Assembly: GCF_002931555.1 (NCBI RefSeq)
Contig: NZ_PSTZ01000009.1
Coordinates: 62,001 to 126,000 of the forward strand
Reading direction: 5' to 3'
Length of the DNA: 64,000 nucleotides
DNA from: Pseudoclavibacter sp. RFBB5
Lineage (GTDB): Bacteria; Actinomycetota; Actinomycetes; Actinomycetales; Microbacteriaceae
A program made the position numbers and the translations under genes. This document shows, piece after piece, positions 1-64,000 of this stretch; positions within the stretch are counted from its first letter, which is position 1; every line of letters starts with the position of its first letter. The notes beneath the pieces are model-generated. The model did not search any database and was not told the origin of the DNA. It saw only the letters and a list, made by a program, of their open reading frames with translations.

Positions 1-225
1 AGCGCCTTCTCGGTCCGCGAGGTGCTCCCCCTGCATGTGTCATCGCTGAAGAGCGAACTGCGGAAGCGCGATATCGGCGTGCTCGAGATCAAGAAGCGCG
101 GCGTCGACATCGACCCCGCGGAGTTCCGGCGCAGGCTGGCGCTCAAGGGAGCCAGCTCCGCCGTGCTGATCCTCACCAGGATCGGCGACAAGCGAGTCGC
201 GATCCTCGCCGATCGCCTGAGCTGA
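1..225 (+). CDS. C-terminal fragment of a SAM-dependent methyltransferase with THUMP-like domain
   Basis: Open frame running in from the left edge of the window and ending at TGA 223-225; only the last 74 residues are present. The fragment (LKSELRKRDIGVLEIKKRGV followed by a helix containing FRRRLALKG and a final strand VLILTRIGDKRVAILADRL) resembles the THUMP-like RNA-binding domain found at the C-terminus of a family of actinobacterial class I SAM-dependent methyltransferases. The catalytic Rossmann domain would lie upstream, outside the window, so activity and substrate cannot be judged. It converges with the minus-strand gene ending at 237, leaving only 11 bp between the two stop codons and no room for a separate terminator hairpin. 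The family call is by resemblance only. Confidence 0.6.
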   Translation, partial: SAFSVREVLPLHVSSLKSELRKRDIGVLEIKKRGVDIDPAEFRRRLALKGASSAVLILTRIGDKRVAILADRLS

Positions 226-236
226 CGGACAGGACC

Positions 237-959
237 TCAGACGGTCAGGACGACGATGAGCGTCGCGAGGGCGACCAGCACGGCCAGTCCACCGGTGATG
301 AGGCCCACGATCCCGAGCGTGCGCCCGAGGCCCTTGGGCGCACGGAGCCCGGCGATACCGAGCCCGACGGCTCCGAGGCCGAAGACGAGCGAGACGATGT
401 AGGCCCACCCCGGGAGCAGGAGGAGAAGAAGCGAGAGCGCGCCGAGTGCGACCGCGATGATGCCGAGCACGGGCGCTGGCGCCTTCGGCTGCTGCCCGTA
501 GCCCTGTCCACCGAACTGCTGACCGGGCTGCTGGCCGTACTGCGCCTGCTGAGCGGAACCGAACTGTCCCTGCTGCGGCGCGCTGTACTGCGGCTGGCCG
601 TACTGCCCCTGTTGCGCCGGAGCACCGAACTGCGGCTGCCCGTACTGGTCGTGCTGGGGTGCGCCGTAGGCCTGCTGCGCTGGAGCCTGCTGGGCAGACG
701 GCGCCTGCTGCTCGTAGCCCGGGTACCCGGGCTGCTGCTGACCGTAGCCGCCGTCGCCTTGGCCATAGCCTGGCTGCTGACCGTAGCCGCCAGGCTGCTG
801 GCCGAACTGCTGCCCTCCCGGCTGGGCCTGCCCATACTGCTGGGACTGGTCGTATGGTTGCTGGCCATACGGCGCCTGCCCGTTCTGGGGCTGACCATTG
901 TGGGGCTGCCCGCCCTGGTGAGGCTGCTGAGGGTACTGGGGGCCGTTCGGGTCAGACAT
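237..959 (-). CDS. Gln/Gly/Pro-rich DUF4190-like membrane protein
   Basis: 240 residues. The first ~165 residues are low complexity, built from loosely repeated PYGQQ, QYGQP and PGGYGQQ units, and are expected to be disordered. The last ~75 residues form three hydrophobic segments (starting [11 protein letters not shown]) with a short basic loop (LRAPKGLGR) between them, the layout of small actinobacterial DUF4190-type proteins. The start at ATG 959 is chosen because AAGGA lies just upstream; an ATG eight codons earlier lacks a site. It is the last of three similar consecutive genes (ending at 237, 1061 and 1994) on the same strand. No enzymatic motif is present. The N-terminal tail is likely cytoplasmic and might mediate protein interactions or condensation; this is inference. 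Confidence 0.75.
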
Positions 960-1060
960 GGTGTCCTTCTCAGTCGTCGACAAGGCTGCAGGTGCTGTTC
1001 AAGCTTAGAGTGCGGGCGGAGACTTCCGCCCGCACTCCTGCCGGTTCTGTCAGCTGGTGA

Positions 1061-1837
1061 TCAGTATCCGTATCCCGACATCTCGTTCAGGAACAGCGCA
1101 GCGCCGGCAATAAAAATGATGCCGACGATGGCCGAGATGACGATCGCGGCGATCGAGACCCAGAAGCCCCAGGTGCGGATCGCTCCGGCCTGCGGTTCGC
1201 GCTTCTTCGCCATGATCGCGCAGATGAGGCCTGCGACACCGAGCGGGAGCCCGAGGTAGAACTGGCCGAGGAGCCCGAGCAGGACGCCGACTCCACCTAG
1301 GGAGAGTCCGACGATGCTGAGCGTGCGCTTCGGCGTCGCCGACTGCGTCGGGTAGCCGGGAGTCGCATAGCCCTGCGTGGCGCCGTAGCCCTGCGGTTGT
1401 CCCTGTCCCTGTCCAGGCGCGGACCCGTACGCGGGCGCCTGTCCTGCTGAGGGCGCCTGGGAGTACGGAGCGGCACTGGGCGCGGCAGCTGGTTCGCTCG
1501 GCGGCGTGTAGCTCACCGACCCGGAAGCGGCCGACCCGGAAGCGGCCGACCCGGAAGCTGCTGGCGGCGTGTACTGGCTGCCCGCGGCAGAAGGCGGCGT
1601 GTAGTCGCCTCCCGAGGACGAAGGCGGCGTGTAGTCGCCTCCCGAGGACGAGGGAGCCGAGGAGTCCGTGCCGGACGCGGCCGGCGGCGTGTAGTCGGTT
1701 CCCGAAGCTGCGGGTGCCGAGTAGTCCACGGACTCCGCGGGAGGCGTGTAGGCGGCGGGCGCCTCGTACTGGGGAGGCGTGTTCCCGTCGTCGGGAAGCT
1801 TGGGCTTGTCTCCTGGGACCTGGTTGCTGTCGCTCAT
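1061..1837 (-). CDS. Repeat-containing DUF4190-like membrane protein
   Basis: 258 residues. Residues ~20-165 are a disordered region of Tyr-Thr-Pro-Pro repeats (units such as GGDYTPPSSS and SGTDYTPPAA) followed by Gln/Gly/Pro-rich sequence; residues ~170-258 carry three predicted membrane segments separated by a basic loop (MAKKREPQAG). ATG 1837 is preceded by GAAGGAG at good spacing. The membrane part is similar in plan to the next upstream gene (LSIVxLxL at the first segment, AxxKREPxAG/ALRREPRGRA loop). Two exact tandem DNA repeats encode part of the tail, so its length probably varies between strains. Function unknown; the neighbours give no pathway clue. Confidence 0.78.
   Translation of the reverse strand: MSDSNQVPGDKPKLPDDGNTPPQYEAPAAYTPPAESVDYSAPAASGTDYTPPAASGTDSSAPSSSGGDYTPPSSSGGDYTPPSAAGSQYTPPAASGSAASGSAASGSVSYTPPSEPAAAPSAAPYSQAPSAGQAPAYGSAPGQGQGQPQGYGATQGYATPGYPTQSATPKRTLSIVGLSLGGVGVLLGLLGQFYLGLPLGVAGLICAIMAKKREPQAGAIRTWGFWVSIAAIVISAIVGIIFIAGAALFLNEMSGYGY
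1516..1560. repeat. Three 15-bp tandem repeats inside a coding region
   Basis: Units at 1516-1530, 1531-1545 and 1546-1560 read ccgacccggaagcgg, the third differing by one base (t for g near the end). They encode repeated Ala-Ser-Gly-Ser-Ala units in the disordered tail of the protein ending at 1061. The 15-bp period keeps the reading frame. Confidence 0.85.
1591..1650. repeat. Two exact 30-bp tandem repeats inside a coding region
   Basis: 1591-1620 and 1621-1650 are identical 30-bp units (beginning aaggcggcgtgtagtcgcct). They encode two copies of a ten-residue Ser-Ser-Gly-Gly-Asp-Tyr-Thr-Pro-Pro-Ser unit. Perfect identity implies a recent slippage duplication. Confidence 0.9.
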
Positions 1838-1938
1838 TGCGGAGCTCCTTCCGGTTCACCGCTCTCGCGGTGTTGTTGGCTGGTGTTCACGTGCGTGGAG
1901 CAGGCGAGGGTGCTCTTGCGGGCGTCCGTCAGACCCTA

Positions 1939-1963
1939 GGTTCCCAGGGTTTGACTGGGAACC
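1939..1963 (-). terminator. Hairpin downstream of the DUF4190-like gene ending at 1994
   Basis: GGTTCCCAG (1939-1947) and CTGGGAACC (1955-1963) form a 9-bp stem with a 7-nt loop, 31 bp beyond the stop codon of the gene ending at 1994. There is no U-run, so this is a terminator or 3' stabilising element by position only. Confidence 0.5.
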
Positions 1964-1993
1964 GTCACACAAGGTGCGGTCGGTCGTTGACGC

Positions 1994-2587
1994 TCAGTAG
2001 GAGCTGAGGCCGCCGAGGAGTCCGATACCGCCGAAGAAGAGCAGCGCGAGGACGATGAGGAGGAGCAGCCCGAAGACGGAGATGAACCCGAGCACGATGG
2101 AGGTGACGGCGAGGGCGCGGCCTCGCGGCTCGCGGCGCAGCGCGATGAAACCGCACACGACGCCAGCGATGCCGACCATCCACCACACGAACTGGAGCAC
2201 CGGGATCAGCGCGACCAGGAACGAGCCGCCGCTGAGGCAGAGCGCGACGATGCTGAGGGTGAGCGTGCCGGCTACTGGCGGTCGCGGGCCGGCGTATGGG
2301 GCTTGCGTGTAGGGGGCGACCGGATAGGCGGGGTGCTGTGCGGGCATGGGCTGCGCACTTCCCGCGTACCCCTGGCCGTACCCCGTCGAGCTGGCTGTGC
2401 CTGTCGAGAATCCAGAATCGTAGCCTGACGAGGCGACGTCGGGGGTCGAGAAGAGTGGAACGGATGCGCCGCCACCCCGCTGATCGAGCGAGTCCTGGCG
2501 CACATCCGCGGCCCTGTCTTCAGGACGTTCGTTGAGATTCGGGGCGGGGATCCGCGCTCCGTGGCCTTCTGGTGTTGACCAGGTCAT
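1994..2587 (-). CDS. DUF4190-like membrane protein
   Basis: 197 residues starting MTWSTPEGHG. An N-terminal ~95-residue region rich in Ser, Gly, Tyr and Pro is followed by three hydrophobic segments (LTLSIVALCLSGGSF, WWMVGIAGVVCGFIALRR, and VTSIVLGFISVFGLLLL), with a basic loop REPRGRA between the second and third. ATG 2587 is preceded by GAGAGGAG at normal spacing; earlier ATGs in frame have no site. Its membrane half is the most similar of the local trio to the DUF4190 domain. It is separated from its downstream paralogue by a hairpin, so the three genes may be separate units. Function unknown. Confidence 0.78.
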   Translation of the reverse strand: MTWSTPEGHGARIPAPNLNERPEDRAADVRQDSLDQRGGGASVPLFSTPDVASSGYDSGFSTGTASSTGYGQGYAGSAQPMPAQHPAYPVAPYTQAPYAGPRPPVAGTLTLSIVALCLSGGSFLVALIPVLQFVWWMVGIAGVVCGFIALRREPRGRALAVTSIVLGFISVFGLLLLIVLALLFFGGIGLLGGLSSY

Positions 2588-2728
2588 GTCCGCTCCTCTC
2601 AAAGCGTCTTGGGATGCTCCAACGGTACGGCCGCGGGCTTGGCGGAGCGTCATCCCCGCGGTCAGAGCACCGTCATCCCGCAGGATGACTTCACGGCAGG
2701 CAGGACGACCCGCGGCTCTCTGCTTGCC

Positions 2729-3256
2729 TCAGGCGACGGCGAACGCGAAGCCGACGCAGCCGACGGCGATGACCGCCGCGAGCACGAGAGCCACGACCCA
2801 ACCGCGATGCCGACGCGCGAGCACTGCCAGCAGCACGGCGACCGCGGCGATGCTCGCACCGGTGTACAGCGGCCAGAGCGGAGACGGCGTCACCGCGACC
2901 GAGAGCGCGGTTGCGACGATGCCGGCCGTGAGCGACAGCAGCGCGGAGACGACGAGCGCGAACCGGCTCAGGCCCAGACCTGCGGGCTCAGGCGATCTCG
3001 TCGTCGGAGCGGATGCTGACGCGGTCGCGTTGGCCTGGACATGCGCGACGGCCGGGTCGACCTCCACGCGCGGAGCCGACGCCGCGACCGCGGCGGTTTC
3101 GGTGCCGGCCTCCGCCGGCGGGTGACCGTCTGCGGTCGTCCGCGGGGTGAGCGCCGAGTAGGCGGCGTTGCTGGTGTCCTCGACCGGGGTGCGGTCGATC
3201 GGCGGCAGCTCCACCGGTTTGCGCGGCGGCAGCTTCGGCTGCTCCGGTGTCGTCAC
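2729..3256 (-). CDS. Small membrane protein of unknown function
   Basis: 175 residues. A charged and Pro/Ala-rich N-terminal half ([18 protein letters not shown]) of about 95 residues is predicted cytoplasmic and disordered. The C-terminal half has about three hydrophobic segments ([58 protein letters not shown]). GTG 3256 is chosen because AGGGGGA lies upstream; it overlaps the stop of the RimI-TsaD gene by 4 bp, so translational coupling is likely. I recognise no family. Linkage to the t6A cluster is positional only. Confidence 0.72.
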
Positions 3257-4851
3257 GCGATTCCCCCTCCTGCTGAATCCCTCATCGCTGATCCCACCTG
3301 CACCCCGAGGGGCGTCGCCACCGGCAGGGTCGAATCCGCGGCGAAGTCGAGCGGCGCCGGCGCCTTGCCCGCGGCGAAGAGCATCGCACCGACCGCGGCG
3401 ATCATCGCCCCGTTGTCCGTGCAGAGACGGAGGGGTGGGATGCGCAGCTCGATCCCGGCTTCCGCGCAGCGCTCCTCGGCAAGCTCACGCACACGGGCGT
3501 TGGCCGCTACTCCCCCGCCGAGAACAAGACGGGGCACGCCGAGTTCGGTGCAGGCGGCGACCGCTTTGGCGGTGAGCACATCGGCCACCGCCTCCCGGAA
3601 GCTCGCGGCGACGTCGGCGACGGGCACGGGGTCGCCTGCATCCTCCCGCGCCTCCACCCACCGGGCGACAGCGGTCTTGAGGCCCGAGAACGAGAAGTCG
3701 TAGCGATGCTTCTCGAGGTCCTTCGGCTTGGTCAGTCCCCGCGGGAAGCGGATCGCCCTCGGGTCGCCGCCGGCGGCAGCCTTGTCGATCTCCGGACCGC
3801 CCGGGTACGGCAGGCGGAGCAGGCGCGCTACCTTGTCGAATGCCTCGCCCGCCGCGTCGTCGATCGTCTCACCGAGCAGCTCGACATCATCGACGAGGTC
3901 GCGGACGTGCAGGAGAGACGTGTGCCCGCCCGAGACGAGCAGCGCGACGGCGGGCAGCTCGAGCTGGCCGACATCGTCGCGGAGCACGTCTGCCGCGACG
4001 TGGCCGACGAGGTGGTTCACCGCGTAGAGCGGGATGCCTGTGGCGACGTGCAGCGCCTTGGCCGCCGCCGTACCGACCATGAGCGCCCCCGCGAGGCCAG
4101 GGCCCTGGGTCACGGCGATGGCATCGAGCTCATCGAGCGTCACCCCCGCTGTCTCGAGGGCCGCGGCGATCGTCGGCACGATGGCATCGGCGTGGGCGCG
4201 CGCGGCGATCTCCGGCACGACGCCACCGAAGATGGCGTGCTCATCCATAGACGAAGCCACCTCGTTGGCGAGCAGTTCGCGACCGCGGACGATGCCGACG
4301 CCGGTCTCGTCGCACGACGACTCGATGCCGAGCACCAGCGGCTCCCGTCGCGAACCCGCCGCGACGCGCGTTTCCGCAGACACCCGAACCGCTGGCAGCT
4401 GGCCGCGCATCACGATCGCATCCACACCCTCTCTTGGGTAGTACTTCGGCCTCCGGCCGATCTCCTCGAAGCCGAGCCCGGAGTACAGGGCCCGGGCCGC
4501 CTCACCGTTCTCGCGCACCTCGAGGAACACCTGCTTCGCGCCGCGGCCCTCGGCCCAGGCGAACAGCTCGGCCAGCATCCGCGTCGCCCACCCGCCGCGC
4601 CGGAGCCGCTCGTCGACGGCGATCGTCTGCACATCCGCCTCGCCACCGCCCTGCAGCGCCATGACTCCTGCGGCCGCGAGGATCTCACCGGTAGCCGCGT
4701 CCTCGACGACGACATACCTCGTGTGCTGGCTCTTGACCTCGCCAGCGAGCATGGACGGCGACCACGGGTCGAGCGGGAACGCCGCCTCGTCGAGCCTCAC
4801 CATGGCTGGGATGTCGTCATGGGACGCGTCGCGAAGCACGGCCCGCATCAT
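3253..4851 (-). CDS. tsaD: RimI-TsaD fusion: ribosomal-protein/N-alpha acetyltransferase joined to t6A transferase TsaD
   Basis: 532 residues, one uninterrupted frame. Residues 1-152 are a GNAT acetyltransferase of the RimI type, with the acetyl-CoA loop RRGGWAT at about 85-91 and the AALYSGLGF-like C-terminal strand at 118-128. After a ~20-residue linker, residues 171-532 are a full Tsa[11 protein letters not shown], the metal ligands H280-x3-H284, [18 protein letters not shown], and a C-terminal [10 protein letters not shown] Asp ligand. RimI acetylates the N-terminus of bS18 and other proteins; TsaD with TsaB and TsaE transfers threonylcarbamoyl to A37 of ANN-decoding tRNAs. Both activities appear intact. 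The ATG start overlaps the tsaB stop by 4 bp (ATGA). Confidence 0.95.
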
Positions 4852-5456
4852 CCGGTCACCCGCTTCGGGCCGTTCGATGGAACGGCATCGGCGCCACGCA
4901 GGTAGACGATCGAGTTCGGCTCGGCTTCGAGACCCTGCACCTCGCGGTCGAGCCAGGCGAGGGCGAGGTGAGCGGCCGAGATCGTGCGCGTGTCGAAACG
5001 GTGCGCAGCACCGGGAACGGCGTCAGGCCTGTGCAGCTCGCACGAGCTCGCCACCAGGAGGCCCTGCTCGTATCGGGAGCAGGCGAGCTCACCGCGCCGG
5101 GCATCCGTCGACACGAGGAGGTCGCCGTTCGCCTCCGGATGCGCGGCACGCCACTCGTGGGCCGCCGCGTCGTGGCTCGGCATCGGGATGAAGCGCGCAC
5201 CACGAGCGAACGCGAACGTGCGTGCCGCAGCGACCCCCACACGGAGCCCCGTGAACGGGCCGGGGCCCATCCCGCCGATCACCTGCGTGACGTGCTGGGG
5301 CGAGAGCCCCGCCTGGGCGAGCACCGTCTGGATGACGTCGCCGACTGCCTCGGCATGGTGGCGGGTGTCAGAGCTGCGCAGCTCACCGAGCACGCGACCG
5401 TGCGGGGTGACGATCGCGACATCCGTGCCCGCTGACGTATCGATCGCTAAGAGCAT
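4848..5456 (-). CDS. tsaB: TsaB, t6A complex scaffold/dimerisation subunit
   Basis: 202 residues, normal for the family. The ASKHA-type fold is recognisable from [14 protein letters not shown] at the N-terminus, SSDTRHHAE, and the signature [19 protein letters not shown]. TsaB is a catalytically inactive paralogue of TsaD that bridges TsaD and TsaE in synthesis of N6-threonylcarbamoyladenosine at tRNA position 37. It overlaps the fusion gene downstream (4 bp) and lies 11 bp after the tsaE stop. No Shine-Dalgarno is visible before ATG 5456; instead a TAGAAT hexamer lies 7 bp upstream, which suggests a leaderless transcript. Confidence 0.95.
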
Positions 5457-5463
5457 GCGATCG

Positions 5464-5469
5464 ATTCTA
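5464..5469 (-). promoter_or_regulatory. -10 element (TAGAAT) for leaderless tsaB transcript
   Basis: TAGAAT on the minus strand, 7 nt upstream of ATG 5456, the spacing at which a -10 puts the transcription start at the A of the ATG. Its first three bases are the TAG stop codon of tsaE. No convincing -35 is seen. Confidence 0.5.
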
Positions 5470-6045
5470 CGCGGGGGACGCGCCGAACTCGGTGCGCAGC
5501 GCGCGCCCGAGCGACTCGCCGACGGGACGGTCCCACACCCCGTGGACGCTCAAGGTCAGACGGCGTGGGTCGAGCGGCTCGTCGTCCGCGTCATCATCAT
5601 CGTGACCCCCACCCCACAGGGCCCGTTCAGCCTCTGGCACCGCACGGAACGACGCCGTCGAACGGTCGATGGTGAGCTCCAGCCAGCGATCGGCGACCAG
5701 CGGCACCGCATCCCGCCCCCACTCGACGACGGTCACGCTCGCAGCCAGATCGAGTCCGAGGTCGTCGAGCTCCGCGGGGTGCCCGAGGCGGTAGGCGTCG
5801 ACGTGGATGAGCTCGGGCCCGCCCACGAGCGACGGATGGGTGCGGGCGAGCACGAAGGTCGGACTCGTGACCGGTCCACGGACCCCGAGTGCCGAGCCGA
5901 GTCCGCGCGCGAACGTCGTCTTGCCTGCGCCCAGTGGGCCGGTGAGCACGAGGACGTCGCCTGCCACCAGCTGGCCGCCGATGATCTCGCCGGCCCGAAC
6001 CATGTCGTCAGCCGTGGCGAGACCGACGACGGCACTCGGTGCCAT
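5467..6045 (-). CDS. tsaE: TsaE, ATPase of the t6A complex
   Basis: 192 residues. Walker A GPLGAGKTT at ~36-44, a TSPTFVLARTH segment, HVDAYRLG, and the VVEWGRDA motif identify the YjeE/TsaE family, the P-loop ATPase that regenerates the TsaBD complex. The C-terminal tail is longer than in E. coli TsaE and contains an acidic run (GGHDDDDADDE). ATG 6045 is chosen because GGGAG lies 6-9 bp upstream and the start then falls 1 bp after the alr stop; ATG 6057 is a weaker alternative with an 11-bp overlap. The open frame continues far upstream, but that part is the alr gene read in the wrong frame. Confidence 0.93.
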   Translation of the reverse strand: MAPSAVVGLATADDMVRAGEIIGGQLVAGDVLVLTGPLGAGKTTFARGLGSALGVRGPVTSPTFVLARTHPSLVGGPELIHVDAYRLGHPAELDDLGLDLAASVTVVEWGRDAVPLVADRWLELTIDRSTASFRAVPEAERALWGGGHDDDDADDEPLDPRRLTLSVHGVWDRPVGESLGRALRTEFGASPA

Positions 6046-6046
6046 C

Positions 6047-7930
6047 TCAGCTCCCATCTGCCGCCCCCATTCCTTCCCCCTGGAGTTCCCGGCGCACGAC
6101 GCGGGGGCCCAGCGCCGCCACGAAGGCCCTGGGTTCGACGCCAGACCATGCGGCCCATTCATCGAGGCGGATGTCCTGAGGGCCCGAGCCGAAGACGGAG
6201 ACCGGCATGCCGATCCACGCCTCCTGATCCTGGAGATCGATGACCACCTGGTCCATGGCCACGCGTCCGACGATCGGTCGCCGCCGGCCACCGACGACCA
6301 CCTCGGCCCGGCCTGCGACCCGACGGGGAATGGCGTCGGCGTAGCCGAGTGGGACAAGCCCCAGGATGGTGGACTCCTCGGCGACCCAGTCGTAGCCGTA
6401 GGAGACGCCGTGCCCTGCCGCGACACGCTTGACGTGCACGAGCTCGCTCGCGAGAGAGACCGCCGCGTGCGCTCCCAGCCCGTCGAACCCGTAGACCGCG
6501 CGGGTGCCGGCGTCCCTCGTGCGCTCGTGGTCGACGAGCGTGCTGCTCCGTGCCGACTCCCCGATGTGCGCGAGCTCCGCCGTGGTCGCGACGAGCGGGA
6601 GCAGGCCGTGTTCGAGGGCAAGACCGGCGACGAGTCGCGCGCCGAGCCCGTACGCGTCCGCCGAGACGTCGACGCTGAACATCCGAGCCGCCTGGCGAGC
6701 TCCCGTCCCATCGGCGAGCGCCTTCGCGAGGCCGCGTGCTCGCTCGCCCATGCGCGTGCGCAGCAGCTCGACGTCGACGGTGAGCTCCCGCCGCGGCGCG
6801 AGACCGTCGGTCCGCGCCGGGAAGCCCGCAGCGTCGTCCGGTGCTGCGCCGCCGAGTGCGGACGGGCGGCGCGGGATGCGCGCACTGAGCCGGGTGACGA
6901 CCTCGTAGTTGATGGTGCCCGCCGCGGCCGCCCAGTCGTCGGCGCTCGCAGAGCGATCCGCGTCGATGACCATCAGGCGAGGCTGCTCGTCACGCGCGGC
7001 TGTCTGCTCGGACGGGGCGACGTCAGCGTCGACCGGCTCGATGCGAAGCTCCAGGGCCTCGACCGATGCCAGGCGCCAGCCGGCCCCCGCGTCGTCCGCG
7101 AAGAGCAGCGAACCCGGTGCAACCGGGGGCAGCCCGGCTGCATGCCCGACGTCGACTCGAAAACCTCGTTGGTCTTCGCGGATCGGAGCGCTCAGCGCGA
7201 GCGCCGGTCGCAGGGCCACGGGACAGTCGGCGTCCGCGGAGAACGGCGAGAGCCCGTACAGCGAGACGCCGAGGCGCACGAGGTCCAAGCGCGCCTCCGG
7301 CAACGTCATCGAGCCCGCCGTCGCGGCCAGATGCCGGATCGACGGAGTCAGCCCGCAGCGTTCCGCGAGATCAAGCGCACGCTCGAACGAGGTGAGCTGG
7401 GCGACGTCAGCCGCGTGGCCCGCACCCGCGAGGTGGCTGAAGAGCCCGTCGAGCCGGATGATGCCTCGTTGCTCGAGCTCGGCCGCCTTCGTGAACGCGG
7501 CTTCCCACTCGAGCACACTGATCCCGTTGCGCCCGAGGCCGGTGTCGAGCTTGAGATGCACCGCCACGGAGCGATCCGAGTGCTCCAGGCGACCAAGACC
7601 GATGTCCAGGAGTTCAAGCTGGGCGAGCGAGGAGATGCCCAGCTCGATCTCAGCGCCCAGCGCCGCGAGCCAATCGGTGCGGGCCCCGTGCATCCAAGCG
7701 AGGATGGGCGCGGTGATGCCAGCCGCCCGGAGCGCGAACGCCTCAGCGAGGTCGACGACGCCGAGGCGCTCCGCTCCGCCCTCGAGTGCGGCCCGCGCTA
7801 CGTCGGACGCCCCGTGCCCATAGGCGTTCGCCTTGACGACGGCGAGGAGGGGCGTGCCGGTGAGCTCGGCGACCGCGCGCACGTTCGCCCGGATGGCATC
7901 GAGGTCGACCTCGATGCGGGCGCCGGTCAC
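6047..7930 (-). CDS. alr: Alanine racemase, unusually long tandem/pseudo-dimeric form
   Basis: 627 residues, against ~370 for the family. Residues 1-250 form a complete PLP barrel: VVKANAYGHG with the PLP lysine K33, GLGRNG (R134), SHLAG (H166), VRLGVSLYG (R219). Residues ~250-355 are a degenerate racemase C-domain that has lost the catalytic Tyr loop but keeps WAAAAGTINYE. Residues ~380-490 look like a truncated second barrel in which KANAYGHG has become SADAYGLG (K to S423). Residues 490-615 are an intact C-domain with GHGVSYG (catalytic Y511), VPLGYAD and GRVAMDQ. In ordinary Alr dimers each site takes Lys from one chain and Tyr from the other, so this chain could hold one composite site. 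Role: D-Ala for peptidoglycan. It overlaps acpS by 4 bp. Confidence 0.9.
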   Translation of the reverse strand: MTGARIEVDLDAIRANVRAVAELTGTPLLAVVKANAYGHGASDVARAALEGGAERLGVVDLAEAFALRAAGITAPILAWMHGARTDWLAALGAEIELGISSLAQLELLDIGLGRLEHSDRSVAVHLKLDTGLGRNGISVLEWEAAFTKAAELEQRGIIRLDGLFSHLAGAGHAADVAQLTSFERALDLAERCGLTPSIRHLAATAGSMTLPEARLDLVRLGVSLYGLSPFSADADCPVALRPALALSAPIREDQRGFRVDVGHAAGLPPVAPGSLLFADDAGAGWRLASVEALELRIEPVDADVAPSEQTAARDEQPRLMVIDADRSASADDWAAAAGTINYEVVTRLSARIPRRPSALGGAAPDDAAGFPARTDGLAPRRELTVDVELLRTRMGERARGLAKALADGTGARQAARMFSVDVSADAYGLGARLVAGLALEHGLLPLVATTAELAHIGESARSSTLVDHERTRDAGTRAVYGFDGLGAHAAVSLASELVHVKRVAAGHGVSYGYDWVAEESTILGLVPLGYADAIPRRVAGRAEVVVGGRRRPIVGRVAMDQVVIDLQDQEAWIGMPVSVFGSGPQDIRLDEWAAWSGVEPRAFVAALGPRVVRRELQGEGMGAADGS

Positions 7931-8301
7931 GCGCCGGCTCCAGCGCCGACAGCCCGCTCGGCGATGACAAACGCGGTCGCCGTCGTGCGCTCATGGGTGA
8001 GCGAGAGGTGCAGGTGGTCGACACCCACGGCGTCGAGATGCGCGCGGAGCGCGGGCGTCACCGCGAACTCGGGTCGACCCGCGGGACCGCTCTCCACCTC
8101 GAAATCGAGGAAGCTGAGCGACCCGATACCGCCGAGCGCCTTCACGGCCGCCTCGCGAGCCGCGAACCGTGCGCCGAGTGACGCCACAGACCGCTCCCGC
8201 TCAGCGGGAGTGAAGAGTCGTTCACGCAAGCGCGGCGCCCGCTGCAGAGCCCGCGCGAACCGCGCGAGCTCCACAGTGTCCACTCCGATACCGACGATCA
8301 C
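7927..8301 (-). CDS. acpS: Holo-[acyl-carrier-protein] synthase
   Basis: 124 residues, typical for AcpS. The first motif GIGVDTVELARF carries the Mg-binding D8; the second, FAAREAAVKALG, carries the conserved Glu and Lys; SLTHERTTATAFV closes the fold. AcpS transfers 4'-phosphopantetheine from CoA to a serine of the acyl carrier protein, activating fatty-acid synthesis. The start is GTG 8301, 6 bp after the glmS stop, and the gene overlaps alr by 4 bp, so glmS-acpS-alr-tsaE read as one unit. The CoA precursor gene coaA lies just across the glmS promoter. Confidence 0.94.
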   Translation of the reverse strand: MIVGIGVDTVELARFARALQRAPRLRERLFTPAERERSVASLGARFAAREAAVKALGGIGSLSFLDFEVESGPAGRPEFAVTPALRAHLDAVGVDHLHLSLTHERTTATAFVIAERAVGAGAGA

Positions 8302-8307
8302 GCTCGA

Positions 8308-10158
8308 CTACTCGACGGTGACGGACTTCGCCAGGTTGCGAGGCTGGTCGACGTCGAGGCCCTTCGCCGTCGCCAGCTCGATCGCGAAGATCTGCAGCGG
8401 CACGACCGCGAGGAGCGGCTCGAAGAAGGGCTCTGTCGGCGGAACCGCGATGACCTCGTCGGCGTACGGCAGCACGGCCGCGTCGCCGACCTCGCAGATC
8501 GCGAGCACCCGGGCGCCGCGGGCGCGGATCTCCTGGATGTTCGAGACGATCTTCGGGTGCAGCGTGTCGTCGTGGCGAGGGCTCGGCACGATGACGAACA
8601 CGGGCTGCCCAGGTTCGATGAGCGCGATCGGGCCGTGCTTGAGCTCGCCCGCCGCGAAGCCCTCCGCGTGGATGTACGCGATCTCCTTGAGCTTGAGCGC
8701 GCCCTCGAGCGCGATCGGGTAGCCCACGTTGCGGCCCAGGTACAGCACTGAACGGGTGTCGGCCATCCAGTTCGCGAGCTCGTGGATGCGTTCCCGAACG
8801 CCGAGGACCGTGCGCACCTTCTCGGGGATCGTCTGGAACTCCGTGAGGAGCTCCTCGCGGCGCTCGTCGGTCATCGTGCCGCGCACGGTGGCCGTGTAGA
8901 TGCCGAGCAGGTAGAGCGCGGTGATCTGGGCGAGGAACGCCTTGGTCGATGCGACCGCGACCTCGGGTCCCGCGTGCGTGTAGACGACCGCGTCGGACTC
9001 GCGCGGGATCGTCGCGCCCTGCGTGTTGCAGATCGAGAGCGTCTTCGCTCCTCGGGACATGGCGTAGCGAACCGCCATGAGCGTGTCCATGGTCTCGCCC
9101 GACTGGCTCATCGAGACGATGAGGGTGCGGGAGTCGAGGACAGGGTCGCGGTAGCGGAACTCGTGGGCGAGCTCGACCTGCACGGGTACTCTGGCCCACT
9201 TCTCCATGGCGTACGCGCCGACCTGCGCCGAGTATGCGGCCGTTCCGCACGCGACGATGATGATGCGGTGGATGTCGTTGAAGAAGTCGTCCCCGAGCGC
9301 ATCGAGATCCGGCAGCGCCACTCGACCCTCGACGATGCGACCGCGCAGCGTGTTCGCGACGGCCTCCGGGTCCTCGTCGATCTCCTTGGCCATGAAGCTC
9401 GGCCAGCCACCTTTCTCGGCGGCTGACGCGTCCCACGACACCTCGAACGCCTCTGCCGTGGCAGGCTCGCCATCGAACGTCGTGATCTCAACCGAATCCG
9501 GTCGCACGAGCACGATCTGCTCCTGACCGACGGCCAGTGCACGCGGCGTGTACTCGACGAAGGCGGCGACGTCGGAGCCAAGGAAGTTCTCTCCATCGCC
9601 GAGGCCGATGACCAGCGGCGAGTTGAGACGCGCTCCGACGACGAGTCCGGGCTCGTTCGCGTGCACGGCGAGGAGCGTGAAGGCTCCGTCGAGGCGGCGG
9701 ACCACGGCGCGGAAGGCCTGCTCGAGGCTGCCGACCTCGCGATAGACGTGGCCGATCATGACGGCCGCGACCTCCGTATCGGTCTCCGACTGGAAGGTGT
9801 AGCCCAGCTCGACGAGCTCGGCCTTCAGCTCGGCGAAGTTCTCGATGATCCCGTTGTGAATGACGGCCAGCTTGCCGTCATCGGCGAGGTGCGGATGCGC
9901 GTTCGCGTCCGTCGGACCGCCGTGCGTCGCCCACCTGGTGTGGCCGATACCCGTGTGGCCATCGGAAAGCGGGTGGCGCTCCAGGTCCTCACGCAGCACC
10001 TTCAGCTTGCCCGCACGCTTGCGGGTCTCGATCTGCCCCTCATCATCGATGACCGCGACACCAGCGGAGTCGTACCCCCGGTACTCGAGTCTTGCGAGGC
10101 CGCCCATCAGGATGTCAAGGCTCTCTCGTGGACCAACGTAACCAACAATTCCGCACAT
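8308..10158 (-). CDS. glmS: Glutamine-fructose-6-phosphate aminotransferase (isomerising)
   Basis: 616 residues. The protein begins MCGIVGYVG, so Cys2 becomes the N-terminal nucleophile of the glutaminase domain after Met removal; an upstream in-frame ATG would block this and is rejected. Other landmarks are HTRWATHG and NGIIEN in the Ntn domain, two SIS sugar-isomerase domains ([22 protein letters not shown]) and the C-terminal [13 protein letters not shown]. It makes glucosamine-6-phosphate, the first step to UDP-GlcNAc for the wall; glmM, the next enzyme, is at 15254-16618. No Shine-Dalgarno precedes ATG 10158, but TAAGAT lies 7 bp upstream. Confidence 0.97.
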
Positions 10159-10165
10159 ACGGGCC

Positions 10166-10171
10166 ATCTTA
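10166..10171 (-). promoter_or_regulatory. -10 element (TAAGAT) for leaderless glmS transcript
   Basis: TAAGAT on the minus strand fits TANNNT and ends 7 nt before ATG 10158. There is no ribosome-binding site in between. This supports the MCGIVGY start and a leaderless mRNA. No clear -35 is seen. Confidence 0.5.
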
Positions 10172-10204
10172 GGGGCACCGCTCATGCGGGGCCGGACACC
10201 GCAC

Positions 10205-10210
10205 TAGACT
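10205..10210 (+). promoter_or_regulatory. -10 element (TAGACT) for leaderless coaA transcript
   Basis: TAGACT fits TANNNT and ends 8 nt before ATG 10219; no Shine-Dalgarno is present. It diverges from the glmS -10 within the same 60-bp gap, so the two core promoters are about 35 bp apart. Confidence 0.5.
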
Positions 10211-10218
10211 CGCGTTCT

Positions 10219-11169
10219 ATGTCCGCAACTGGTCAGATTCCGCGCAGCGGAGGAGACTCGCCCTTCGTCGAGATCCTCCGCCAGGACTGGGCCGACCTGG
10301 CACCATCCACCCCGATGACGCTCGACGAATCCGACCTCATCCGGCTCCGCGGCCTCGGGGACCACCTTGATCTCGACGAGGTCCGGGACGTCTACGTGCC
10401 GCTCTCCCGCCTCATCAACCTGTACGTCTCGAACGCCCGATCCCTGCACCGGGCGACCAGCGGCTTCCTCGGCGAGCGGAGCGCATCCACCCCGTTCGTC
10501 ATCGGCGTCGCCGGGTCGGTGGCCGTCGGGAAGTCGACGGTGTCGCGCCTGCTGCGCGAGCTCCTGCGCCGCTGGGAGGACACGCCCCGCGTCGAGCTCG
10601 TCACCACGGACGGCTTCCTCTACCCCAACGCGGAGCTCGAACGCCGCGGCCTCATGGAACGCAAGGGCTTCCCGGAGTCGTACGACCAGCGGGCGCTGCT
10701 GCGGTTCATCACGAAGGTGAAGAGCGGTGCGGCTGAGGCTCGCGCGCCGTTCTACTCGCACCTGAGCTACGACATCGTCCCCGATGCCGAGATCGTCGTG
10801 AATCAGCCGGATGTCCTCATCGTCGAGGGGCTCAACGTGCTCCAGCCCCCGCGCGCTCACTCGCTCGCCGTGAGCGACATGTTCGACTTCTCCATCTACG
10901 TCGACGCGCGCTCCGAAGACATCGCCCGCTGGTACGAGCAGCGCTTCCTCTCGCTGCAGCGCGGCGCGTTCACGAACCCGAGGTCGTACTTCCGGCGCTT
11001 CGCCGATCTCAGCACCGATGAGGCCCTCGAGCATGCCCGCAGCATCTGGTCGCGCATCAACGGCCCGAACCTGCGCGAGAACGTCATGCCGACCCGCTCC
11101 CGCGCGCAGCTCGTGCTTCGGAAGGCGAGCGACCACACCGTGCGCAGCGTCCTCCTCCGCAAGGTCTGA
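10219..11169 (+). CDS. coaA: Type I pantothenate kinase
   Basis: 316 residues, normal for the bacterial type I enzyme. Walker [10 protein letters not shown] lies at ~99-107; TTDGFLYPN, the [11 protein letters not shown] segment, [13 protein letters not shown] and [11 protein letters not shown] are family signatures. It phosphorylates pantothenate, the first committed and CoA-feedback-regulated step of CoA synthesis. It is the only plus-strand gene between 226 and 57956, diverging from glmS. ATG 10219 is chosen because the family starts at this point and a -10 lies 8 bp upstream; a longer frame reaching back across glmS is antisense. It ends in a strong bidirectional terminator at 11356-11395. 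Confidence 0.95.
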
Positions 11170-11257
11170 GCCCGACTCCTCACGCTCGCACCCTCGGGCG
11201 CCCAGGTCGGGGTCTCGTCGTGCGCCGCCGGACCCGGTCGCGCGCCGCGGCGTCGAG

Positions 11258-11327
11258 GTCTCGGGATGGCGACCTCGCTTCGTTGCGGGAAACTTCCGGC
11301 AAGAGAGGAAGCTTCCCATCCCGAGAC
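11258..11327. repeat. Nested inverted repeat downstream of coaA
   Basis: GTCTCGGGATGG (11258-11269) is the exact reverse complement of CCATCCCGAGAC (11316-11327). Inside it, GGGAAACTTCC pairs with GGAAGCTTCCC (10 of 11), and the right-hand arms of the two repeats are contiguous. The structure is distinct from the terminator 29 bp further on. It may be a REP/MITE-like intergenic element or a 3' RNA structure; no copy is seen elsewhere in the window. Confidence 0.6.
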
Positions 11328-11355
11328 GACGTGGCACCGCTGGGCGGCCGATCAG

Positions 11356-11395
11356 CAGGACGCCCCCTCCGAGCTGGCTCGGAAGGGGCGTCCTG
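11356..11395. terminator. Bidirectional terminator between coaA and mtlD
   Basis: CAGGACGCCCC and CTCCGAG pair with CTCGG and GGGGCGTCCTG around a CTGG loop, giving a stem of about 16 bp with a small internal mismatch. It sits between the convergent coaA and mtlD stop codons and can serve both. Confidence 0.8.
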
Positions 11396-11413
11396 ACTGC
11401 GTGGAGCGGATGC

Positions 11414-12550
11414 CTAGGCGGTGCGTGCCGCCTGCGCCTGCTCGACCTCGGCGACGACCGCCGCGAAGAGCGCGCCGCTCTCGAGGCCGGTCACCTCGCG
11501 AGTGAACGTCTCCGCGTCCAGCGTGGCGAGCTTCTGCTGCAGCTCGACGCTCTCCTGGTCTGCCTCGACGTCGAACCGAAGGGCCGCTCCGATCGCTCGC
11601 ACGAGGGCGTCGTACGACAGCCCTGCGGCGGCAGCCTCCGATGCCGGACGCACGAAGCGCTCCTTCGCCGAGAGCTTGCGCAGCGGCTGACGGCCGACAC
11701 GAGCGGGCTGGTCGGGCAGATCACGGTTCGCGAACCTCGAGAGCGTCGTCGCGACGTACTCGGCATGGTCGGCTTCCGAGAAGCCGAACTGCGAGACGAG
11801 CACTCGGCTCGTCTCGCCGAGCACCGCTTCGACCTCTGCCGCGACCGCAGGAAGCGCGAGCGCGTCCTGCATGTTCGTGGCACCCGCGACGAAGCCGTGA
11901 TAGGCGATCGTCGCGTGACCCGTGTTCACCGTGAAGAGCTTGCGCTCGATGTACGGCTCGAGGTCGTCCACGAAGTGCGCTGCCGGGATGTTCGGCTCGG
12001 CACCGTCGAACGGCGTCCGGTCGATCGTCCACTCGAAGAAGTCCTCGACGGTGACGTCCACTCCGTCGACAGCCTGCTCGGGAACGATGCGGTCGACGGC
12101 GGTGTTGGCGAAGACCGCTCGATCCGCCAGCTCCTCAGCGCCTTCGAGGACAAGCCCCCTGAGCGTGTCGGATGCGCCGATCGCGTTCTCGCACGCCATG
12201 ACCGCGAGCTTCGGCGCATCAGCCGCGCGGGCTGCGAGGCCCTTGCGGATGACGGGCGCGATGAAACGGAGCACGTTCGGACCGACGGCGCACGTGACGA
12301 CGTCGGCCGTCGCGATCTCCTGCACGACCTCGTCCTCGTGCGTGGCCGAGTTGATCGCCCTGAAGCGATCGACGACGTGGCTCTTCGCGGATGGGCCGAC
12401 CTCGTGCACTGTGTAGGTGTCGACCGCCTGAAGGGCGCCGATGAGATCGGCGTTGACGTCGGCGTAGACGACCTCGTACCCGGCTTCATGCAGGACGAGC
12501 CCGATGAACCCGCGCCCGATGTTGCCAGCTCCGATGTGGACTGCCTTCAT
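11414..12550 (-). CDS. mtlD: Mannitol-1-phosphate 5-dehydrogenase
   Basis: 378 residues, the family length. The N-terminal NAD-binding motif [13 protein letters not shown], the [11 protein letters not shown] segment, VDRIVP, and the catalytic-domain stretch [18 protein letters not shown] identify the polyol-specific long-chain dehydrogenase family. It oxidises mannitol-1-phosphate delivered by the PTS to fructose-6-phosphate. Its ATG 12550 overlaps the TAA of mtlF by one base (TAATG), so it is translationally coupled; it is the last gene of ptsH-mtlA-mtlF-mtlD and is followed by the strong hairpin at 11356-11395. A longer frame upstream is only mtlF in another frame. Confidence 0.96.
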
Positions 12551-12984
12551 TACTCGTTCACGTCCCCGAGGAGCCGTGCGAGCTCTTCCGGCGTCTCCGC
12601 CTTCAGGAGGGCTTCCACGTTGTCCTCGTCGCTGAACACGATCGCGACGCTCGAGAGGATCTCGAGGTGGCCGCCGTCCTTGCCTGCGATGCCGATGACA
12701 AAACGAGTCTCGTTTCCGCCCCAGTCGATGGGCTCGTCGTAGCGGATCACGGAGAGGGCGGACCCGAGGATCGAGTCCTTGGCTTCGTTCGTGCCGTGCG
12801 GGATAGCGAGGTAGTTGCCCATGAACGTCGAGACGCTCTGCTCGCGATCGTGCATCGCCTGGATGTAGTCCTGCGTCACGGCACCGGCTGCGACGAGCAG
12901 CTCGCCCGCTTCCGTGATGGCTTCCTCGCGCGTTCGTGCGGTTCCGCCGAGACGGATGCTGTCGAGGCTCAGTACTTCTGCCAT
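12550..12984 (-). CDS. mtlF: PTS mannitol-specific EIIA component
   Basis: 144 residues. The active-site region [15 protein letters not shown] carries the phosphorylated H63, and the fold continues through [28 protein letters not shown] in the usual fructose/mannitol EIIA pattern. It takes phosphate from HPr and passes it to the Cys of MtlA. The domain is separate here, whereas in E. coli it is fused to the C-terminus of MtlA. ATG 12984 is preceded by AAAGGAACC. The gene is separated from mtlA by a 77-bp gap that holds a perfect 14-bp stem-loop. Confidence 0.95.
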
Positions 12985-13007
12985 TTTTTCGGTTCCTTTC
13001 GATAGGA

Positions 13008-13039
13008 GGCCCCGAGCTGGAGTGTTCCAGCTCGGGGCC
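13008..13039 (-). other. Perfect 14-bp stem-loop between mtlA and mtlF
   Basis: GGCCCCGAGCTGGA (13008-13021) and TCCAGCTCGGGGCC (13026-13039) pair perfectly around a 4-nt loop. It lies 22 bp after the mtlA stop and ends about 23 bp before ATG of mtlF. There is no U-run, so it looks more like an intercistronic mRNA-stability or partial-termination element that sets the MtlA to MtlF/MtlD ratio than a full terminator. Confidence 0.75.
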
Positions 13040-13061
13040 GAGGGTCAATCGATGGCGGGGC

Positions 13062-14609
13062 TCACTGGTTGGCGAGCCTAGCCACGACCTCGTCATACCT
13101 GGGGCTGTTCATGAAGTTTTCCACGGACACGTGGATCGCGTCTGGGGACTTCTGCTTCGCCCGGTCCGTGAGGTCCTGGTGCGTGACGATGAGGTCCGGC
13201 GTTGCATCGAGGTTCGCGATCGAGACGTTCTTCACGTTGATCCCCTCGATCCCGGCCTTCTTGATCTTGTTCCTGAGCACGGATGCGCCCATGGCGCTCG
13301 AGCCCATGCCGGCATCGCACGCGAACACGACGTTGGTGATCACCCTGGTTCCGACCGCGTCGCCACCGGCCTGCGTGGCAAGACCCGACAGCGCGTCGGA
13401 CTTCTTGCCCTTGTTCGCTTCGGTCTGCGCGACAGCATCCGCGAAGCTGTTGCCTCCGGCAGCTTCCGCGGCCAGGTCCTTCTTGCGCGAGCTCAGCAGG
13501 ATCGCGGCAGCGATCGCGAAGGTGACTCCGGCCGAGAACACGACCGACAGGATGACGCCGAGGTGGCTTCCCTGCGCCGTCATGATCATGATCGCGAAGA
13601 TCGACCCGGGAGAAGCCGGTGCGACGAGACCCGAGCCGAAGATGACGTTCGTGAGGACGCCGGTCGCGCCACCGCCGATGACCGCGAGGATCAGGGCGGG
13701 CTTCGCGAGCACGTACGGGAAGTAGATCTCGTGGATGCCGCCGAGGAACTGGATGACGACCGCGCCAGGTGCACTCGCGCGCGCGACGCCGACTCCGAAG
13801 AAGCAGAACGCGAGGAGGAGTCCGAGACCGGGGCCGGGGTTCGCCTCGAGGAGGAAGAGGATGCTCTTGCCCGCCTCTTCCGACTGCGCGACGCCGAGGG
13901 GCGTGAGGACGCCCTGGTTGATCGCGTTGTTGAGGAAGAGGATCTTCGCGGGTTCGATGAGGATGCTCGCGAGCGGCAGCAGCCCAGCGTTGACGAGTGC
14001 GTCGACTCCCTCGCCGAGGCGTTCGGTGAGCCACGTGATGACCGGAGCGATCGCGAAGAACCCGGCGAGGGCCAGAAGCATCGCGAGGATACCGGCGGAG
14101 AAGTTGTTGACGAGCATCTCGAAGCCGGCGCGGATCTTGCCGTCCCAGATGCTGTCGACCTTCTTCATGATCCATGCCGCGAGCGGACCCATGATCATGG
14201 CACCGATGAACATCGGGATTCCCGCGCCGACGATGACACCCATCGTCGCGATCGCGCCGACGACGCCACCACGCGTGTCGTAGACCATCTTGCCGCCCTG
14301 GTAGGCGATGAGAAGGGGCAGCAGGTACGTGATCATCGGGCCGACGAGGCCGGGGAAGGCTGTGCCCTCGGGGTTCTCGTCGCTGATGGTGGCCGGGTCG
14401 ATCGCCCAGCCACCGAGGGTGCCCCAGAGCTGGCCGTTGGCGGGGAACAGCTCGTTCAGCCAGCCGGTCTCGATGAAGAGCGTGGTGATGAGGCCCCAGG
14501 CGATGAACGCCGGGATATTCGGCATGACCATGCCGGAGAGGAACGCACCGAACTTCTGGACGCCGACGCGGGCACCCTTGCGTTCGGTCGTTGTGGCTTC
14601 TGCAGTCAT
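13062..14609 (-). CDS. mtlA: PTS mannitol-specific EIICB component
   Basis: 515 residues. Residues ~15-365 are the membrane-spanning EIIC domain ([20 protein letters not shown]; the [12 protein letters not shown] loop with the conserved substrate-contact Glu). A linker follows, then residues ~423-515 are the EIIB domain with the phosphocysteine C431 in [10 protein letters not shown]. It imports and phosphorylates mannitol. The EIIA domain is encoded separately by mtlF. The start ATG 14609 has TTGGAG upstream. It follows ptsH by 105 bp on the same strand. Confidence 0.96.
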
Positions 14610-14714
14610 TGTTGCTCCAAGCAGTCCCCATGCGCGGGGATCGGAGGGGAGAAGTCAGTGCGACTGTTCCCGGATTTCAAGAATTGGCCGAGTGGCCGGA
14701 GCGCGCGCGGCGGC

Positions 14715-14972
14715 TCAAGCGTCGTGGTCGGTCTCCAGAAGAGCCACGAGCTGGTCGGCGACGGCTTCGTCACCATCAACGGAGAGGGTGATCTCGTCGC
14801 CCTTGGAGACGCCAAGCGAGAGAACGCCGAGGATGCTGGCCGCGTTGACGCTCTTGTCGCCCTTCGCGATCGTCACCGGGACGCCCGCTTCGGTTGCTGC
14901 CTGCACGAAGATCGCTGCGGGACGTGCGTGAAGGCCGTGTTCCGATGCGACGGTGATCTTGCGTTCGATCAT
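14715..14972 (-). CDS. ptsH: HPr phosphocarrier protein
   Basis: 85 residues. The N-terminal ASEHGLHARPA carries the phosphorylated His15, and AASILGVLSLG contains a serine at exactly position 46, the regulatory serine of Gram-positive HPr. It relays phosphate from enzyme I (not in this window) to sugar-specific EIIA proteins such as MtlF next door. ATG 14972 has TAAGGAG 6-12 bp upstream; longer frames lack homology. The 194 bp upstream, up to the glmM terminator, must hold the promoter; it includes an AT-rich stretch AACAAAACAAAG on the minus strand that could be an operator, without a clear -35/-10 pair. Confidence 0.95.
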   Translation of the reverse strand: MIERKITVASEHGLHARPAAIFVQAATEAGVPVTIAKGDKSVNAASILGVLSLGVSKGDEITLSVDGDEAVADQLVALLETDHDA

Positions 14973-15166
14973 GGAGAGCTCCTTACGATTGGCGGGATTT
15001 CCGCGTGTTGAGCATATCCACGCGCGAAGCTCGAGATGCGAGATTGTCACCAAAACTTTGCCTCGGGCTTTGTTTTGTTCGCACACCGAGGTGAGCTCCC
15101 CTCGCGGAAGACTCACTGAGGGTGCCAGCGGCGAGGCTGGAGATCAAGAGGAATCCCGCAGAACGA

Positions 15167-15213
15167 GAACGGGGTTCCGCCGCACCACGTGATGGTGCGG
15201 CGGAACCCCGTTC
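15167..15213 (-). terminator. 21-bp stem terminator after glmM
   Basis: The two arms 15167-15187 and 15193-15213 are perfect reverse complements (21 bp, starting GAACGGGGTTCCG) around a 5-nt loop. It lies 41 bp after the glmM stop and separates it from ptsH. No long U-run follows, but stem strength and position support termination. Confidence 0.8.
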
Positions 15214-15253
15214 TTGAATGGCGTCCGCGGGTGCCGAGTCTCGCGAATCCGAC

Positions 15254-16618
15254 TCAGAGAGCCAGGCGTTCGCGGACGACTGCGGCAAGCGCCTCCGCGT
15301 GACGTTGCGCGGTCTCCTGCTCCCCGGCTTCGATCATGACGCGCACGAGCGGCTCGGTGCCGGACGGGCGCAGCAGCACGCGTCCGCTCTCACCGAGGTC
15401 GCGTGCGACCTGGGCGACCGCGGCCTGCAGCGGTTCGTCGGTGGCGCAGTCTTCCTTCCGCACCCCAGGCACGTTGATGAGCACCTGCGGGTAGACGCGC
15501 ATCACGGATGCGAGTTCGGCGAGGGTCTTGCCCGTGCGCCGCATCTCCGCCGCGATGTGGAGTCCGGTGAGGATGCCATCCCCCGTCGTCGCGTAGTCGG
15601 TCAGGATCACGTGCCCCGACTGCTCGCCGCCGAGGGCGAGGCCTCGCTCGTTGAGTTCCTCGAGCACGTAGCGGTCGCCGACCTTGGTCTCGATCATGCG
15701 GATGCCTGCTTCGCGCATCGCGATCTTGAGGCCGAGGTTCGACATGACGGTCGCCACGAGCGTGTCTTCACGCAGGGCGCCGCGTCGGCGCATCGAGACG
15801 GCCAGGATCGCCATGATCTGGTCGCCGTCGACGACGTTCCCGTCAGCATCGATGGCGAGGCAGCGGTCGGCGTCGCCGTCGTGGGCGATGCCGAGATCAG
15901 CCCCGAGCTCCGTCACGGTGCGTGCCAGCTCGCCGAGGTGGGTCGACCCGACACCCTCGTTGATGTTGAGCCCGTTCGGCGCGTTGCCGATGACGGTCAC
16001 CTGCGCACCCGCGTCCGTGAAGACCTCCGGCGAGACCCCCGCGGCCGCGCCGTGAGCGCAGTCGAGCACGACGTGCAGTCCGCGCAACGGGGACGTGCCG
16101 TCTTCGCGCAGCGGAAGGCTGCGCAGCAGGTGGAGCGCGTACCGGTCTTCGGCATCAGCGAACCGCTCGATGCTGCCGACTCCTGCGCCGGTGGGCGTGA
16201 GCTTCTCACCGCCGAGCAGCGCCTCGATCTGATTCTCCAGATCGTCCGCCAGCTTGCGGCCCCCACGCGCGAAGAACTTGATCCCGTTGTCTGGCGCTGG
16301 GTTGTGCGAGGCGGAGATCATGACACCGAAGTCGGCGCCGATCTCCGCAGTCAGAAACGCAGCAGCCGGCGTCGGTATGACCCCGGCGTCGAGCACGTCG
16401 ACACCAGAGGAGGCGAGTCCGGCCGCGACCGCGGCCGAGATGAATTCGCCTGAGACCCGCGGATCGCGGGCCAAAACAGCACGAGGCCGCCGCCCGTGCT
16501 CGCTAGCAGATGTCGCGAGCACGATGGCAGCGGCCTGGGCGAGGCTGAGGGCGAGCTCGACCGTGAGGTGGTCGTTCGCAAGCCCACGAACCCCGTCCGT
16601 TCCGAAAAGCCTAGGCAT
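15254..16618 (-). CDS. glmM: Phosphoglucosamine mutase
   Basis: 454 residues, the family length. [10 protein letters not shown] at the N-terminus, the phosphoserine loop [12 protein letters not shown] with S104, the Mg-binding DGDADR, GGEQSGH and the C-terminal phosphate-binding [11 protein letters not shown] are all present. It converts glucosamine-6-phosphate to glucosamine-1-phosphate for UDP-GlcNAc. It starts 15 bp after the rpsI stop, so it is probably co-transcribed with rplM and rpsI and ends at the hairpin 15167-15213. Confidence 0.97.
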
Positions 16619-16633
16619 TCGAAATGTCTGGAC

Positions 16634-17119
16634 TTAGCGCTTCGAGTACTGAGGCGCCTTACGGGCCTTCTTGAGTCCGGCCTTCTTGCGCTCCTTGACG
16701 CGAGCGTCACGGGAGAGGAAGCCAGCCTTCTTGAGCTCCGGGCGGTTGTTCTCGCGGTCGATCTCGTTGAGAGCGCGCGCGATGCCGAGGCGGAGTGCAC
16801 CGGCCTGACCCGAGGGTCCGCCACCCGAGATGCGCGCGATGACGTCGTACGCGCCACCGAGGCTCAGGATCGTGAACGGGTCGTTGATGAGCTGCTGGTG
16901 CAGCTTGTTCGGGAAGTAGTCGGCGATGTCGCGGTCGTTGACCGTGATGGTGCCGGTTCCCGGGATGAGGCGCACGCGGGCGATGGCCTGCTTGCGGCGA
17001 CCGACAGCTGCACCGGGAACGGTGAGTGCCGGACGAGGAGCCTGGACGGCTGCCTCTGCCTCTGGGGTTTCGGTCGAGTAGCTCTGCGGCTGCTCGATGG
17101 ACTCTGCAATGGTTGCCAC
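16634..17119 (-). CDS. rpsI: 30S ribosomal protein uS9
   Basis: 161 residues; the conserved core begins at ~37 ([15 protein letters not shown]) and ends in the invariant basic KAPQYSKR tail that reaches the P-site tRNA. The ~36-residue Ala/Glu/Pro-rich N-terminal extension is absent in E. coli but usual in Actinobacteria. Start is GTG 17119 with AGGAAAGAG upstream. It lies 26 bp after rplM, the standard rplM-rpsI pair. Confidence 0.97.
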
Positions 17120-17145
17120 TGTGTTCTCTTTCCTAGCTCGGGCCG

Positions 17146-17589
17146 CTACTGGGCAACCTGGTCGAAGACGTACGGCTTCGGCTGCTGGGCTGCGTGCGGG
17201 TGCTCAGCACCTGCGTAGACCTTGAGCTTCTTGAGCTGGTCGCGTCCGAGCGTGTTCTTGGGGAGCATGCCGCGGATCGCCTTCTCGACGGCGCGCGTTG
17301 GGTGCTTCTCGAGCATCTCCGTGTAGGAGGTCGCCGTGAGGCCGCCCGGGTAGCCCGAGTGGCGGTAGGCGAGCTTCTTCTGGAGCTTGGAGCCCGTCAG
17401 CGCGACCTTCTCAGCGTTGATGACGATGACGAAGTCGCCCATGTCAACGTGCTGAGCGAAGGTTGCCTTGTGCTTGCCGCGGAGCAGTGCTGCCGCGTGG
17501 GTTGCGAGACGGCCGAGAACGACATCAGTCGCGTCGATGACCACCCAGTCATGGGTGATGTCACCGCCCTTTGGTGTGTACGTGCGCAT
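17146..17589 (-). CDS. rplM: 50S ribosomal protein uL13
   Basis: 147 residues. [40 protein letters not shown] and the [27 protein letters not shown] signature are all present. ATG 17589 is chosen because AAAGGTG precedes it and homology starts here; the frame extends further upstream without homology. First gene of rplM-rpsI-glmM. A promoter with a 17-bp spacer is found at 17751-17779, leaving a leader of about 155 nt. Confidence 0.97.
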
Positions 17590-17750
17590 GAATGTGCACC
17601 TTTCGTCGAAATGAGGAGGTCGTGAATCCCGCTCTGTCGTGATGGTTGCGGATGAGGCGCCGGGAGGCGTGTCCCGGGAAGGCTCAGCCGCGAACGTCAC
17701 AGTCGAGGGCTCAACTTCGAAGCCGACACCGAAGTGCAGACAACTTGAGT

Positions 17751-17779
17751 AGCTTACGCCAGCGAACGCGCGTTCGCAA
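17751..17779 (-). promoter_or_regulatory. Probable rplM promoter
   Basis: Minus-strand -35 TTGCGA (17774-17779) and -10 TAAGCT (17751-17756) separated by exactly 17 bp. It overlaps the 3' end of the gene ending at 17754, which is transcribed in the same direction. Confidence 0.55.
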
Positions 17780-18104
17780 TCTCAGGTTGCGCGAGGCGCC
17801 GTGCACGGATCGTCCGGAACCGCGCCGCCGCTCCGAACACGCCCACGATCAGCATGGTTCCCACTCCCCCGGCGATCAGGGATGCAGCGAAGAGGAAGGA
17901 TCCGAGGAAGAAGTCGGGGTCGGTCGGGTCGAGGGAGGGAATCGCCATGCTCACGATGCCGTAGGCGGAGACGATGATGCCAGCTCCGAGCGCGGTCCAG
18001 GCCCCGGCTGCCGTCGCTCGTGGCCAGAGTTTCGAGGTCAGGCTCAGCAGGATGAAGACGACGACGGGCAGAGCCAGCGCCGCGTAGCTGATGAGATCGA
18101 CCAT
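17754..18104 (-). CDS. Four-helix membrane protein of unknown function
   Basis: 116 residues with about three to four hydrophobic segments ([66 protein letters not shown]) and a basic C-terminal tail ([13 protein letters not shown]), so the C-terminus is probably cytoplasmic. ATG 18104 has GAAGG nearby. It sits between truA and rplM on the same strand; the rplM promoter overlaps its last codons. No family recognised. Confidence 0.7.
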
Positions 18105-18138
18105 GCCTTCAGTCTGACCGTTCGCGTGAGCCTGGGAA

Positions 18139-19062
18139 TCAGTCGGGAGATGTAGATCCCGTGTCGACGCCCGCAGACCCGCCCAAGGGTTCGACGAGAT
18201 GCAGTGCCGGGCGCTGCGCCCTCGTCACCTGCTGGCGTGCGAGCAGCTCGTGCTCCGGCGGGTAGCCGACCCCCGTCAGCGTCAGTCCTCGCGCAGAGAG
18301 GACGGGGAACGCGCTGCTTCGCTCGGTGGCCTCGAGCAGCGCTGGCACGTCCTTCATGCGGATGCGACCGGCCCCGACCTCAGCGCACATCCCCACAAGT
18401 GCGCGCACCATCGAGTGGCAGAACGCATCGGCCTCGAGGTGCGCGACGAGCACGCCGTGTTCATCGCGCATCCACTCGAACCGCTGCAGGGTTCGGATCG
18501 TCGTCGCGTTCGGGCGGGGCTTGCAGAAGCCGGCGAAGTCGTGGAGGCCTACGAGGGTCTCCGCCGCCGCCTGCATGAGACCAGCGTCCAGCGCGCGCGT
18601 GACAACGGCGGTCCGGTGCCGCTCGATGGGATTCGGGGGCGTGAGCCGATCTGCGATACGGAACTCGTAGCTGCGTGAGATCGCCGAGAAGCGCGCGTCG
18701 AAGCCGTCCGGCGCTGGTGACACACGCGCGATGACGACGTCGCTGTCACGCCCGAGGACACCGTTGGTGCGTCGGAGGAGGATCGCGGCGATGTCGTCGT
18801 CTGACCGCCGTCGGATGTTGTCGACCGCGCGCTCATCGAGATCGAGGTGCGCGACCTGAGCCGTGGCGTGGACGCCGGCGTCGGTCCTGCCCGCGACCGT
18901 GAGGAGCGGCCCGGGCGGGAGTTCGCGGGCTACGAGGCGAAGCGCGTCTTCGAGCGCCCCTTGGACGGTGCGCAGCTCTGGCTGCGCAGCCCAGCCGCTG
19001 AACGCTGTCCCGTCGTAGGCGATGTCCAGACGGAACCGTGCTGTGTCTCGCCCGTGCGCCAT
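18139..19062 (-). CDS. truA: tRNA pseudouridine(38-40) synthase
   Basis: 307 residues. FRLDIAYDGTAFSGWAAQPELRTVQGALEDAL and the catalytic-loop motif GRTDAGVHAT, which carries the nucleophilic Asp, identify TruA; FCHSMVRALVG is the third family motif. It isomerises U38-U40 in the anticodon arm of tRNAs. It follows rplQ, as in other Actinobacteria, but a terminator-like hairpin at 19106-19146 separates the two. Confidence 0.96.
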   Translation of the reverse strand: MAHGRDTARFRLDIAYDGTAFSGWAAQPELRTVQGALEDALRLVARELPPGPLLTVAGRTDAGVHATAQVAHLDLDERAVDNIRRRSDDDIAAILLRRTNGVLGRDSDVVIARVSPAPDGFDARFSAISRSYEFRIADRLTPPNPIERHRTAVVTRALDAGLMQAAAETLVGLHDFAGFCKPRPNATTIRTLQRFEWMRDEHGVLVAHLEADAFCHSMVRALVGMCAEVGAGRIRMKDVPALLEATERSSAFPVLSARGLTLTGVGYPPEHELLARQQVTRAQRPALHLVEPLGGSAGVDTGSTSPD

Positions 19063-19105
19063 GAACCCATCTTCCCTTACTCGATCACGATTCTCTGCGA
19101 CACGA

Positions 19106-19146
19106 CGAAGCCCCCGAGCATTCCGTGTGGATGCTCGAGGGCTTCG
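19106..19146 (-). terminator. Terminator after rplQ
   Basis: A 16-bp stem (19106-19121 with 19131-19146) around a 9-nt loop; the one DNA mismatch becomes a G-U pair in the minus-strand RNA. It begins 14 bp after the rplQ stop, so it marks the end of the alpha operon. Confidence 0.7.
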
Positions 19147-19159
19147 GTGTCAGGTCCGA

Positions 19160-19726
19160 CTACTTGGCGTCGTCGGCCTTCTCGTCGGTGTCCGACTCGG
19201 CGGCGTCTGCTGCCGCGTCGTTGGCTTCCGTCGGCTGCGTGCCGCCGTCGGCCGTGGGCTCGGACGCCTCGGTGTCACCCGCGGCCGTGTCGACCTCGTC
19301 AGCTTCGACCTCGGGCTCAGCAGGTGCCGCGGCCGGCGCGGTCTTCACTGCGGAGGCCTTCGGGGTGACGGGCTCGAGGACGAGCTCGATGACTGCCATG
19401 GGGGCGTTGTCGCCCTTTCGGTAGCCGGTCTTGATGATGCGGGTGTATCCGCCGTCGCGACCTTCCATCTGCGGTGCGATCTCCGTGAAGAGCTCGTGCA
19501 CGACGGTCTTGTCGGTGACGATCTGCAGCACGCGACGGCGTGCGTGGATGTCGCCGCGCTTCGCGAACGTGATCAGGCGCTCAGCGAGCGGGCGGAGGCG
19601 CTTGGCCTTCGTCTCGGTCGTCTGGATGCGCTTGTGCGTGTAGAGCTGCGCCGCGAGCGTAGCGAGCATGAGGCGCTCGTGTGCGGGGCCGCCTCCGAGG
19701 CGAGGACCCTTGTTGGGCTTAGGCAT
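19160..19726 (-). CDS. rplQ: 50S ribosomal protein bL17 with acidic C-terminal extension
   Basis: 188 residues. Residues 1-~119 are the bL17 core ([62 protein letters not shown]). Residues ~120-188 are an Ala/Glu/Asp/Thr-rich acidic tail, an uncommonly charged addition for an rRNA-binding protein. Last gene of the infA-rpmJ-rpsM-rpsK-rpoA-rplQ operon, 45 bp after rpoA. Confidence 0.96.
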
Positions 19727-19771
19727 TCGTCATTCTCTTTCGTGTGAAGTCGGTCTGGCGGGCAGGTCTGT

Positions 19772-20767
19772 TTAGACGTACTCGCCGGTGTCGTCGCCGG
19801 CACCGTAGAAGTGAGCACCCTCGAACCCGGGAACCGAGTCCTTGAGCGAGAGGCCGAGCTCGGTGAGCTTGTCGCGCACCTCGTCGACCGACTTCTGACC
19901 GAAGTTGCGGATGTTCATGAGCTGGGTCTCGCTGAGCGCCACGAGCTCGGAAACCGTGTTGATGCCCTCGCGCTTGAGGCAGTTGTACGAGCGCACGGAG
20001 AGGTCGAGGTCTTCGATCGGCATCGACAGCTCGTTGGTGAGGACCGCGTCGACCGGCGCTGGGCCGATCTCGATGCCCTCTGCCTGCTCGTTCAGCTCGC
20101 GGGCAAGGCTGAAGAGCTCGACGAGCGTGCGACCAGCCGAGGCGATGGCGTCGCGCGGCGAGATGGCCGGCTTCGTCTCGACGTCGACGACGAGGTTGTC
20201 GAAGTCGGTGCGCTCACCGGCACGCGTCGCGTCGACACGGTAGGTGACCTTGAGGACGGGCGAGTAGATCGAGTCGATCGGGACCTGTCCGGCCTCGGAG
20301 AACTCGTTGCGGTTCTGCGTCGCCGACACGTAGCCGCGGCCGCGCTCGATCGTGAGCTCGAGCTCGAACTTCGCGTCGTCGTTCAGCGTTGCGATGACGA
20401 GGTCCGGGTTGTGCACCTCGACACCGGCCGGTGCGGAGATGTCAGCAGCCGTGACCTCGCCAGCCCCCGTCTTGCGGAGGTAGGCCGTGATCGGCTCATC
20501 GTGCTCGCTGGAGACGACCAGCTGCTTGATGTTGAGGATGATCTCGGTGACGTCTTCCTTCACACCAGGGATGGTCGTGAACTTGTGGAGGACACCGTCG
20601 AGACGGATGCTCGTGACTGCAGCCCCCGGGATGGAGGACAGCAGGGTGCGACGCAGTGAGTTGCCGAGGGTGTAGCCGAAGCCGGGCTCGAGCGGTCCGA
20701 TCGTGAACTTCGAGCGGTTCTCGGAGAGGCTTTCCTCGGTGAGCGTTGGACGCTGTGCGATAAGCAC
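19772..20767 (-). CDS. rpoA: RNA polymerase alpha subunit
   Basis: 331 residues. The N-terminal dimerisation domain ([45 protein letters not shown]) spans ~1-230, and the C-terminal DNA/activator-binding domain ~250-320 ([34 protein letters not shown]). Start is GTG 20767 with AAAGGAACCC upstream. It follows rpsK after 149 bp; rpsD, which lies between rpsK and rpoA in many bacteria, is absent. Confidence 0.98.
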
Positions 20768-20876
20768 TATGGGTTCCTTTCGGCAAAGTGTCCGCTATAT
20801 GACACTTGGCGATTCAGCCGACGCACGTCGTCGACCGGGTGTGGAGTTCGAGCGGGGACGCCGAACATCCGCCACA

Positions 20877-20900
20877 AGGCCCTCCCTTGCGGGAGAGCCT
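20877..20900 (-). other. Hairpin with GCAA tetraloop between rpsK and rpoA
   Basis: In the minus-strand RNA AGGCUCUCCC-GCAA-GGGAGGGCCU forms a 10-bp stem (one G-U) capped by a GNRA tetraloop, 16 bp after the rpsK stop. A second inverted repeat, AAGTGTC/GACACTT, lies just before the rpoA site. They may attenuate or stabilise the rpoA-rplQ message. Confidence 0.5.
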
Positions 20901-20916
20901 CGCAGCGGACGAGAGG

Positions 20917-21315
20917 CTAGACGCGGCGACGCTTCGGGGGGCGGCAGCCGTTGTGTGCCTGGGGGGTGACGTCGTTGATCGAGCCGACCTCGAGGCCAGC
21001 GGCCTGAAGCGAGCGGATCGCGGTCTCGCGGCCGGAGCCCGGTCCCTTGACGAAGACGTCGACCTTCTTCATGCCGTGCTCCTGCGCCTGGCGAGCTGCT
21101 GCCTCAGCGGCGAGCTGCGCGGCGAACGGGGTCGACTTGCGCGAGCCCTTGAAGCCGACTCCACCGGAGGAAGCCCAGCTGATGACAGCGCCGGACGGGT
21201 CGGTGATCGACACGATCGTGTTGTTGAAGGTCGACTTGATGTGAGCCTGGCCCACTGCGACGTTCTTCTTGTCCTTCTTGCGCGGCTTACGAGCGGCGCT
21301 CTTTGGGGTAGCCAA
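20917..21315 (-). CDS. rpsK: 30S ribosomal protein uS11
   Basis: 132 residues. The basic N-terminus ([20 protein letters not shown]) and [42 protein letters not shown] and the C-terminal [12 protein letters not shown] are all typical. 42 bp after rpsM; ATG 21315 has GGAGAG upstream. Part of the 30S platform near the Shine-Dalgarno helix. Confidence 0.97.
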
Positions 21316-21357
21316 TGTTCTCTCCTACGAAATCTGCGGGCGCTGTCGCGGCGGCGA

Positions 21358-21732
21358 CTAGCGTGCCTTCTTCTTGCCGGCGACCGTGCGCTTCGGGCCC
21401 TTGCGGGTACGCGCGTTGGTCTTCGTGCGCTGGCCGCGCACGGGGAGACCGCGGCGGTGGCGGAGGCCCTCGTAGCTGCCGATTTCGACCTTGCGGCGGA
21501 TGTCAGCTGCGACCTCGCGTCGGAGGTCACCTTCTACCTTGAAGTTGCCTTCGATGTAGTCGCGGAGCTGGACGAGCTGCTCGTCGTCGAGGTTCTTGAC
21601 GCGGATGTTGCCGTCGATGCCGGTGTCCTCGAGCGCCTTGAGTGCGCTCGTGCGGCCGACGCCGTAGATGTAGGTGAGTGCGATCTCGACGCGCTTTTCG
21701 CGCGGGAGGTCGACGCCTGCGAGACGTGCCAT
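21358..21732 (-). CDS. rpsM: 30S ribosomal protein uS13
   Basis: 124 residues. [21 protein letters not shown] at the start, [33 protein letters not shown], the [21 protein letters not shown] signature and the basic tail fit uS13. ATG 21732 is preceded by AGGAG; the longer frame upstream has no homology. The 192 bp between this gene and rpmJ contain no further gene and no clear terminator. Confidence 0.97.
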
Positions 21733-21924
21733 GGGATTTCTCCTGTGGGTTGAGGTGTGATGCACCGGATGGGCCCCGGCCTCGGTCCGAAGGTGTCCCC
21801 GTCGGGCTTGACGCCCTCCAGTTCTTACTGGTGCTGTTTCGTATTCAGTTGTGACGTCGAGTGCAGGTGCACTCAGGGGCATCCCTCACGCCGGCCCTGC
21901 ACGTGAGAGAGGAGCCCCGAGCGA

Positions 21925-22038
21925 TTAGCCCTGGCGCTGCTTGTGGCGCGGGTTCTCGCAGATCACCATGACGCGACCGTGACGGCGGATAACCTTGCAC
22001 TTGTCGCAGATCTTCTTGACGCTGGGGTTGACCTTCAT
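21925..22038 (-). CDS. rpmJ: 50S ribosomal protein bL36
   Basis: A 37-residue gene: ATG 22038, TAA 21925-21927. [20 protein letters not shown] is followed by [17 protein letters not shown]. Three cysteines and the late His (CDKC, C, H) form the zinc ribbon of the Zn-binding C+ type of bL36. GAAGGAAC lies before the start. It sits between infA and rpsM, its usual place. Confidence 0.97.
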
Positions 22039-22107
22039 TGAAGTTCCTTCTGTGATCGCTGGCCTCGTGCTGGGCATACGCATGCCCAGCCGTTCCTTAC
22101 AGCGTGC

Positions 22108-22329
22108 CTACTTGTAGCGGTAGACGATGCGGCCGCGGGTCAAGTCGTACGGGCTCAACTCCACGATCACGCGGTCCTCAGGAAGGATGCGGATGTAGTG
22201 CTGACGCATCTTGCCCGAGATGTGAGCAAGAACCTTGTGTCCGTTCGAGAGCTCTACGCGGAACATTGCGTTTGGCAATGCCTCGACAACCGAACCCTCG
22301 ATCTCGATGACGCCGTCTTTCTTGGCCAT
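22108..22329 (-). CDS. infA: Translation initiation factor IF-1
   Basis: 73 residues, one OB-fold. [40 protein letters not shown], and [22 protein letters not shown] are near-universal. ATG 22329 has GTGAGG just upstream; homology begins exactly here. First gene of the alpha operon, with a candidate promoter at 22395-22423. Confidence 0.98.
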
Positions 22330-22394
22330 AGCCTCACTGTCGTTTGCTATTGAATGCACGCTGGTCGTGCGGATGGACGGTGACGACGCGCGCG

Positions 22395-22423
22395 AAATCG
22401 CAACGCAAAAGACACCAAGCGTC
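22395..22423 (-). promoter_or_regulatory. Probable promoter of the infA-rpmJ-rpsM-rpsK-rpoA-rplQ operon
   Basis: Minus-strand -35 TTGACG (22418-22423) and -10 TGCGAT (22395-22400), 17-bp spacer. The -35 is strong, the -10 weak. Leader of about 60 nt to infA. Confidence 0.5.
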
Positions 22424-22460
22424 AACTCTAGGTGGTCTTCCCGCGGAGTGCAAGTGCGGT

Positions 22461-23300
22461 CTATACTCCGGCGCCGGCCGGCGCCGTGGGGACGACGCCG
22501 AACGCGGCGAGGCCCGTCGCGCCCCCGTCGTGTGCCGTCGAGACCCAGATGCCGTCGGCGTGCACGAGGATCGTGTGCTCCCAGTGGGCGCCGAGCGTTC
22601 CGTCTGCTGAGCGGACGGTCCACTCGTCAGCGTCGATGACAACATCGGGCCCGCCGAGCGTGAGCATGGGCTCGATGCAGATGGCGAGACCGGGCTTCAC
22701 GACTGGCCCGCGGCCGAACACTCGGATGTTGTGCACGGTCGGCTCCTCGTGCATGCTTCGCCCGATGCCATGGCCCGCGAAGTCCTCGAGGATCCCGAAG
22801 TCGCCGGACTGCTCGATGGACTCCTCGACCGCGGCGCCGACCTCGGCGAGGTGCTTCGCCGTCGCGAGCTTCGCGATACCTGCCCACAGCGAGCGCTCGC
22901 AGGCCTCGCTGAGACGCGTCCCATCTGCCACCGCGGCCGCGTCTGCGCCATCGCCTGGGACGACGAAGGTGCGGGCCGAGTCACCGTTCCAGCCTTCGAA
23001 CATGGCGCCGGCATCGATCGAGACAAGCTGACCTGATCTGAGCGGCTCAGCGTTCGGAATGCCGTGCACCACTGCATCGTCGACGGAGGCGCAGATCGTG
23101 TGGCGGTACCCGGGGACGAGCGCGAAGTTCGGCACGGCGCCGTTGTCGCGCACGACACGCTCCGCGATGGCGTCGAGCTCCAGGGTGGTCACTCCCGGCC
23201 GGATCGCCTCGGTGACGGCGTCGAGGGCGAGGGCCGTGATCCGTCCGGCTGGGACCATCGCTGCGAGCTCGGCGGGGGTCTTGTAGATGCTCTTGCGCAT
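22461..23300 (-). CDS. map: Methionine aminopeptidase, type I
   Basis: 279 residues. The five metal ligands are found in SIDAGA (Asp), GWNGDSART (Asp), [12 protein letters not shown] (His), CIEPMLT (Glu) and WEHTILV (Glu); the [18 protein letters not shown] segment carries the active-site His. It removes the initiator Met, as required for example to expose the nucleophilic Cys of GlmS. In many bacteria it directly follows adk; here five unrelated genes intervene and TAGACT six bases before ATG 23300 suggests its own leaderless promoter. Confidence 0.96.
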
Positions 23301-23306
23301 CAGGAG

Positions 23307-23312
23307 AGTCTA
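23307..23312 (-). promoter_or_regulatory. -10 element (TAGACT) for leaderless map transcript
   Basis: TAGACT on the minus strand ends 6 nt before ATG 23300. The intervening ctcctg contains no Shine-Dalgarno. Same hexamer as at coaA. Confidence 0.45.
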
Positions 23313-23345
23313 CGACCCCGGTGAAGGCGGCGACCGCGTCCACAC

Positions 23346-24332
23346 TCAGCCGGTGGCGACGCAGTCGCCGTCGATCCACAGGTACAGCCACCCATCGTTC
23401 GTCTCCAGGGTTGCGAGGGCCAGGGCGTCGCTGCTGAGACCGTCTCCCGTCACCGAGGTGCTGTCCGCGATGAACTCGGTGTCCCTGGAGACAACCAGCC
23501 CTTGCTGCGTCCAGAGTTCCTCGACCGCGGTCATGTCGATGTCGGCGGTCGGGCTCCTGAAGCTCGCCGAGACCCATGCCTGGACCCCGGGATGCTCCTC
23601 ATCGCCGCATGCGACCTCATTGACGCCCACGTACTGCGCGTAGTCGGGGTTGTCCTCGAGGGGTTCAGGCACGAGCGCTCTGGTCTCATCTGCAAGGGCT
23701 GTGACAGCCGCCTTCACCTCGTCGGCACTCAACGACGAGAACGTCGGGACTACGGGAGCAGCGGGCGACGGCTCGACGTACGTGTCGTCGTAGCCGTACC
23801 CGAACTCCGCCTCGTCGTAGCTTCCCTCGTAGCTGATGGAGAGGCTGGAGGACGCGGTCACAACACCGTTCACCACGACCGTGGCGGCGATCAGGAGCAT
23901 GGCGAGCGTCGATAGAGCCGAGATCGCCAGGGGCCCATAGAGAGGGCCAGCCTGCTCGGCCTTCCCCTCGCGGCGCATCCGGCCCACCAGCAGCCAGACC
24001 ACCACGGCGACCAGCGCGGGGATCAGAGCGAGGAGCACGATTAGGAGCGCCTGCAGAATCGCTCCCCACACGTAGCTCCCTGCCGTGGCCATCCCGTCGA
24101 GGAAGTACGTGGGCGAGAGAATCGCCATGCCGACGGAGGAGAACGGGCTCAGCGCTATCACAGCCGCGAAGACGGGAACCTGCACGACGGCGACGGCGAG
24201 CCCGTACAGGCCGATGATCAGCGCGCGGTCTGGCGTACTGGGCGCACGGCCGCCGGCGCCCTGCTGTCGTTGCGGCTCCGCTCGCGCCGGGTCCACGCCA
24301 ACCTCGGCCGCGCGCTCGTCTGAGCTCTCCAT
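23346..24332 (-). CDS. Membrane protein with C-terminal Cys-pair ectodomain
   Basis: 328 residues. A charged N-terminus (~35 residues), then four to five hydrophobic segments (LIIGLYGLAVAVVQVPVFAA, ILQALLIVLLALIPALVAVV, LAISALSTLAMLLIAATVVV), then a ~190-residue acidic exterior domain. That domain has ACGDEEHPGVQ, a Phe-Arg-Ser strand, and a final LWIDGDC. The same Cys-Gly-Asp ... His-Pro-Gly ... terminal Cys layout recurs in the gene starting at 25537, so the two are paralogous in this part. ATG 24332 has AGGAGG upstream. No known family recognised. Confidence 0.72.
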   Translation of the reverse strand: MESSDERAAEVGVDPARAEPQRQQGAGGRAPSTPDRALIIGLYGLAVAVVQVPVFAAVIALSPFSSVGMAILSPTYFLDGMATAGSYVWGAILQALLIVLLALIPALVAVVVWLLVGRMRREGKAEQAGPLYGPLAISALSTLAMLLIAATVVVNGVVTASSSLSISYEGSYDEAEFGYGYDDTYVEPSPAAPVVPTFSSLSADEVKAAVTALADETRALVPEPLEDNPDYAQYVGVNEVACGDEEHPGVQAWVSASFRSPTADIDMTAVEELWTQQGLVVSRDTEFIADSTSVTGDGLSSDALALATLETNDGWLYLWIDGDCVATG

Positions 24333-24351
24333 CGTGTTGTCCTCCTGCACG

Positions 24352-24726
24352 TCATGCACCAGCAGCCCGGCTTGCCGCGACGGCACACCAGATGATTGTG
24401 AAGGCAGCGTTCGCCGCTGCCAGCAGACCGGCGGCCACGACGGCGGCGAGTGCCCCGCGCGTCCGGATCCTCGCGAGCCGGACCGAGCCGCCGACGGCCA
24501 CGGCGAAGATGAGGGCAGGGAAGGCGGCGAGCAGCCCTCCGCGGATCCAGAGCCACGCGGCCGGCAGGTCGCCGGTCGCGGCCGCGAACGGGAACGTGAT
24601 CGCGACGAGCGGCGCGAGCGAGCTGATCGCGGCGCAGACCAGGACGACGGTGGCCAGCGGCCACGGTTGCGGCTTCTCTGCGAGCGAGGAAGCAGGGGCG
24701 CTCGGTGGCGCGGGCAGTTCAGTCAT
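24352..24726 (-). CDS. Small membrane protein of unknown function
   Basis: 124 residues: a Pro/Ala-rich N-terminus of ~22 residues and three hydrophobic segments (PLATVVLVCAAISSLAPLVAI, WLWIRGGLLAAFPALIFAVA, GALAAVVAAGLLAAANAAFT). It overlaps the upstream gene by 8 bp and precedes the next by 19 bp, so the three genes from 25537 to 23346 form one unit. It may be a partner of the two ectodomain proteins that flank it; inference from order only. Confidence 0.65.
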   Translation of the reverse strand: MTELPAPPSAPASSLAEKPQPWPLATVVLVCAAISSLAPLVAITFPFAAATGDLPAAWLWIRGGLLAAFPALIFAVAVGGSVRLARIRTRGALAAVVAAGLLAAANAAFTIIWCAVAASRAAGA

Positions 24727-25537
24727 CGGCCACGCCGCATTTCCCCGAGATGGTGAGGGTCAGCCACGGTTCGCCCGGCAGGGTCTCATCCGGCCCCACC
24801 AGTGATACGAACGACACGGAGGGATGGTAGGTTCCGCTGGCCACCAGCGTGTCCACGGTCGCCTCGACGAAGAAGCCTTCGCCGCGCACGAGCGCTTCGA
24901 CGGCCGCCCAGCTCGCGGCGTCGTCAGCTGTCCTGAAGCTGAAGACGTTCTCGTACCTGACCCCCGGATGCGCGTAGTCCCCGCAGTCCTGCGGGTTGGG
25001 CTGCGCGCGCAGCGGGAACTGCGAGTCCTCGGTGACCGGCTCGGCAAGCACATCGACGAGCGCATCGACAAGAGCGCTGTAGTCCGCTTCCAGCTCGTTC
25101 TGGGTCAGGACCGTCGTGGTCTCTTCGCCGGCGATCCCCCACTGCTCCCAGCTGGCTACCGCGCGCTCGTTGTCGACCCGCTGAGCCGCTGCGGCCATCT
25201 CACCGGCGTGGCGTGCGGGGGCAACAACGAGGGTGGAGCTCCCCGCGACCGCGACGAGGCACAGAGCGGTTGTGATCCACGTTCGGCGTCGCGCGTCCCT
25301 CACGCGTCGCCGGCGGAGCGAGAGGGCGACGATGCACGTCGCCGTCACCAGCGCAAAGGCGAAGAGGACGCCGGACACCGCTCCGTCGGAAACGAGCGCA
25401 TCACGCACCGCCGTGAGCGGGGACGCCTCTGACAGCGCGACCGCGGTCAGCACGCCAACGACGGCCGCGACGCCAGCTGCGGCAAGGATCGCCGCGTCCT
25501 CAGCGCTGCCCCGCTGCGGTGCAGAACCGTTTGTCAT
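24719..25537 (-). CDS. Membrane protein with C-terminal Cys-pair ectodomain (paralogue)
   Basis: 272 residues from ATG 25537. Three hydrophobic segments (AILAAAGVAAVVGVLTAVAL, VLFAFALVTATCIVALSL, ALCLVAVAGSSTLVVAP), then a ~165-residue exterior domain with DCGDYAHPGVRYENVFSFRT and a terminal LTISGKC. These match ACGDEEHPGVQ and LWIDGDC of the gene at 23346-24332. The start is uncertain: there is only a weak GGGGTG upstream, and an open frame continues upstream without recognisable homology. Function unknown. Confidence 0.65.
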   Translation of the reverse strand: MTNGSAPQRGSAEDAAILAAAGVAAVVGVLTAVALSEASPLTAVRDALVSDGAVSGVLFAFALVTATCIVALSLRRRRVRDARRRTWITTALCLVAVAGSSTLVVAPARHAGEMAAAAQRVDNERAVASWEQWGIAGEETTTVLTQNELEADYSALVDALVDVLAEPVTEDSQFPLRAQPNPQDCGDYAHPGVRYENVFSFRTADDAASWAAVEALVRGEGFFVEATVDTLVASGTYHPSVSFVSLVGPDETLPGEPWLTLTISGKCGVADD

Positions 25538-25655
25538 GCATGCACCCCGACCTCTTGGCGCCCCTGATGTGGCGCACCAGAACGACGCTAGTGGGCGGGC
25601 CGGGCTTCTCCGGTCACCAGACGACAACGCTTCGGCAACGCTGCGCGTCCGCGCG

Positions 25656-26828
25656 TCACGGTTCAGTAACGCGCTCCTGGTGCCAGACGGCCCTCTCCCC
25701 CGCCGTTGGGAGATCGGGCGGCGGCCCGGCGGAGCGCGCGGGTGTCGACGAGAGGTGGATGGGGTTCGCCACCGACCGCACACGCTCTCCTTCCTCGTCC
25801 GTCAGCTCGAGGACCGCCTCGAGCCCGAGCGACTCCGCGAAGGCGAACGCCTCCGCGACGTCGTTCACCAGACCGGCTGGAACCCGAGCGTCGCTCAGAC
25901 GCCCCACCCAGTCGCGGGCATCATCTTCGCCAAGTCGGGCGCCCAGCAGCGCTCTGAGCTCCGACCGGTGGTGCACGCGGAGCTGATTCGAGGAGAAGCG
26001 GGCATCGGTGGCCAGCTCCGAGCAGCCCAAGGTCTCGACGAGGGACGCGAACTGACGATCGTTGCCGACGGCGATCACGAGTGGCCGGTCGCGAGCATCG
26101 AACAGCTCGTACGGAGCGATGCTCGGGTGCGCGTTGCCGAGCCGCGCAGGAGCCTCTCCCGTCGCCAGCGTGCTGGACGCCTGATTTGCGAGCGCCGACA
26201 GGAGGCTCGTCATGAGATCGACCTCGACCCGCTGCCCGGCGCCGGTCCTGTCCCGCTCACGAAGAGCGAGAAGTATCCCGGTCACCGCGTTCAAGCCTGT
26301 CAGCACGTCGACGAGCGCGACGCCGGCCTTGCTCGGCTCGCCGTCCACGGGCCCGGTGATGCTCATGAGGCCGCCGACGGCCTGCACCAGCAGGTCGTAC
26401 CCCGGCAGCTCCGCACCGCCGGCGGCGCCGAATCCCGTGACCGAGCAGTACACGGTGGACGGGTTCTCACCGCGCACCGTCTCGTAGTCCAGCCCGAAGC
26501 GCGCCATGACCCCCGGTCTGAAGTTCTCCACCACAACATCGGCCTCGACGGCGAGGCGTCTCGCCGTCGCCACGTCAGCCCCGTCGGTCAGGTCGAGCAA
26601 CAGCGACCGCTTGCCCCTGTTCACGCCCCCGAAGTACGTCGACTGCCCACGCGCGTCGACCGGCGGCGTCCACGCGCGCGTCTCGTCACCGCCGGGCGGC
26701 TCGATCTTGATGACGTCCGCGCCGAAGTCGGCCAGCATCATCGTCGCGTATGGGCCCGCGAGCACCCGCGAGAAGTCCGCGACCCGCACCCCGCTCAGCA
26801 CGCCGTCGTGTTCGCGATCCGGAAGCAT
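25656..26828 (-). CDS. Class III CoA-transferase, possibly succinyl-CoA:glutarate CoA-transferase
   Basis: 390 residues, CaiB/BaiF family. LSGVRVADFSRVLAGPYATM, ADFGADVIKIEPPGGDETR, NRGKRSLLLDL, VVENFRPGVMARFGLDYE and the PGYDLLVQA segment with the catalytic Asp are family hallmarks. Class III enzymes swap CoA between carboxylic acids through an enzyme-bound glutamyl/aspartyl-CoA intermediate. It lies 9 bp downstream of a glutaryl-CoA dehydrogenase gene; the human C7orf10 (SUGCT) protein of this family activates glutarate, so the same role is likely here. Substrate assignment rests on that linkage. Confidence 0.88.
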   Translation of the reverse strand: MLPDREHDGVLSGVRVADFSRVLAGPYATMMLADFGADVIKIEPPGGDETRAWTPPVDARGQSTYFGGVNRGKRSLLLDLTDGADVATARRLAVEADVVVENFRPGVMARFGLDYETVRGENPSTVYCSVTGFGAAGGAELPGYDLLVQAVGGLMSITGPVDGEPSKAGVALVDVLTGLNAVTGILLALRERDRTGAGQRVEVDLMTSLLSALANQASSTLATGEAPARLGNAHPSIAPYELFDARDRPLVIAVGNDRQFASLVETLGCSELATDARFSSNQLRVHHRSELRALLGARLGEDDARDWVGRLSDARVPAGLVNDVAEAFAFAESLGLEAVLELTDEEGERVRSVANPIHLSSTPARSAGPPPDLPTAGERAVWHQERVTEP

Positions 26829-26837
26829 CGGCCGTGC

Positions 26838-28010
26838 CTACCTGAAGGCCGGGATGCCGGTCAGCTTGCTGCCGAGGACGAGGGTGTGGATCTCGTCTGT
26901 CCCCTCGTAGGTGCGCACCGACTCGAGGTTGTTCGCATGACGCAGCGGCGAGTAGTCGAGGGTGATGCCGTTGCCGCCCAGGATGGTCCTCGCCTCACGT
27001 GCGATGGCGATCGCCTCGCGCGTGTTGTTGAGCTTGCCAGCGGAGATATGGTGCGGTTGGATGCGGCCGGCGTCCTTGAGGCGTCCGAGCTGGAGCGCGA
27101 GCAGGAAGCCCTTGTTGATCTCGAGCGCCATATCGACGAGCTTCTGCTGCGTCAGCTGGAAGCCGGACAGCGGACGATTGAACGGCTGCCGCTCCCCCGC
27201 GTACGCGAGCGCCGCCTCGAAGCTGTCCCTGGCCGCTCCCATGACGCCCCACGCGATGCCGTAGCGCGCTTCGTTGAGGCACTCGAAGGGCCCGCGCAGC
27301 CCGCGTGCCCCGGGGAGCATCGCATCGGCAGGGACCCTGACCGAGTCCAAGACGATGTCGCACTGCACGGAGGCGCGCATCGAGAGCTTCGGGCCGATCG
27401 GCGTCGCCGAGAACCCAGCGGATGCCGTCGGCACGAGGAAGCCGCGGACGCCGTCGTCGGTCTGCGCCCAGATGACCGCGAGCTGAGCGAGCGACGCCAG
27501 GCCGATCCAGCGCTTGGCCCCGCTGATCACCCAGTCGTCGCCGTCCCGCCGGGCGAATGTACGCATGGTCCCCGGGTCAGATCCAGCCTCTGGCTCGGTC
27601 AGGCCGAAGCATCCGATGACCTCGCCCGCCGCCATGCGCGGAAGCCACTCGTTCTTCTGATCCTCGCTGCCGTGCTTCCAGATCGCGCTCATCGCGAGGG
27701 AGCCCTGCACGGAGACGAACGTGCGGATCCCCGAGTCGCCGGCTTCCAGCTCGGCGGCAGCGATGCCGTACTCGACTGCGCTGCGTCCGGCGCACCCGTA
27801 CCCGCTCAGGTGCATGCCGAGCAGTCCCTCGCTCGCAAGCACCGGCACGAGGTCGATCGGGAACACGGCATCCTCGTACCAGGAGGCGATTCGCGGCCGC
27901 ACGTGCTCGTCCACGAGGAGCCGCACCCGTCGACGCGAGGCCAACTCCTCCTCGCTCAACAGCACGTCGAAATCGACGAGGTCATGGGGCTCAGCTGAGG
28001 GCGAGGGCAT
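26838..28010 (-). CDS. gcdH: Glutaryl-CoA dehydrogenase (acyl-CoA dehydrogenase family)
   Basis: 390 residues. GYGCAGRSAVEYG, DSGIRTFVSVQGSL, CFGLTEPEAGSDPG, RYGIAWGVMGA and the catalytic YEGTDEIH all match glutaryl-CoA dehydrogenases closely. By alignment, the Glu and Arg that set decarboxylating activity in human GCDH (E87, R94, in ELEAGDSGIR here) are conserved. It would convert glutaryl-CoA to crotonyl-CoA and CO2, passing electrons to ETF. ATG 28010 is preferred over 28022 because GGAG lies 7-10 bp upstream. Together with the following CoA-transferase it would make a glutarate catabolic pair. Confidence 0.9.
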   Translation of the reverse strand: MPSPSAEPHDLVDFDVLLSEEELASRRRVRLLVDEHVRPRIASWYEDAVFPIDLVPVLASEGLLGMHLSGYGCAGRSAVEYGIAAAELEAGDSGIRTFVSVQGSLAMSAIWKHGSEDQKNEWLPRMAAGEVIGCFGLTEPEAGSDPGTMRTFARRDGDDWVISGAKRWIGLASLAQLAVIWAQTDDGVRGFLVPTASAGFSATPIGPKLSMRASVQCDIVLDSVRVPADAMLPGARGLRGPFECLNEARYGIAWGVMGAARDSFEAALAYAGERQPFNRPLSGFQLTQQKLVDMALEINKGFLLALQLGRLKDAGRIQPHHISAGKLNNTREAIAIAREARTILGGNGITLDYSPLRHANNLESVRTYEGTDEIHTLVLGSKLTGIPAFR

Positions 28011-28034
28011 ATGCGTCTCCATTCCTGGACAACC

Positions 28035-28043
28035 TTGTCTACA
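28035..28043. promoter_or_regulatory. Possible GntR/FadR-type operator upstream of gcdH
   Basis: TTGTCTACA (28035-28043) approaches the TnGTnnACnA pattern bound by FadR-subfamily GntR regulators and lies 25 bp before the gcdH start. It overlaps a perfect 12-bp palindrome GACAACCTTGTC (28028-28039). No regulator gene is adjacent, so this is weak. Confidence 0.25.
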
Positions 28044-28160
28044 GGGCTCATGCAGCGCCTCCCGAGTGAGAGGCCCGACAGGGCAACGCTAGCCGAGAAG
28101 CTTCGCGCAGAACCAGGGACGAAAGGCCCGAGACGACGCCCGCCGTGTGCGATCGGCCCT

Positions 28161-28212
28161 CAACCACGAAGGACCCGCCCGGAGTCTCCTCCCGGCGGGC
28201 CCTTGGTTGTGG
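28161..28212 (-). terminator. Terminator after adk
   Basis: An imperfect stem of GGACCCGCC (28171-28179) with GGCGGGCCC (28194-28202), extended by caaccacgaa pairing imperfectly with ttggttgtgg, 14 bp after the adk stop. It closes the S10/spc transcription unit before gcdH. Confidence 0.65.
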
Positions 28213-28225
28213 TGCTGTGTCGTGC

Positions 28226-28849
28226 TTACTTGCCGCTCAACCGATGCAGCGGGTGACGCAGGCCACGCTGCTCGAGGGCGGCGAAGATCCGGTTGCGAAC
28301 TTCCTCGACGGTGCCGAAGCCATTGACGCTCACGAGCACACCGCGCGCTGCGTAGGTCTCGAGAAGCGGCGCAGTCTCCTGCAAGTAAACGTTCTGACGG
28401 TGGCGGATGGCCTCTTCCGTGTCGTCCGCGCGACCCTGCTCGAGTGAACGACGGCGGAGACGCTCGACGACGCTGTCCACCTCGACCTTGAGCTCGATGA
28501 CCGCGTCGATGGCGGTGCCCTCCTCCGCGAGCAGCTGCGTCAGGAAGGCGACCTGCTCCAGGGTGCGGGGGTAGCCGTCGAGCAGGAAGCCAGCCGCGGC
28601 GTCTGCCTCGGTCAGGCGGTCGCGCACGAGCTCGTTCGTGAGGGAGTCGGGAACGAGGTTGCCGCTCTCGATGATCTCGCGAACCTGGAGGCCGAGGTTC
28701 GTGCCGTTCTTGATGTTGGCACGGAAGATGTCGCCCGTGGAGATGGCGGGGATGCCGAAGGCCTCAGCGATGCCGACGGCCTGGGTTCCCTTGCCAGCCC
28801 CTGGAGGTCCGACGATGAGCAGGCGGAAGGTCTGGTCGTCATGTGTCAT
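28226..28849 (-). CDS. adk: Adenylate kinase
   Basis: 207 residues; Walker [11 protein letters not shown] at 14-23, the AMP-binding [12 protein letters not shown] and [10 protein letters not shown], and a short LID without a zinc site ([20 protein letters not shown]), as in most high-GC Gram-positives. It interconverts ATP, ADP and AMP. It overlaps secY by 4 bp (ATGA), the classical secY-adk pair, but map does not follow. Confidence 0.97.
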
Positions 28850-30204
28850 CGGAGAAGCCCCTCGTAGTTGCGTTGTTGGAGTTGAGCGTCGATCTGCTTC
28901 ACCGTCTCGAGTCCGACACCGACCACGATGAGGATCGAGGCGCCGCCGAACGGGAAGTTGGCGTTCGCGTTGACGGTGGAGAGCGCGATGAGCGGGATGA
29001 GCGCGAGAACGCCCAGGTACAGCGAGCCCGGGAACGTGATGCGCGTCAGCACGAAGTTGAGGTACTCGGCAGTCGGTCGACCGGCGCGGATGCCGGGCAC
29101 GAAGCCGCCGTGCTTGCGCATGTTCTCTGCGACTTCCTCAGGGTTGAAGGCGATCGCGACGTAGAAGTACGTGAAGCCGATGATGAGGAGGAAGTACACC
29201 GCCATGTAGAGCGGGTGGTCTCCGGTCGTGAAGTTGTTCATGACCCAGGTGACCCACTCGGGCGGGGTCTCCCCCGCTGCCGGCTGGTTGAACTGCGCGA
29301 CGAGCGCGGGCAGGTACAGCAGCGACGAGGCGAAGATGACCGGGATCACGCCGGCCTGGTTCACCTTGATGGGGATGTATGTGCTGTTGCCGCCGTAGGT
29401 GCGGCGCCCGACCATGCGCTTCGCGTACTGGACCGGGATGCGCCGCTGGGACTGCTCGACGAACACGACGGCCATCATGATCAGGAGACCGATCGCGATG
29501 ACGATGACGAGCGTCGTCATGCCACCGGTTCCGGCCGCGATGGCGCCGAACGCAGAGGGGAACGAGGCGGCGATCGAGGTGAAGATCAGGAGCGACATGC
29601 CGTTGCCGACGCCGCGCTCCGTGATGAGCTCCGCCATCCACATGATGACGGCAGTGCCTGCCGTCATGGCAGCGACCATGAGCACGATGCGGACCATGTT
29701 GATCACGGCGTTCTCGGGCGTCGCCGCCGACTCATTGAGCATGTTGAGGACGTTCTCGCAGGCTGCGTTGCCCGTGCCGAAGAGCGTCCCGGACTTCGCG
29801 ACTGTGGCGAGCGTCGTCGCCTGCAGGATCGCGAGGGCGATCGTCAGGTAGCGCGTGTACTGCGTGAGCTTCGACTGGCCCGCCTGACCCTCCTTATGGA
29901 GTGCCTCGAAGTGGGGGATGACCACACGCAGCAGCTGCGTGATGATCGATGCCGTGATGTACGGCATGATGCCCAGCGCGAAGATCGACAACTGGAGCAG
30001 CGCACCACCGGAGAACAGGTTGACCATGTCGTAGAGACCGGCCATCTGCGTCCCAGTGTCGAGACACTGCTGCACGTTGACGTAGTTCACAAAGGGGCCA
30101 GGAACCGTGGTGCCGATCCGGTAGATGGCGACCATAGCGAGCGTGAAGAGGATCTTGCGACGAAGATCCGGAGTCTTGAACACTCGTGCGACGGCACTGA
30201 ACAC
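28846..30204 (-). CDS. secY: Protein translocase subunit SecY
   Basis: 452 residues with ten predicted membrane helices. [20 protein letters not shown] at the start, the plug-region [30 protein letters not shown], the [13 protein letters not shown] loop and [15 protein letters not shown] that contact the ribosome and SecA are all present. Channel of the Sec pathway in the inner membrane. It follows rplO after a 72-bp gap with a strong hairpin, and overlaps adk. Confidence 0.98.
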
Positions 30205-30236
30205 TACGTTCCTGCTTTCATTTCTCGTGAAAGAGA

Positions 30237-30270
30237 CAAGCGGGGGTCGGCAACCGCCGACCCCCGCTTG
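30237..30270 (-). other. 15-bp stem-loop between rplO and secY
   Basis: CAAGCGGGGGTCGGC (30237-30251) and GCCGACCCCCGCTTG (30256-30270) pair perfectly around AACC. It starts 6 bp after the rplO stop and is followed in the transcript by UCUCUUUC. It resembles a (partial) terminator inside the spc operon. Confidence 0.75.
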
Positions 30271-30276
30271 GAGTTA

Positions 30277-30750
30277 CTACTTGACGGAACCGCCGGCAGC
30301 AACGATCTTCTGCTCTGCTGAGCTGGAGACCTTGTCGACCGCGACGTTCAGCTTAACCGCAATCTCGCCATTGCCGAGCACCTTGACGGGCTCGTTCTTG
30401 CGAACTGCGCCCTTTGCCACGAGGCCGGCGATGGTGACGTCGCCGCCTTCGGGGAAGAGCTCAGCCAGCTTGGAGAGGTTGACGACCTGGTACTCGACGC
30501 GGAACGGGTTCTTGAACCCGCGCAGCTTCGGCGTACGCATGTGCAGTGGCATCTGGCCACCTTCGAAGCCGATGCGCACGGTTGTACGCGCCTTCGACCC
30601 CTTGGTGCCGCGACCAGCGGTCTTGCCCTTGGAGCCCTCACCGCGACCGACGCGCGTCTTGGACTTCTTGGCGCCGGGAGCGGGACGGAGGTGGTGGACC
30701 TTGAGCTGCGGCTCGGAGGTCACGTCCTTCTCGTTCTCGTTCTTGCTCAT
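30277..30750 (-). CDS. rplO: 50S ribosomal protein uL15
   Basis: 157 residues. The basic [26 protein letters not shown] and [22 protein letters not shown] segments, [19 protein letters not shown], and ending VAAGGSVK are typical of uL15. It overlaps rpmD by 4 bp. N-terminal ~14 residues are an acidic/Asn-rich extension. Late-assembling 50S protein. Confidence 0.97.
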
Positions 30751-30935
30751 TCGGAAATCTCCTCAACTGAGACCAGGTGAGCGACAGTCTTGACGTAGCC
30801 GCGGTTCACCGAGTTGTCCGGCCTCACGACGGTGTCGCCGATGCGCTTGAGGCCGAGCGAGCGCAGGGTGTCGCGCTGGTTCTGCTTCTCGCTGATCTTG
30901 GACTTGATCTGGGTCACCTTGAGACTCGCGGCCAT
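30747..30935 (-). CDS. rpmD: 50S ribosomal protein uL30
   Basis: 62 residues. [20 protein letters not shown] and [30 protein letters not shown] are the two conserved halves of uL30. It overlaps rpsE by one base (TGATG-type) and rplO by 4 bp. Absent in some bacteria but usual in Actinobacteria. Confidence 0.97.
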
Positions 30936-31660
30936 CAGGCACCAACCTTCTGTGCTTCGGCTGCTGCCTTGGCCGCGTTGGCCTCGGCACGCAGGATGCG
31001 CTGCGGGACGACCTGGTCGACAGGCAGGCCACGGCGAGCTGCGACTGCGCGCGGCTCCTCGAGCTGCTTGAGGGCCGCGACGGTCGCGTGCACGATGTTG
31101 ATCGTGTTCGACGAGCCGAGCGACTTCGACAGGACGTCATGGATGCCCGCGCACTCGAGTACGGCGCGGACGGGGCCACCGGCGATAACACCGGTACCTG
31201 CAGCGGCGGGACGGAGCAGGACGACGCCTGCTGCTGCCTCGCCCTGCACGGGGTGCGGGATCGTCTTCAGGACGCGGGGGACGCGGAAGAAGTTCTTCTT
31301 CGCCTCTTCGACGCCCTTGGAGATGGCCAGCGGGACCTCACGGGCCTTGCCGTAGCCGACGCCCACGAGACCGTTGCCGTCTCCGACGACGACGAGCGCG
31401 GTGAACGCGAAGCGACGACCGCCCTTGACGACCTTGGAGACGCGGTTGATGGTGACGACGCGCTCCAGGAACTGGCTCTTGTCATCGCGGGAGTTGCGGT
31501 CACGACCGCCACCCTGGCCGCGCTCGCCGCGACCGCCGCCGCGACGGTTGTTGTCGCGTCCGCTGCCGCCTTCGCGCTGTGCCGACTCACTCGACGCGGC
31601 CGTCTCAACGGGCGTGTCGGTCATGTTGTCGGGCGTGTTGGTGTCGATTTTCTCGGTCAC
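30935..31660 (-). CDS. rpsE: 30S ribosomal protein uS5
   Basis: 241 residues. The core from ~62 ([20 protein letters not shown]) through [34 protein letters not shown] and [16 protein letters not shown] is a standard uS5. The ~60-residue N-terminal extension is Arg/Gly-rich ([19 protein letters not shown]), RGG-like and likely disordered. It overlaps rplR by 4 bp. Confidence 0.96.
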
Positions 31661-32028
31661 AGGTTCAGCCCTGCCTCTCGTGCTCCATCAGCGATGGCCG
31701 CGACGCGACCGGCGTACTTGTTGCCGCCGCGGTCGAAGACCACGCTCTCGATGCCGGCGTCCTTGGCGCGTGCGCCGACGAGCTCGCCGACACGCTTCGC
31801 CTTTGCGGACTTGTCGCCCTCGAACGCACGCAGCTCAGCTTCCATGGTGGATGCGGATGCGAGCGTGATGCCCTTGGTGTCGTCGACAACCTGGACGAAG
31901 ACGTGACGCGCGGAGCGCGTGACGACGAGACGGGGACGCTGCGCGTCGCCGGAGACCTTCTTGCGAAGGCGGACGTGGCGGCGACGGGTCGCTGCCTGCT
32001 TGCTCTTTCCTCGAGTTCCGAGTCCCAT
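31657..32028 (-). CDS. rplR: 50S ribosomal protein uL18
   Basis: 123 residues. Basic N-terminus ([21 protein letters not shown]), [20 protein letters not shown], and the 5S-rRNA-binding C-terminus ending in REAGLNL. 2 bp after rplF; overlaps rpsE by 4 bp. Forms the central protuberance with uL5 and 5S rRNA. Confidence 0.97.
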
Positions 32029-32030
32029 GG

Positions 32031-32567
32031 TTACTTACCTGACTTTCCGGCCTTGCGGCGGATCTGCTCGCCCTCGTAACGCACGCCCTTGCCCTTGTAG
32101 GGCTCGGGGAGGCGGAGCTTGCGGATGTTCGCTGCGACCTCGCCGACAGCCTGCTTGTCGATTCCGACGACCGTGAGCTTGTTGTTGCCCTCGACCTGGA
32201 ACGTGATGCCCGCCGGGGGCTCGACGTTGATCGGGTGCGAGTAGCCGAGTGCGAACTCGACGCCCGTGCCCTTGGAAACGATGCGGTAACCGGTTCCAAC
32301 GACCTCGAGCTTCTTGGTGTAGCCCTCGGTGACGCCGATGATGTTGTTGTTGATGAGCGTGCGGGTCAGGCCGTGCAGTGCACGTGACTCACGCTCGTCG
32401 TTCGGACGCGTGACGAGAACCTGACCGTCTTCGAGCTTGACCTCGATGGGGTTCGCGACGACGAGCGCGAGCTCGCCCTTCGGGCCCTTGACGGTGACGT
32501 TCTGCGCGTCGATCTTGATGTCAACGCCAGCTGGGACGCTGATCGGGAGACGACCAATTCGTGACAT
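32031..32567 (-). CDS. rplF: 50S ribosomal protein uL6
   Basis: 178 residues with the duplicated uL6 fold: [18 protein letters not shown] ... VKGPKGEL in the first half and [42 protein letters not shown] in the second. 6 bp after rpsH. Sits near the sarcin-ricin loop. Confidence 0.97.
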
Positions 32568-32573
32568 GACGGA

Positions 32574-32972
32574 TTACCACACGTAGGCGAGGACTTCTCC
32601 GCCTACGCCCTTCTGCTCGGCCTGACGGTCCGTGAGGAGACCGGAGGAGGTGGACAGGATGGCAATGCCGAGGCCGCCGAGGACGCTTGGCAGCTCGGTC
32701 GAGCGCGCGTAGACGCGAAGACCTGGCTTGGAGACGCGCTTGATGCCGACGATCGACCTCTCGCGGTTCGGACCGAACTTGAGCGAGAGAGTGAGGGTCT
32801 GGCCCACTCGTGCATCTTCGACTGTCCAGTCGGTGATGTAACCCTCGCGCTTGAGGATGTCGGCAATGTGGGACTTGAGCTTCGAGCTCGGCATCGACAC
32901 GGAGTCGTGGTGCGCCGAGTTCGCGTTGCGCAGTCGCGTCAGCATATCTGCGACGGGATCTGTCATCGTCAT
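32574..32972 (-). CDS. rpsH: 30S ribosomal protein uS8
   Basis: 132 residues, the usual length. [53 protein letters not shown], and GGEVLAYVW fit uS8. ATG 32972 is preferred because AAAGG lies 8 bp upstream; ATG 32966 is a possible alternative. It follows rplE by 125 bp, which lacks rpsN and instead holds two hairpins. Confidence 0.97.
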
Positions 32973-32994
32973 GATGAGTGCCTTTCGCCTGGTT

Positions 32995-33020
32995 TCGCGG
33001 GGCCGTACACGGCCCCGCGA
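32995..33020 (-). other. 11-bp stem-loop before rpsH
   Basis: TCGCGGGGCCG (32995-33005) and CGGCCCCGCGA (33010-33020) pair perfectly around TACA, 22 bp before the rpsH start. Second of two hairpins in the rplE-rpsH gap. Confidence 0.75.
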
Positions 33021-33060
33021 CCTGTGGTGGACGGGCGGTTGCGGTTGCAACAGCCCGATG

Positions 33061-33084
33061 GGGTCACGGCTGCTGCCGTGACCC
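33061..33084 (-). other. 10-bp stem-loop after rplE
   Basis: GGGTCACGGC (33061-33070) and GCCGTGACCC (33075-33084) pair perfectly around a 4-nt loop, 13 bp after the rplE stop. There is no U-run. Possible attenuator or RNase-processing/stability site inside the spc operon. Confidence 0.7.
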
Positions 33085-33097
33085 TCGGGTGTTCAGA

Positions 33098-33685
33098 CTA
33101 GTTCTGCTGGAGACCGGCCTGGAACGGGAAGCCGAGCTTGCCCAGGAGGGCGCGTCCTTCTTCGTCGTTCTTCGCCGTCGTGACGACGGTGATGTCCATA
33201 CCGCGTGTGCGGTCGATCTTGTCTGGATCGATCTCATGGAACATTACCTGCTCCGTGAGGCCGAAGGTGTAGTTTCCGTTGCCGTCGAACTGGCGGTCGC
33301 TGAGACCACGGAAGTCGCGGATACGGGGAAGGGCAAGCGAGAGCAGGCGGTCGAGGAACTCCCACATGCGGTCGCCGCGCAGCGTGACGTGCGCGCCGAT
33401 CGGCTGACCTTCGCGCAGCTTGAACTGCGCGATGGACTTCGTGGCCTTCGTGACCTTGGGCTTCTGGCCCGTGATCGCCGTGAGGTCCGTGATGGCACCC
33501 TCGATGATCTTGCCGTCGCGAGCTGCCTCGCCAACACCCATGTTCACGACGATCTTCACGAGACCCGGAACCTGGTGGACGTTGCTCACGCCGAGGTCTG
33601 CCTGCAGCTGAGCCTTGAGCTCTTCGCGGTACTTCAGCTTGAGACGGGGCTGGATTTTGCCAGCCTCCGTGGCGATGTCAGTCAT
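33098..33685 (-). CDS. rplE: 50S ribosomal protein uL5
   Basis: 195 residues. [61 protein letters not shown] and the C-terminal [15 protein letters not shown] are typical (family ~180-190). It binds 5S rRNA. 2 bp after rplX. It is directly followed by tandem hairpins rather than by rpsN. Confidence 0.97.
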
Positions 33686-33687
33686 AT

Positions 33688-34155
33688 CTACTCGTCGTCC
33701 TTCTTCTTCGGTGCGGCGGCCTTGGCCTTCGTCGCAGGCTTCTTCTCGGCCTTCTCAGCCTTGTCAGCCTTGGCGGCCTTCTCTGCCTTGGCAGGCTTGG
33801 CTGCGCGACGCGAGGGCTTGAAGACGCGCGTGCGCACCGTCTTGGTGACGCCGTCCTTCGTGACCTCTTCGACCTGCACACCGGTGCGAGCCGGCTGCTT
33901 GGTCTCGGGGTCGACGAGTGCGACGTTCGAGATGTGGATGGGGGCCTCGACGGTCTCGATGCCACCCGTCTTCGTGCCACGCTGCGTCTGTCCGACGCGA
34001 ACGTGCTTGGTCACGAAGTTGATGCCCTGGACGAGAATGCGGTTCTCATCGCGGAGCACCTCGAGCACTTCGCCCTGCTTGCCGCGGTCTCCACCGCGAG
34101 CCTGGCTCGTGCCTGAGATGACCTGGACCAGGTCTCCCTTGCGGATCGTTGCCAT
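33688..34155 (-). CDS. rplX: 50S ribosomal protein uL24 with Lys/Ala-rich tail
   Basis: 155 residues against ~105 in most bacteria. Core 1-~110 with the KOW motif ([40 protein letters not shown]). Residues ~113-155 are a highly basic Lys/Ala repeat tail ([19 protein letters not shown]) ending acidic. The tail is probably disordered and may add rRNA contacts. Between rplN (3 bp) and rplE (2 bp). Confidence 0.96.
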
Positions 34156-34158
34156 GGG

Positions 34159-34527
34159 TTAAATCACCTCCGGCGCGAGCGACACGATCTTCATGAACTT
34201 CTTGTCGCGGAGCTCGCGACCGACCGGTCCGAAGATTCGAGTGCCACGCGGCTCGTTGTCACCCTTGAGGATGACCGCTGCGTTCTCGTCGAACTTGATG
34301 TACGAGCCGTCGGGACGACGGGTCGACTTGATCGTGCGAACGATGACGGCCTTGACGACCTCACCCTTCTTGAGGTTGCCGCCGGGGATCGCGTCCTTGA
34401 CGGTCGCGACGATGACGTCACCGATTCCCGCGTAGCGGCGGCCGGAGCCACCGAGTACGCGGATCGTGAGGAGTTCCTTGGCGCCGGTGTTGTCGGCGAC
34501 GCGGACTCGGGATTCTTGCTGAAGCAT
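34159..34527 (-). CDS. rplN: 50S ribosomal protein uL14
   Basis: 122 residues, invariant length. [59 protein letters not shown] and [20 protein letters not shown] are near-identical to the consensus. 39 bp after rpsQ; start ATG with GAAGGAA upstream. Binds h14 across the subunit interface. Confidence 0.98.
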
Positions 34528-34566
34528 CTGTCAAATTCCTTCGCTGAGCGGTCGAAGAGGCGAGGC

Positions 34567-34863
34567 CTACTTCGCCTTCTCCAGGATCTCGACCAGGCGC
34601 CAGCGCTTGGTAGCGCTGAGGGGACGGGTCTCTGCAATCAGGACGAGGTCGCCGATGCCGGCCTGGTTGTCGGCGTCGTGCGCCTTGACCTTGCTCGAGC
34701 GGCGGAGCACCTTGCCGTAGAGGGGGTGCTTGACGCGCTCTTCGACCGAGACGGTGATGGTCTTGTCCATCTTGTCGCTCGTGACGTAGCCGCGCCGGGT
34801 CTTCCGGTAGTTGCGCTCGTGCGCCTCTTCCGTTGCCTCGGGCTGTGTCGTGCTTTCAGCCAT
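34567..34863 (-). CDS. rpsQ: 30S ribosomal protein uS17
   Basis: 98 residues. [41 protein letters not shown], and [21 protein letters not shown] match uS17. A ~20-residue Glu/Thr-rich N-terminal extension precedes the core. Overlaps rpmC by one base. Confidence 0.97.
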
Positions 34864-35192
34864 TACTTGGTCTCCTCGTTCTCAGCCTCGGGCGCAGCCT
34901 CAGGGGCTTCGGCCTTCTTCGAAGCCTTCGTGGCCTTCGACTTCTTGGCCGGCTTCTCGACCGGGGCCGGGGTTGCGCGGATCCCGAGCTCACGCTCGCG
35001 GATCACCGTGTAGATGCGCGCGATGTCGCGCTTGACCTGACGGATGCGTCCACGCTCTTCGACCTGGTTGGTCACGGCCTGGAAGCGCAGGTTGAACAGC
35101 TCTTCCTTCGCCTTCTTGAGCTCTTCGACGAGACGTCCGTCTTCGAAGTTGTCGAGCTCGGTGGTGGCGAGCTCCTTGGTACCAATCGCCAT
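34863..35192 (-). CDS. rpmC: 50S ribosomal protein uL29 with charged C-terminal extension
   Basis: 109 residues against ~65-75 typically. Residues 1-~70 are uL29 ([40 protein letters not shown]). Residues ~71-109 are a Lys/Ala then Glu/Ala-rich tail ([20 protein letters not shown]). uL29 lies at the exit tunnel near trigger-factor and SRP sites, so the tail could sit in their path; inference. Confidence 0.96.
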
Positions 35193-35194
35193 GA

Positions 35195-35611
35195 TTACTC
35201 GCCTTCCTCGCGCGAAATGATGCGTGCCTTGAGCGGCAGCTTGTGGATGGCGCGTGTGAGGGCCTCGCGAGCGAGCTCCTCGCTGACGCCGGCGACCTCG
35301 AAGAGGACGCGGCCGGGCTTGACGTTCGCGACCCAGGAGTCGACTGCACCCTTACCGGAACCCATGCGGGTCTCGGCGGGGCGGGCGGTCATCGGGCGGT
35401 CCGGGTAGATGTTGATCCAGACCTTGCCGCCACGCTTGATGTGGCGGGTCATCGCGATACGAGCTGCCTCGATCTGACGGTTCGTGACGTAGGACGGCGT
35501 GAGCGCCTGGATGCCGAACTCGCCGAACGAGACGGTGTTGCCACCCTTCGACATGCCGCTGCGGTCCGGGCGGTGCTGCTTACGGTGCTTGACTCGACGT
35601 GGAATCAACAT
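35195..35611 (-). CDS. rplP: 50S ribosomal protein uL16
   Basis: 138 residues. [20 protein letters not shown], the [20 protein letters not shown] and [20 protein letters not shown] motifs, and [20 protein letters not shown] identify uL16. It helps position A-site tRNA and is bound late in assembly. 2 bp after rpsC. Confidence 0.98.
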
Positions 35612-35613
35612 GG

Positions 35614-36372
35614 TTACGCCTCAACTCCTGCGGCGACCTGCTTCTCGTTGTCGCGGCGCGGGCCACGGCGGGAGCGGTCGTTACGGTCCCCACGGGACGA
35701 CTTCTGGTTGGCCTGTTCGCGGGCGAGTTCCTTGTTGGTCATGTCGCCCTTGTAGATCCACACCTTGACACCGATGCGACCGTACGTGGTCTTGGCCTCG
35801 TAGAAGCCGTAGTCGATGTTGGCGCGGAGCGTGTGCAGCGGAACGCGTCCCTCACGGTAGAACTCCGAGCGGCTCATCTCAGCGCCGCCGAGGCGGCCCG
35901 AGACCTGGATGCGGATGCCCTTGGCACCTGCACGCTGAGCGCCCTGGAGGCCCTTGCGCATTGCACGGCGGAAGGCGACGCGAGCAGAGAGCTGCTCGGC
36001 GATGCCCTGCGCGACGAGCTGAGCGTCAGCCTCGGGGTTCTTGACCTCGAGGATGTTCAGCTGGATCTGCTTGCCCGTGAGCTTCTCGAGGTCGGCGCGG
36101 ATGCGCTCGGCCTCGGCTCCGCGTCGTCCGATGACGATGCCGGGGCGAGCCGTGTAGATGTCGACGCGAACGCGGTCACGTGTGCGCTCGATCTCGATGC
36201 GCGAGACGCCTGCACGGTCGAGCGACTTCTGGAGGTACTCGCGGATGCGAATGTCTTCCTTGACGTAGTCGCTGTAGCGCTGACCCGGCTTGGTCGAGTC
36301 TGCGTACCAGCGGCTGACGTGGTCGGTCGTGATTCCGAGACGGAAGCCGTACGGATTGATCTTCTGGCCCAT
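35614..36372 (-). CDS. rpsC: 30S ribosomal protein uS3
   Basis: 252 residues. [15 protein letters not shown] and [20 protein letters not shown] at the N-terminus, the KH-domain [17 protein letters not shown], and [20 protein letters not shown] are characteristic; the last ~35 residues are Arg/Asp-rich ([17 protein letters not shown]). It lines the mRNA entry channel. The ATG overlaps the rplV stop by one base. Confidence 0.97.
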
Positions 36373-36755
36373 TACTTGCTGCTCCCCTTCTCGGCCTCGG
36401 CGAGCTCCGGCGTCGCCAGCACAACCGTGATGTGGCTTGTGCGCTTGTTGATGCGGAATGCTCGTCCCTGTGCACGCGGACGGAAGCGCTTGAGGGTTGC
36501 ACCCTCGTCTACGAACGCCTTGGCGATGTAGAGGTCGCGCTCGTCAAGGAACTCGCTGTCCTTGTCCGCCTTGACTCGTGCGTTGGCGATTGCTGATGCA
36601 ACGACCTTGTAGACCGGCTCAGAGGCACCCTGAGGTGCGAACTTCAGGATTGCGAGCGCTTCGAGCGCCTGCTTGCCGCGGATCAAGTTGACGACGCGAC
36701 GAGCCTTCTGAGGGGTGACGCGGATGTGCCGCACGCGTGCGGTTGACTCCACCAT
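36372..36755 (-). CDS. rplV: 50S ribosomal protein uL22
   Basis: 127 residues. [40 protein letters not shown] and the tunnel-loop [20 protein letters not shown] are present. ATG 36755 is chosen for the AGGAGG 5 bp upstream; ATG 36770 is less likely. Its hairpin reaches into the exit tunnel, the site of macrolide-resistance changes; none is apparent. Confidence 0.97.
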
Positions 36756-36779
36756 ATTTTCCTCCTTCACGTCGCCGCG

Positions 36780-37061
36780 TTAGCGGCGACGACCCTTCTT
36801 GTCGTCCTTCTCGTGTCCACGGAAGGTGCGGGTCGGTGCAAACTCGCCGAGCTTGTGGCCGACCATGGTTTCGGTGACAAACACGGGGATGTGCTTGCGA
36901 CCGTCGTGCACGGCGATGGTGTGGCCGAGCATGTCCGGCACGATCATCGATCGGCGCGACCAGGTCTTGATGACGTTCTTCGAGCCAGCTTCGTTCTGCT
37001 TGACCACCTTCTGGAAGAGGTGTTCGTCGACGAAGGGGCCCTTCTTGAGACTGCGAGGCAT
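36780..37061 (-). CDS. rpsS: 30S ribosomal protein uS19
   Basis: 93 residues. [40 protein letters not shown], and [20 protein letters not shown] match uS19 throughout. 11 bp after rplB. Head protein of the 30S subunit. Confidence 0.98.
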
Positions 37062-37072
37062 CTTCTGATCTC

Positions 37073-37912
37073 CTACTTACGCTTCTTGCCGGCAGGGCGA
37101 CGGCGGACGATGAGCTTGTCGCTCTCCTTGTTGGGGCGACGGGTGCGGCCTTCTGGCTTACCCCAGGGGCTCACCGGGTGACGTCCACCGGAGGTGCGAC
37201 CTTCACCACCACCGTGCGGGTGGTCGACCGGGTTCATGACGACACCACGGACCGTGGGACGAACGCCGAGCCAGCGCTTGCGGCCGGCCTTGCCCAGGTT
37301 GATGTTCGACTGCTCGGCGTTGCCGACCTCGCCGATCGTCGCGCGGCAGCGCACGTCGACGTTGCGGACTTCGCCGCTCGGCAGACGCAGCTGGGCGTAG
37401 GGGCCGTCCTTCGCGACGAGGCGGACGGATGCTCCGGCCGAGCGCGCCATCTTCGCGCCGCCGCCTGGGCGGAGCTCGATGGCGTGGATGACCGTACCGG
37501 TCGGGATGTTCTTCAGCGGGAGGTTGTTGCCCGGCTTGATGTCGGCGCCAGCGCCCGACTCGACGATGTCGCCCTGCTTGAGCTTGTTCGGAGCCAGGAT
37601 GTAGCGCTTGGTTCCGTCGAAGAAGTGCAGCAGCGCGATGCGAGCGGTGCGGTTGGGGTCGTACTCGATGTGAGCGACCTTGGCGTTCACGCCGTCCTTG
37701 TCATTGCGACGGAAGTCGATGACGCGGTACTGGCGCTTGTGGCCACCACCGATGTGACGGGTCGTGATGCGTCCCTGGTTGTTGCGGCCACCCGACTTGG
37801 TCAGGGGGCGGAGCAGCGACTTCTCGGGAGTCGAGCGCGTGATCTCGGTGAACTCGGACACCGAGGCTCCACGACGGCCAGGCGTCGTGGGCTTGTAATT
37901 GCGAATAGCCAT
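37073..37912 (-). CDS. rplB: 50S ribosomal protein uL2
   Basis: 279 residues. [20 protein letters not shown], the [15 protein letters not shown] segment, and the catalytic-centre-proximal [17 protein letters not shown] with the conserved His are present. It supports the peptidyl-transferase region. 25 bp after rplW. Confidence 0.98.
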
Positions 37913-37937
37913 GTGAATTCGTCCTCTGTGCTCTCGA

Positions 37938-38237
37938 TTAACCGGCGTTCGAGAAGATGTCGATGGTGCCGGACTTGAGCGAGACGATGGCGCGCTTGGT
38001 GTCCTTGCGCTTGCCGAGCCCGAAGCGGGTGCGGCGCGTCTTGCCCGTGCGGTTCAAGGTGTTGACCTTGTCGACCTTGACGTCGAAGATCTGCTCGATG
38101 GCGAGCTTGATCTCGGTCTTGTTCGAACGAGGGTCGACCTCGAAGGTGTACTTGCCCTGGTCGATCAGGCTGTAGCTCTTCTCGGAGATCACCGGCGCGA
38201 AGATGATGTCGCGCGGGTCCTTGTTGTTTGCGCTCAT
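37938..38237 (-). CDS. rplW: 50S ribosomal protein uL23
   Basis: 99 residues. [60 protein letters not shown] match uL23, the exit-tunnel docking site for SRP and trigger factor. It overlaps rplD by 4 bp. Confidence 0.97.
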
Positions 38238-38881
38238 GCGCCCTGCTCCTTGCTGGTCTTGCTCTCGACGAACGCGTCGTAGGCAGCCTTCGTGAAGAGG
38301 ATGTCGTCCGAGACGAGCACGTCGTAGGCGTTGAGCTGGTCAACGAACAGGACGTGGAGCGCCGGGAGGTTGCGCACGCTCAGGAGGCTGAGCTCATCGC
38401 TGCGGTCGAGGACGACGAGGATGTTGCGTCCTGCCGCGACCTTCGCGATTGCTGCTGCTGCGACCTTGGTCGAGGCCTTCTCACCCGTGACGAGGGAGTC
38501 GACGATGTGCAGGTGGCCACCGCGTGCGCGGTCGCTCAGTGCCCCGATGAGGGCTGCTGCGATCATCTTCTTGGGGGTGCGCTGCGAGTAGTCGCGCGGC
38601 GTCGGCCCGTGGACGATGCCACCGCCCTTGTGCTGCGGCATGCGGACCGAACCCTGACGGGCGCGGCCGGTGCCCTTCTGCTTGAACGGCTTGCGGCCTG
38701 AGCCGGAGACCTCTCCACGGTTCTTCGTCTTGTGCGTGCCCTGACGAGCAGCTGCACGCTGTGCGACGACAACCTGGTGGATCAGCGGGACGTTGGTCTG
38801 CGCGTCGAAGATGGCGGCAGGCAGTTCGACCGTGCCGGACTTCTTGCCGGCTGCGTCGGTGACGTCAATCTTGGTTGCCAT
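38234..38881 (-). CDS. rplD: 50S ribosomal protein uL4
   Basis: 215 residues. Core motifs [40 protein letters not shown] and [16 protein letters not shown] form the tunnel loop. In E. coli uL4 represses its own operon by binding the S10 leader; whether this holds here is unknown. 6 bp after rplC. Confidence 0.97.
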
Positions 38882-38887
38882 AGGAAA

Positions 38888-39541
38888 CTAGGCCCCCTTC
38901 ACTGCGTTGCGAACGAAAACGAGACGACCCTTGGGGCCGGGGACAGCACCCTTGACGAGGAGGATGCCCTTCTCGGCGTCGGCTGCGTGAACCGTGAGGT
39001 TCTGGACGGTGACGCGGTCGCCACCCATCCGGCCAGCCATGCGCGTGCCCTTGAAGACACGGCTGGGGGTCGCGGAGGCACCGATGGAGCCGGGGCGACG
39101 GTGGTTCTTGTGGGCACCGTGAGATGCGCCGACACCGGAGAAGTTGTGACGCTTCATGACACCGGCGAAGCCCTTGCCCTTGCTGGTGCCGACGACGTCG
39201 ATCTTGGTGCCGGGCTCGAACGTGTCTGCGCCGAGCTCCTGACCGATCGTGTACGTCGCTGCGTCAGCGGTGCGGAGTTCGGTGATGTGACGGCGCGGCG
39301 TGACGCCCGCTGCTGCGAACTTGCCGGCGGCCGGCTTGTTCACCTTGCGCGGGTCGATGGCGCCTGCGGCGATCTGGACGGCTTCGTAGCCGTTCTTTTC
39401 GACGGTCATGATCTCGGTGACGACGTTGGTGCTCACCTGGATGACCGTGACGGGGACGAGACGGTTGTCAGCGTCCCAGACCTGGGTCATGCCGAGCTTC
39501 GTGCCCAGCAGTCCCTTGAACGTCTTGGTAGCGGTAGACAT
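38888..39541 (-). CDS. rplC: 50S ribosomal protein uL3
   Basis: 217 residues. [60 protein letters not shown], and [20 protein letters not shown] are conserved, including the GxGxxH region near the peptidyl-transferase centre. 8 bp after rpsJ. Confidence 0.98.
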
Positions 39542-39549
39542 GTGTTTCC

Positions 39550-39858
39550 CTAGAGCTTGATCTCGATGTTGACGTCGGCCGGAAGGTCGAGACGCATGAG
39601 CGAGTCGACGGCCTTCGGCGTCGGGTCGACGATGTCGATCAGACGCTTGTGGGTGCGCATCTCGAAGTGCTCGCGGCTGTCCTTGTACTTGTGAGGGCTA
39701 CGGATCACGGCGATCACGTTCTTCTCGGTAGGCAGGGGCACCGGACCGATGACGGAGGCGCCAGCACGGGTTACGGTGTCGACGATCTTGCGCGCCGAGC
39801 TGTCGATGACCTCGTGGTCATACGACTTCAGTCGAATGCGGATCTTCTGTCCCGCCAT
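39550..39858 (-). CDS. rpsJ: 30S ribosomal protein uS10
   Basis: 102 residues. [40 protein letters not shown] and [20 protein letters not shown] are the family consensus. First gene of the S10 operon, preceded by a 375-bp non-coding region with two small hairpins near the start. uS10 also takes part in transcription antitermination through NusB/NusG. Confidence 0.98.
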
Positions 39859-40233
39859 GGTTGACTCTCTCTCTCAATGACGTGCCGCCATTGCGGCTTC
39901 GCATGCAACCCCGTGGCGTCTTCACGCCGGGATTCGCACCACTGTTTTTCTGTCAAGTTCACCTGCTCGGAGCACAGGAGTGTACTCAAGCTGATGGACG
40001 GCCTTCCGGACTCGACCTCGGTGAGGTGTTGTCCTTTGGCCGGAGCTTTGCTCTGCTGCCGGTGGCCTAAGCTGCACACCAGGCGTCTTGCGACGCGGGG
40101 CGCTTATGCACTCTCCGGGCAGTGATTCGAACACACGACTAGCGCCGGGCCCCGAAATACTGAACTCACCGAGTTTAGACCGGACGGACCTGTTCTTGCA
40201 ACCCGGGCGTGTCGCGCCGTCGAGATCGGTGGC
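39859..40233 (-). promoter_or_regulatory. S10-operon upstream/leader region
   Basis: 375 bp without a gene, between the acyltransferase stop and rpsJ. On the minus strand it holds a perfect -35-like TTGACA (39951-39956) but no good -10 at 16-19 bp. Nearer rpsJ are two short hairpins: GGCGT-GAAG-ACGCC (39915-39928, tetraloop) and GCCGC-AATG-GCGGC (39884-39897). They may be part of a regulated ribosomal-protein leader. The rpsJ ribosome-binding site is the purine run GAGAGAGAGAG. Confidence 0.4.
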
Positions 40234-42339
40234 TCAGAAGCCGTGCGGGGCCAGAACTCGGTCCGCGATGACCTTCGACAGGTAGAGCGAGTATTGCCTG
40301 CCGATGTGCGTCGGATCGCTGTGAACCGGAGTCCCGGCGACCACGCTCGGGCACGACGCCAGGTCGAGGTCGCAGAACCAGGCTGTCGTGGGCACCACAT
40401 CCGCACCGGACTCCCCCATCTCGGTCGCGAGCTCGTCGACGCGCTGCTGGCGCTCGTCGCCGAACGGCGTCTCGCAGGCCCTGGCTGCCTCCGAGACCGT
40501 CGACGCCTCCATGCACTCGTCGAGGTCCTGCGTCGGCGGTACCGAATCGAGCCAGACGACCTCGATGCCGAGATCGGTGAGGGCTCTCACGTAGTCGCTG
40601 CTGCCCCGTCCGAGGTCCGCTCCGACGTCGTCGCCGAGGTGCTCGTATCCGTCACCGACCCACCAGGCACCGTACGTGACCACGACCACATCCGGGAGAC
40701 GCTCAGTCGCCTGTTCGACCACCCAGGAGTTGTGTCCCTCACACGTCTCCCGGTAGTGATCGATGCTGTCCAGTCCAGCTCCGGAGGTGAACGGGCACAT
40801 CGACAGCCCCATGAGCTGCAGCTTCGTGTCCTCGCCGAGGGCGTCTCGGAATCCGGGCGCCCAGGTCACGGCCTGGGAGTCCCCGACGATCCACACCTCG
40901 CGTTCCGCATCCGGACTTCCGTAGGCGCAGCGATCAACCGCTTCGTCCGACGCGACCGACACGCAGTCGTCCAGCTCCCACTCTTCGCTGCGCGCTTCCG
41001 CTCCGCTGAGAAGCCTGCCGTCCGGGACGGTGGGATCTGCGATCGCATCCGCGATGACCGCCGAGAGCTCGTCGAGGTTGTCGACGGCAGGCGCGAGTTC
41101 GATCGCCTCGATGGCGTCCTCGTGGACCTGCGGAGCGACCTGGACGCCGATGAAGGCGAGGAGTGCGACCAGGGGAACGGTGACGGAGGTGATGAGCCTC
41201 GGGTTCGGCTTCCACTTCGGGGCAGTCGCATCGATCTGGGCGAGCGGGTTCCTGATCCTCCCCAGGAGCTTGAGCCCGCGGGAGGTCGCCCACGCGATGG
41301 CGATCGAGACGGCGAGGAGGAGCAGCCCATCGAAGAACGAGACCGGCTCAGCTCGGCCTGGGAAGACCTCGACGAACAGCTTGAGGATCGGCCAGCTCCA
41401 GAGGTACAGCCCGTACGAGAAGCCGCCGAGCCAGACCAGGGGCCTCCAGGTCAGCAGTCGGTTGCCTCCAGCAGGGTCTCCCGACGCCCCGGCGATGAGG
41501 ACGAGCAGCGCCCCGCCGACCGGGTAGAGCGCGATGAGTCCCGGATACGGCCAGGAGCTCGGCAGGAGACCTGCGGTCAGCACGAGCGCGAGACCCAGGC
41601 TGCCGACGATCGCCCGGAGCGTCTTCGGCAGGTGGATCCGCGTGATGACGAGCGCGGCGACGGCCCCGATCCCGAACTCCCACAGGCGGGCCCATGTGCT
41701 GTAGTACGTCGGGACCGGGTCGACCGCCACCCCGTTGAGGGCGTAAGCGAAGGAAGCTGCGGTGAGCAGCGCGAACCCCACGATGGCCACGCGCCGCACG
41801 GGCCACTTCGCTAGCTTCGCGACGGCGCCGAGCAGCAGGACGAACCCCAGCAGGATCAACGTGGACTGGCCCTGCACCGACATGGCCCAGAAGTGCTGGA
41901 CCGCTGACTTGTCGTGGCCCGCAGCGATGTAGTCGGTCGCGTCCCCGGCGAGTCGCCAGTTCTCCCAGTAGGTGGCGGCGGCGAACAGGTCGGTGACATT
42001 GCGCTGGAAGGACAGCGCCGGGGCCGTCAGCAGGAGAACGACTGCGACGACGAGGAGGACGAGACCGGCCATGGGGAACAGGCGTGTGGCCGTGCGCTTC
42101 ACGTACTGCCAGGCTCGGATGCTCCCCCGACGCTCGAGTTCACCGACGAGGGTCGTGGCCAGCAGGAATCCGCCGAGGACGAAGAAGAGGTCGACGCCGC
42201 CGGAGACGGTGCCGAACCAGATGTGGAACGACGCGACGAGGAGGGACGCGATCGCCCGCAGCCCTTGGATGTCGGTGCGGTAGCGGTTCGGCGCAGACCG
42301 AGCGGTCGCGCTCGTGGGGCGTTCTGCGCGTACGGACAT
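40234..42339 (-). CDS. OafA/YrhL-type acyltransferase with C-terminal SGNH domain
   Basis: 701 residues. Residues ~20-400 form an acyltransferase-3 membrane domain with ~10-11 helices, including the catalytic-type His in FHIWFG near 39 and GGVDLFFVLGGFLL. Residues ~480-701 form an exterior SGNH hydrolase-like domain with the nucleophile block IVGDSQ (Ser at ~488) and the catalytic HSDPTHIG (Asp ~675, His ~678). This architecture O-acetylates surface polysaccharide, peptidoglycan or lipid heads. ATG 42339 has AGGAG at good spacing; the frame extends 22 codons further without a site. It sits between tuf and the S10 operon, an unusual place for such a gene. Confidence 0.9.
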   Translation of the reverse strand: MSVRAERPTSATARSAPNRYRTDIQGLRAIASLLVASFHIWFGTVSGGVDLFFVLGGFLLATTLVGELERRGSIRAWQYVKRTATRLFPMAGLVLLVVAVVLLLTAPALSFQRNVTDLFAAATYWENWRLAGDATDYIAAGHDKSAVQHFWAMSVQGQSTLILLGFVLLLGAVAKLAKWPVRRVAIVGFALLTAASFAYALNGVAVDPVPTYYSTWARLWEFGIGAVAALVITRIHLPKTLRAIVGSLGLALVLTAGLLPSSWPYPGLIALYPVGGALLVLIAGASGDPAGGNRLLTWRPLVWLGGFSYGLYLWSWPILKLFVEVFPGRAEPVSFFDGLLLLAVSIAIAWATSRGLKLLGRIRNPLAQIDATAPKWKPNPRLITSVTVPLVALLAFIGVQVAPQVHEDAIEAIELAPAVDNLDELSAVIADAIADPTVPDGRLLSGAEARSEEWELDDCVSVASDEAVDRCAYGSPDAEREVWIVGDSQAVTWAPGFRDALGEDTKLQLMGLSMCPFTSGAGLDSIDHYRETCEGHNSWVVEQATERLPDVVVVTYGAWWVGDGYEHLGDDVGADLGRGSSDYVRALTDLGIEVVWLDSVPPTQDLDECMEASTVSEAARACETPFGDERQQRVDELATEMGESGADVVPTTAWFCDLDLASCPSVVAGTPVHSDPTHIGRQYSLYLSKVIADRVLAPHGF

Positions 42340-42532
42340 TCGTCGAGCTCCTGGGGCTGCGCTGAGGCGGTGGGCGTTCCTCCGCTCGTGCGTCGAGGAG
42401 CTCATCGGAGGGGATCGAGAGGCTGCGGAGCTTCGCTCGTCACACGGTTTCTGATTCTAACCCGGTTCCCGAATCGGTGAGCTGCGGTGACGACCCGCGA
42501 GCAGTCACGAGCCGTTCGGACGCGGAGAACGC

Positions 42533-42565
42533 AAAAATGGGGCCGGACCCGAAGGTCCGACCCCA
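42533..42565 (-). terminator. Intrinsic terminator after tuf
   Basis: In the minus-strand RNA UGGGGUCGGACC-UUCG-GGUCCGGCCCCA is followed by UUUUUG: a 12-bp stem (with one G-U-type pair), a UUCG tetraloop and a five-U run. The clearest rho-independent terminator in the window; ends the str operon. Confidence 0.93.
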
Positions 42566-42585
42566 CTCTGCAGTGAGCTGGAAGC

Positions 42586-43779
<1,194 letters not shown>

Positions 43780-43862
43780 TGTGGTCCTCCTAGGACGTCG
43801 TTGGTGCCAGTCCGCGAATGACGCAGAATGACTTCCGGGTTTTCAGTGATGAATGTTACCCG

Positions 43863-43889
43863 CTCGGGCGACGCGTTGCGTCACCCGAG
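43863..43889 (-). other. 12-bp stem-loop between fusA and tuf
   Basis: CTCGGGCGACGC (43863-43874) pairs with GCGTCACCCGAG (43878-43889) around GTT; the single mismatch is G-U in the RNA. It begins 10 bp after the fusA stop. No long U-run follows. It could lower read-through or mark an RNA end before a separate tuf promoter. Confidence 0.65.
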
Positions 43890-43899
43890 CAGGTTCGGG

Positions 43900-46014
43900 C
43901 TACTCGCCCCGGTTCTTCTGGATGATCTCCTCGGCAACAGCCTTGGGGACCTCGGCGTACGTTTCGAACGTCATCGAGTACACGGCGCGACCAGAGGTCT
44001 TGCTGCGCAGGTCTCCGATGTATCCGAACATCTCCGACAGCGGCACGAGTGCACGCACCACCTTCACACCACTGGCATCTTCCATCGACTGGATCTGGCC
44101 GCGGCGCGAGTTGAGGTCGCCGATCACGTCGCCCATGTACTCCTCAGGAGTACGGACCTCGACCGCCATGAGCGGCTCGAGGATGACGGGACCGGCCTTG
44201 GGAGCTGCTTCCTTGAACGCGATCGAGCCCGCGATCTTGAACGCCATCTCCGAGGAGTCGACGTCGTGCGCAGCACCATCGAGGAGCGACGCCTTGACGC
44301 CGACCATGGGGTAGCCGGCGAGGACGCCGACCTGCATCGCATCCTGGATGCCAGCATCCACGGATGGGATGTACTCACGAGGAACGCGACCACCGGTGAC
44401 GGCGTTCACGAACTCGTAGGTCTTGTCCGCGTCCATCTCAAGCGGCTCGAGCTTGATCTGGATCTTTGCGAACTGGCCGGAGCCACCCGTCTGCTTCTTG
44501 TGGGTGTAGTCGAACTTCTCGACGACCTTCGTGAGCGTCTCGCGGTAGGCGACCTGGGGCTTGCCCACGTTCGCCTCGACCTTGAACTCGCGCTTCATGC
44601 GGTCGACGAGGATGTCGAGGTGGAGCTCGCCCATGCCCTTGATGACCGTCTGACCGGTCTCCTGGTCGAGCATGACGCGGAACGTCGGGTCTTCCTCGGC
44701 GAGCTTCTGGATGGCCGTTCCGAGCTTCTCCTGGTCGGCCTTGGTCTTCGGCTCGATGGCGACCTCGATGACGGGCTCCGGGAAGGTCATCGACTCGAGG
44801 ACGATCTGCTTGTCAGGGTCGCTCAGGGTGTCACCGGTCATGGTGTCCTTGAGGCCGATGACGGCGTAGATGTGTCCCGCGGTCATCGACTCGACCGGGT
44901 TCTCCTTGTTGGCGTGCATCTGGAAGATCTTCCCGATGCGCTCCTTCTTGCCCTTCGAGGAGTTGACCACCTGCGCGCCGGACGGGACGTGTCCCGAGTA
45001 GACGCGCGTGTAGATCAGTCGACCGAAGAACGGGTGCACGGCGATCTTGAAGGCGAGAGCAGCGAACGGCTCGTCGGCGCTCGGACGACGTGTGAGCTCC
45101 TCCGACTCGTCGCGCGGGTTCATGCCGATGACGGCAGGAACGTCGAGCGGCGACGGAAGGTAGTCCACGACTGCATCGAGCATGGGCTGGACGCCGCGGT
45201 TCTTGAACGCGGAGCCGCAGAGCACGGGGTACATCTCGCTCGTGACGGTGAGCTTGCGGATGGCCGCCTTGATCTCGGGGATCGAGATGTCCTCGCCCGC
45301 GAAGAAGCGCTCCATGAGCTCGTCGTCGGTCTCGGCGACAGCCTCGAGGAGCTTCGTGCGGTACTCGTCCGCGCGCTCCTTGAGGTCTTCCGGGATCTCC
45401 AGGGTCTCGTAGGCGGCACCGAGGGTGGTGTCACCCTTGGAGTCGCTCGGCCAGACCTTGGCGTTCATCTCGACGAGGTCGACGATGCCGATGAAGTCGT
45501 TCTCAGCGCCGATGGGGAGCTGGATCACGAGCGGCTTCGCGCCGAGGCGGTTGACGATCGTGTCGACCGTGAAGTAGAAGTCAGCGCCGAGCTTGTCCAT
45601 CTTGTTGACGAAGCAGATGCGCGGAACGTCGTACTTGTCGGCCTGGCGCCAGACGGTCTCCGACTGGGGCTCGACACCCTCCTTGCCGTCGAACACGGCG
45701 ACTGCACCGTCGAGGACGCGGAGCGAGCGCTCCACCTCGACGGTGAAGTCGACGTGACCGGGCGTGTCGATGATGTTGATCTGGTTCTTCTTCCAGAACG
45801 ACGTCACAGCAGCCGAGGTGATCGTGATGCCACGCTCCTGCTCCTGCTCCATCCAGTCCGTCGTCGAGGCGCCATCGTGCGTCTCGCCGAGCTTGTGGTT
45901 GACACCGGTGTAGAACAGGATGCGCTCGGTGGTTGTCGTCTTGCCGGCATCGATGTGCGCCATGATGCCGATGTTGCGGACCTTGTTCAGGTCAGTAAGC
46001 ACGTCCTGTGCCAC
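43900..46014 (-). CDS. fusA: Elongation factor G
   Basis: 704 residues, five domains. GTPase motifs [26 protein letters not shown] and [25 protein letters not shown] switch I; domain [19 protein letters not shown]. Start is GTG 46014 with GGAGGA upstream. It catalyses translocation and, with RRF, recycling. Follows rpsG by 54 bp in the str operon. Confidence 0.98.
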
Positions 46015-46068
46015 GGGTGTCCTCCGAAAGGATTGAAGCGAGAGTGGTGAGGGCTACCAGCTGCTGGA

Positions 46069-46539
46069 TTACCAGCGGTAGTGCGCGAAGGCCTTGTTGG
46101 ACTCGGCCATCTTGTGCGTGTCTTCACGGCGCTTCACCGCGGCACCGAGGCCGTTGGATGCGTCGAGGATCTCGTTCGTGAGGCGCTCGGTCATCGACTT
46201 CTCGCGACGGTTCTTCGCGTAGCTCGTGAGCCAGCGCAGTGCGAGCGTGTTGGCACGGTGAGGCTTGACCTCGACCGGGACCTGGTACGTCGAGCCGCCG
46301 ACGCGACGCGAGCGGACCTCGAGCGTGGGGCGCACGTTGTCGAGCGCCTTCTTCAGGGTCGCGACCGCGTCCTGGTCCGACTTGGCGGCAACGCCCTCGA
46401 GCGCGTCGTACACGATGCGCTCGGCGAGGCCCTTCTTGCCGTCAAGCAGGATCTTGTTGACGAGCTGGCTGACGATGGGGGCGCCGTACACGGGGTCGGC
46501 GACCACGGGGCGCTTGGGGGCTGGACCCTTACGTGGCAT
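46069..46539 (-). CDS. rpsG: 30S ribosomal protein uS7
   Basis: 156 residues. [60 protein letters not shown] and the C-terminal [14 protein letters not shown] match uS7. The start overlaps the rpsL stop by one base. Head protein contacting E-site tRNA. Confidence 0.98.
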
Positions 46540-46913
46540 TACTTCTTCTCCATCTTCGCGCCGTAACGGCTGCGAGCCTGCTTGCGGTTCTTCACTGCCT
46601 GGGTGTCGAGTGCACCGCGGACGATCTTGTACCGCACACCCGGGAGGTCCTTCACACGACCGCCACGGACGAGCACCATCGAGTGCTCCTGGAGGTTGTG
46701 GCCCTCACCTGGGATGTAGGCGGTCACCTCGGTACCGTTCGACAGCTTGACACGAGCGACCTTACGGAGCGCCGAGTTCGGCTTCTTGGGCGTCGTGGTG
46801 TAGACGCGGGTGCAAACCCCGCGCTGCTGAGGGTTGGCCTTCAGGGCTGGCGTCTTGGACGCCGACGCCTTGGGGCGGCGGCCCTTGCGGACCAACTGCT
46901 GAATTGTTGGCAC
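46539..46913 (-). CDS. rpsL: 30S ribosomal protein uS12
   Basis: 124 residues. [20 protein letters not shown], the decoding loops [13 protein letters not shown] and GVRYKIVRG. The lysines whose changes cause streptomycin resistance in other species (K43 and K88 by alignment) are wild type. Start is GTG 46913 with AAGGAG upstream. First gene of the str operon, behind a ~230-nt leader. Confidence 0.98.
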
Positions 46914-46942
46914 GAATAATCTCCTTGGTTTTGTACTGCGTG

Positions 46943-46978
46943 ATCGTGGTAAGCACGATTCCTGTGCCTACGAGGCAC
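46943..46978 (-). other. Two consecutive hairpins in the str-operon leader
   Basis: In the rpsL 5' leader, GTGCCT-CGT-AGGCAC (46964-46978) is followed by ATCGTG-CTTAC-CACGAT (46943-46959); each stem is 6 bp and the second ends about 30 nt before the GTG start. They are candidates for protein-binding or attenuation structures. Confidence 0.5.
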
Positions 46979-47150
46979 TGTTTGCCTCTTGATAACCGAC
47001 CGGCGGTACAAAATCTCTGGTATCGCTGGTTGGTGAAGCGGTGGCAGTCGAGGCGACTGGCGTTGCTTACAGTTGCGCGCTTCGCTGCAGATTCTTCGCA
47101 GTTTCAGCGTTCGCACGGTTTTGGGCGCGACAGGGCGCGCGCACCGAAAA

Positions 47151-47179
47151 ATCCTACCCCGTCAGTTTTGCAGGGTCAA
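47151..47179 (-). promoter_or_regulatory. str-operon promoter
   Basis: Minus-strand -35 TTGACC (47174-47179) and -10 TAGGAT (47151-47156), exactly 17 bp apart. Start would be near 47144, giving a leader of about 230 nt before rpsL. The -35 overlaps the stop of the gene ending at 47176. Confidence 0.7.
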
Positions 47180-47694
47180 GCGGGACCCCGACCGGGCCGC
47201 GTCGGCCGTGACGTCGAGAGCACCGCCGCGAGGATGACGAGCGCCGCCAGGGGGACGATCGAGAGCCCGAAGGGGCCAACGGAGAGCCCGATGGCGACCT
47301 GGCTCGGGAGCGGTGAGATGGCGTCCGGGTCTCCGGCCTCTGCTCGGGACCCCGTGGCTGCGATGCCGGCCGCGATCGCGAAGGCGAGCCAGGCGAGGAT
47401 GCTCCCGGGGGCGGCGAGCCAGAGCACGCCCGGCCTGCCTCGGTACCGTCTGCGGAGCGCCAGCGCCACGGAGGCGGCCACCACGACCGTTCCTGCCGCC
47501 ACAGCGAGCGGGGCCACGAGCACGCTCACACCGGGCAGGTCGATGACGTCGCGGTCCAGGCCGAGGGCGACGAAGCCCCAGGTTGCTATGACCAGGGAGG
47601 CGAAGACGAGGCTGCTGACGGCTCCCCACGTGACGGCCCTCCCCCAGGTCGAACCCGGGTCGGGAGGGAGCTCCGCGTCGTGGCGTTCGATCAT
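47176..47694 (-). CDS. Membrane protein of unknown function
   Basis: 172 residues with four predicted helices (AVTWGAVSSLVFASLVIATWG, VSVLVAPLAVAAGTVVVAAS, VLWLAAPGSILAWLAFAIAA, GLSIVPLAALVILAAVL) and a basic C-terminus (TSRPTRPGRG). It lies upstream of the str operon on the same strand, and the str promoter -35 overlaps its stop codon. ATG 47694 is 19 bp after the previous gene. No family named with confidence. Confidence 0.7.
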   Translation of the reverse strand: MIERHDAELPPDPGSTWGRAVTWGAVSSLVFASLVIATWGFVALGLDRDVIDLPGVSVLVAPLAVAAGTVVVAASVALALRRRYRGRPGVLWLAAPGSILAWLAFAIAAGIAATGSRAEAGDPDAISPLPSQVAIGLSVGPFGLSIVPLAALVILAAVLSTSRPTRPGRGPA

Positions 47695-47713
47695 GGGACC
47701 GCTGCCGTCCAGG

Positions 47714-48202
47714 TCAGGCCGCGAGCTCGACCTGGAGTCCGCGGACGATCACCGCGATGTCCTTGCCGATGTGCGCCGATTGGGCGGCCGTGCTCGTGCC
47801 GACCGCGGTGACGATCTCCGTGAGCGGCCCGCGATGCAGGACGACCATCTTCGAGCGGACCTCGAGCCCGCCCAGCCTCGGGTCCCGCTGCGTCGACTCG
47901 ACGTAGTGCATGAGCTGTGGTTCCGTGCCGGACTCGGCGAGGCGCTCCTTGCCGCCGCCCTGCGTGATGCGCTGACGCAGCACTGTCAGCGCATCCTCGT
48001 GCGAGACGGTGCCAGGCCACCGCTCGATCGTCACGAGCACATTCGGGTTGAAGCCGTTCGTCGCGACGAGGTGCCGCGCACCGAGCACCGAGCCAGCCCA
48101 CTGCAGCGGCTCCCACCCGGCGGGCACGTCGATCGCCACCTCGGGGAAGGCCGGGAACTCGGCGCTCGGCAGCGTGAGTCTGCGCAGCTGGTCACCGCTC
48201 AC
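47714..48202 (-). CDS. LpqN/PsbP-like domain protein without signal peptide
   Basis: 162 residues. FPEVAIDVPAGWEPLQW, a strand-rich middle (NVLVTIERWPG, SHEDALTVLRQRI), and VVLHRGPLTEIVTAVGTSTA resemble the PsbP/Mog1-like fold of LpqN-type mycobacterial proteins. Unlike those, no lipobox or signal peptide is present, so it should be cytoplasmic. It overlaps the upstream acidic membrane protein by 4 bp (ATGA). Family call is tentative. Confidence 0.65.
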   Translation of the reverse strand: MSGDQLRRLTLPSAEFPAFPEVAIDVPAGWEPLQWAGSVLGARHLVATNGFNPNVLVTIERWPGTVSHEDALTVLRQRITQGGGKERLAESGTEPQLMHYVESTQRDPRLGGLEVRSKMVVLHRGPLTEIVTAVGTSTAAQSAHIGKDIAVIVRGLQVELAA

Positions 48203-49986
48203 TCGGCCACTCCGTTCGCATCCGCGGTCTCAGCGGAGCGCTCCGCCATGCGCTTCTCGTACCCGAGCTGCGCCCTGCGGTTGGCTCGCGACACCCGTCG
48301 CCCTCGAGCCGCGGCGATGCCGCCCACCCAGGTGAAGGCCTCCCTGGCCGCGATCGCAGCGACCAGCGCGGACAGCAGATGCTCGGAGGCCCTGAACTTC
48401 GCGAGGACCTCGTCGAGCTGGATGCTCGTGATGGGGAGCCCGTCAGCGAGGTGCTGCTGGAGAGCCGCTCCGAAGTAGTAGCCGGCCGCCACGAGCACCG
48501 CTGCCATGAACCCGCCGAGGACGTAGGCCCACCAGCCGGCGCGGTTCACGATCAGTGCCCACAGCACGCCGAACGCGGCGAAGACCGTGACGGGAACCGT
48601 GAAGGCCGCGGTGATCGCGAACTCGGAGGCCTCGCCGATGGGGTCGAGCCCCGTGTTGAACGCCGTCCGCAGCAGGGCGAAGGCCAGCAGGTAGAGGGCT
48701 GCGAACACCACCGAGGCGACCACGGCGACGAACACCGCGAACATCCGGTTCCCGCGCTTCTTCGGCTTCACCGGGGCCAGGTCGTCGCTGTCCGTCGGTG
48801 CGGAGAGTCGGAGTGGCGCGAACGTCGAGTCGTCGTCTGCCTGCGTGGCGGACGCGTCGGCGTCCGGCCTGGCGGAGTCGGTGTCCACGCGCTCGTCGGT
48901 CGCGTGCGTCGACTCGACCGCCCGTGCGGCTTCGGAACGGTCCGCGGCATCCGTCTCGAGGACGGCGTCGGCGCCAGCGTCAGCGTCGACGTCGGCATCG
49001 GCGTCAGCCGCGTCTTCGGTCGGCGCGTGGGTCACAGCTGCGGCATCTGCTTCGTCGAGGACGTCCACGCGCTCCGTGACGGTGACCGCTTCCACGGTCT
49101 CCCCGTCCTCGGCGAGCTGCTCGGTGACCGTCTCCGTGACGACCACGTCCGCACGCGTGACCTCCCCCGCGACAGGGGTGGCCCCGTCGAGGGCCTGATG
49201 GTCGTCAGACGGTTCCGGATCGACCGCTGCCTGCGCCGATGGGCGGGCTGCGCTCGAGGCCGCGACACGGGCAGCTGTGCGGTCTATCTCGAGGGTGCGG
49301 CGCGGAGACTCACGCTCCTCGTCGGGCGCAGTGGCAGATCCGGCGGCGTCCACCGTGATGGCCGAGACCGAGGCGGCGCCAAGCGCGTCAGCCGCGAGGT
49401 CCTGAGCGGGAACCGGTTCGGTCACCGGGAAGTCCGCGGCGTCATCCTCTTCGGCGATCTCGCGTTCCATGACCGGCACGTCCTCCGACGCCGGGGCATC
49501 TTCTGGTCCAGCGTGGCCATCAGCACCGGCCTCCGGGGCGGACGGCACCGTGTCAGACGTCGAAGTAGACCCGCCGTCGACCTTCGTTGTCTGCTCGGTG
49601 TCGGCTGCCGCACCTGCAGGTGCGCCTGGACGCGGTCCGTCGGCGAGCACGGCCGCGAGCTCATCCCGATCGAGGCCCACCGTCGCGTTGGGGTCGGTGC
49701 CGTCGGTCGCGAGGGGATCCGCGAAGGCGACCCTGACGTCTTCCTGAGGCGCGAGCGCGGGATCGGTCGGCGCTTCCGCCCGACCGTCGAACGCGAGGTC
49801 ATCCCCCGCGAGCACCTCACCGGACGGCACCTCGCCGTCCTCGCCGATGCCGCGGCTGCGAGCGAGCGCGGCCTCCAGCCGATCCTGGGGGTCGGGAAGC
49901 TCTCGGGGTTCGCCGGCTCCGCCGCCTACTTCCGGCTCGTGGCCGTCGTCCGAGGGCAGGCGAGGCGCGCGCGTGTCGTCACTCAT
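48199..49986 (-). CDS. Large acidic, disordered membrane protein of unknown function
   Basis: 595 residues from ATG 49986. About the first 395 residues are Asp/Glu/Ala/Thr/Val-rich with few hydrophobics, for example DEADAAAVTHAPTEDAADAD, and are surely disordered. Residues ~400-540 contain four helices (MFAVFVAVVASVVFAALYLL, FAITAAFTVPVTVFAAFGVL, WWAYVLGGFMAAVLVAAGYY) and the last ~45 are basic (ARGRRVSRANRRAQLGYEKR). Strong charge polarity: acidic N-arm, basic C-tail. It starts just beyond the rpoC terminator; TAACGT 7 bp before the ATG suggests a leaderless mRNA. No recognised family. Confidence 0.72.
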   Translation of the reverse strand: MSDDTRAPRLPSDDGHEPEVGGGAGEPRELPDPQDRLEAALARSRGIGEDGEVPSGEVLAGDDLAFDGRAEAPTDPALAPQEDVRVAFADPLATDGTDPNATVGLDRDELAAVLADGPRPGAPAGAAADTEQTTKVDGGSTSTSDTVPSAPEAGADGHAGPEDAPASEDVPVMEREIAEEDDAADFPVTEPVPAQDLAADALGAASVSAITVDAAGSATAPDEERESPRRTLEIDRTAARVAASSAARPSAQAAVDPEPSDDHQALDGATPVAGEVTRADVVVTETVTEQLAEDGETVEAVTVTERVDVLDEADAAAVTHAPTEDAADADADVDADAGADAVLETDAADRSEAARAVESTHATDERVDTDSARPDADASATQADDDSTFAPLRLSAPTDSDDLAPVKPKKRGNRMFAVFVAVVASVVFAALYLLAFALLRTAFNTGLDPIGEASEFAITAAFTVPVTVFAAFGVLWALIVNRAGWWAYVLGGFMAAVLVAAGYYFGAALQQHLADGLPITSIQLDEVLAKFRASEHLLSALVAAIAAREAFTWVGGIAAARGRRVSRANRRAQLGYEKRMAERSAETADANGVAE

Positions 49987-49993
49987 GGAGCCA

Positions 49994-49999
49994 ACGTTA
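49994..49999 (-). promoter_or_regulatory. -10 element (TAACGT) for leaderless transcript of the 49986 gene
   Basis: TAACGT on the minus strand ends 7 nt before ATG 49986, and no Shine-Dalgarno intervenes. It follows the rpoC terminator, so an own promoter is expected here. Confidence 0.4.
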
Positions 50000-50041
50000 G
50001 GGCCGCAGGCTCGCTTCTTCCCGGTGACAAGCCGCAGACGC

Positions 50042-50078
50042 GCGAACGCCCCCACCCGTGACGGGTGGGGGCGTTCGC
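50042..50078 (-). terminator. rpoBC terminator
   Basis: GCGAACGCCCCCACCC (50042-50057) and its perfect complement (50063-50078) form a 16-bp stem with a 5-nt loop, 34 bp after the rpoC stop. No long U-run, but stem and place support it. Confidence 0.85.
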
Positions 50079-50112
50079 ACTGGTGCGTCGGCGAGCCGAC
50101 GCGACTTCAGGG

Positions 50113-53991
<3,879 letters not shown>

Positions 53992-54039
53992 TGCTGTTGT
54001 CTCCTTGTGAAGAATGAGTCTTCGTCGTGTCGGGGAGGC

Positions 54040-57528
<3,489 letters not shown>

Positions 57529-57727
57529 GGAAGTTCCCTCCACGATCCCGCGGATTCCGCGAGATGCCAGTAGTGTCGTCGGTGAGGTTCCGCCACGTTT
57601 CACGATGTACAAGGCATGCCCATCATCAACGGACGCGGTCGATGACGACCCGCGAAGATGTTGGTGAGAGAAGCACTGCCAGGCCGACCGCAATATGAAG
57701 GCATGGTGAGACGAAGCGCAAACATCG

Positions 57728-57756
57728 AGTGTATGCGCCGTTTGGTGGTATGTCTA
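57728..57756 (-). promoter_or_regulatory. rpoBC promoter
   Basis: Minus-strand -35 TAGACA (57751-57756) and -10 TACACT (57728-57733) with a 17-bp spacer; five of six bases match TTGACA. Transcription should begin near 57720. Confidence 0.7.
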
Positions 57757-57898
57757 CCCCGACCTTGCCTCAATCTGAAATCTCAGGTATAACGCGCCTC
57801 GTCCGGACCTCGCCGGGTGCGGGTGGAGGCAGGCAAGGCTCCGCTCAGCAAGGCGAACCTCCCCTTATCAGAAAGACACGATCGAGTCCAGTGTCGGC

Positions 57899-57928
57899 TT
57901 GAATACGGGGCCCGCGGGCTCCTACCGT
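57899..57928 (+). promoter_or_regulatory. Promoter of the DUF1540 gene
   Basis: -35 TTGAAT (57899-57904), 18-bp spacer, -10 TACCGT (57923-57928). The expected start near 57935 leaves a ~20-nt leader with a good GGAGG. Confidence 0.6.
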
Positions 57929-57956
57929 TGAGGCAACCCAACAACGGAGGCACATC

Positions 57957-58244
57957 ATGACACTGCTCGATCTCCCCAACGTCAGCACCTGTTCTGTCGC
58001 CGGATGCTCGTTCAACCACGACGGCTGCCACGCGCCCGCTGTGACGATCGACGGCGACGAGGGCTGCGCCACGTTCATCCCCCTCGACCGCAAGGGTGGC
58101 CTCGACAAGGTCATCGCAGGAGTGGGTGCCTGCCAGGCCGCAGACTGCCGCTTCAACAAGGACCTGACCTGCAGCGCCCCTGCCATCCGCGTCGGAGCCC
58201 AGGGCAACGACGCCGCGGACTGCCTCACGTATGAGGCAGCCTGA
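57957..58244 (+). CDS. Two-domain DUF1540 protein
   Basis: 95 residues with two copies of the short Cys-rich DUF1540 motif. The first is CSVAGCSFNHDGCHAPAVTI with a following Cys, the second CQAADCRFNKDLTCSAPAIR with DCLTYE. Each has four cysteines spaced as for a small metal site. The middle (PLDRKGGLDKVIAGVGA) links the two. ATG 57957 has CGGAGG at 7 bp. Cytoplasmic, no signal. DUF1540 has no established function; metal binding or redox sensing is a guess from the cysteines. The gene stands alone between its own promoter and terminator. Confidence 0.88.
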   Translation: MTLLDLPNVSTCSVAGCSFNHDGCHAPAVTIDGDEGCATFIPLDRKGGLDKVIAGVGACQAADCRFNKDLTCSAPAIRVGAQGNDAADCLTYEAA

Positions 58245-58266
58245 CCGCCGCAGCAGCAGCAGTTCC

Positions 58267-58307
58267 GCGAAGCGCCGACCTCCAATGGAGGTCGGCGCTT
58301 CGCTTTT
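58267..58307 (+). terminator. Intrinsic terminator of the DUF1540 gene
   Basis: GCGAAGCGCCGACCTCC (58267-58283) and its perfect complement (58287-58303) form a 17-bp stem around AAT, followed by TTTT. It lies 22 bp after the stop. Confidence 0.92.
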
Positions 58308-58384
58308 CCCGTCAATGAGGACGACGATTCGCGATTCGTCTCGTGGAAGGGATCCGGCACGGGTGCGGCTCCCCGCGCGGTGTC

Positions 58385-58390
58385 TAGACT
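58385..58390 (+). promoter_or_regulatory. Possible -10 (TAGACT) of the first lamin-tail gene
   Basis: TAGACT, the same hexamer as at coaA and map, 61 bp before GTG 58452. No clear -35. It would give a ~55-nt leader with GAGGAG. Confidence 0.35.
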
Positions 58391-58451
58391 TGCCCGCGGC
58401 GACGCCCGCCTGAGCTCCCCCAGGTCGCCATTTCACAACAGAGGAGCGTGC

Positions 58452-60191
58452 GTGCAAGCACAACGAATGAACCTGGCGGCAGCTGTCGCCCTCATGATCG
58501 GTGGAGGTGCGGTGCTGGCCGTGCCCGCATCCGCGAACGCGACCGAGCTGCCCGTCTCCGGCCCCGGCATCGTCGTGATCAATGAGATCGACTCGTCCGG
58601 TGGCGAGCCAGGGGATTGGATCGAGCTCGCGAACCCGGGAGCGGCGGCGATCGACCTCGAAGGCTACGTCCTCACCGACAACTCGCCGGAAGACCCGACG
58701 CACCGCTACACGATTCCGGCCGGCACGGTCGTCGCGCCGGGAGCGCACCTCGTGATCGAGGACGGCGAGAGCGATCTGGGCCTGGGCGGCGCTGACAGCG
58801 TGCGGCTGTTCGGAACGGACGGGACGGCCGTCGTCGATCAGTACTCGTGGACCCGGCATGCGGCGACCACGTACGGACGCTGCCCCGACGGCACCGGGGA
58901 GTTCGCCCAGACCGCGGTGGTCACCAAGGGGAGCGCGAACGCCTGCGCCGACGCCCCGACCGAGACACCAGGTCCCACGACTCCCGACAGCGAGCCCTGG
59001 CCGGGTGACGCCGCCGTCGCTCCGATCGCCGGTGGCATCACGCTCGCCGAAGACATGTCGGGCCTGGACTACCAGTACTCGCCGGACGGCAGCACGCTCT
59101 GGGCCGTCGAGAACGGCACGGGCGGGCTCTACCGCTTCGAGGTGACGGCTGACGGGGGCGTCACCCCCGCGCAGGGCTGGGAGACGCCGAAGCGAGTGCG
59201 TTTCCAAGCTGATGCGAGCAAGCCGGATGCGGCGGGCCCGGACACCGAGGGCGTCACGTTCTCGCCGGAGCGGCCGGACTCCGTCTTCGTCGGCGCTGAG
59301 CGCGACAATTCGGCGAAGTCGACGAACCGGAACACGATCCTCGAGGTGAACGTCCGCGCCGCGACGGGCCCTGAGCTCGTGGCGACGACCGAGTGGGACC
59401 TGACCGCAAGCCTCCCTTCGGTCGAGGCCAACACGGGCATCGAGGCGATCGAGTGGGTCGCCGACAGCGAGCTCGAGGGCGAGCTGCTCGACGAGAACAC
59501 GGGCGCCCCGTACGACTCGGCGAACTACCCGGGCGCCGACGGCCTGTTCTTCGTCGCCGTCGAGGAGACCGCAGGCGTCTACGCCTACGCGCTCTTCGAC
59601 GACGGCAGCGCGAGCCGCGTCGCCACCCTCGAGTCCGGCCTCGGCGGCGTCATGGCCCTCGACTACGACGAGTCCACGCAGACGCTCTGGGGCATGTGCG
59701 ACAACGGATGCGGCGGCACGAGCGCGCTGTTCCACTTCGGCACGGAAGACGGCTCCGCCGGGTACACGGTGACGCACATCGCCCGACCCGCCGGACTCCC
59801 CGACACGAACAACGAGGGCTTCGCGATCGCCGCCAACGAGACCTGCGTCGACGGCACACGCGCCACCTACTGGCTCGAGGACGGCGTGAAGGCCGACGCA
59901 CTCAAGCAGGGCTCGATCGCGTGCGCCCCCGTTGGGACGCCGCCCTCAGAGACCCCGGGCGGCACGGAGACACCGGCACCCACGGGTTCGCCGGCAGCGA
60001 CGGACACGCAAGGCGCGACTCCGAGCCCCGGCGGGGCCGCGGGCGGCGGGCAGGGAAGCGGAACGGAGACGGGCGCGAAGGATGACGCGCTCGCGACGAC
60101 CGGTGCGGCGCACCTCGTCCCCGGGATGCTCGCAGGGCTCGCCGCGCTCACGCTCGGCGGCTTCGCGCTCACCCGCCGCCGCGACGCGTAG
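58452..60191 (+). CDS. Cell-surface protein: one lamin-tail domain, beta-propeller, LATTG sortase signal
   Basis: 579 residues. A signal peptide (~1-30, ending ASANA), a lamin-tail domain ~40-163 (VVINEIDSSGGEPGDWIELA, YVLTDNSPEDPTHRY), a six-bladed-type propeller ~190-490 (DMSGLDYQYSPDGSTLWAVE, NTGIEAIEWVADSE, MCDNGCGGTSALFHFG), a Thr/Pro/Gly linker, then LATTG at 547-551, a hydrophobic helix and RRRDA. LAxTG is the motif of class E sortases. GTG 58452 is chosen because GAGGAG precedes it and the paralogue at 60427 has the same VQAQR start. The propeller resembles phytase-esterase-like propellers, but substrate is unknown. Confidence 0.85.
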   Translation: MQAQRMNLAAAVALMIGGGAVLAVPASANATELPVSGPGIVVINEIDSSGGEPGDWIELANPGAAAIDLEGYVLTDNSPEDPTHRYTIPAGTVVAPGAHLVIEDGESDLGLGGADSVRLFGTDGTAVVDQYSWTRHAATTYGRCPDGTGEFAQTAVVTKGSANACADAPTETPGPTTPDSEPWPGDAAVAPIAGGITLAEDMSGLDYQYSPDGSTLWAVENGTGGLYRFEVTADGGVTPAQGWETPKRVRFQADASKPDAAGPDTEGVTFSPERPDSVFVGAERDNSAKSTNRNTILEVNVRAATGPELVATTEWDLTASLPSVEANTGIEAIEWVADSELEGELLDENTGAPYDSANYPGADGLFFVAVEETAGVYAYALFDDGSASRVATLESGLGGVMALDYDESTQTLWGMCDNGCGGTSALFHFGTEDGSAGYTVTHIARPAGLPDTNNEGFAIAANETCVDGTRATYWLEDGVKADALKQGSIACAPVGTPPSETPGGTETPAPTGSPAATDTQGATPSPGGAAGGGQGSGTETGAKDDALATTGAAHLVPGMLAGLAALTLGGFALTRRRDA

Positions 60192-60208
60192 CGAACCGAG
60201 ACGTGCCA

Positions 60209-60242
60209 GCTGAGGGCAGGGGCATTCGAGACCCTGCCCTCA
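60209..60242 (+). terminator. Terminator after the first lamin-tail gene
   Basis: CTGAGGGCAGGG (60209-60220) pairs with CCCTGCCCTCAG (60231-60242), loop of 10. It shares sequence with the hairpin after the paralogous gene. Confidence 0.75.
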
Positions 60243-60426
60243 GTCGTGCCCGCGCCGCCCCTCCACTCGCCTCGTCTCGCTTGCGACCCGTGGACCGCGC
60301 CTTGTTCTTGTTCCGTTCAGGTCCTCGCTACCGCTGAGGCACCCGCCCCGGGTTCGATGACCGCGGCGCATGCGCTCACCCCCGAGTGCACGTCGCTTCG
60401 TCCCCCGAGCGCAGAGGAGCGCGTGC

Positions 60427-62937
60427 GTGCAAGCACAACGAACCACAGTGGCGGCTGCTGTCGCCTTGATCATCGGCGGAGGTGCGGCCCTGGCAGCCCC
60501 CATGTCGGCCAGCGCAGCCCCCTCCCCCACGGTGCACGCGAGCGGCGTCGTCATCAACGAGGTCGAGTCCGACGGCGACACGACCGACTGGATCGAGCTG
60601 GTCAACACGGGCGACGCCCCCGTCGACCTCTCGGGCTGGGCCGTCAAGGACAACGACGACACCCGCGACTTCCGCTTCGCAGCCGGCACGAGCATCCAGC
60701 CTGGCGCCTACCTCGTCGTCGACGACACGCAGTTCGGCTTCGGGCTGGGCAAGGAGGATCAGGCGCGGATCTTCGACGCTGCGGGCGTTCTCGTGGACGC
60801 CCACTCGTGGGCCCAGCACGCCGACGTGAGCTACGCACGACTCCCAGACGGCGTCGGCGACTTCGTTCAGACGACCGCGAGCAGCAAGGCCGCTGCCAAC
60901 GATGTCGAGGCCGCGACCGGCGCCGTCGTCATCAACGAGATCGAGTCGTCCGGCGGAGAGCCGGGCGACTGGGTGGAGCTGTTCAATCCCGGCGTCGGCG
61001 CCATCGACCTCAGTGGCTATGTCCTCACCGACAACTCGCCGGAGGACGAGACGCACCGATTCCTGCTGCCCGAGGGGACGACGCTGCAGGCGGGTGCCTA
61101 CCTCGTGGTCGAGGAGGCGGACTTCGCCTTCGGCCTGGGTGGCGGCGACAGTGCCATGCTCTTCGCCGCTGACGGGACGACCGTCGTCGACGAGCACTCC
61201 TGGACCCAGCACGCCGCCACGAGCTACGGTCGTTCCCCGAACGGCAGCGGGGCATTCACCGAGACCTCCGAGCCGACCAAGGGTGCTGAGAACCGCTTCT
61301 CGGGCGTCGCACCGACCTCCGCCGTCGTCATCAACGAGGTCGAGTCGAACGGCGGCACGCCAGGCGACTGGGTCGAGGTCTACAACCGCGGCGCCGACAC
61401 CGTCGACATCTCCGGCTGGACGATGGTCGACGACAACGCCGGCCACACCCCAGCGCCCGCGCCAGCCGCGACGGTGCTCGCGCCCGGCGAGTTCTTCGTC
61501 TACGAGGAGAGCCTCCTCGGCTTCGGGCTCGGCAGCGGTGACAGCGCGACGCTCGCCGACGCATCAGGGACCATCGTCGACACGACGACCTGGATCGACC
61601 ACGTCGAGGTGAGCTGGGCGCGCTGCGCCGACGGCGACGGCGACTTCCGCTCGACGACCGCGTCGACGAAGGGCGCACTCAACGCGTGCTCGGATGTGCC
61701 CGTCGAGACGCCGGGACCGACTGCGCCGCAGGCCGACCCGTGGACCGGCTCACCCGACGTCGCCCCCATCGCGGGAGGCATCACGCTCGGCGAGGACATG
61801 TCGGGCCTCGACTACCAGTACTCGCCGGACGGCAGCACGCTGTGGGCCGTTGACAATGGCACGGGCAACCTCTATCGCCTCGACGTCGCGACGGACGGCA
61901 GCGTCTCCCCCGCACCAGGCTGGGAGGAGCCCAAGCGAGTGCGTTTCCAGGCGGATGCGGGCAATCCGTCGGCCGCTGGCCCCGACGCCGAGGGCGTCAC
62001 GGTCTCGGCAGACCAGCCGGATTCGGTCTACATCGGTTCCGAGCGTGACAACTCCGAGAAGTCGACCAACAAGAACACCATCCTGAAGGTCAACCTGCGC
62101 GACGCGACTGGCGCTGACATCGTCGCGACGGCGGAGTGGGACCTCACGGCGAGCCTGCCGCAGGTCGGCGCCAACACGGGCATAGAGGCGATCGAGTGGG
62201 TCGCGGACAGCGAGCTCGAGGGCAGGCTGCTCGACGAGAACACGGGCGCCCCGTACGACTCGGCGAACTACCCGGGCGCCGACGGCCTGTTCTTCGTCGC
62301 CGTCGAGGAGACCGCAGGCGTCTACGCCTACGCGCTCTTCGACGACGGCAGCGCCGGTCGCGTCGCCACCCTCGAGTCCGGCCTCGGCGGCGTCATGGCC
62401 CTCGACTACGACGAGTCCACGCAGACGCTCCGGGGCATGTGCGACAACGGATGCGGCGGCACGAGCGCGCTGTTCCACTTCGGCACGGAAGACGGCACGG
62501 CCGGGTACACGGTGACGCACATCGCCCGACCCGCCGGACTCCCCGACACGAACAACGAGGGCTTCGCGATCGCCGCCAACGAGACCTGCGTCGACGGCAC
62601 ACGCGCCACCTACTGGCTCGAAGACGGCGTGAAGGCCGACGCACTCAAACAGGGCTCGATCGCGTGCGCCCCGGACGAGACACCTGCGCCAACGGAGACC
62701 CCCGGCGCGACGGAGACCCCCGGGACCACCGTCACTCCGGGCGGGACGACGACACCGGGGGCCAGCACGGCACCGGGAGACGGGGCAGCGCACGGAAACG
62801 GGCCTGAATCCGCGGCCGGCGGCACGGGGGATGCCCTCGCGACGACCGGCGCCGAGCACCTCGTCCTCGTCATGCTCGCCGGGCTCGCCGCGCTCACGCT
62901 CGGCGGCTTCGCGCTCACCCGCCGCCGCGACGCGTAA
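60427..62937 (+). CDS. Cell-surface protein: three lamin-tail domains, beta-propeller, LATTG sortase signal
   Basis: 836 residues. Signal peptide ~1-30 (ending MSASA), three lamin-tail domains at ~40-158, 165-287 and 298-419 (each beginning VVINEvES, with a late GFGLG and SW..H), the same propeller at ~445-745, a Thr/Pro-rich linker, LATTG at 804-808, a helix and RRRDA. GTG 60427 has GAGGAG 7 bp upstream and the same first codons (VQAQR) as the paralogue. Lamin-tail domains occur in bacterial proteins linked to envelope, nuclease or phosphatase functions; here no catalytic motif is recognised. Tandem with the gene at 58452-60191. Confidence 0.85.
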   Translation: MQAQRTTVAAAVALIIGGGAALAAPMSASAAPSPTVHASGVVINEVESDGDTTDWIELVNTGDAPVDLSGWAVKDNDDTRDFRFAAGTSIQPGAYLVVDDTQFGFGLGKEDQARIFDAAGVLVDAHSWAQHADVSYARLPDGVGDFVQTTASSKAAANDVEAATGAVVINEIESSGGEPGDWVELFNPGVGAIDLSGYVLTDNSPEDETHRFLLPEGTTLQAGAYLVVEEADFAFGLGGGDSAMLFAADGTTVVDEHSWTQHAATSYGRSPNGSGAFTETSEPTKGAENRFSGVAPTSAVVINEVESNGGTPGDWVEVYNRGADTVDISGWTMVDDNAGHTPAPAPAATVLAPGEFFVYEESLLGFGLGSGDSATLADASGTIVDTTTWIDHVEVSWARCADGDGDFRSTTASTKGALNACSDVPVETPGPTAPQADPWTGSPDVAPIAGGITLGEDMSGLDYQYSPDGSTLWAVDNGTGNLYRLDVATDGSVSPAPGWEEPKRVRFQADAGNPSAAGPDAEGVTVSADQPDSVYIGSERDNSEKSTNKNTILKVNLRDATGADIVATAEWDLTASLPQVGANTGIEAIEWVADSELEGRLLDENTGAPYDSANYPGADGLFFVAVEETAGVYAYALFDDGSAGRVATLESGLGGVMALDYDESTQTLRGMCDNGCGGTSALFHFGTEDGTAGYTVTHIARPAGLPDTNNEGFAIAANETCVDGTRATYWLEDGVKADALKQGSIACAPDETPAPTETPGATETPGTTVTPGGTTTPGASTAPGDGAAHGNGPESAAGGTGDALATTGAEHLVLVMLAGLAALTLGGFALTRRRDA

Positions 62938-62956
62938 GCCAACCGAGACGTATCAG

Positions 62957-62992
62957 CTGAGGGCAGGGGCGATTTCGCGCCCCTGCCCTCAG
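62957..62992 (+). terminator. Terminator after the second lamin-tail gene
   Basis: CTGAGGGCAGGGGCG (62957-62971) and its complement (62978-62992) give a perfect 15-bp stem with a 6-nt loop. The stem is an extended copy of the one at 60209. Confidence 0.82.
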
Positions 62993-63177
62993 TCGTCTCC
63001 CGGACGACCCGTGGGGCGTCGGCTTCCCGGCTTCCTGCGGGGAGTCCTCCCCCGCATCCACCCCCAGCCACCCAGTTCCGTTAGCGTGTCTTCCAGCACG
63101 GTCGGCTTCGTCGGATCGCGAGGAAGCGCCCCGCCCCACCTTCGGCCGTGTCATGCCCTCGCCATGAAGGAGACCTC

Positions 63178-63990
63178 GTGAAGAAGCTCGTGCGCACGTC
63201 AGCGGTCGCGCTGACCGCCCTGTTCCTGCTGTCGGGATGCGCGCTCGTCGGGCAGATGTCCGGCGGCGAGACGCCAGAGGTCGAGACGACCTCGACCTCG
63301 GAGAGCACTCCAGGTGCGCCCGGCGAGACGACCCCCTCGGAGTCGTCCGACCCCGGCGCGTTCGCCGTCAGCTACGCCTGCCGGATGGCCGACACTCGCA
63401 CGTTCGCGGAAGCCCCATCCGACCTTGCCGAGATCTGGGCGCTCGGCGACGACGTCACCCGCTGCACGGGCAAGTCGAACGGCGGGACCACGTTCTCGGA
63501 GACCGAGCAGAAGGCACTCGACGCCCTCGGACAGGCCGCCACGGACGACGACAAGGATGTGGCACCCGACGACGTGCGCCTCGCCGATGTCTACGCGCTC
63601 TGCGCGACCCCGGGGTTCTACTTCGCGATCTCCCCCGGCATCTCGACGGACGAGCAGTCGTCGCAGCTCGAAGCCGCCCTCATCCTCTGCCCTGAGCACC
63701 CGGACGCGGAGTCCGCCAGGACCTCGCTGAACACCTACGAGGCCAACGTCACCGCCGGCAACGACGGCACGCGCTTCAACGACGGCGTCTGGAAGGTCGG
63801 CGACGAGATCAAGCCGGGCACCTACAAGCCCGAGACGCCGAGCGACAACTGCCGCTGGTTCCGCTACGACGACAAGGGCGAGTGGATCGAGACGTCGTAC
63901 GACAAGACCCAGGCCGAGATCGTCGTCACGATCGACGCCAAGGACAGCACGTTCGAGTCGCGCAACTGCGGGTACTGGCGCGCCTCCTGA
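63178..63990 (+). CDS. Lipoprotein of unknown function
   Basis: 270 residues. A signal peptide ending in the lipobox LLSGC (Cys21), a Ser/Thr/Glu-rich linker ~30-55, a helical middle (~60-190, YACRMADTRTFAEAPSDLAE), and a C-terminal domain of ~70 residues (GVWKVGDEIKPGTYKPETPS, CRWFRYDDKGEWIE, ending NCGYWRAS). That last pattern (VGxxIxPGTY ... C.W ... C..W) recurs in actinobacterial secreted and lipoproteins of unknown role. GTG 63178 is chosen because AAGGAG lies 6 bp upstream and the signal peptide starts there. It ends 10 bp before the window edge. Confidence 0.8.
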   Translation: MKKLVRTSAVALTALFLLSGCALVGQMSGGETPEVETTSTSESTPGAPGETTPSESSDPGAFAVSYACRMADTRTFAEAPSDLAEIWALGDDVTRCTGKSNGGTTFSETEQKALDALGQAATDDDKDVAPDDVRLADVYALCATPGFYFAISPGISTDEQSSQLEAALILCPEHPDAESARTSLNTYEANVTAGNDGTRFNDGVWKVGDEIKPGTYKPETPSDNCRWFRYDDKGEWIETSYDKTQAEIVVTIDAKDSTFESRNCGYWRAS

Positions 63991-64000
63991 CCACCTGTCG

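Follow-up and report, generated by a model that had tools for sequence, protein, structure and literature searches.

The locus and its genes

The window analysed here is a stretch of 64,000 nucleotides from Pseudoclavibacter sp. RFBB5, and it contains, on the minus strand, a single uninterrupted open reading frame of 627 codons (coding part 6050-7930) for an alanine racemase (Alr) about 250 residues longer than usual, as had been stated in a first-pass annotation made from the sequence alone (Table 1). The gene lies between acpS and tsaE, and from the coordinates its start overlaps the stop codon of acpS (7927-7929) as GTGA; glmS is found past acpS, and beyond tsaE follow a gene of the TsaD family, taken as tsaB, and then the GNAT-TsaD gene. 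GlmS, AcpS, TsaB and TsaD are encoded in the same order around other fused genes (L055, L056, L059, L060, L062, L063, L065, L067, L043 and L044), around the canonical Alr of L039 and L041, and around the tandem Alr pairs of L046-L049; the neighbour search did not find these four around the split loci L035, L038 and L040. The fused gene occupies the usual alr locus and shares its neighbours with canonical Alr.

Table 1. Positions in the window of the fused gene, the segments of its product and the neighbouring genes
Feature	Position	Strand	Description
GNAT-tsaD gene	3253..4851	-	RimI-like GNAT acetyltransferase fused to TsaD, one 532-residue protein
tsaE region	5467..6084	-	downstream neighbour, exact start not settled; TsaE match
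fused alanine racemase gene	6047..7930	-	627 codons; GTG start; stop codon 6047-6049; TIGR00492
C-domain 2, residues 491-616	6083..6460	-	catalytic Y511; Y530, R536, M559-D560
barrel 2 remnant, residues 379-490	6461..6796	-	S423 at the PLP lysine site; mid-barrel (R136, H166 region) deleted
linker, residues 357-378	6797..6862	-	low predicted confidence, fastest evolving
C-domain 1, residues 241-356	6863..7210	-	Tyr265 loop deleted, Met312-Asp313 lost, Tyr354 kept (Y342)
barrel 1, residues 1-240	7211..7930	-	PLP lysine K33; Y37, R134, H166, R219
acpS	7927..8301	-	upstream neighbour at the usual alr locus; ACPS match

Domain architecture

The fused protein exceeds the cut-offs of the alanine racemase families, with 285.5 bits against 168 for TIGR00492 (NCBIfam), and 188.5 against 24.1 for PF01168 and 141 against 25 for PF00842 (Pfam). 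Pfam places Ala_racemase_N at residues 8-229 and matches Ala_racemase_C twice, best at 490-614, the weaker match corresponding to the end of the domain only; in the phmmer search against the PDB, the best entry is aligned in three stretches, 5-249, 485-581 and, with the C-terminal end of Alr, 319-355. An ordinary member of the family has one barrel and one C-domain in about 370 residues, with the full catalytic set in each protomer, which the fused protein does not meet; the PLP lysine and the catalytic tyrosine are present in 12 of 12 fused proteins (K33 and Y511), but in different halves. Because of its 627 residues and the splitting of the catalytic residues over two halves, the protein is regarded as a divergent variant and not as an ordinary Alr.

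Two trivial origins of this architecture had been left open by the first-pass annotation. That the middle 230 residues or so are an unrelated insertion is ruled out, since residues 319-355 match the C-termini of Alr and are followed by the start of an Alr barrel; in all 12 fused proteins the motif TINYE at the end of C-domain 1 is invariant, and the PLP-lysine site of barrel 2 reads S/T/G-x-x-AYGxG. A sequencing or assembly duplication is likewise ruled out by 11 other proteins of the same architecture, with 42-91% identity to that of the window, by its presence in 19 of 19 genomes from two genera, and by dN/dS values below 1 in every segment.

Division of the active-site residues

The partition of the residues was aligned over 12 fused proteins and 19 canonical Alr, with the numbering of the Geobacillus enzyme. 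According to passages in PMC4517790 and PMC3245724, one protomer contributes the PLP lysine, Y43, R136, R219 and Y354 to a site, while Y265', Y284', R290', M312' and the neighbouring Asp' come from the other; PMC4517790 also has the active sites of canonical Alr need two protomers. H166 was taken as a cis residue, although His166 is once written with a prime in PMC4517790. In the canonical control, K39, Y43, R136, H166, R219, Y265, Y284, R290 and M312 occur in one chain in 19 of 19 proteins, and the exceptions are limited to D313 (N in one) and Y354 (D or E in four). In the fused proteins, half 1 has K39, Y43, R136, H166, R219 and Y354 and lacks Y265, Y284, R290, M312 and D313, without exception in the 12 sequences; half 2 has the latter five in all 12, with S (10), T (1) or G (1) at the K39 position, R136 and H166 deleted, and E, Q, R or A at the Y354 position.

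These data agree with the first-pass annotation in that C-domain 1 is without the Tyr loop, that the second barrel, of about 110 residues, is shrunken and without the PLP lysine, and that C-domain 2 keeps the tyrosine and the Met-Asp pair; K33, R134, H166, R219, S423, Y511, M559 and D560 are all located where they had been placed. To that list can be added the Tyr354 equivalent Y342, in half 1 only, and the Tyr284 and Arg290 equivalents Y530 and R536, in half 2 only. The stronger claim, that each key residue survives exactly once, holds for nine of eleven positions and fails for Tyr43, retained in half 2 as well in 12 of 12; at the remaining position the R219 column of half 2 (P in 6, R in 5, A in 1) falls at the deletion edge near an invariant R477, so that the alignment is ambiguous and cannot say whether R219 was kept or lost. 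Within barrel 2, Y427 (6650-6652), the Tyr43 equivalent, is invariant together with the AYGxG loop in all 12 proteins despite the loss of the lysine, and the arginine R477 (6500-6502) is equally so. Neither the retention of Tyr43 in barrel 2 nor the R219 column with its invariant neighbour is predicted by simple decay, and both count against the explanation preferred below.

Structure models and selection on the segments

Single chains were modelled with AlphaFold2 from an alignment of the 12 fused sequences, with pLDDT 81.2 and pTM 0.85 for the window protein and pLDDT 82.5 and pTM 0.85 for the fused protein of Gulosibacter macacae, pTM being the model's own estimate; in the window model the ten-residue mean pLDDT falls to 33 in the linker. 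The Foldseek comparison with the PDB, in which 50 matches are listed per model without residue ranges, returned two kinds of alignment: short ones of 364-403 columns (rmsd 2.8-4.8 A, TM(target) 0.74-0.87), which make up 7 of the 50 matches listed for the window model and 34 of those for the G. macacae model, and long, badly fitting ones of 616-637 columns (rmsd 16.7-19.4 A, TM(target) 0.52-0.62), which account for 43 and 16, respectively. From their length and identity, the short alignments are inferred to represent half 1 as a protomer by itself. The long alignments must place barrel 1 and C-domain 2 on one protomer, and their bad fit is therefore read as an indication that, in both models, C-domain 2 is predicted elsewhere than in its cis place; their predominance among the matches listed for the window model is a point against the preferred explanation. 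A whole-chain pTM of 0.85 would mean that the position of C-domain 2 relative to half 1 is confidently predicted, and this fits the position of a dimer mate. The prediction of the whole chain, proposed in the first-pass annotation as a way of placing K33 relative to Y511, has thus answered in part: C-domain 2 appears off the cis place, and a pairing of K33 with Y511 is inferred.

Nei-Gojobori dN/dS values, obtained by segment for the window gene against four close relatives, are below 1 in every segment, with 0.10-0.13 in barrel 1, 0.05-0.11 in C-domain 2, 0.17-0.26 in C-domain 1, 0.18-0.29 in barrel 2 and 0.38-0.96 in the linker. The catalytic quarters (barrel 1 and C-domain 2) are the most constrained, and the silent quarters are constrained too, as expected of a scaffold. 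A decaying pseudogene is ruled out by these values and by the conservation among the fused proteins.

Distribution of the fused form

The fused architecture was searched for in 60 related genomes, and a second genus was searched afterwards; every one of the 10 genomes from the window's genus has it (interrupted by contig ends in one, G005), as do 9 of 9 from the second genus, G029 included, which makes 19 of 19 genomes, in line with the presence of the architecture in relatives by which the first-pass annotation was to be judged. The scan of named genomes gave 13 fused loci (L055-L067), among them those of Pseudoclavibacter terrae, P. helvolus, Gulosibacter hominis, G. chungangensis, G. macacae, and [Zimmermannella] alba and faecalis; L066 is partial and the frame of L064 is broken. 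In the latter (L064:4694-6600, Gulosibacter sediminis) the fused gene lies in two frames, through either a sequencing error or a real break.

With the window protein as the query, no other Alr-like place was found at E <= 0.001 in 8 of the 19 genomes (G008, G009, G029, G131, G191, G240, G283 and G320), and the other 11 have further ones. PF00842 was tested in eight fused-form genomes, namely those just listed minus G191 and plus the window's own, and in seven of the eight all matches fall inside the fused gene; these seven had been picked because the earlier search found nothing else there. Two of the seven are single contigs with 99% completeness, and the other PF01168 matches in them are weaker. 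The window's own genome has PF00842 in two further loci besides the fused gene, which need not, for that reason, be the sole source of D-alanine there. One further Alr-like protein of this genome, the third (G000:C7:391661-392746, L036), has the lysine and the tyrosine, with Met-Asn instead of Met-Asp and Ala at Tyr354.

Two-gene counterparts

In the window's genome, a Tyr-subunit gene and a Lys-subunit gene are adjacent at G000:C1:586345-588074 (L035:6328-8075), flanked on one side by a gene of the DNA gyrase B type and on the other by a pair of GATase_3 and Mur-ligase genes, presumably GatD/MurT. The Tyr-subunit is short, with the PLP lysine changed to Arg and with Tyr265 and Met-Asp retained; the Lys-subunit has every cis residue except Tyr354 and is without the Tyr loop. 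A Tyr-subunit profile (six sequences, 234 positions) has near-full-length matches, from position 6 or earlier to 229 or later, in at least 64 of 398 genomes of the family. Residues were checked in the best 30 of these loci (L135-L164), genomes behind the profile included, and both halves are present in all 30, as two genes in 29 and in a single frame in one (L155).

In the 29 two-gene loci, the K39 position of the Tyr-subunit is R in 28 and a gap in one, Y265, M312 and D313 are constant, R290 is found in 28, and Y284 in 24 (F in five). The Lys-subunit has K39, R136, H166, S204 and R219 in 29 of 29 and Y265, M312 and R290 in none; D313 is kept in 27 and Y284 in 13, and the Y354 position is D in 26 and E in three. 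A possible start codon overlaps the stop of the Tyr-subunit by four bases in 23 of the 29. The exception, L155:259-2754 (G004, of the window's genus), is one frame of 832 residues in which the Tyr-half precedes the Lys-half and an Ala-rich stretch separates the two; the nearest in-frame start-type codon upstream of the Lys-half is a GTG 33 codons away, which leaves an internal start possible.

Some tandem loci have an Alr1 and an Alr2 that are both full-length. In one full-length tandem pair (L051 of G017; 5716-7002 and 6582-8090), the copies are complementary already, the first with K changed to T at the PLP lysine and the second without the Tyr loop and without Met-Asp, and this pair may represent a possible intermediate. 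Among the side observations, a divided pair provides the only Alr-like matches of G024 (L045), a reduced genome of 927,303 bases, with Asn at Tyr43 of the Lys-subunit, and two separate near-full-length Tyr-subunit matches occur in each of G170, G221, G266, G305, G339 and G368. Of 119 genomes sampled across the order, two matched at E <= 1e-50, namely that of the window and another from its family, the latter over positions 82-233 only. As 8 of the 22 genomes listed for this sample belong to the same family and the threshold would miss weaker Tyr-subunits, an absence outside the family is only suggested.

Evolutionary history

In a tree of 79 of 145 barrels, half 1 of the fused proteins forms one clade (100/99), and the Lys-subunits form a separate clade (96/98) together with full-length Alr2 that have Asp or Glu at Tyr354; these full-length Alr2, which carry both residue sets, lie inside the split group. 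In the AU test on the barrels, the fused and split forms as a single clade are rejected (p 3e-5), as are the split forms alone (p 3e-5), and for a clade of fused, split and full-length Alr2 the rejection is not clear (p 0.054). The C-domain tree, built from 83 of 149 C-domains with 129 columns, places 17 of 19 true Tyr-subunits among Alr1 (97/92), the remaining two standing elsewhere on long branches, and a single clade of fused Tyr C-domains and Tyr-subunits is rejected (p 5e-4). The C-domain set included three canonical genes labelled as Tyr-subunits (L069, L083 and L134), the tree groups were named after a first quick tree had been seen, and the C-domain tree rests on few columns. C-domain 2 stands beside Micromonospora-type Alr (95/89), in rows chosen for their similarity to C-domain 2 and on a long branch, and the C-domain tree for these reasons supports no inference on the origin of half 2.

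The trees and the AU tests together lead to the inference that the division of the active site probably occurred at least twice. In the split pair, a Tyr partner of the Alr1 type may have been combined with a Lys partner of the Alr2 type, as the tandem Alr1-Alr2 loci would suggest.

Proposed mechanism and alternative explanations

The best explanation, held with considerable confidence, is that the window encodes an asymmetric, pseudo-dimeric alanine racemase with a single site, for which the activity, the monomeric state, the pairing of K33 and Y511 within the chain and the fusion at this very locus are all inferred. Two Alr copies at the alr locus would have become joined head to tail, and the parts of the two composite sites would afterwards have been shared out between them. 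Half 1 would fold as an Alr protomer and supply the residues of its own site (K33, Y37, R134, H166, R219 and Y342), and half 2, its barrel shrunk to an interface scaffold, would take the place of the dimer mate and supply the in-trans residues, namely the catalytic base Y511 with Y530, R536 and M559-D560. The chain would then have a single working site (K33 and Y511), with C-domain 1 and barrel 2 retained as structural parts, and L- and D-alanine would be racemised for peptidoglycan by the usual two-base Lys/Tyr chemistry. The fused pseudo-dimer with a single composite site, which the first-pass annotation had proposed, finds support in the residue partition, its conservation in 12 of 12 proteins and the placement of C-domain 2 off the cis position in the models; the strong purifying selection on barrel 1 and C-domain 2, the like division of K39 and Y265/M312 in 29 of 29 two-gene loci and the one natural frame in reverse order speak for it as well. 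Alanine is indicated as the substrate by the retention of Tyr354 in all 12, by the alr locus and by several genomes in which no other protein has an Alr C-domain, the activity itself being inferred.

The main competitor, unlikely but not excluded, is a domain-swapped homodimer: barrel 1 of each chain would be covered by C-domain 2 of its partner, and the enzyme would have two equivalent sites and not be monomeric. The two-protomer requirement of canonical Alr (PMC4517790) speaks for it and the linker, with its low pLDDT, could permit swapping; the pTM of both single-chain models speaks against it only weakly, as only single chains were predicted. It is scarcely credible that half 2 is a decaying remnant or a regulatory appendage and half 1 an ordinary homodimer: the half-length alignments of the models do fit a complete protomer, but, given the absence of Y265, Y284, R290, M312 and D313 from half 1 in 12 of 12, a half-1 homodimer would have no tyrosine base, and C-domain 2 is, moreover, the most constrained segment. 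Loss of the racemase activity, with the protein retained for a different role (binding of PLP, action on a different amino acid or a pseudoenzyme function), would agree with the lack of any activity data and with the two other Alr-like systems in the window's genome; this is very unlikely in view of the main catalytic residues that are kept and of the sole Alr-C protein in seven of eight tested genomes, although a D-amino acid transaminase route to D-alanine is not excluded.

As regards the origin, a single ancestor, already divided, of both the fused gene and the two-gene loci, instead of separate events, would account for the same partition in both forms and is compatible with the barrel clade of fused, split and full-length Alr2 that could not be clearly rejected; the rejection of the clade of fused and split forms, for the barrels and for the Tyr C-domains (the latter in the set with three mislabelled canonical rows), and the position of full-length Alr2 with both residue sets inside the split group disfavour a single shared origin, which is considered improbable.

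The substrate of the split pair may be a different one. The Tyr354 position is reported to set substrate specificity (PMC4517790), and diaminobutyrate or D-ornithine is given for the peptidoglycan of Gulosibacter (PMC6113628) and of other Microbacteriaceae (PMC7033078). Asp or Glu at Tyr354 and the peptidoglycan of the family suggest that the split pair is a diamino-acid racemase, a substrate assignment that is no more than an inference; against such a role, several Gulosibacter-group genomes show the fused gene only and G024 the split pair only, so that one enzyme may have to do both jobs. The most extended reading is that the half-sites were divided at least twice in Microbacteriaceae, to give, in the Alr lineage, a monomeric fused Alr, in some hosts the sole source of D-alanine, and, separately, obligate heterodimers of Tyr- and Lys-subunits from the Alr2 lineage, once joined in reverse order, that by virtue of Asp or Glu at Tyr354 racemise D-diaminobutyrate or D-ornithine for type-B peptidoglycan; it is offered as a tentative proposal, somewhat more apt to fail than to hold.

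Significance and comparison with known systems

Bacteria normally obtain D-alanine, a building block of the cell wall, from an enzyme in which two identical chains jointly form two active sites; alanine racemase, a classic target of antibiotics, is the textbook case of a homodimer whose sites are composite. In the literature searched, which left out most subscription journals, no description was found of an Alr that is heterodimeric or fused with a single site. In a natural chain that can form one site, the contributions of the two half-sites are separated, and it becomes testable whether Alr needs a second site at all; the split pair becomes a candidate D-diamino-acid racemase of type-B peptidoglycan. 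The family holds undivided Alr1 and Alr2 tandems, the complementary L051 pair, two-gene pairs of reduced size and forms joined in either order, and with this range of forms a route from a homodimer to an asymmetric enzyme can be followed and tested.

The closest known system is the canonical homodimeric Alr (TIGR00492; PF01168 and PF00842; PDB 1XFC, 1VFH and 2DY3), with which the fused protein shares the fold, the Lys/Tyr residue set and the locus, and one protomer of which superposes on half of the fused model; the fused protein differs in being about 250 residues longer, in having the PLP lysine and the catalytic tyrosine once per two protomer-equivalents, and in offering one possible site per chain with no symmetry of chains. 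The two-gene loci of Microbacteriaceae present the same division, one partner having Tyr265 and Met312 without the PLP lysine and the other the reverse; they differ from the fused form in their separate genes, in their neighbours (in the window's genome) and in the Tyr partner standing first, and in a Lys partner of a different lineage with Asp or Glu at Tyr354. Dead paralogues are also known as dimer partners in ornithine decarboxylase (ODC) with antizyme inhibitor and in the decarboxylase-prozyme pairs of trypanosomes, where they regulate or activate; here, in contrast, the second catalytic base would come from the partner, which in the window belongs to the same chain. In summary, the first-pass annotation was right about the residues and very probably about what they mean: the fused protein is an asymmetric form of a known enzyme that has not been met in the literature searched, and the same holds for its two-gene counterpart.
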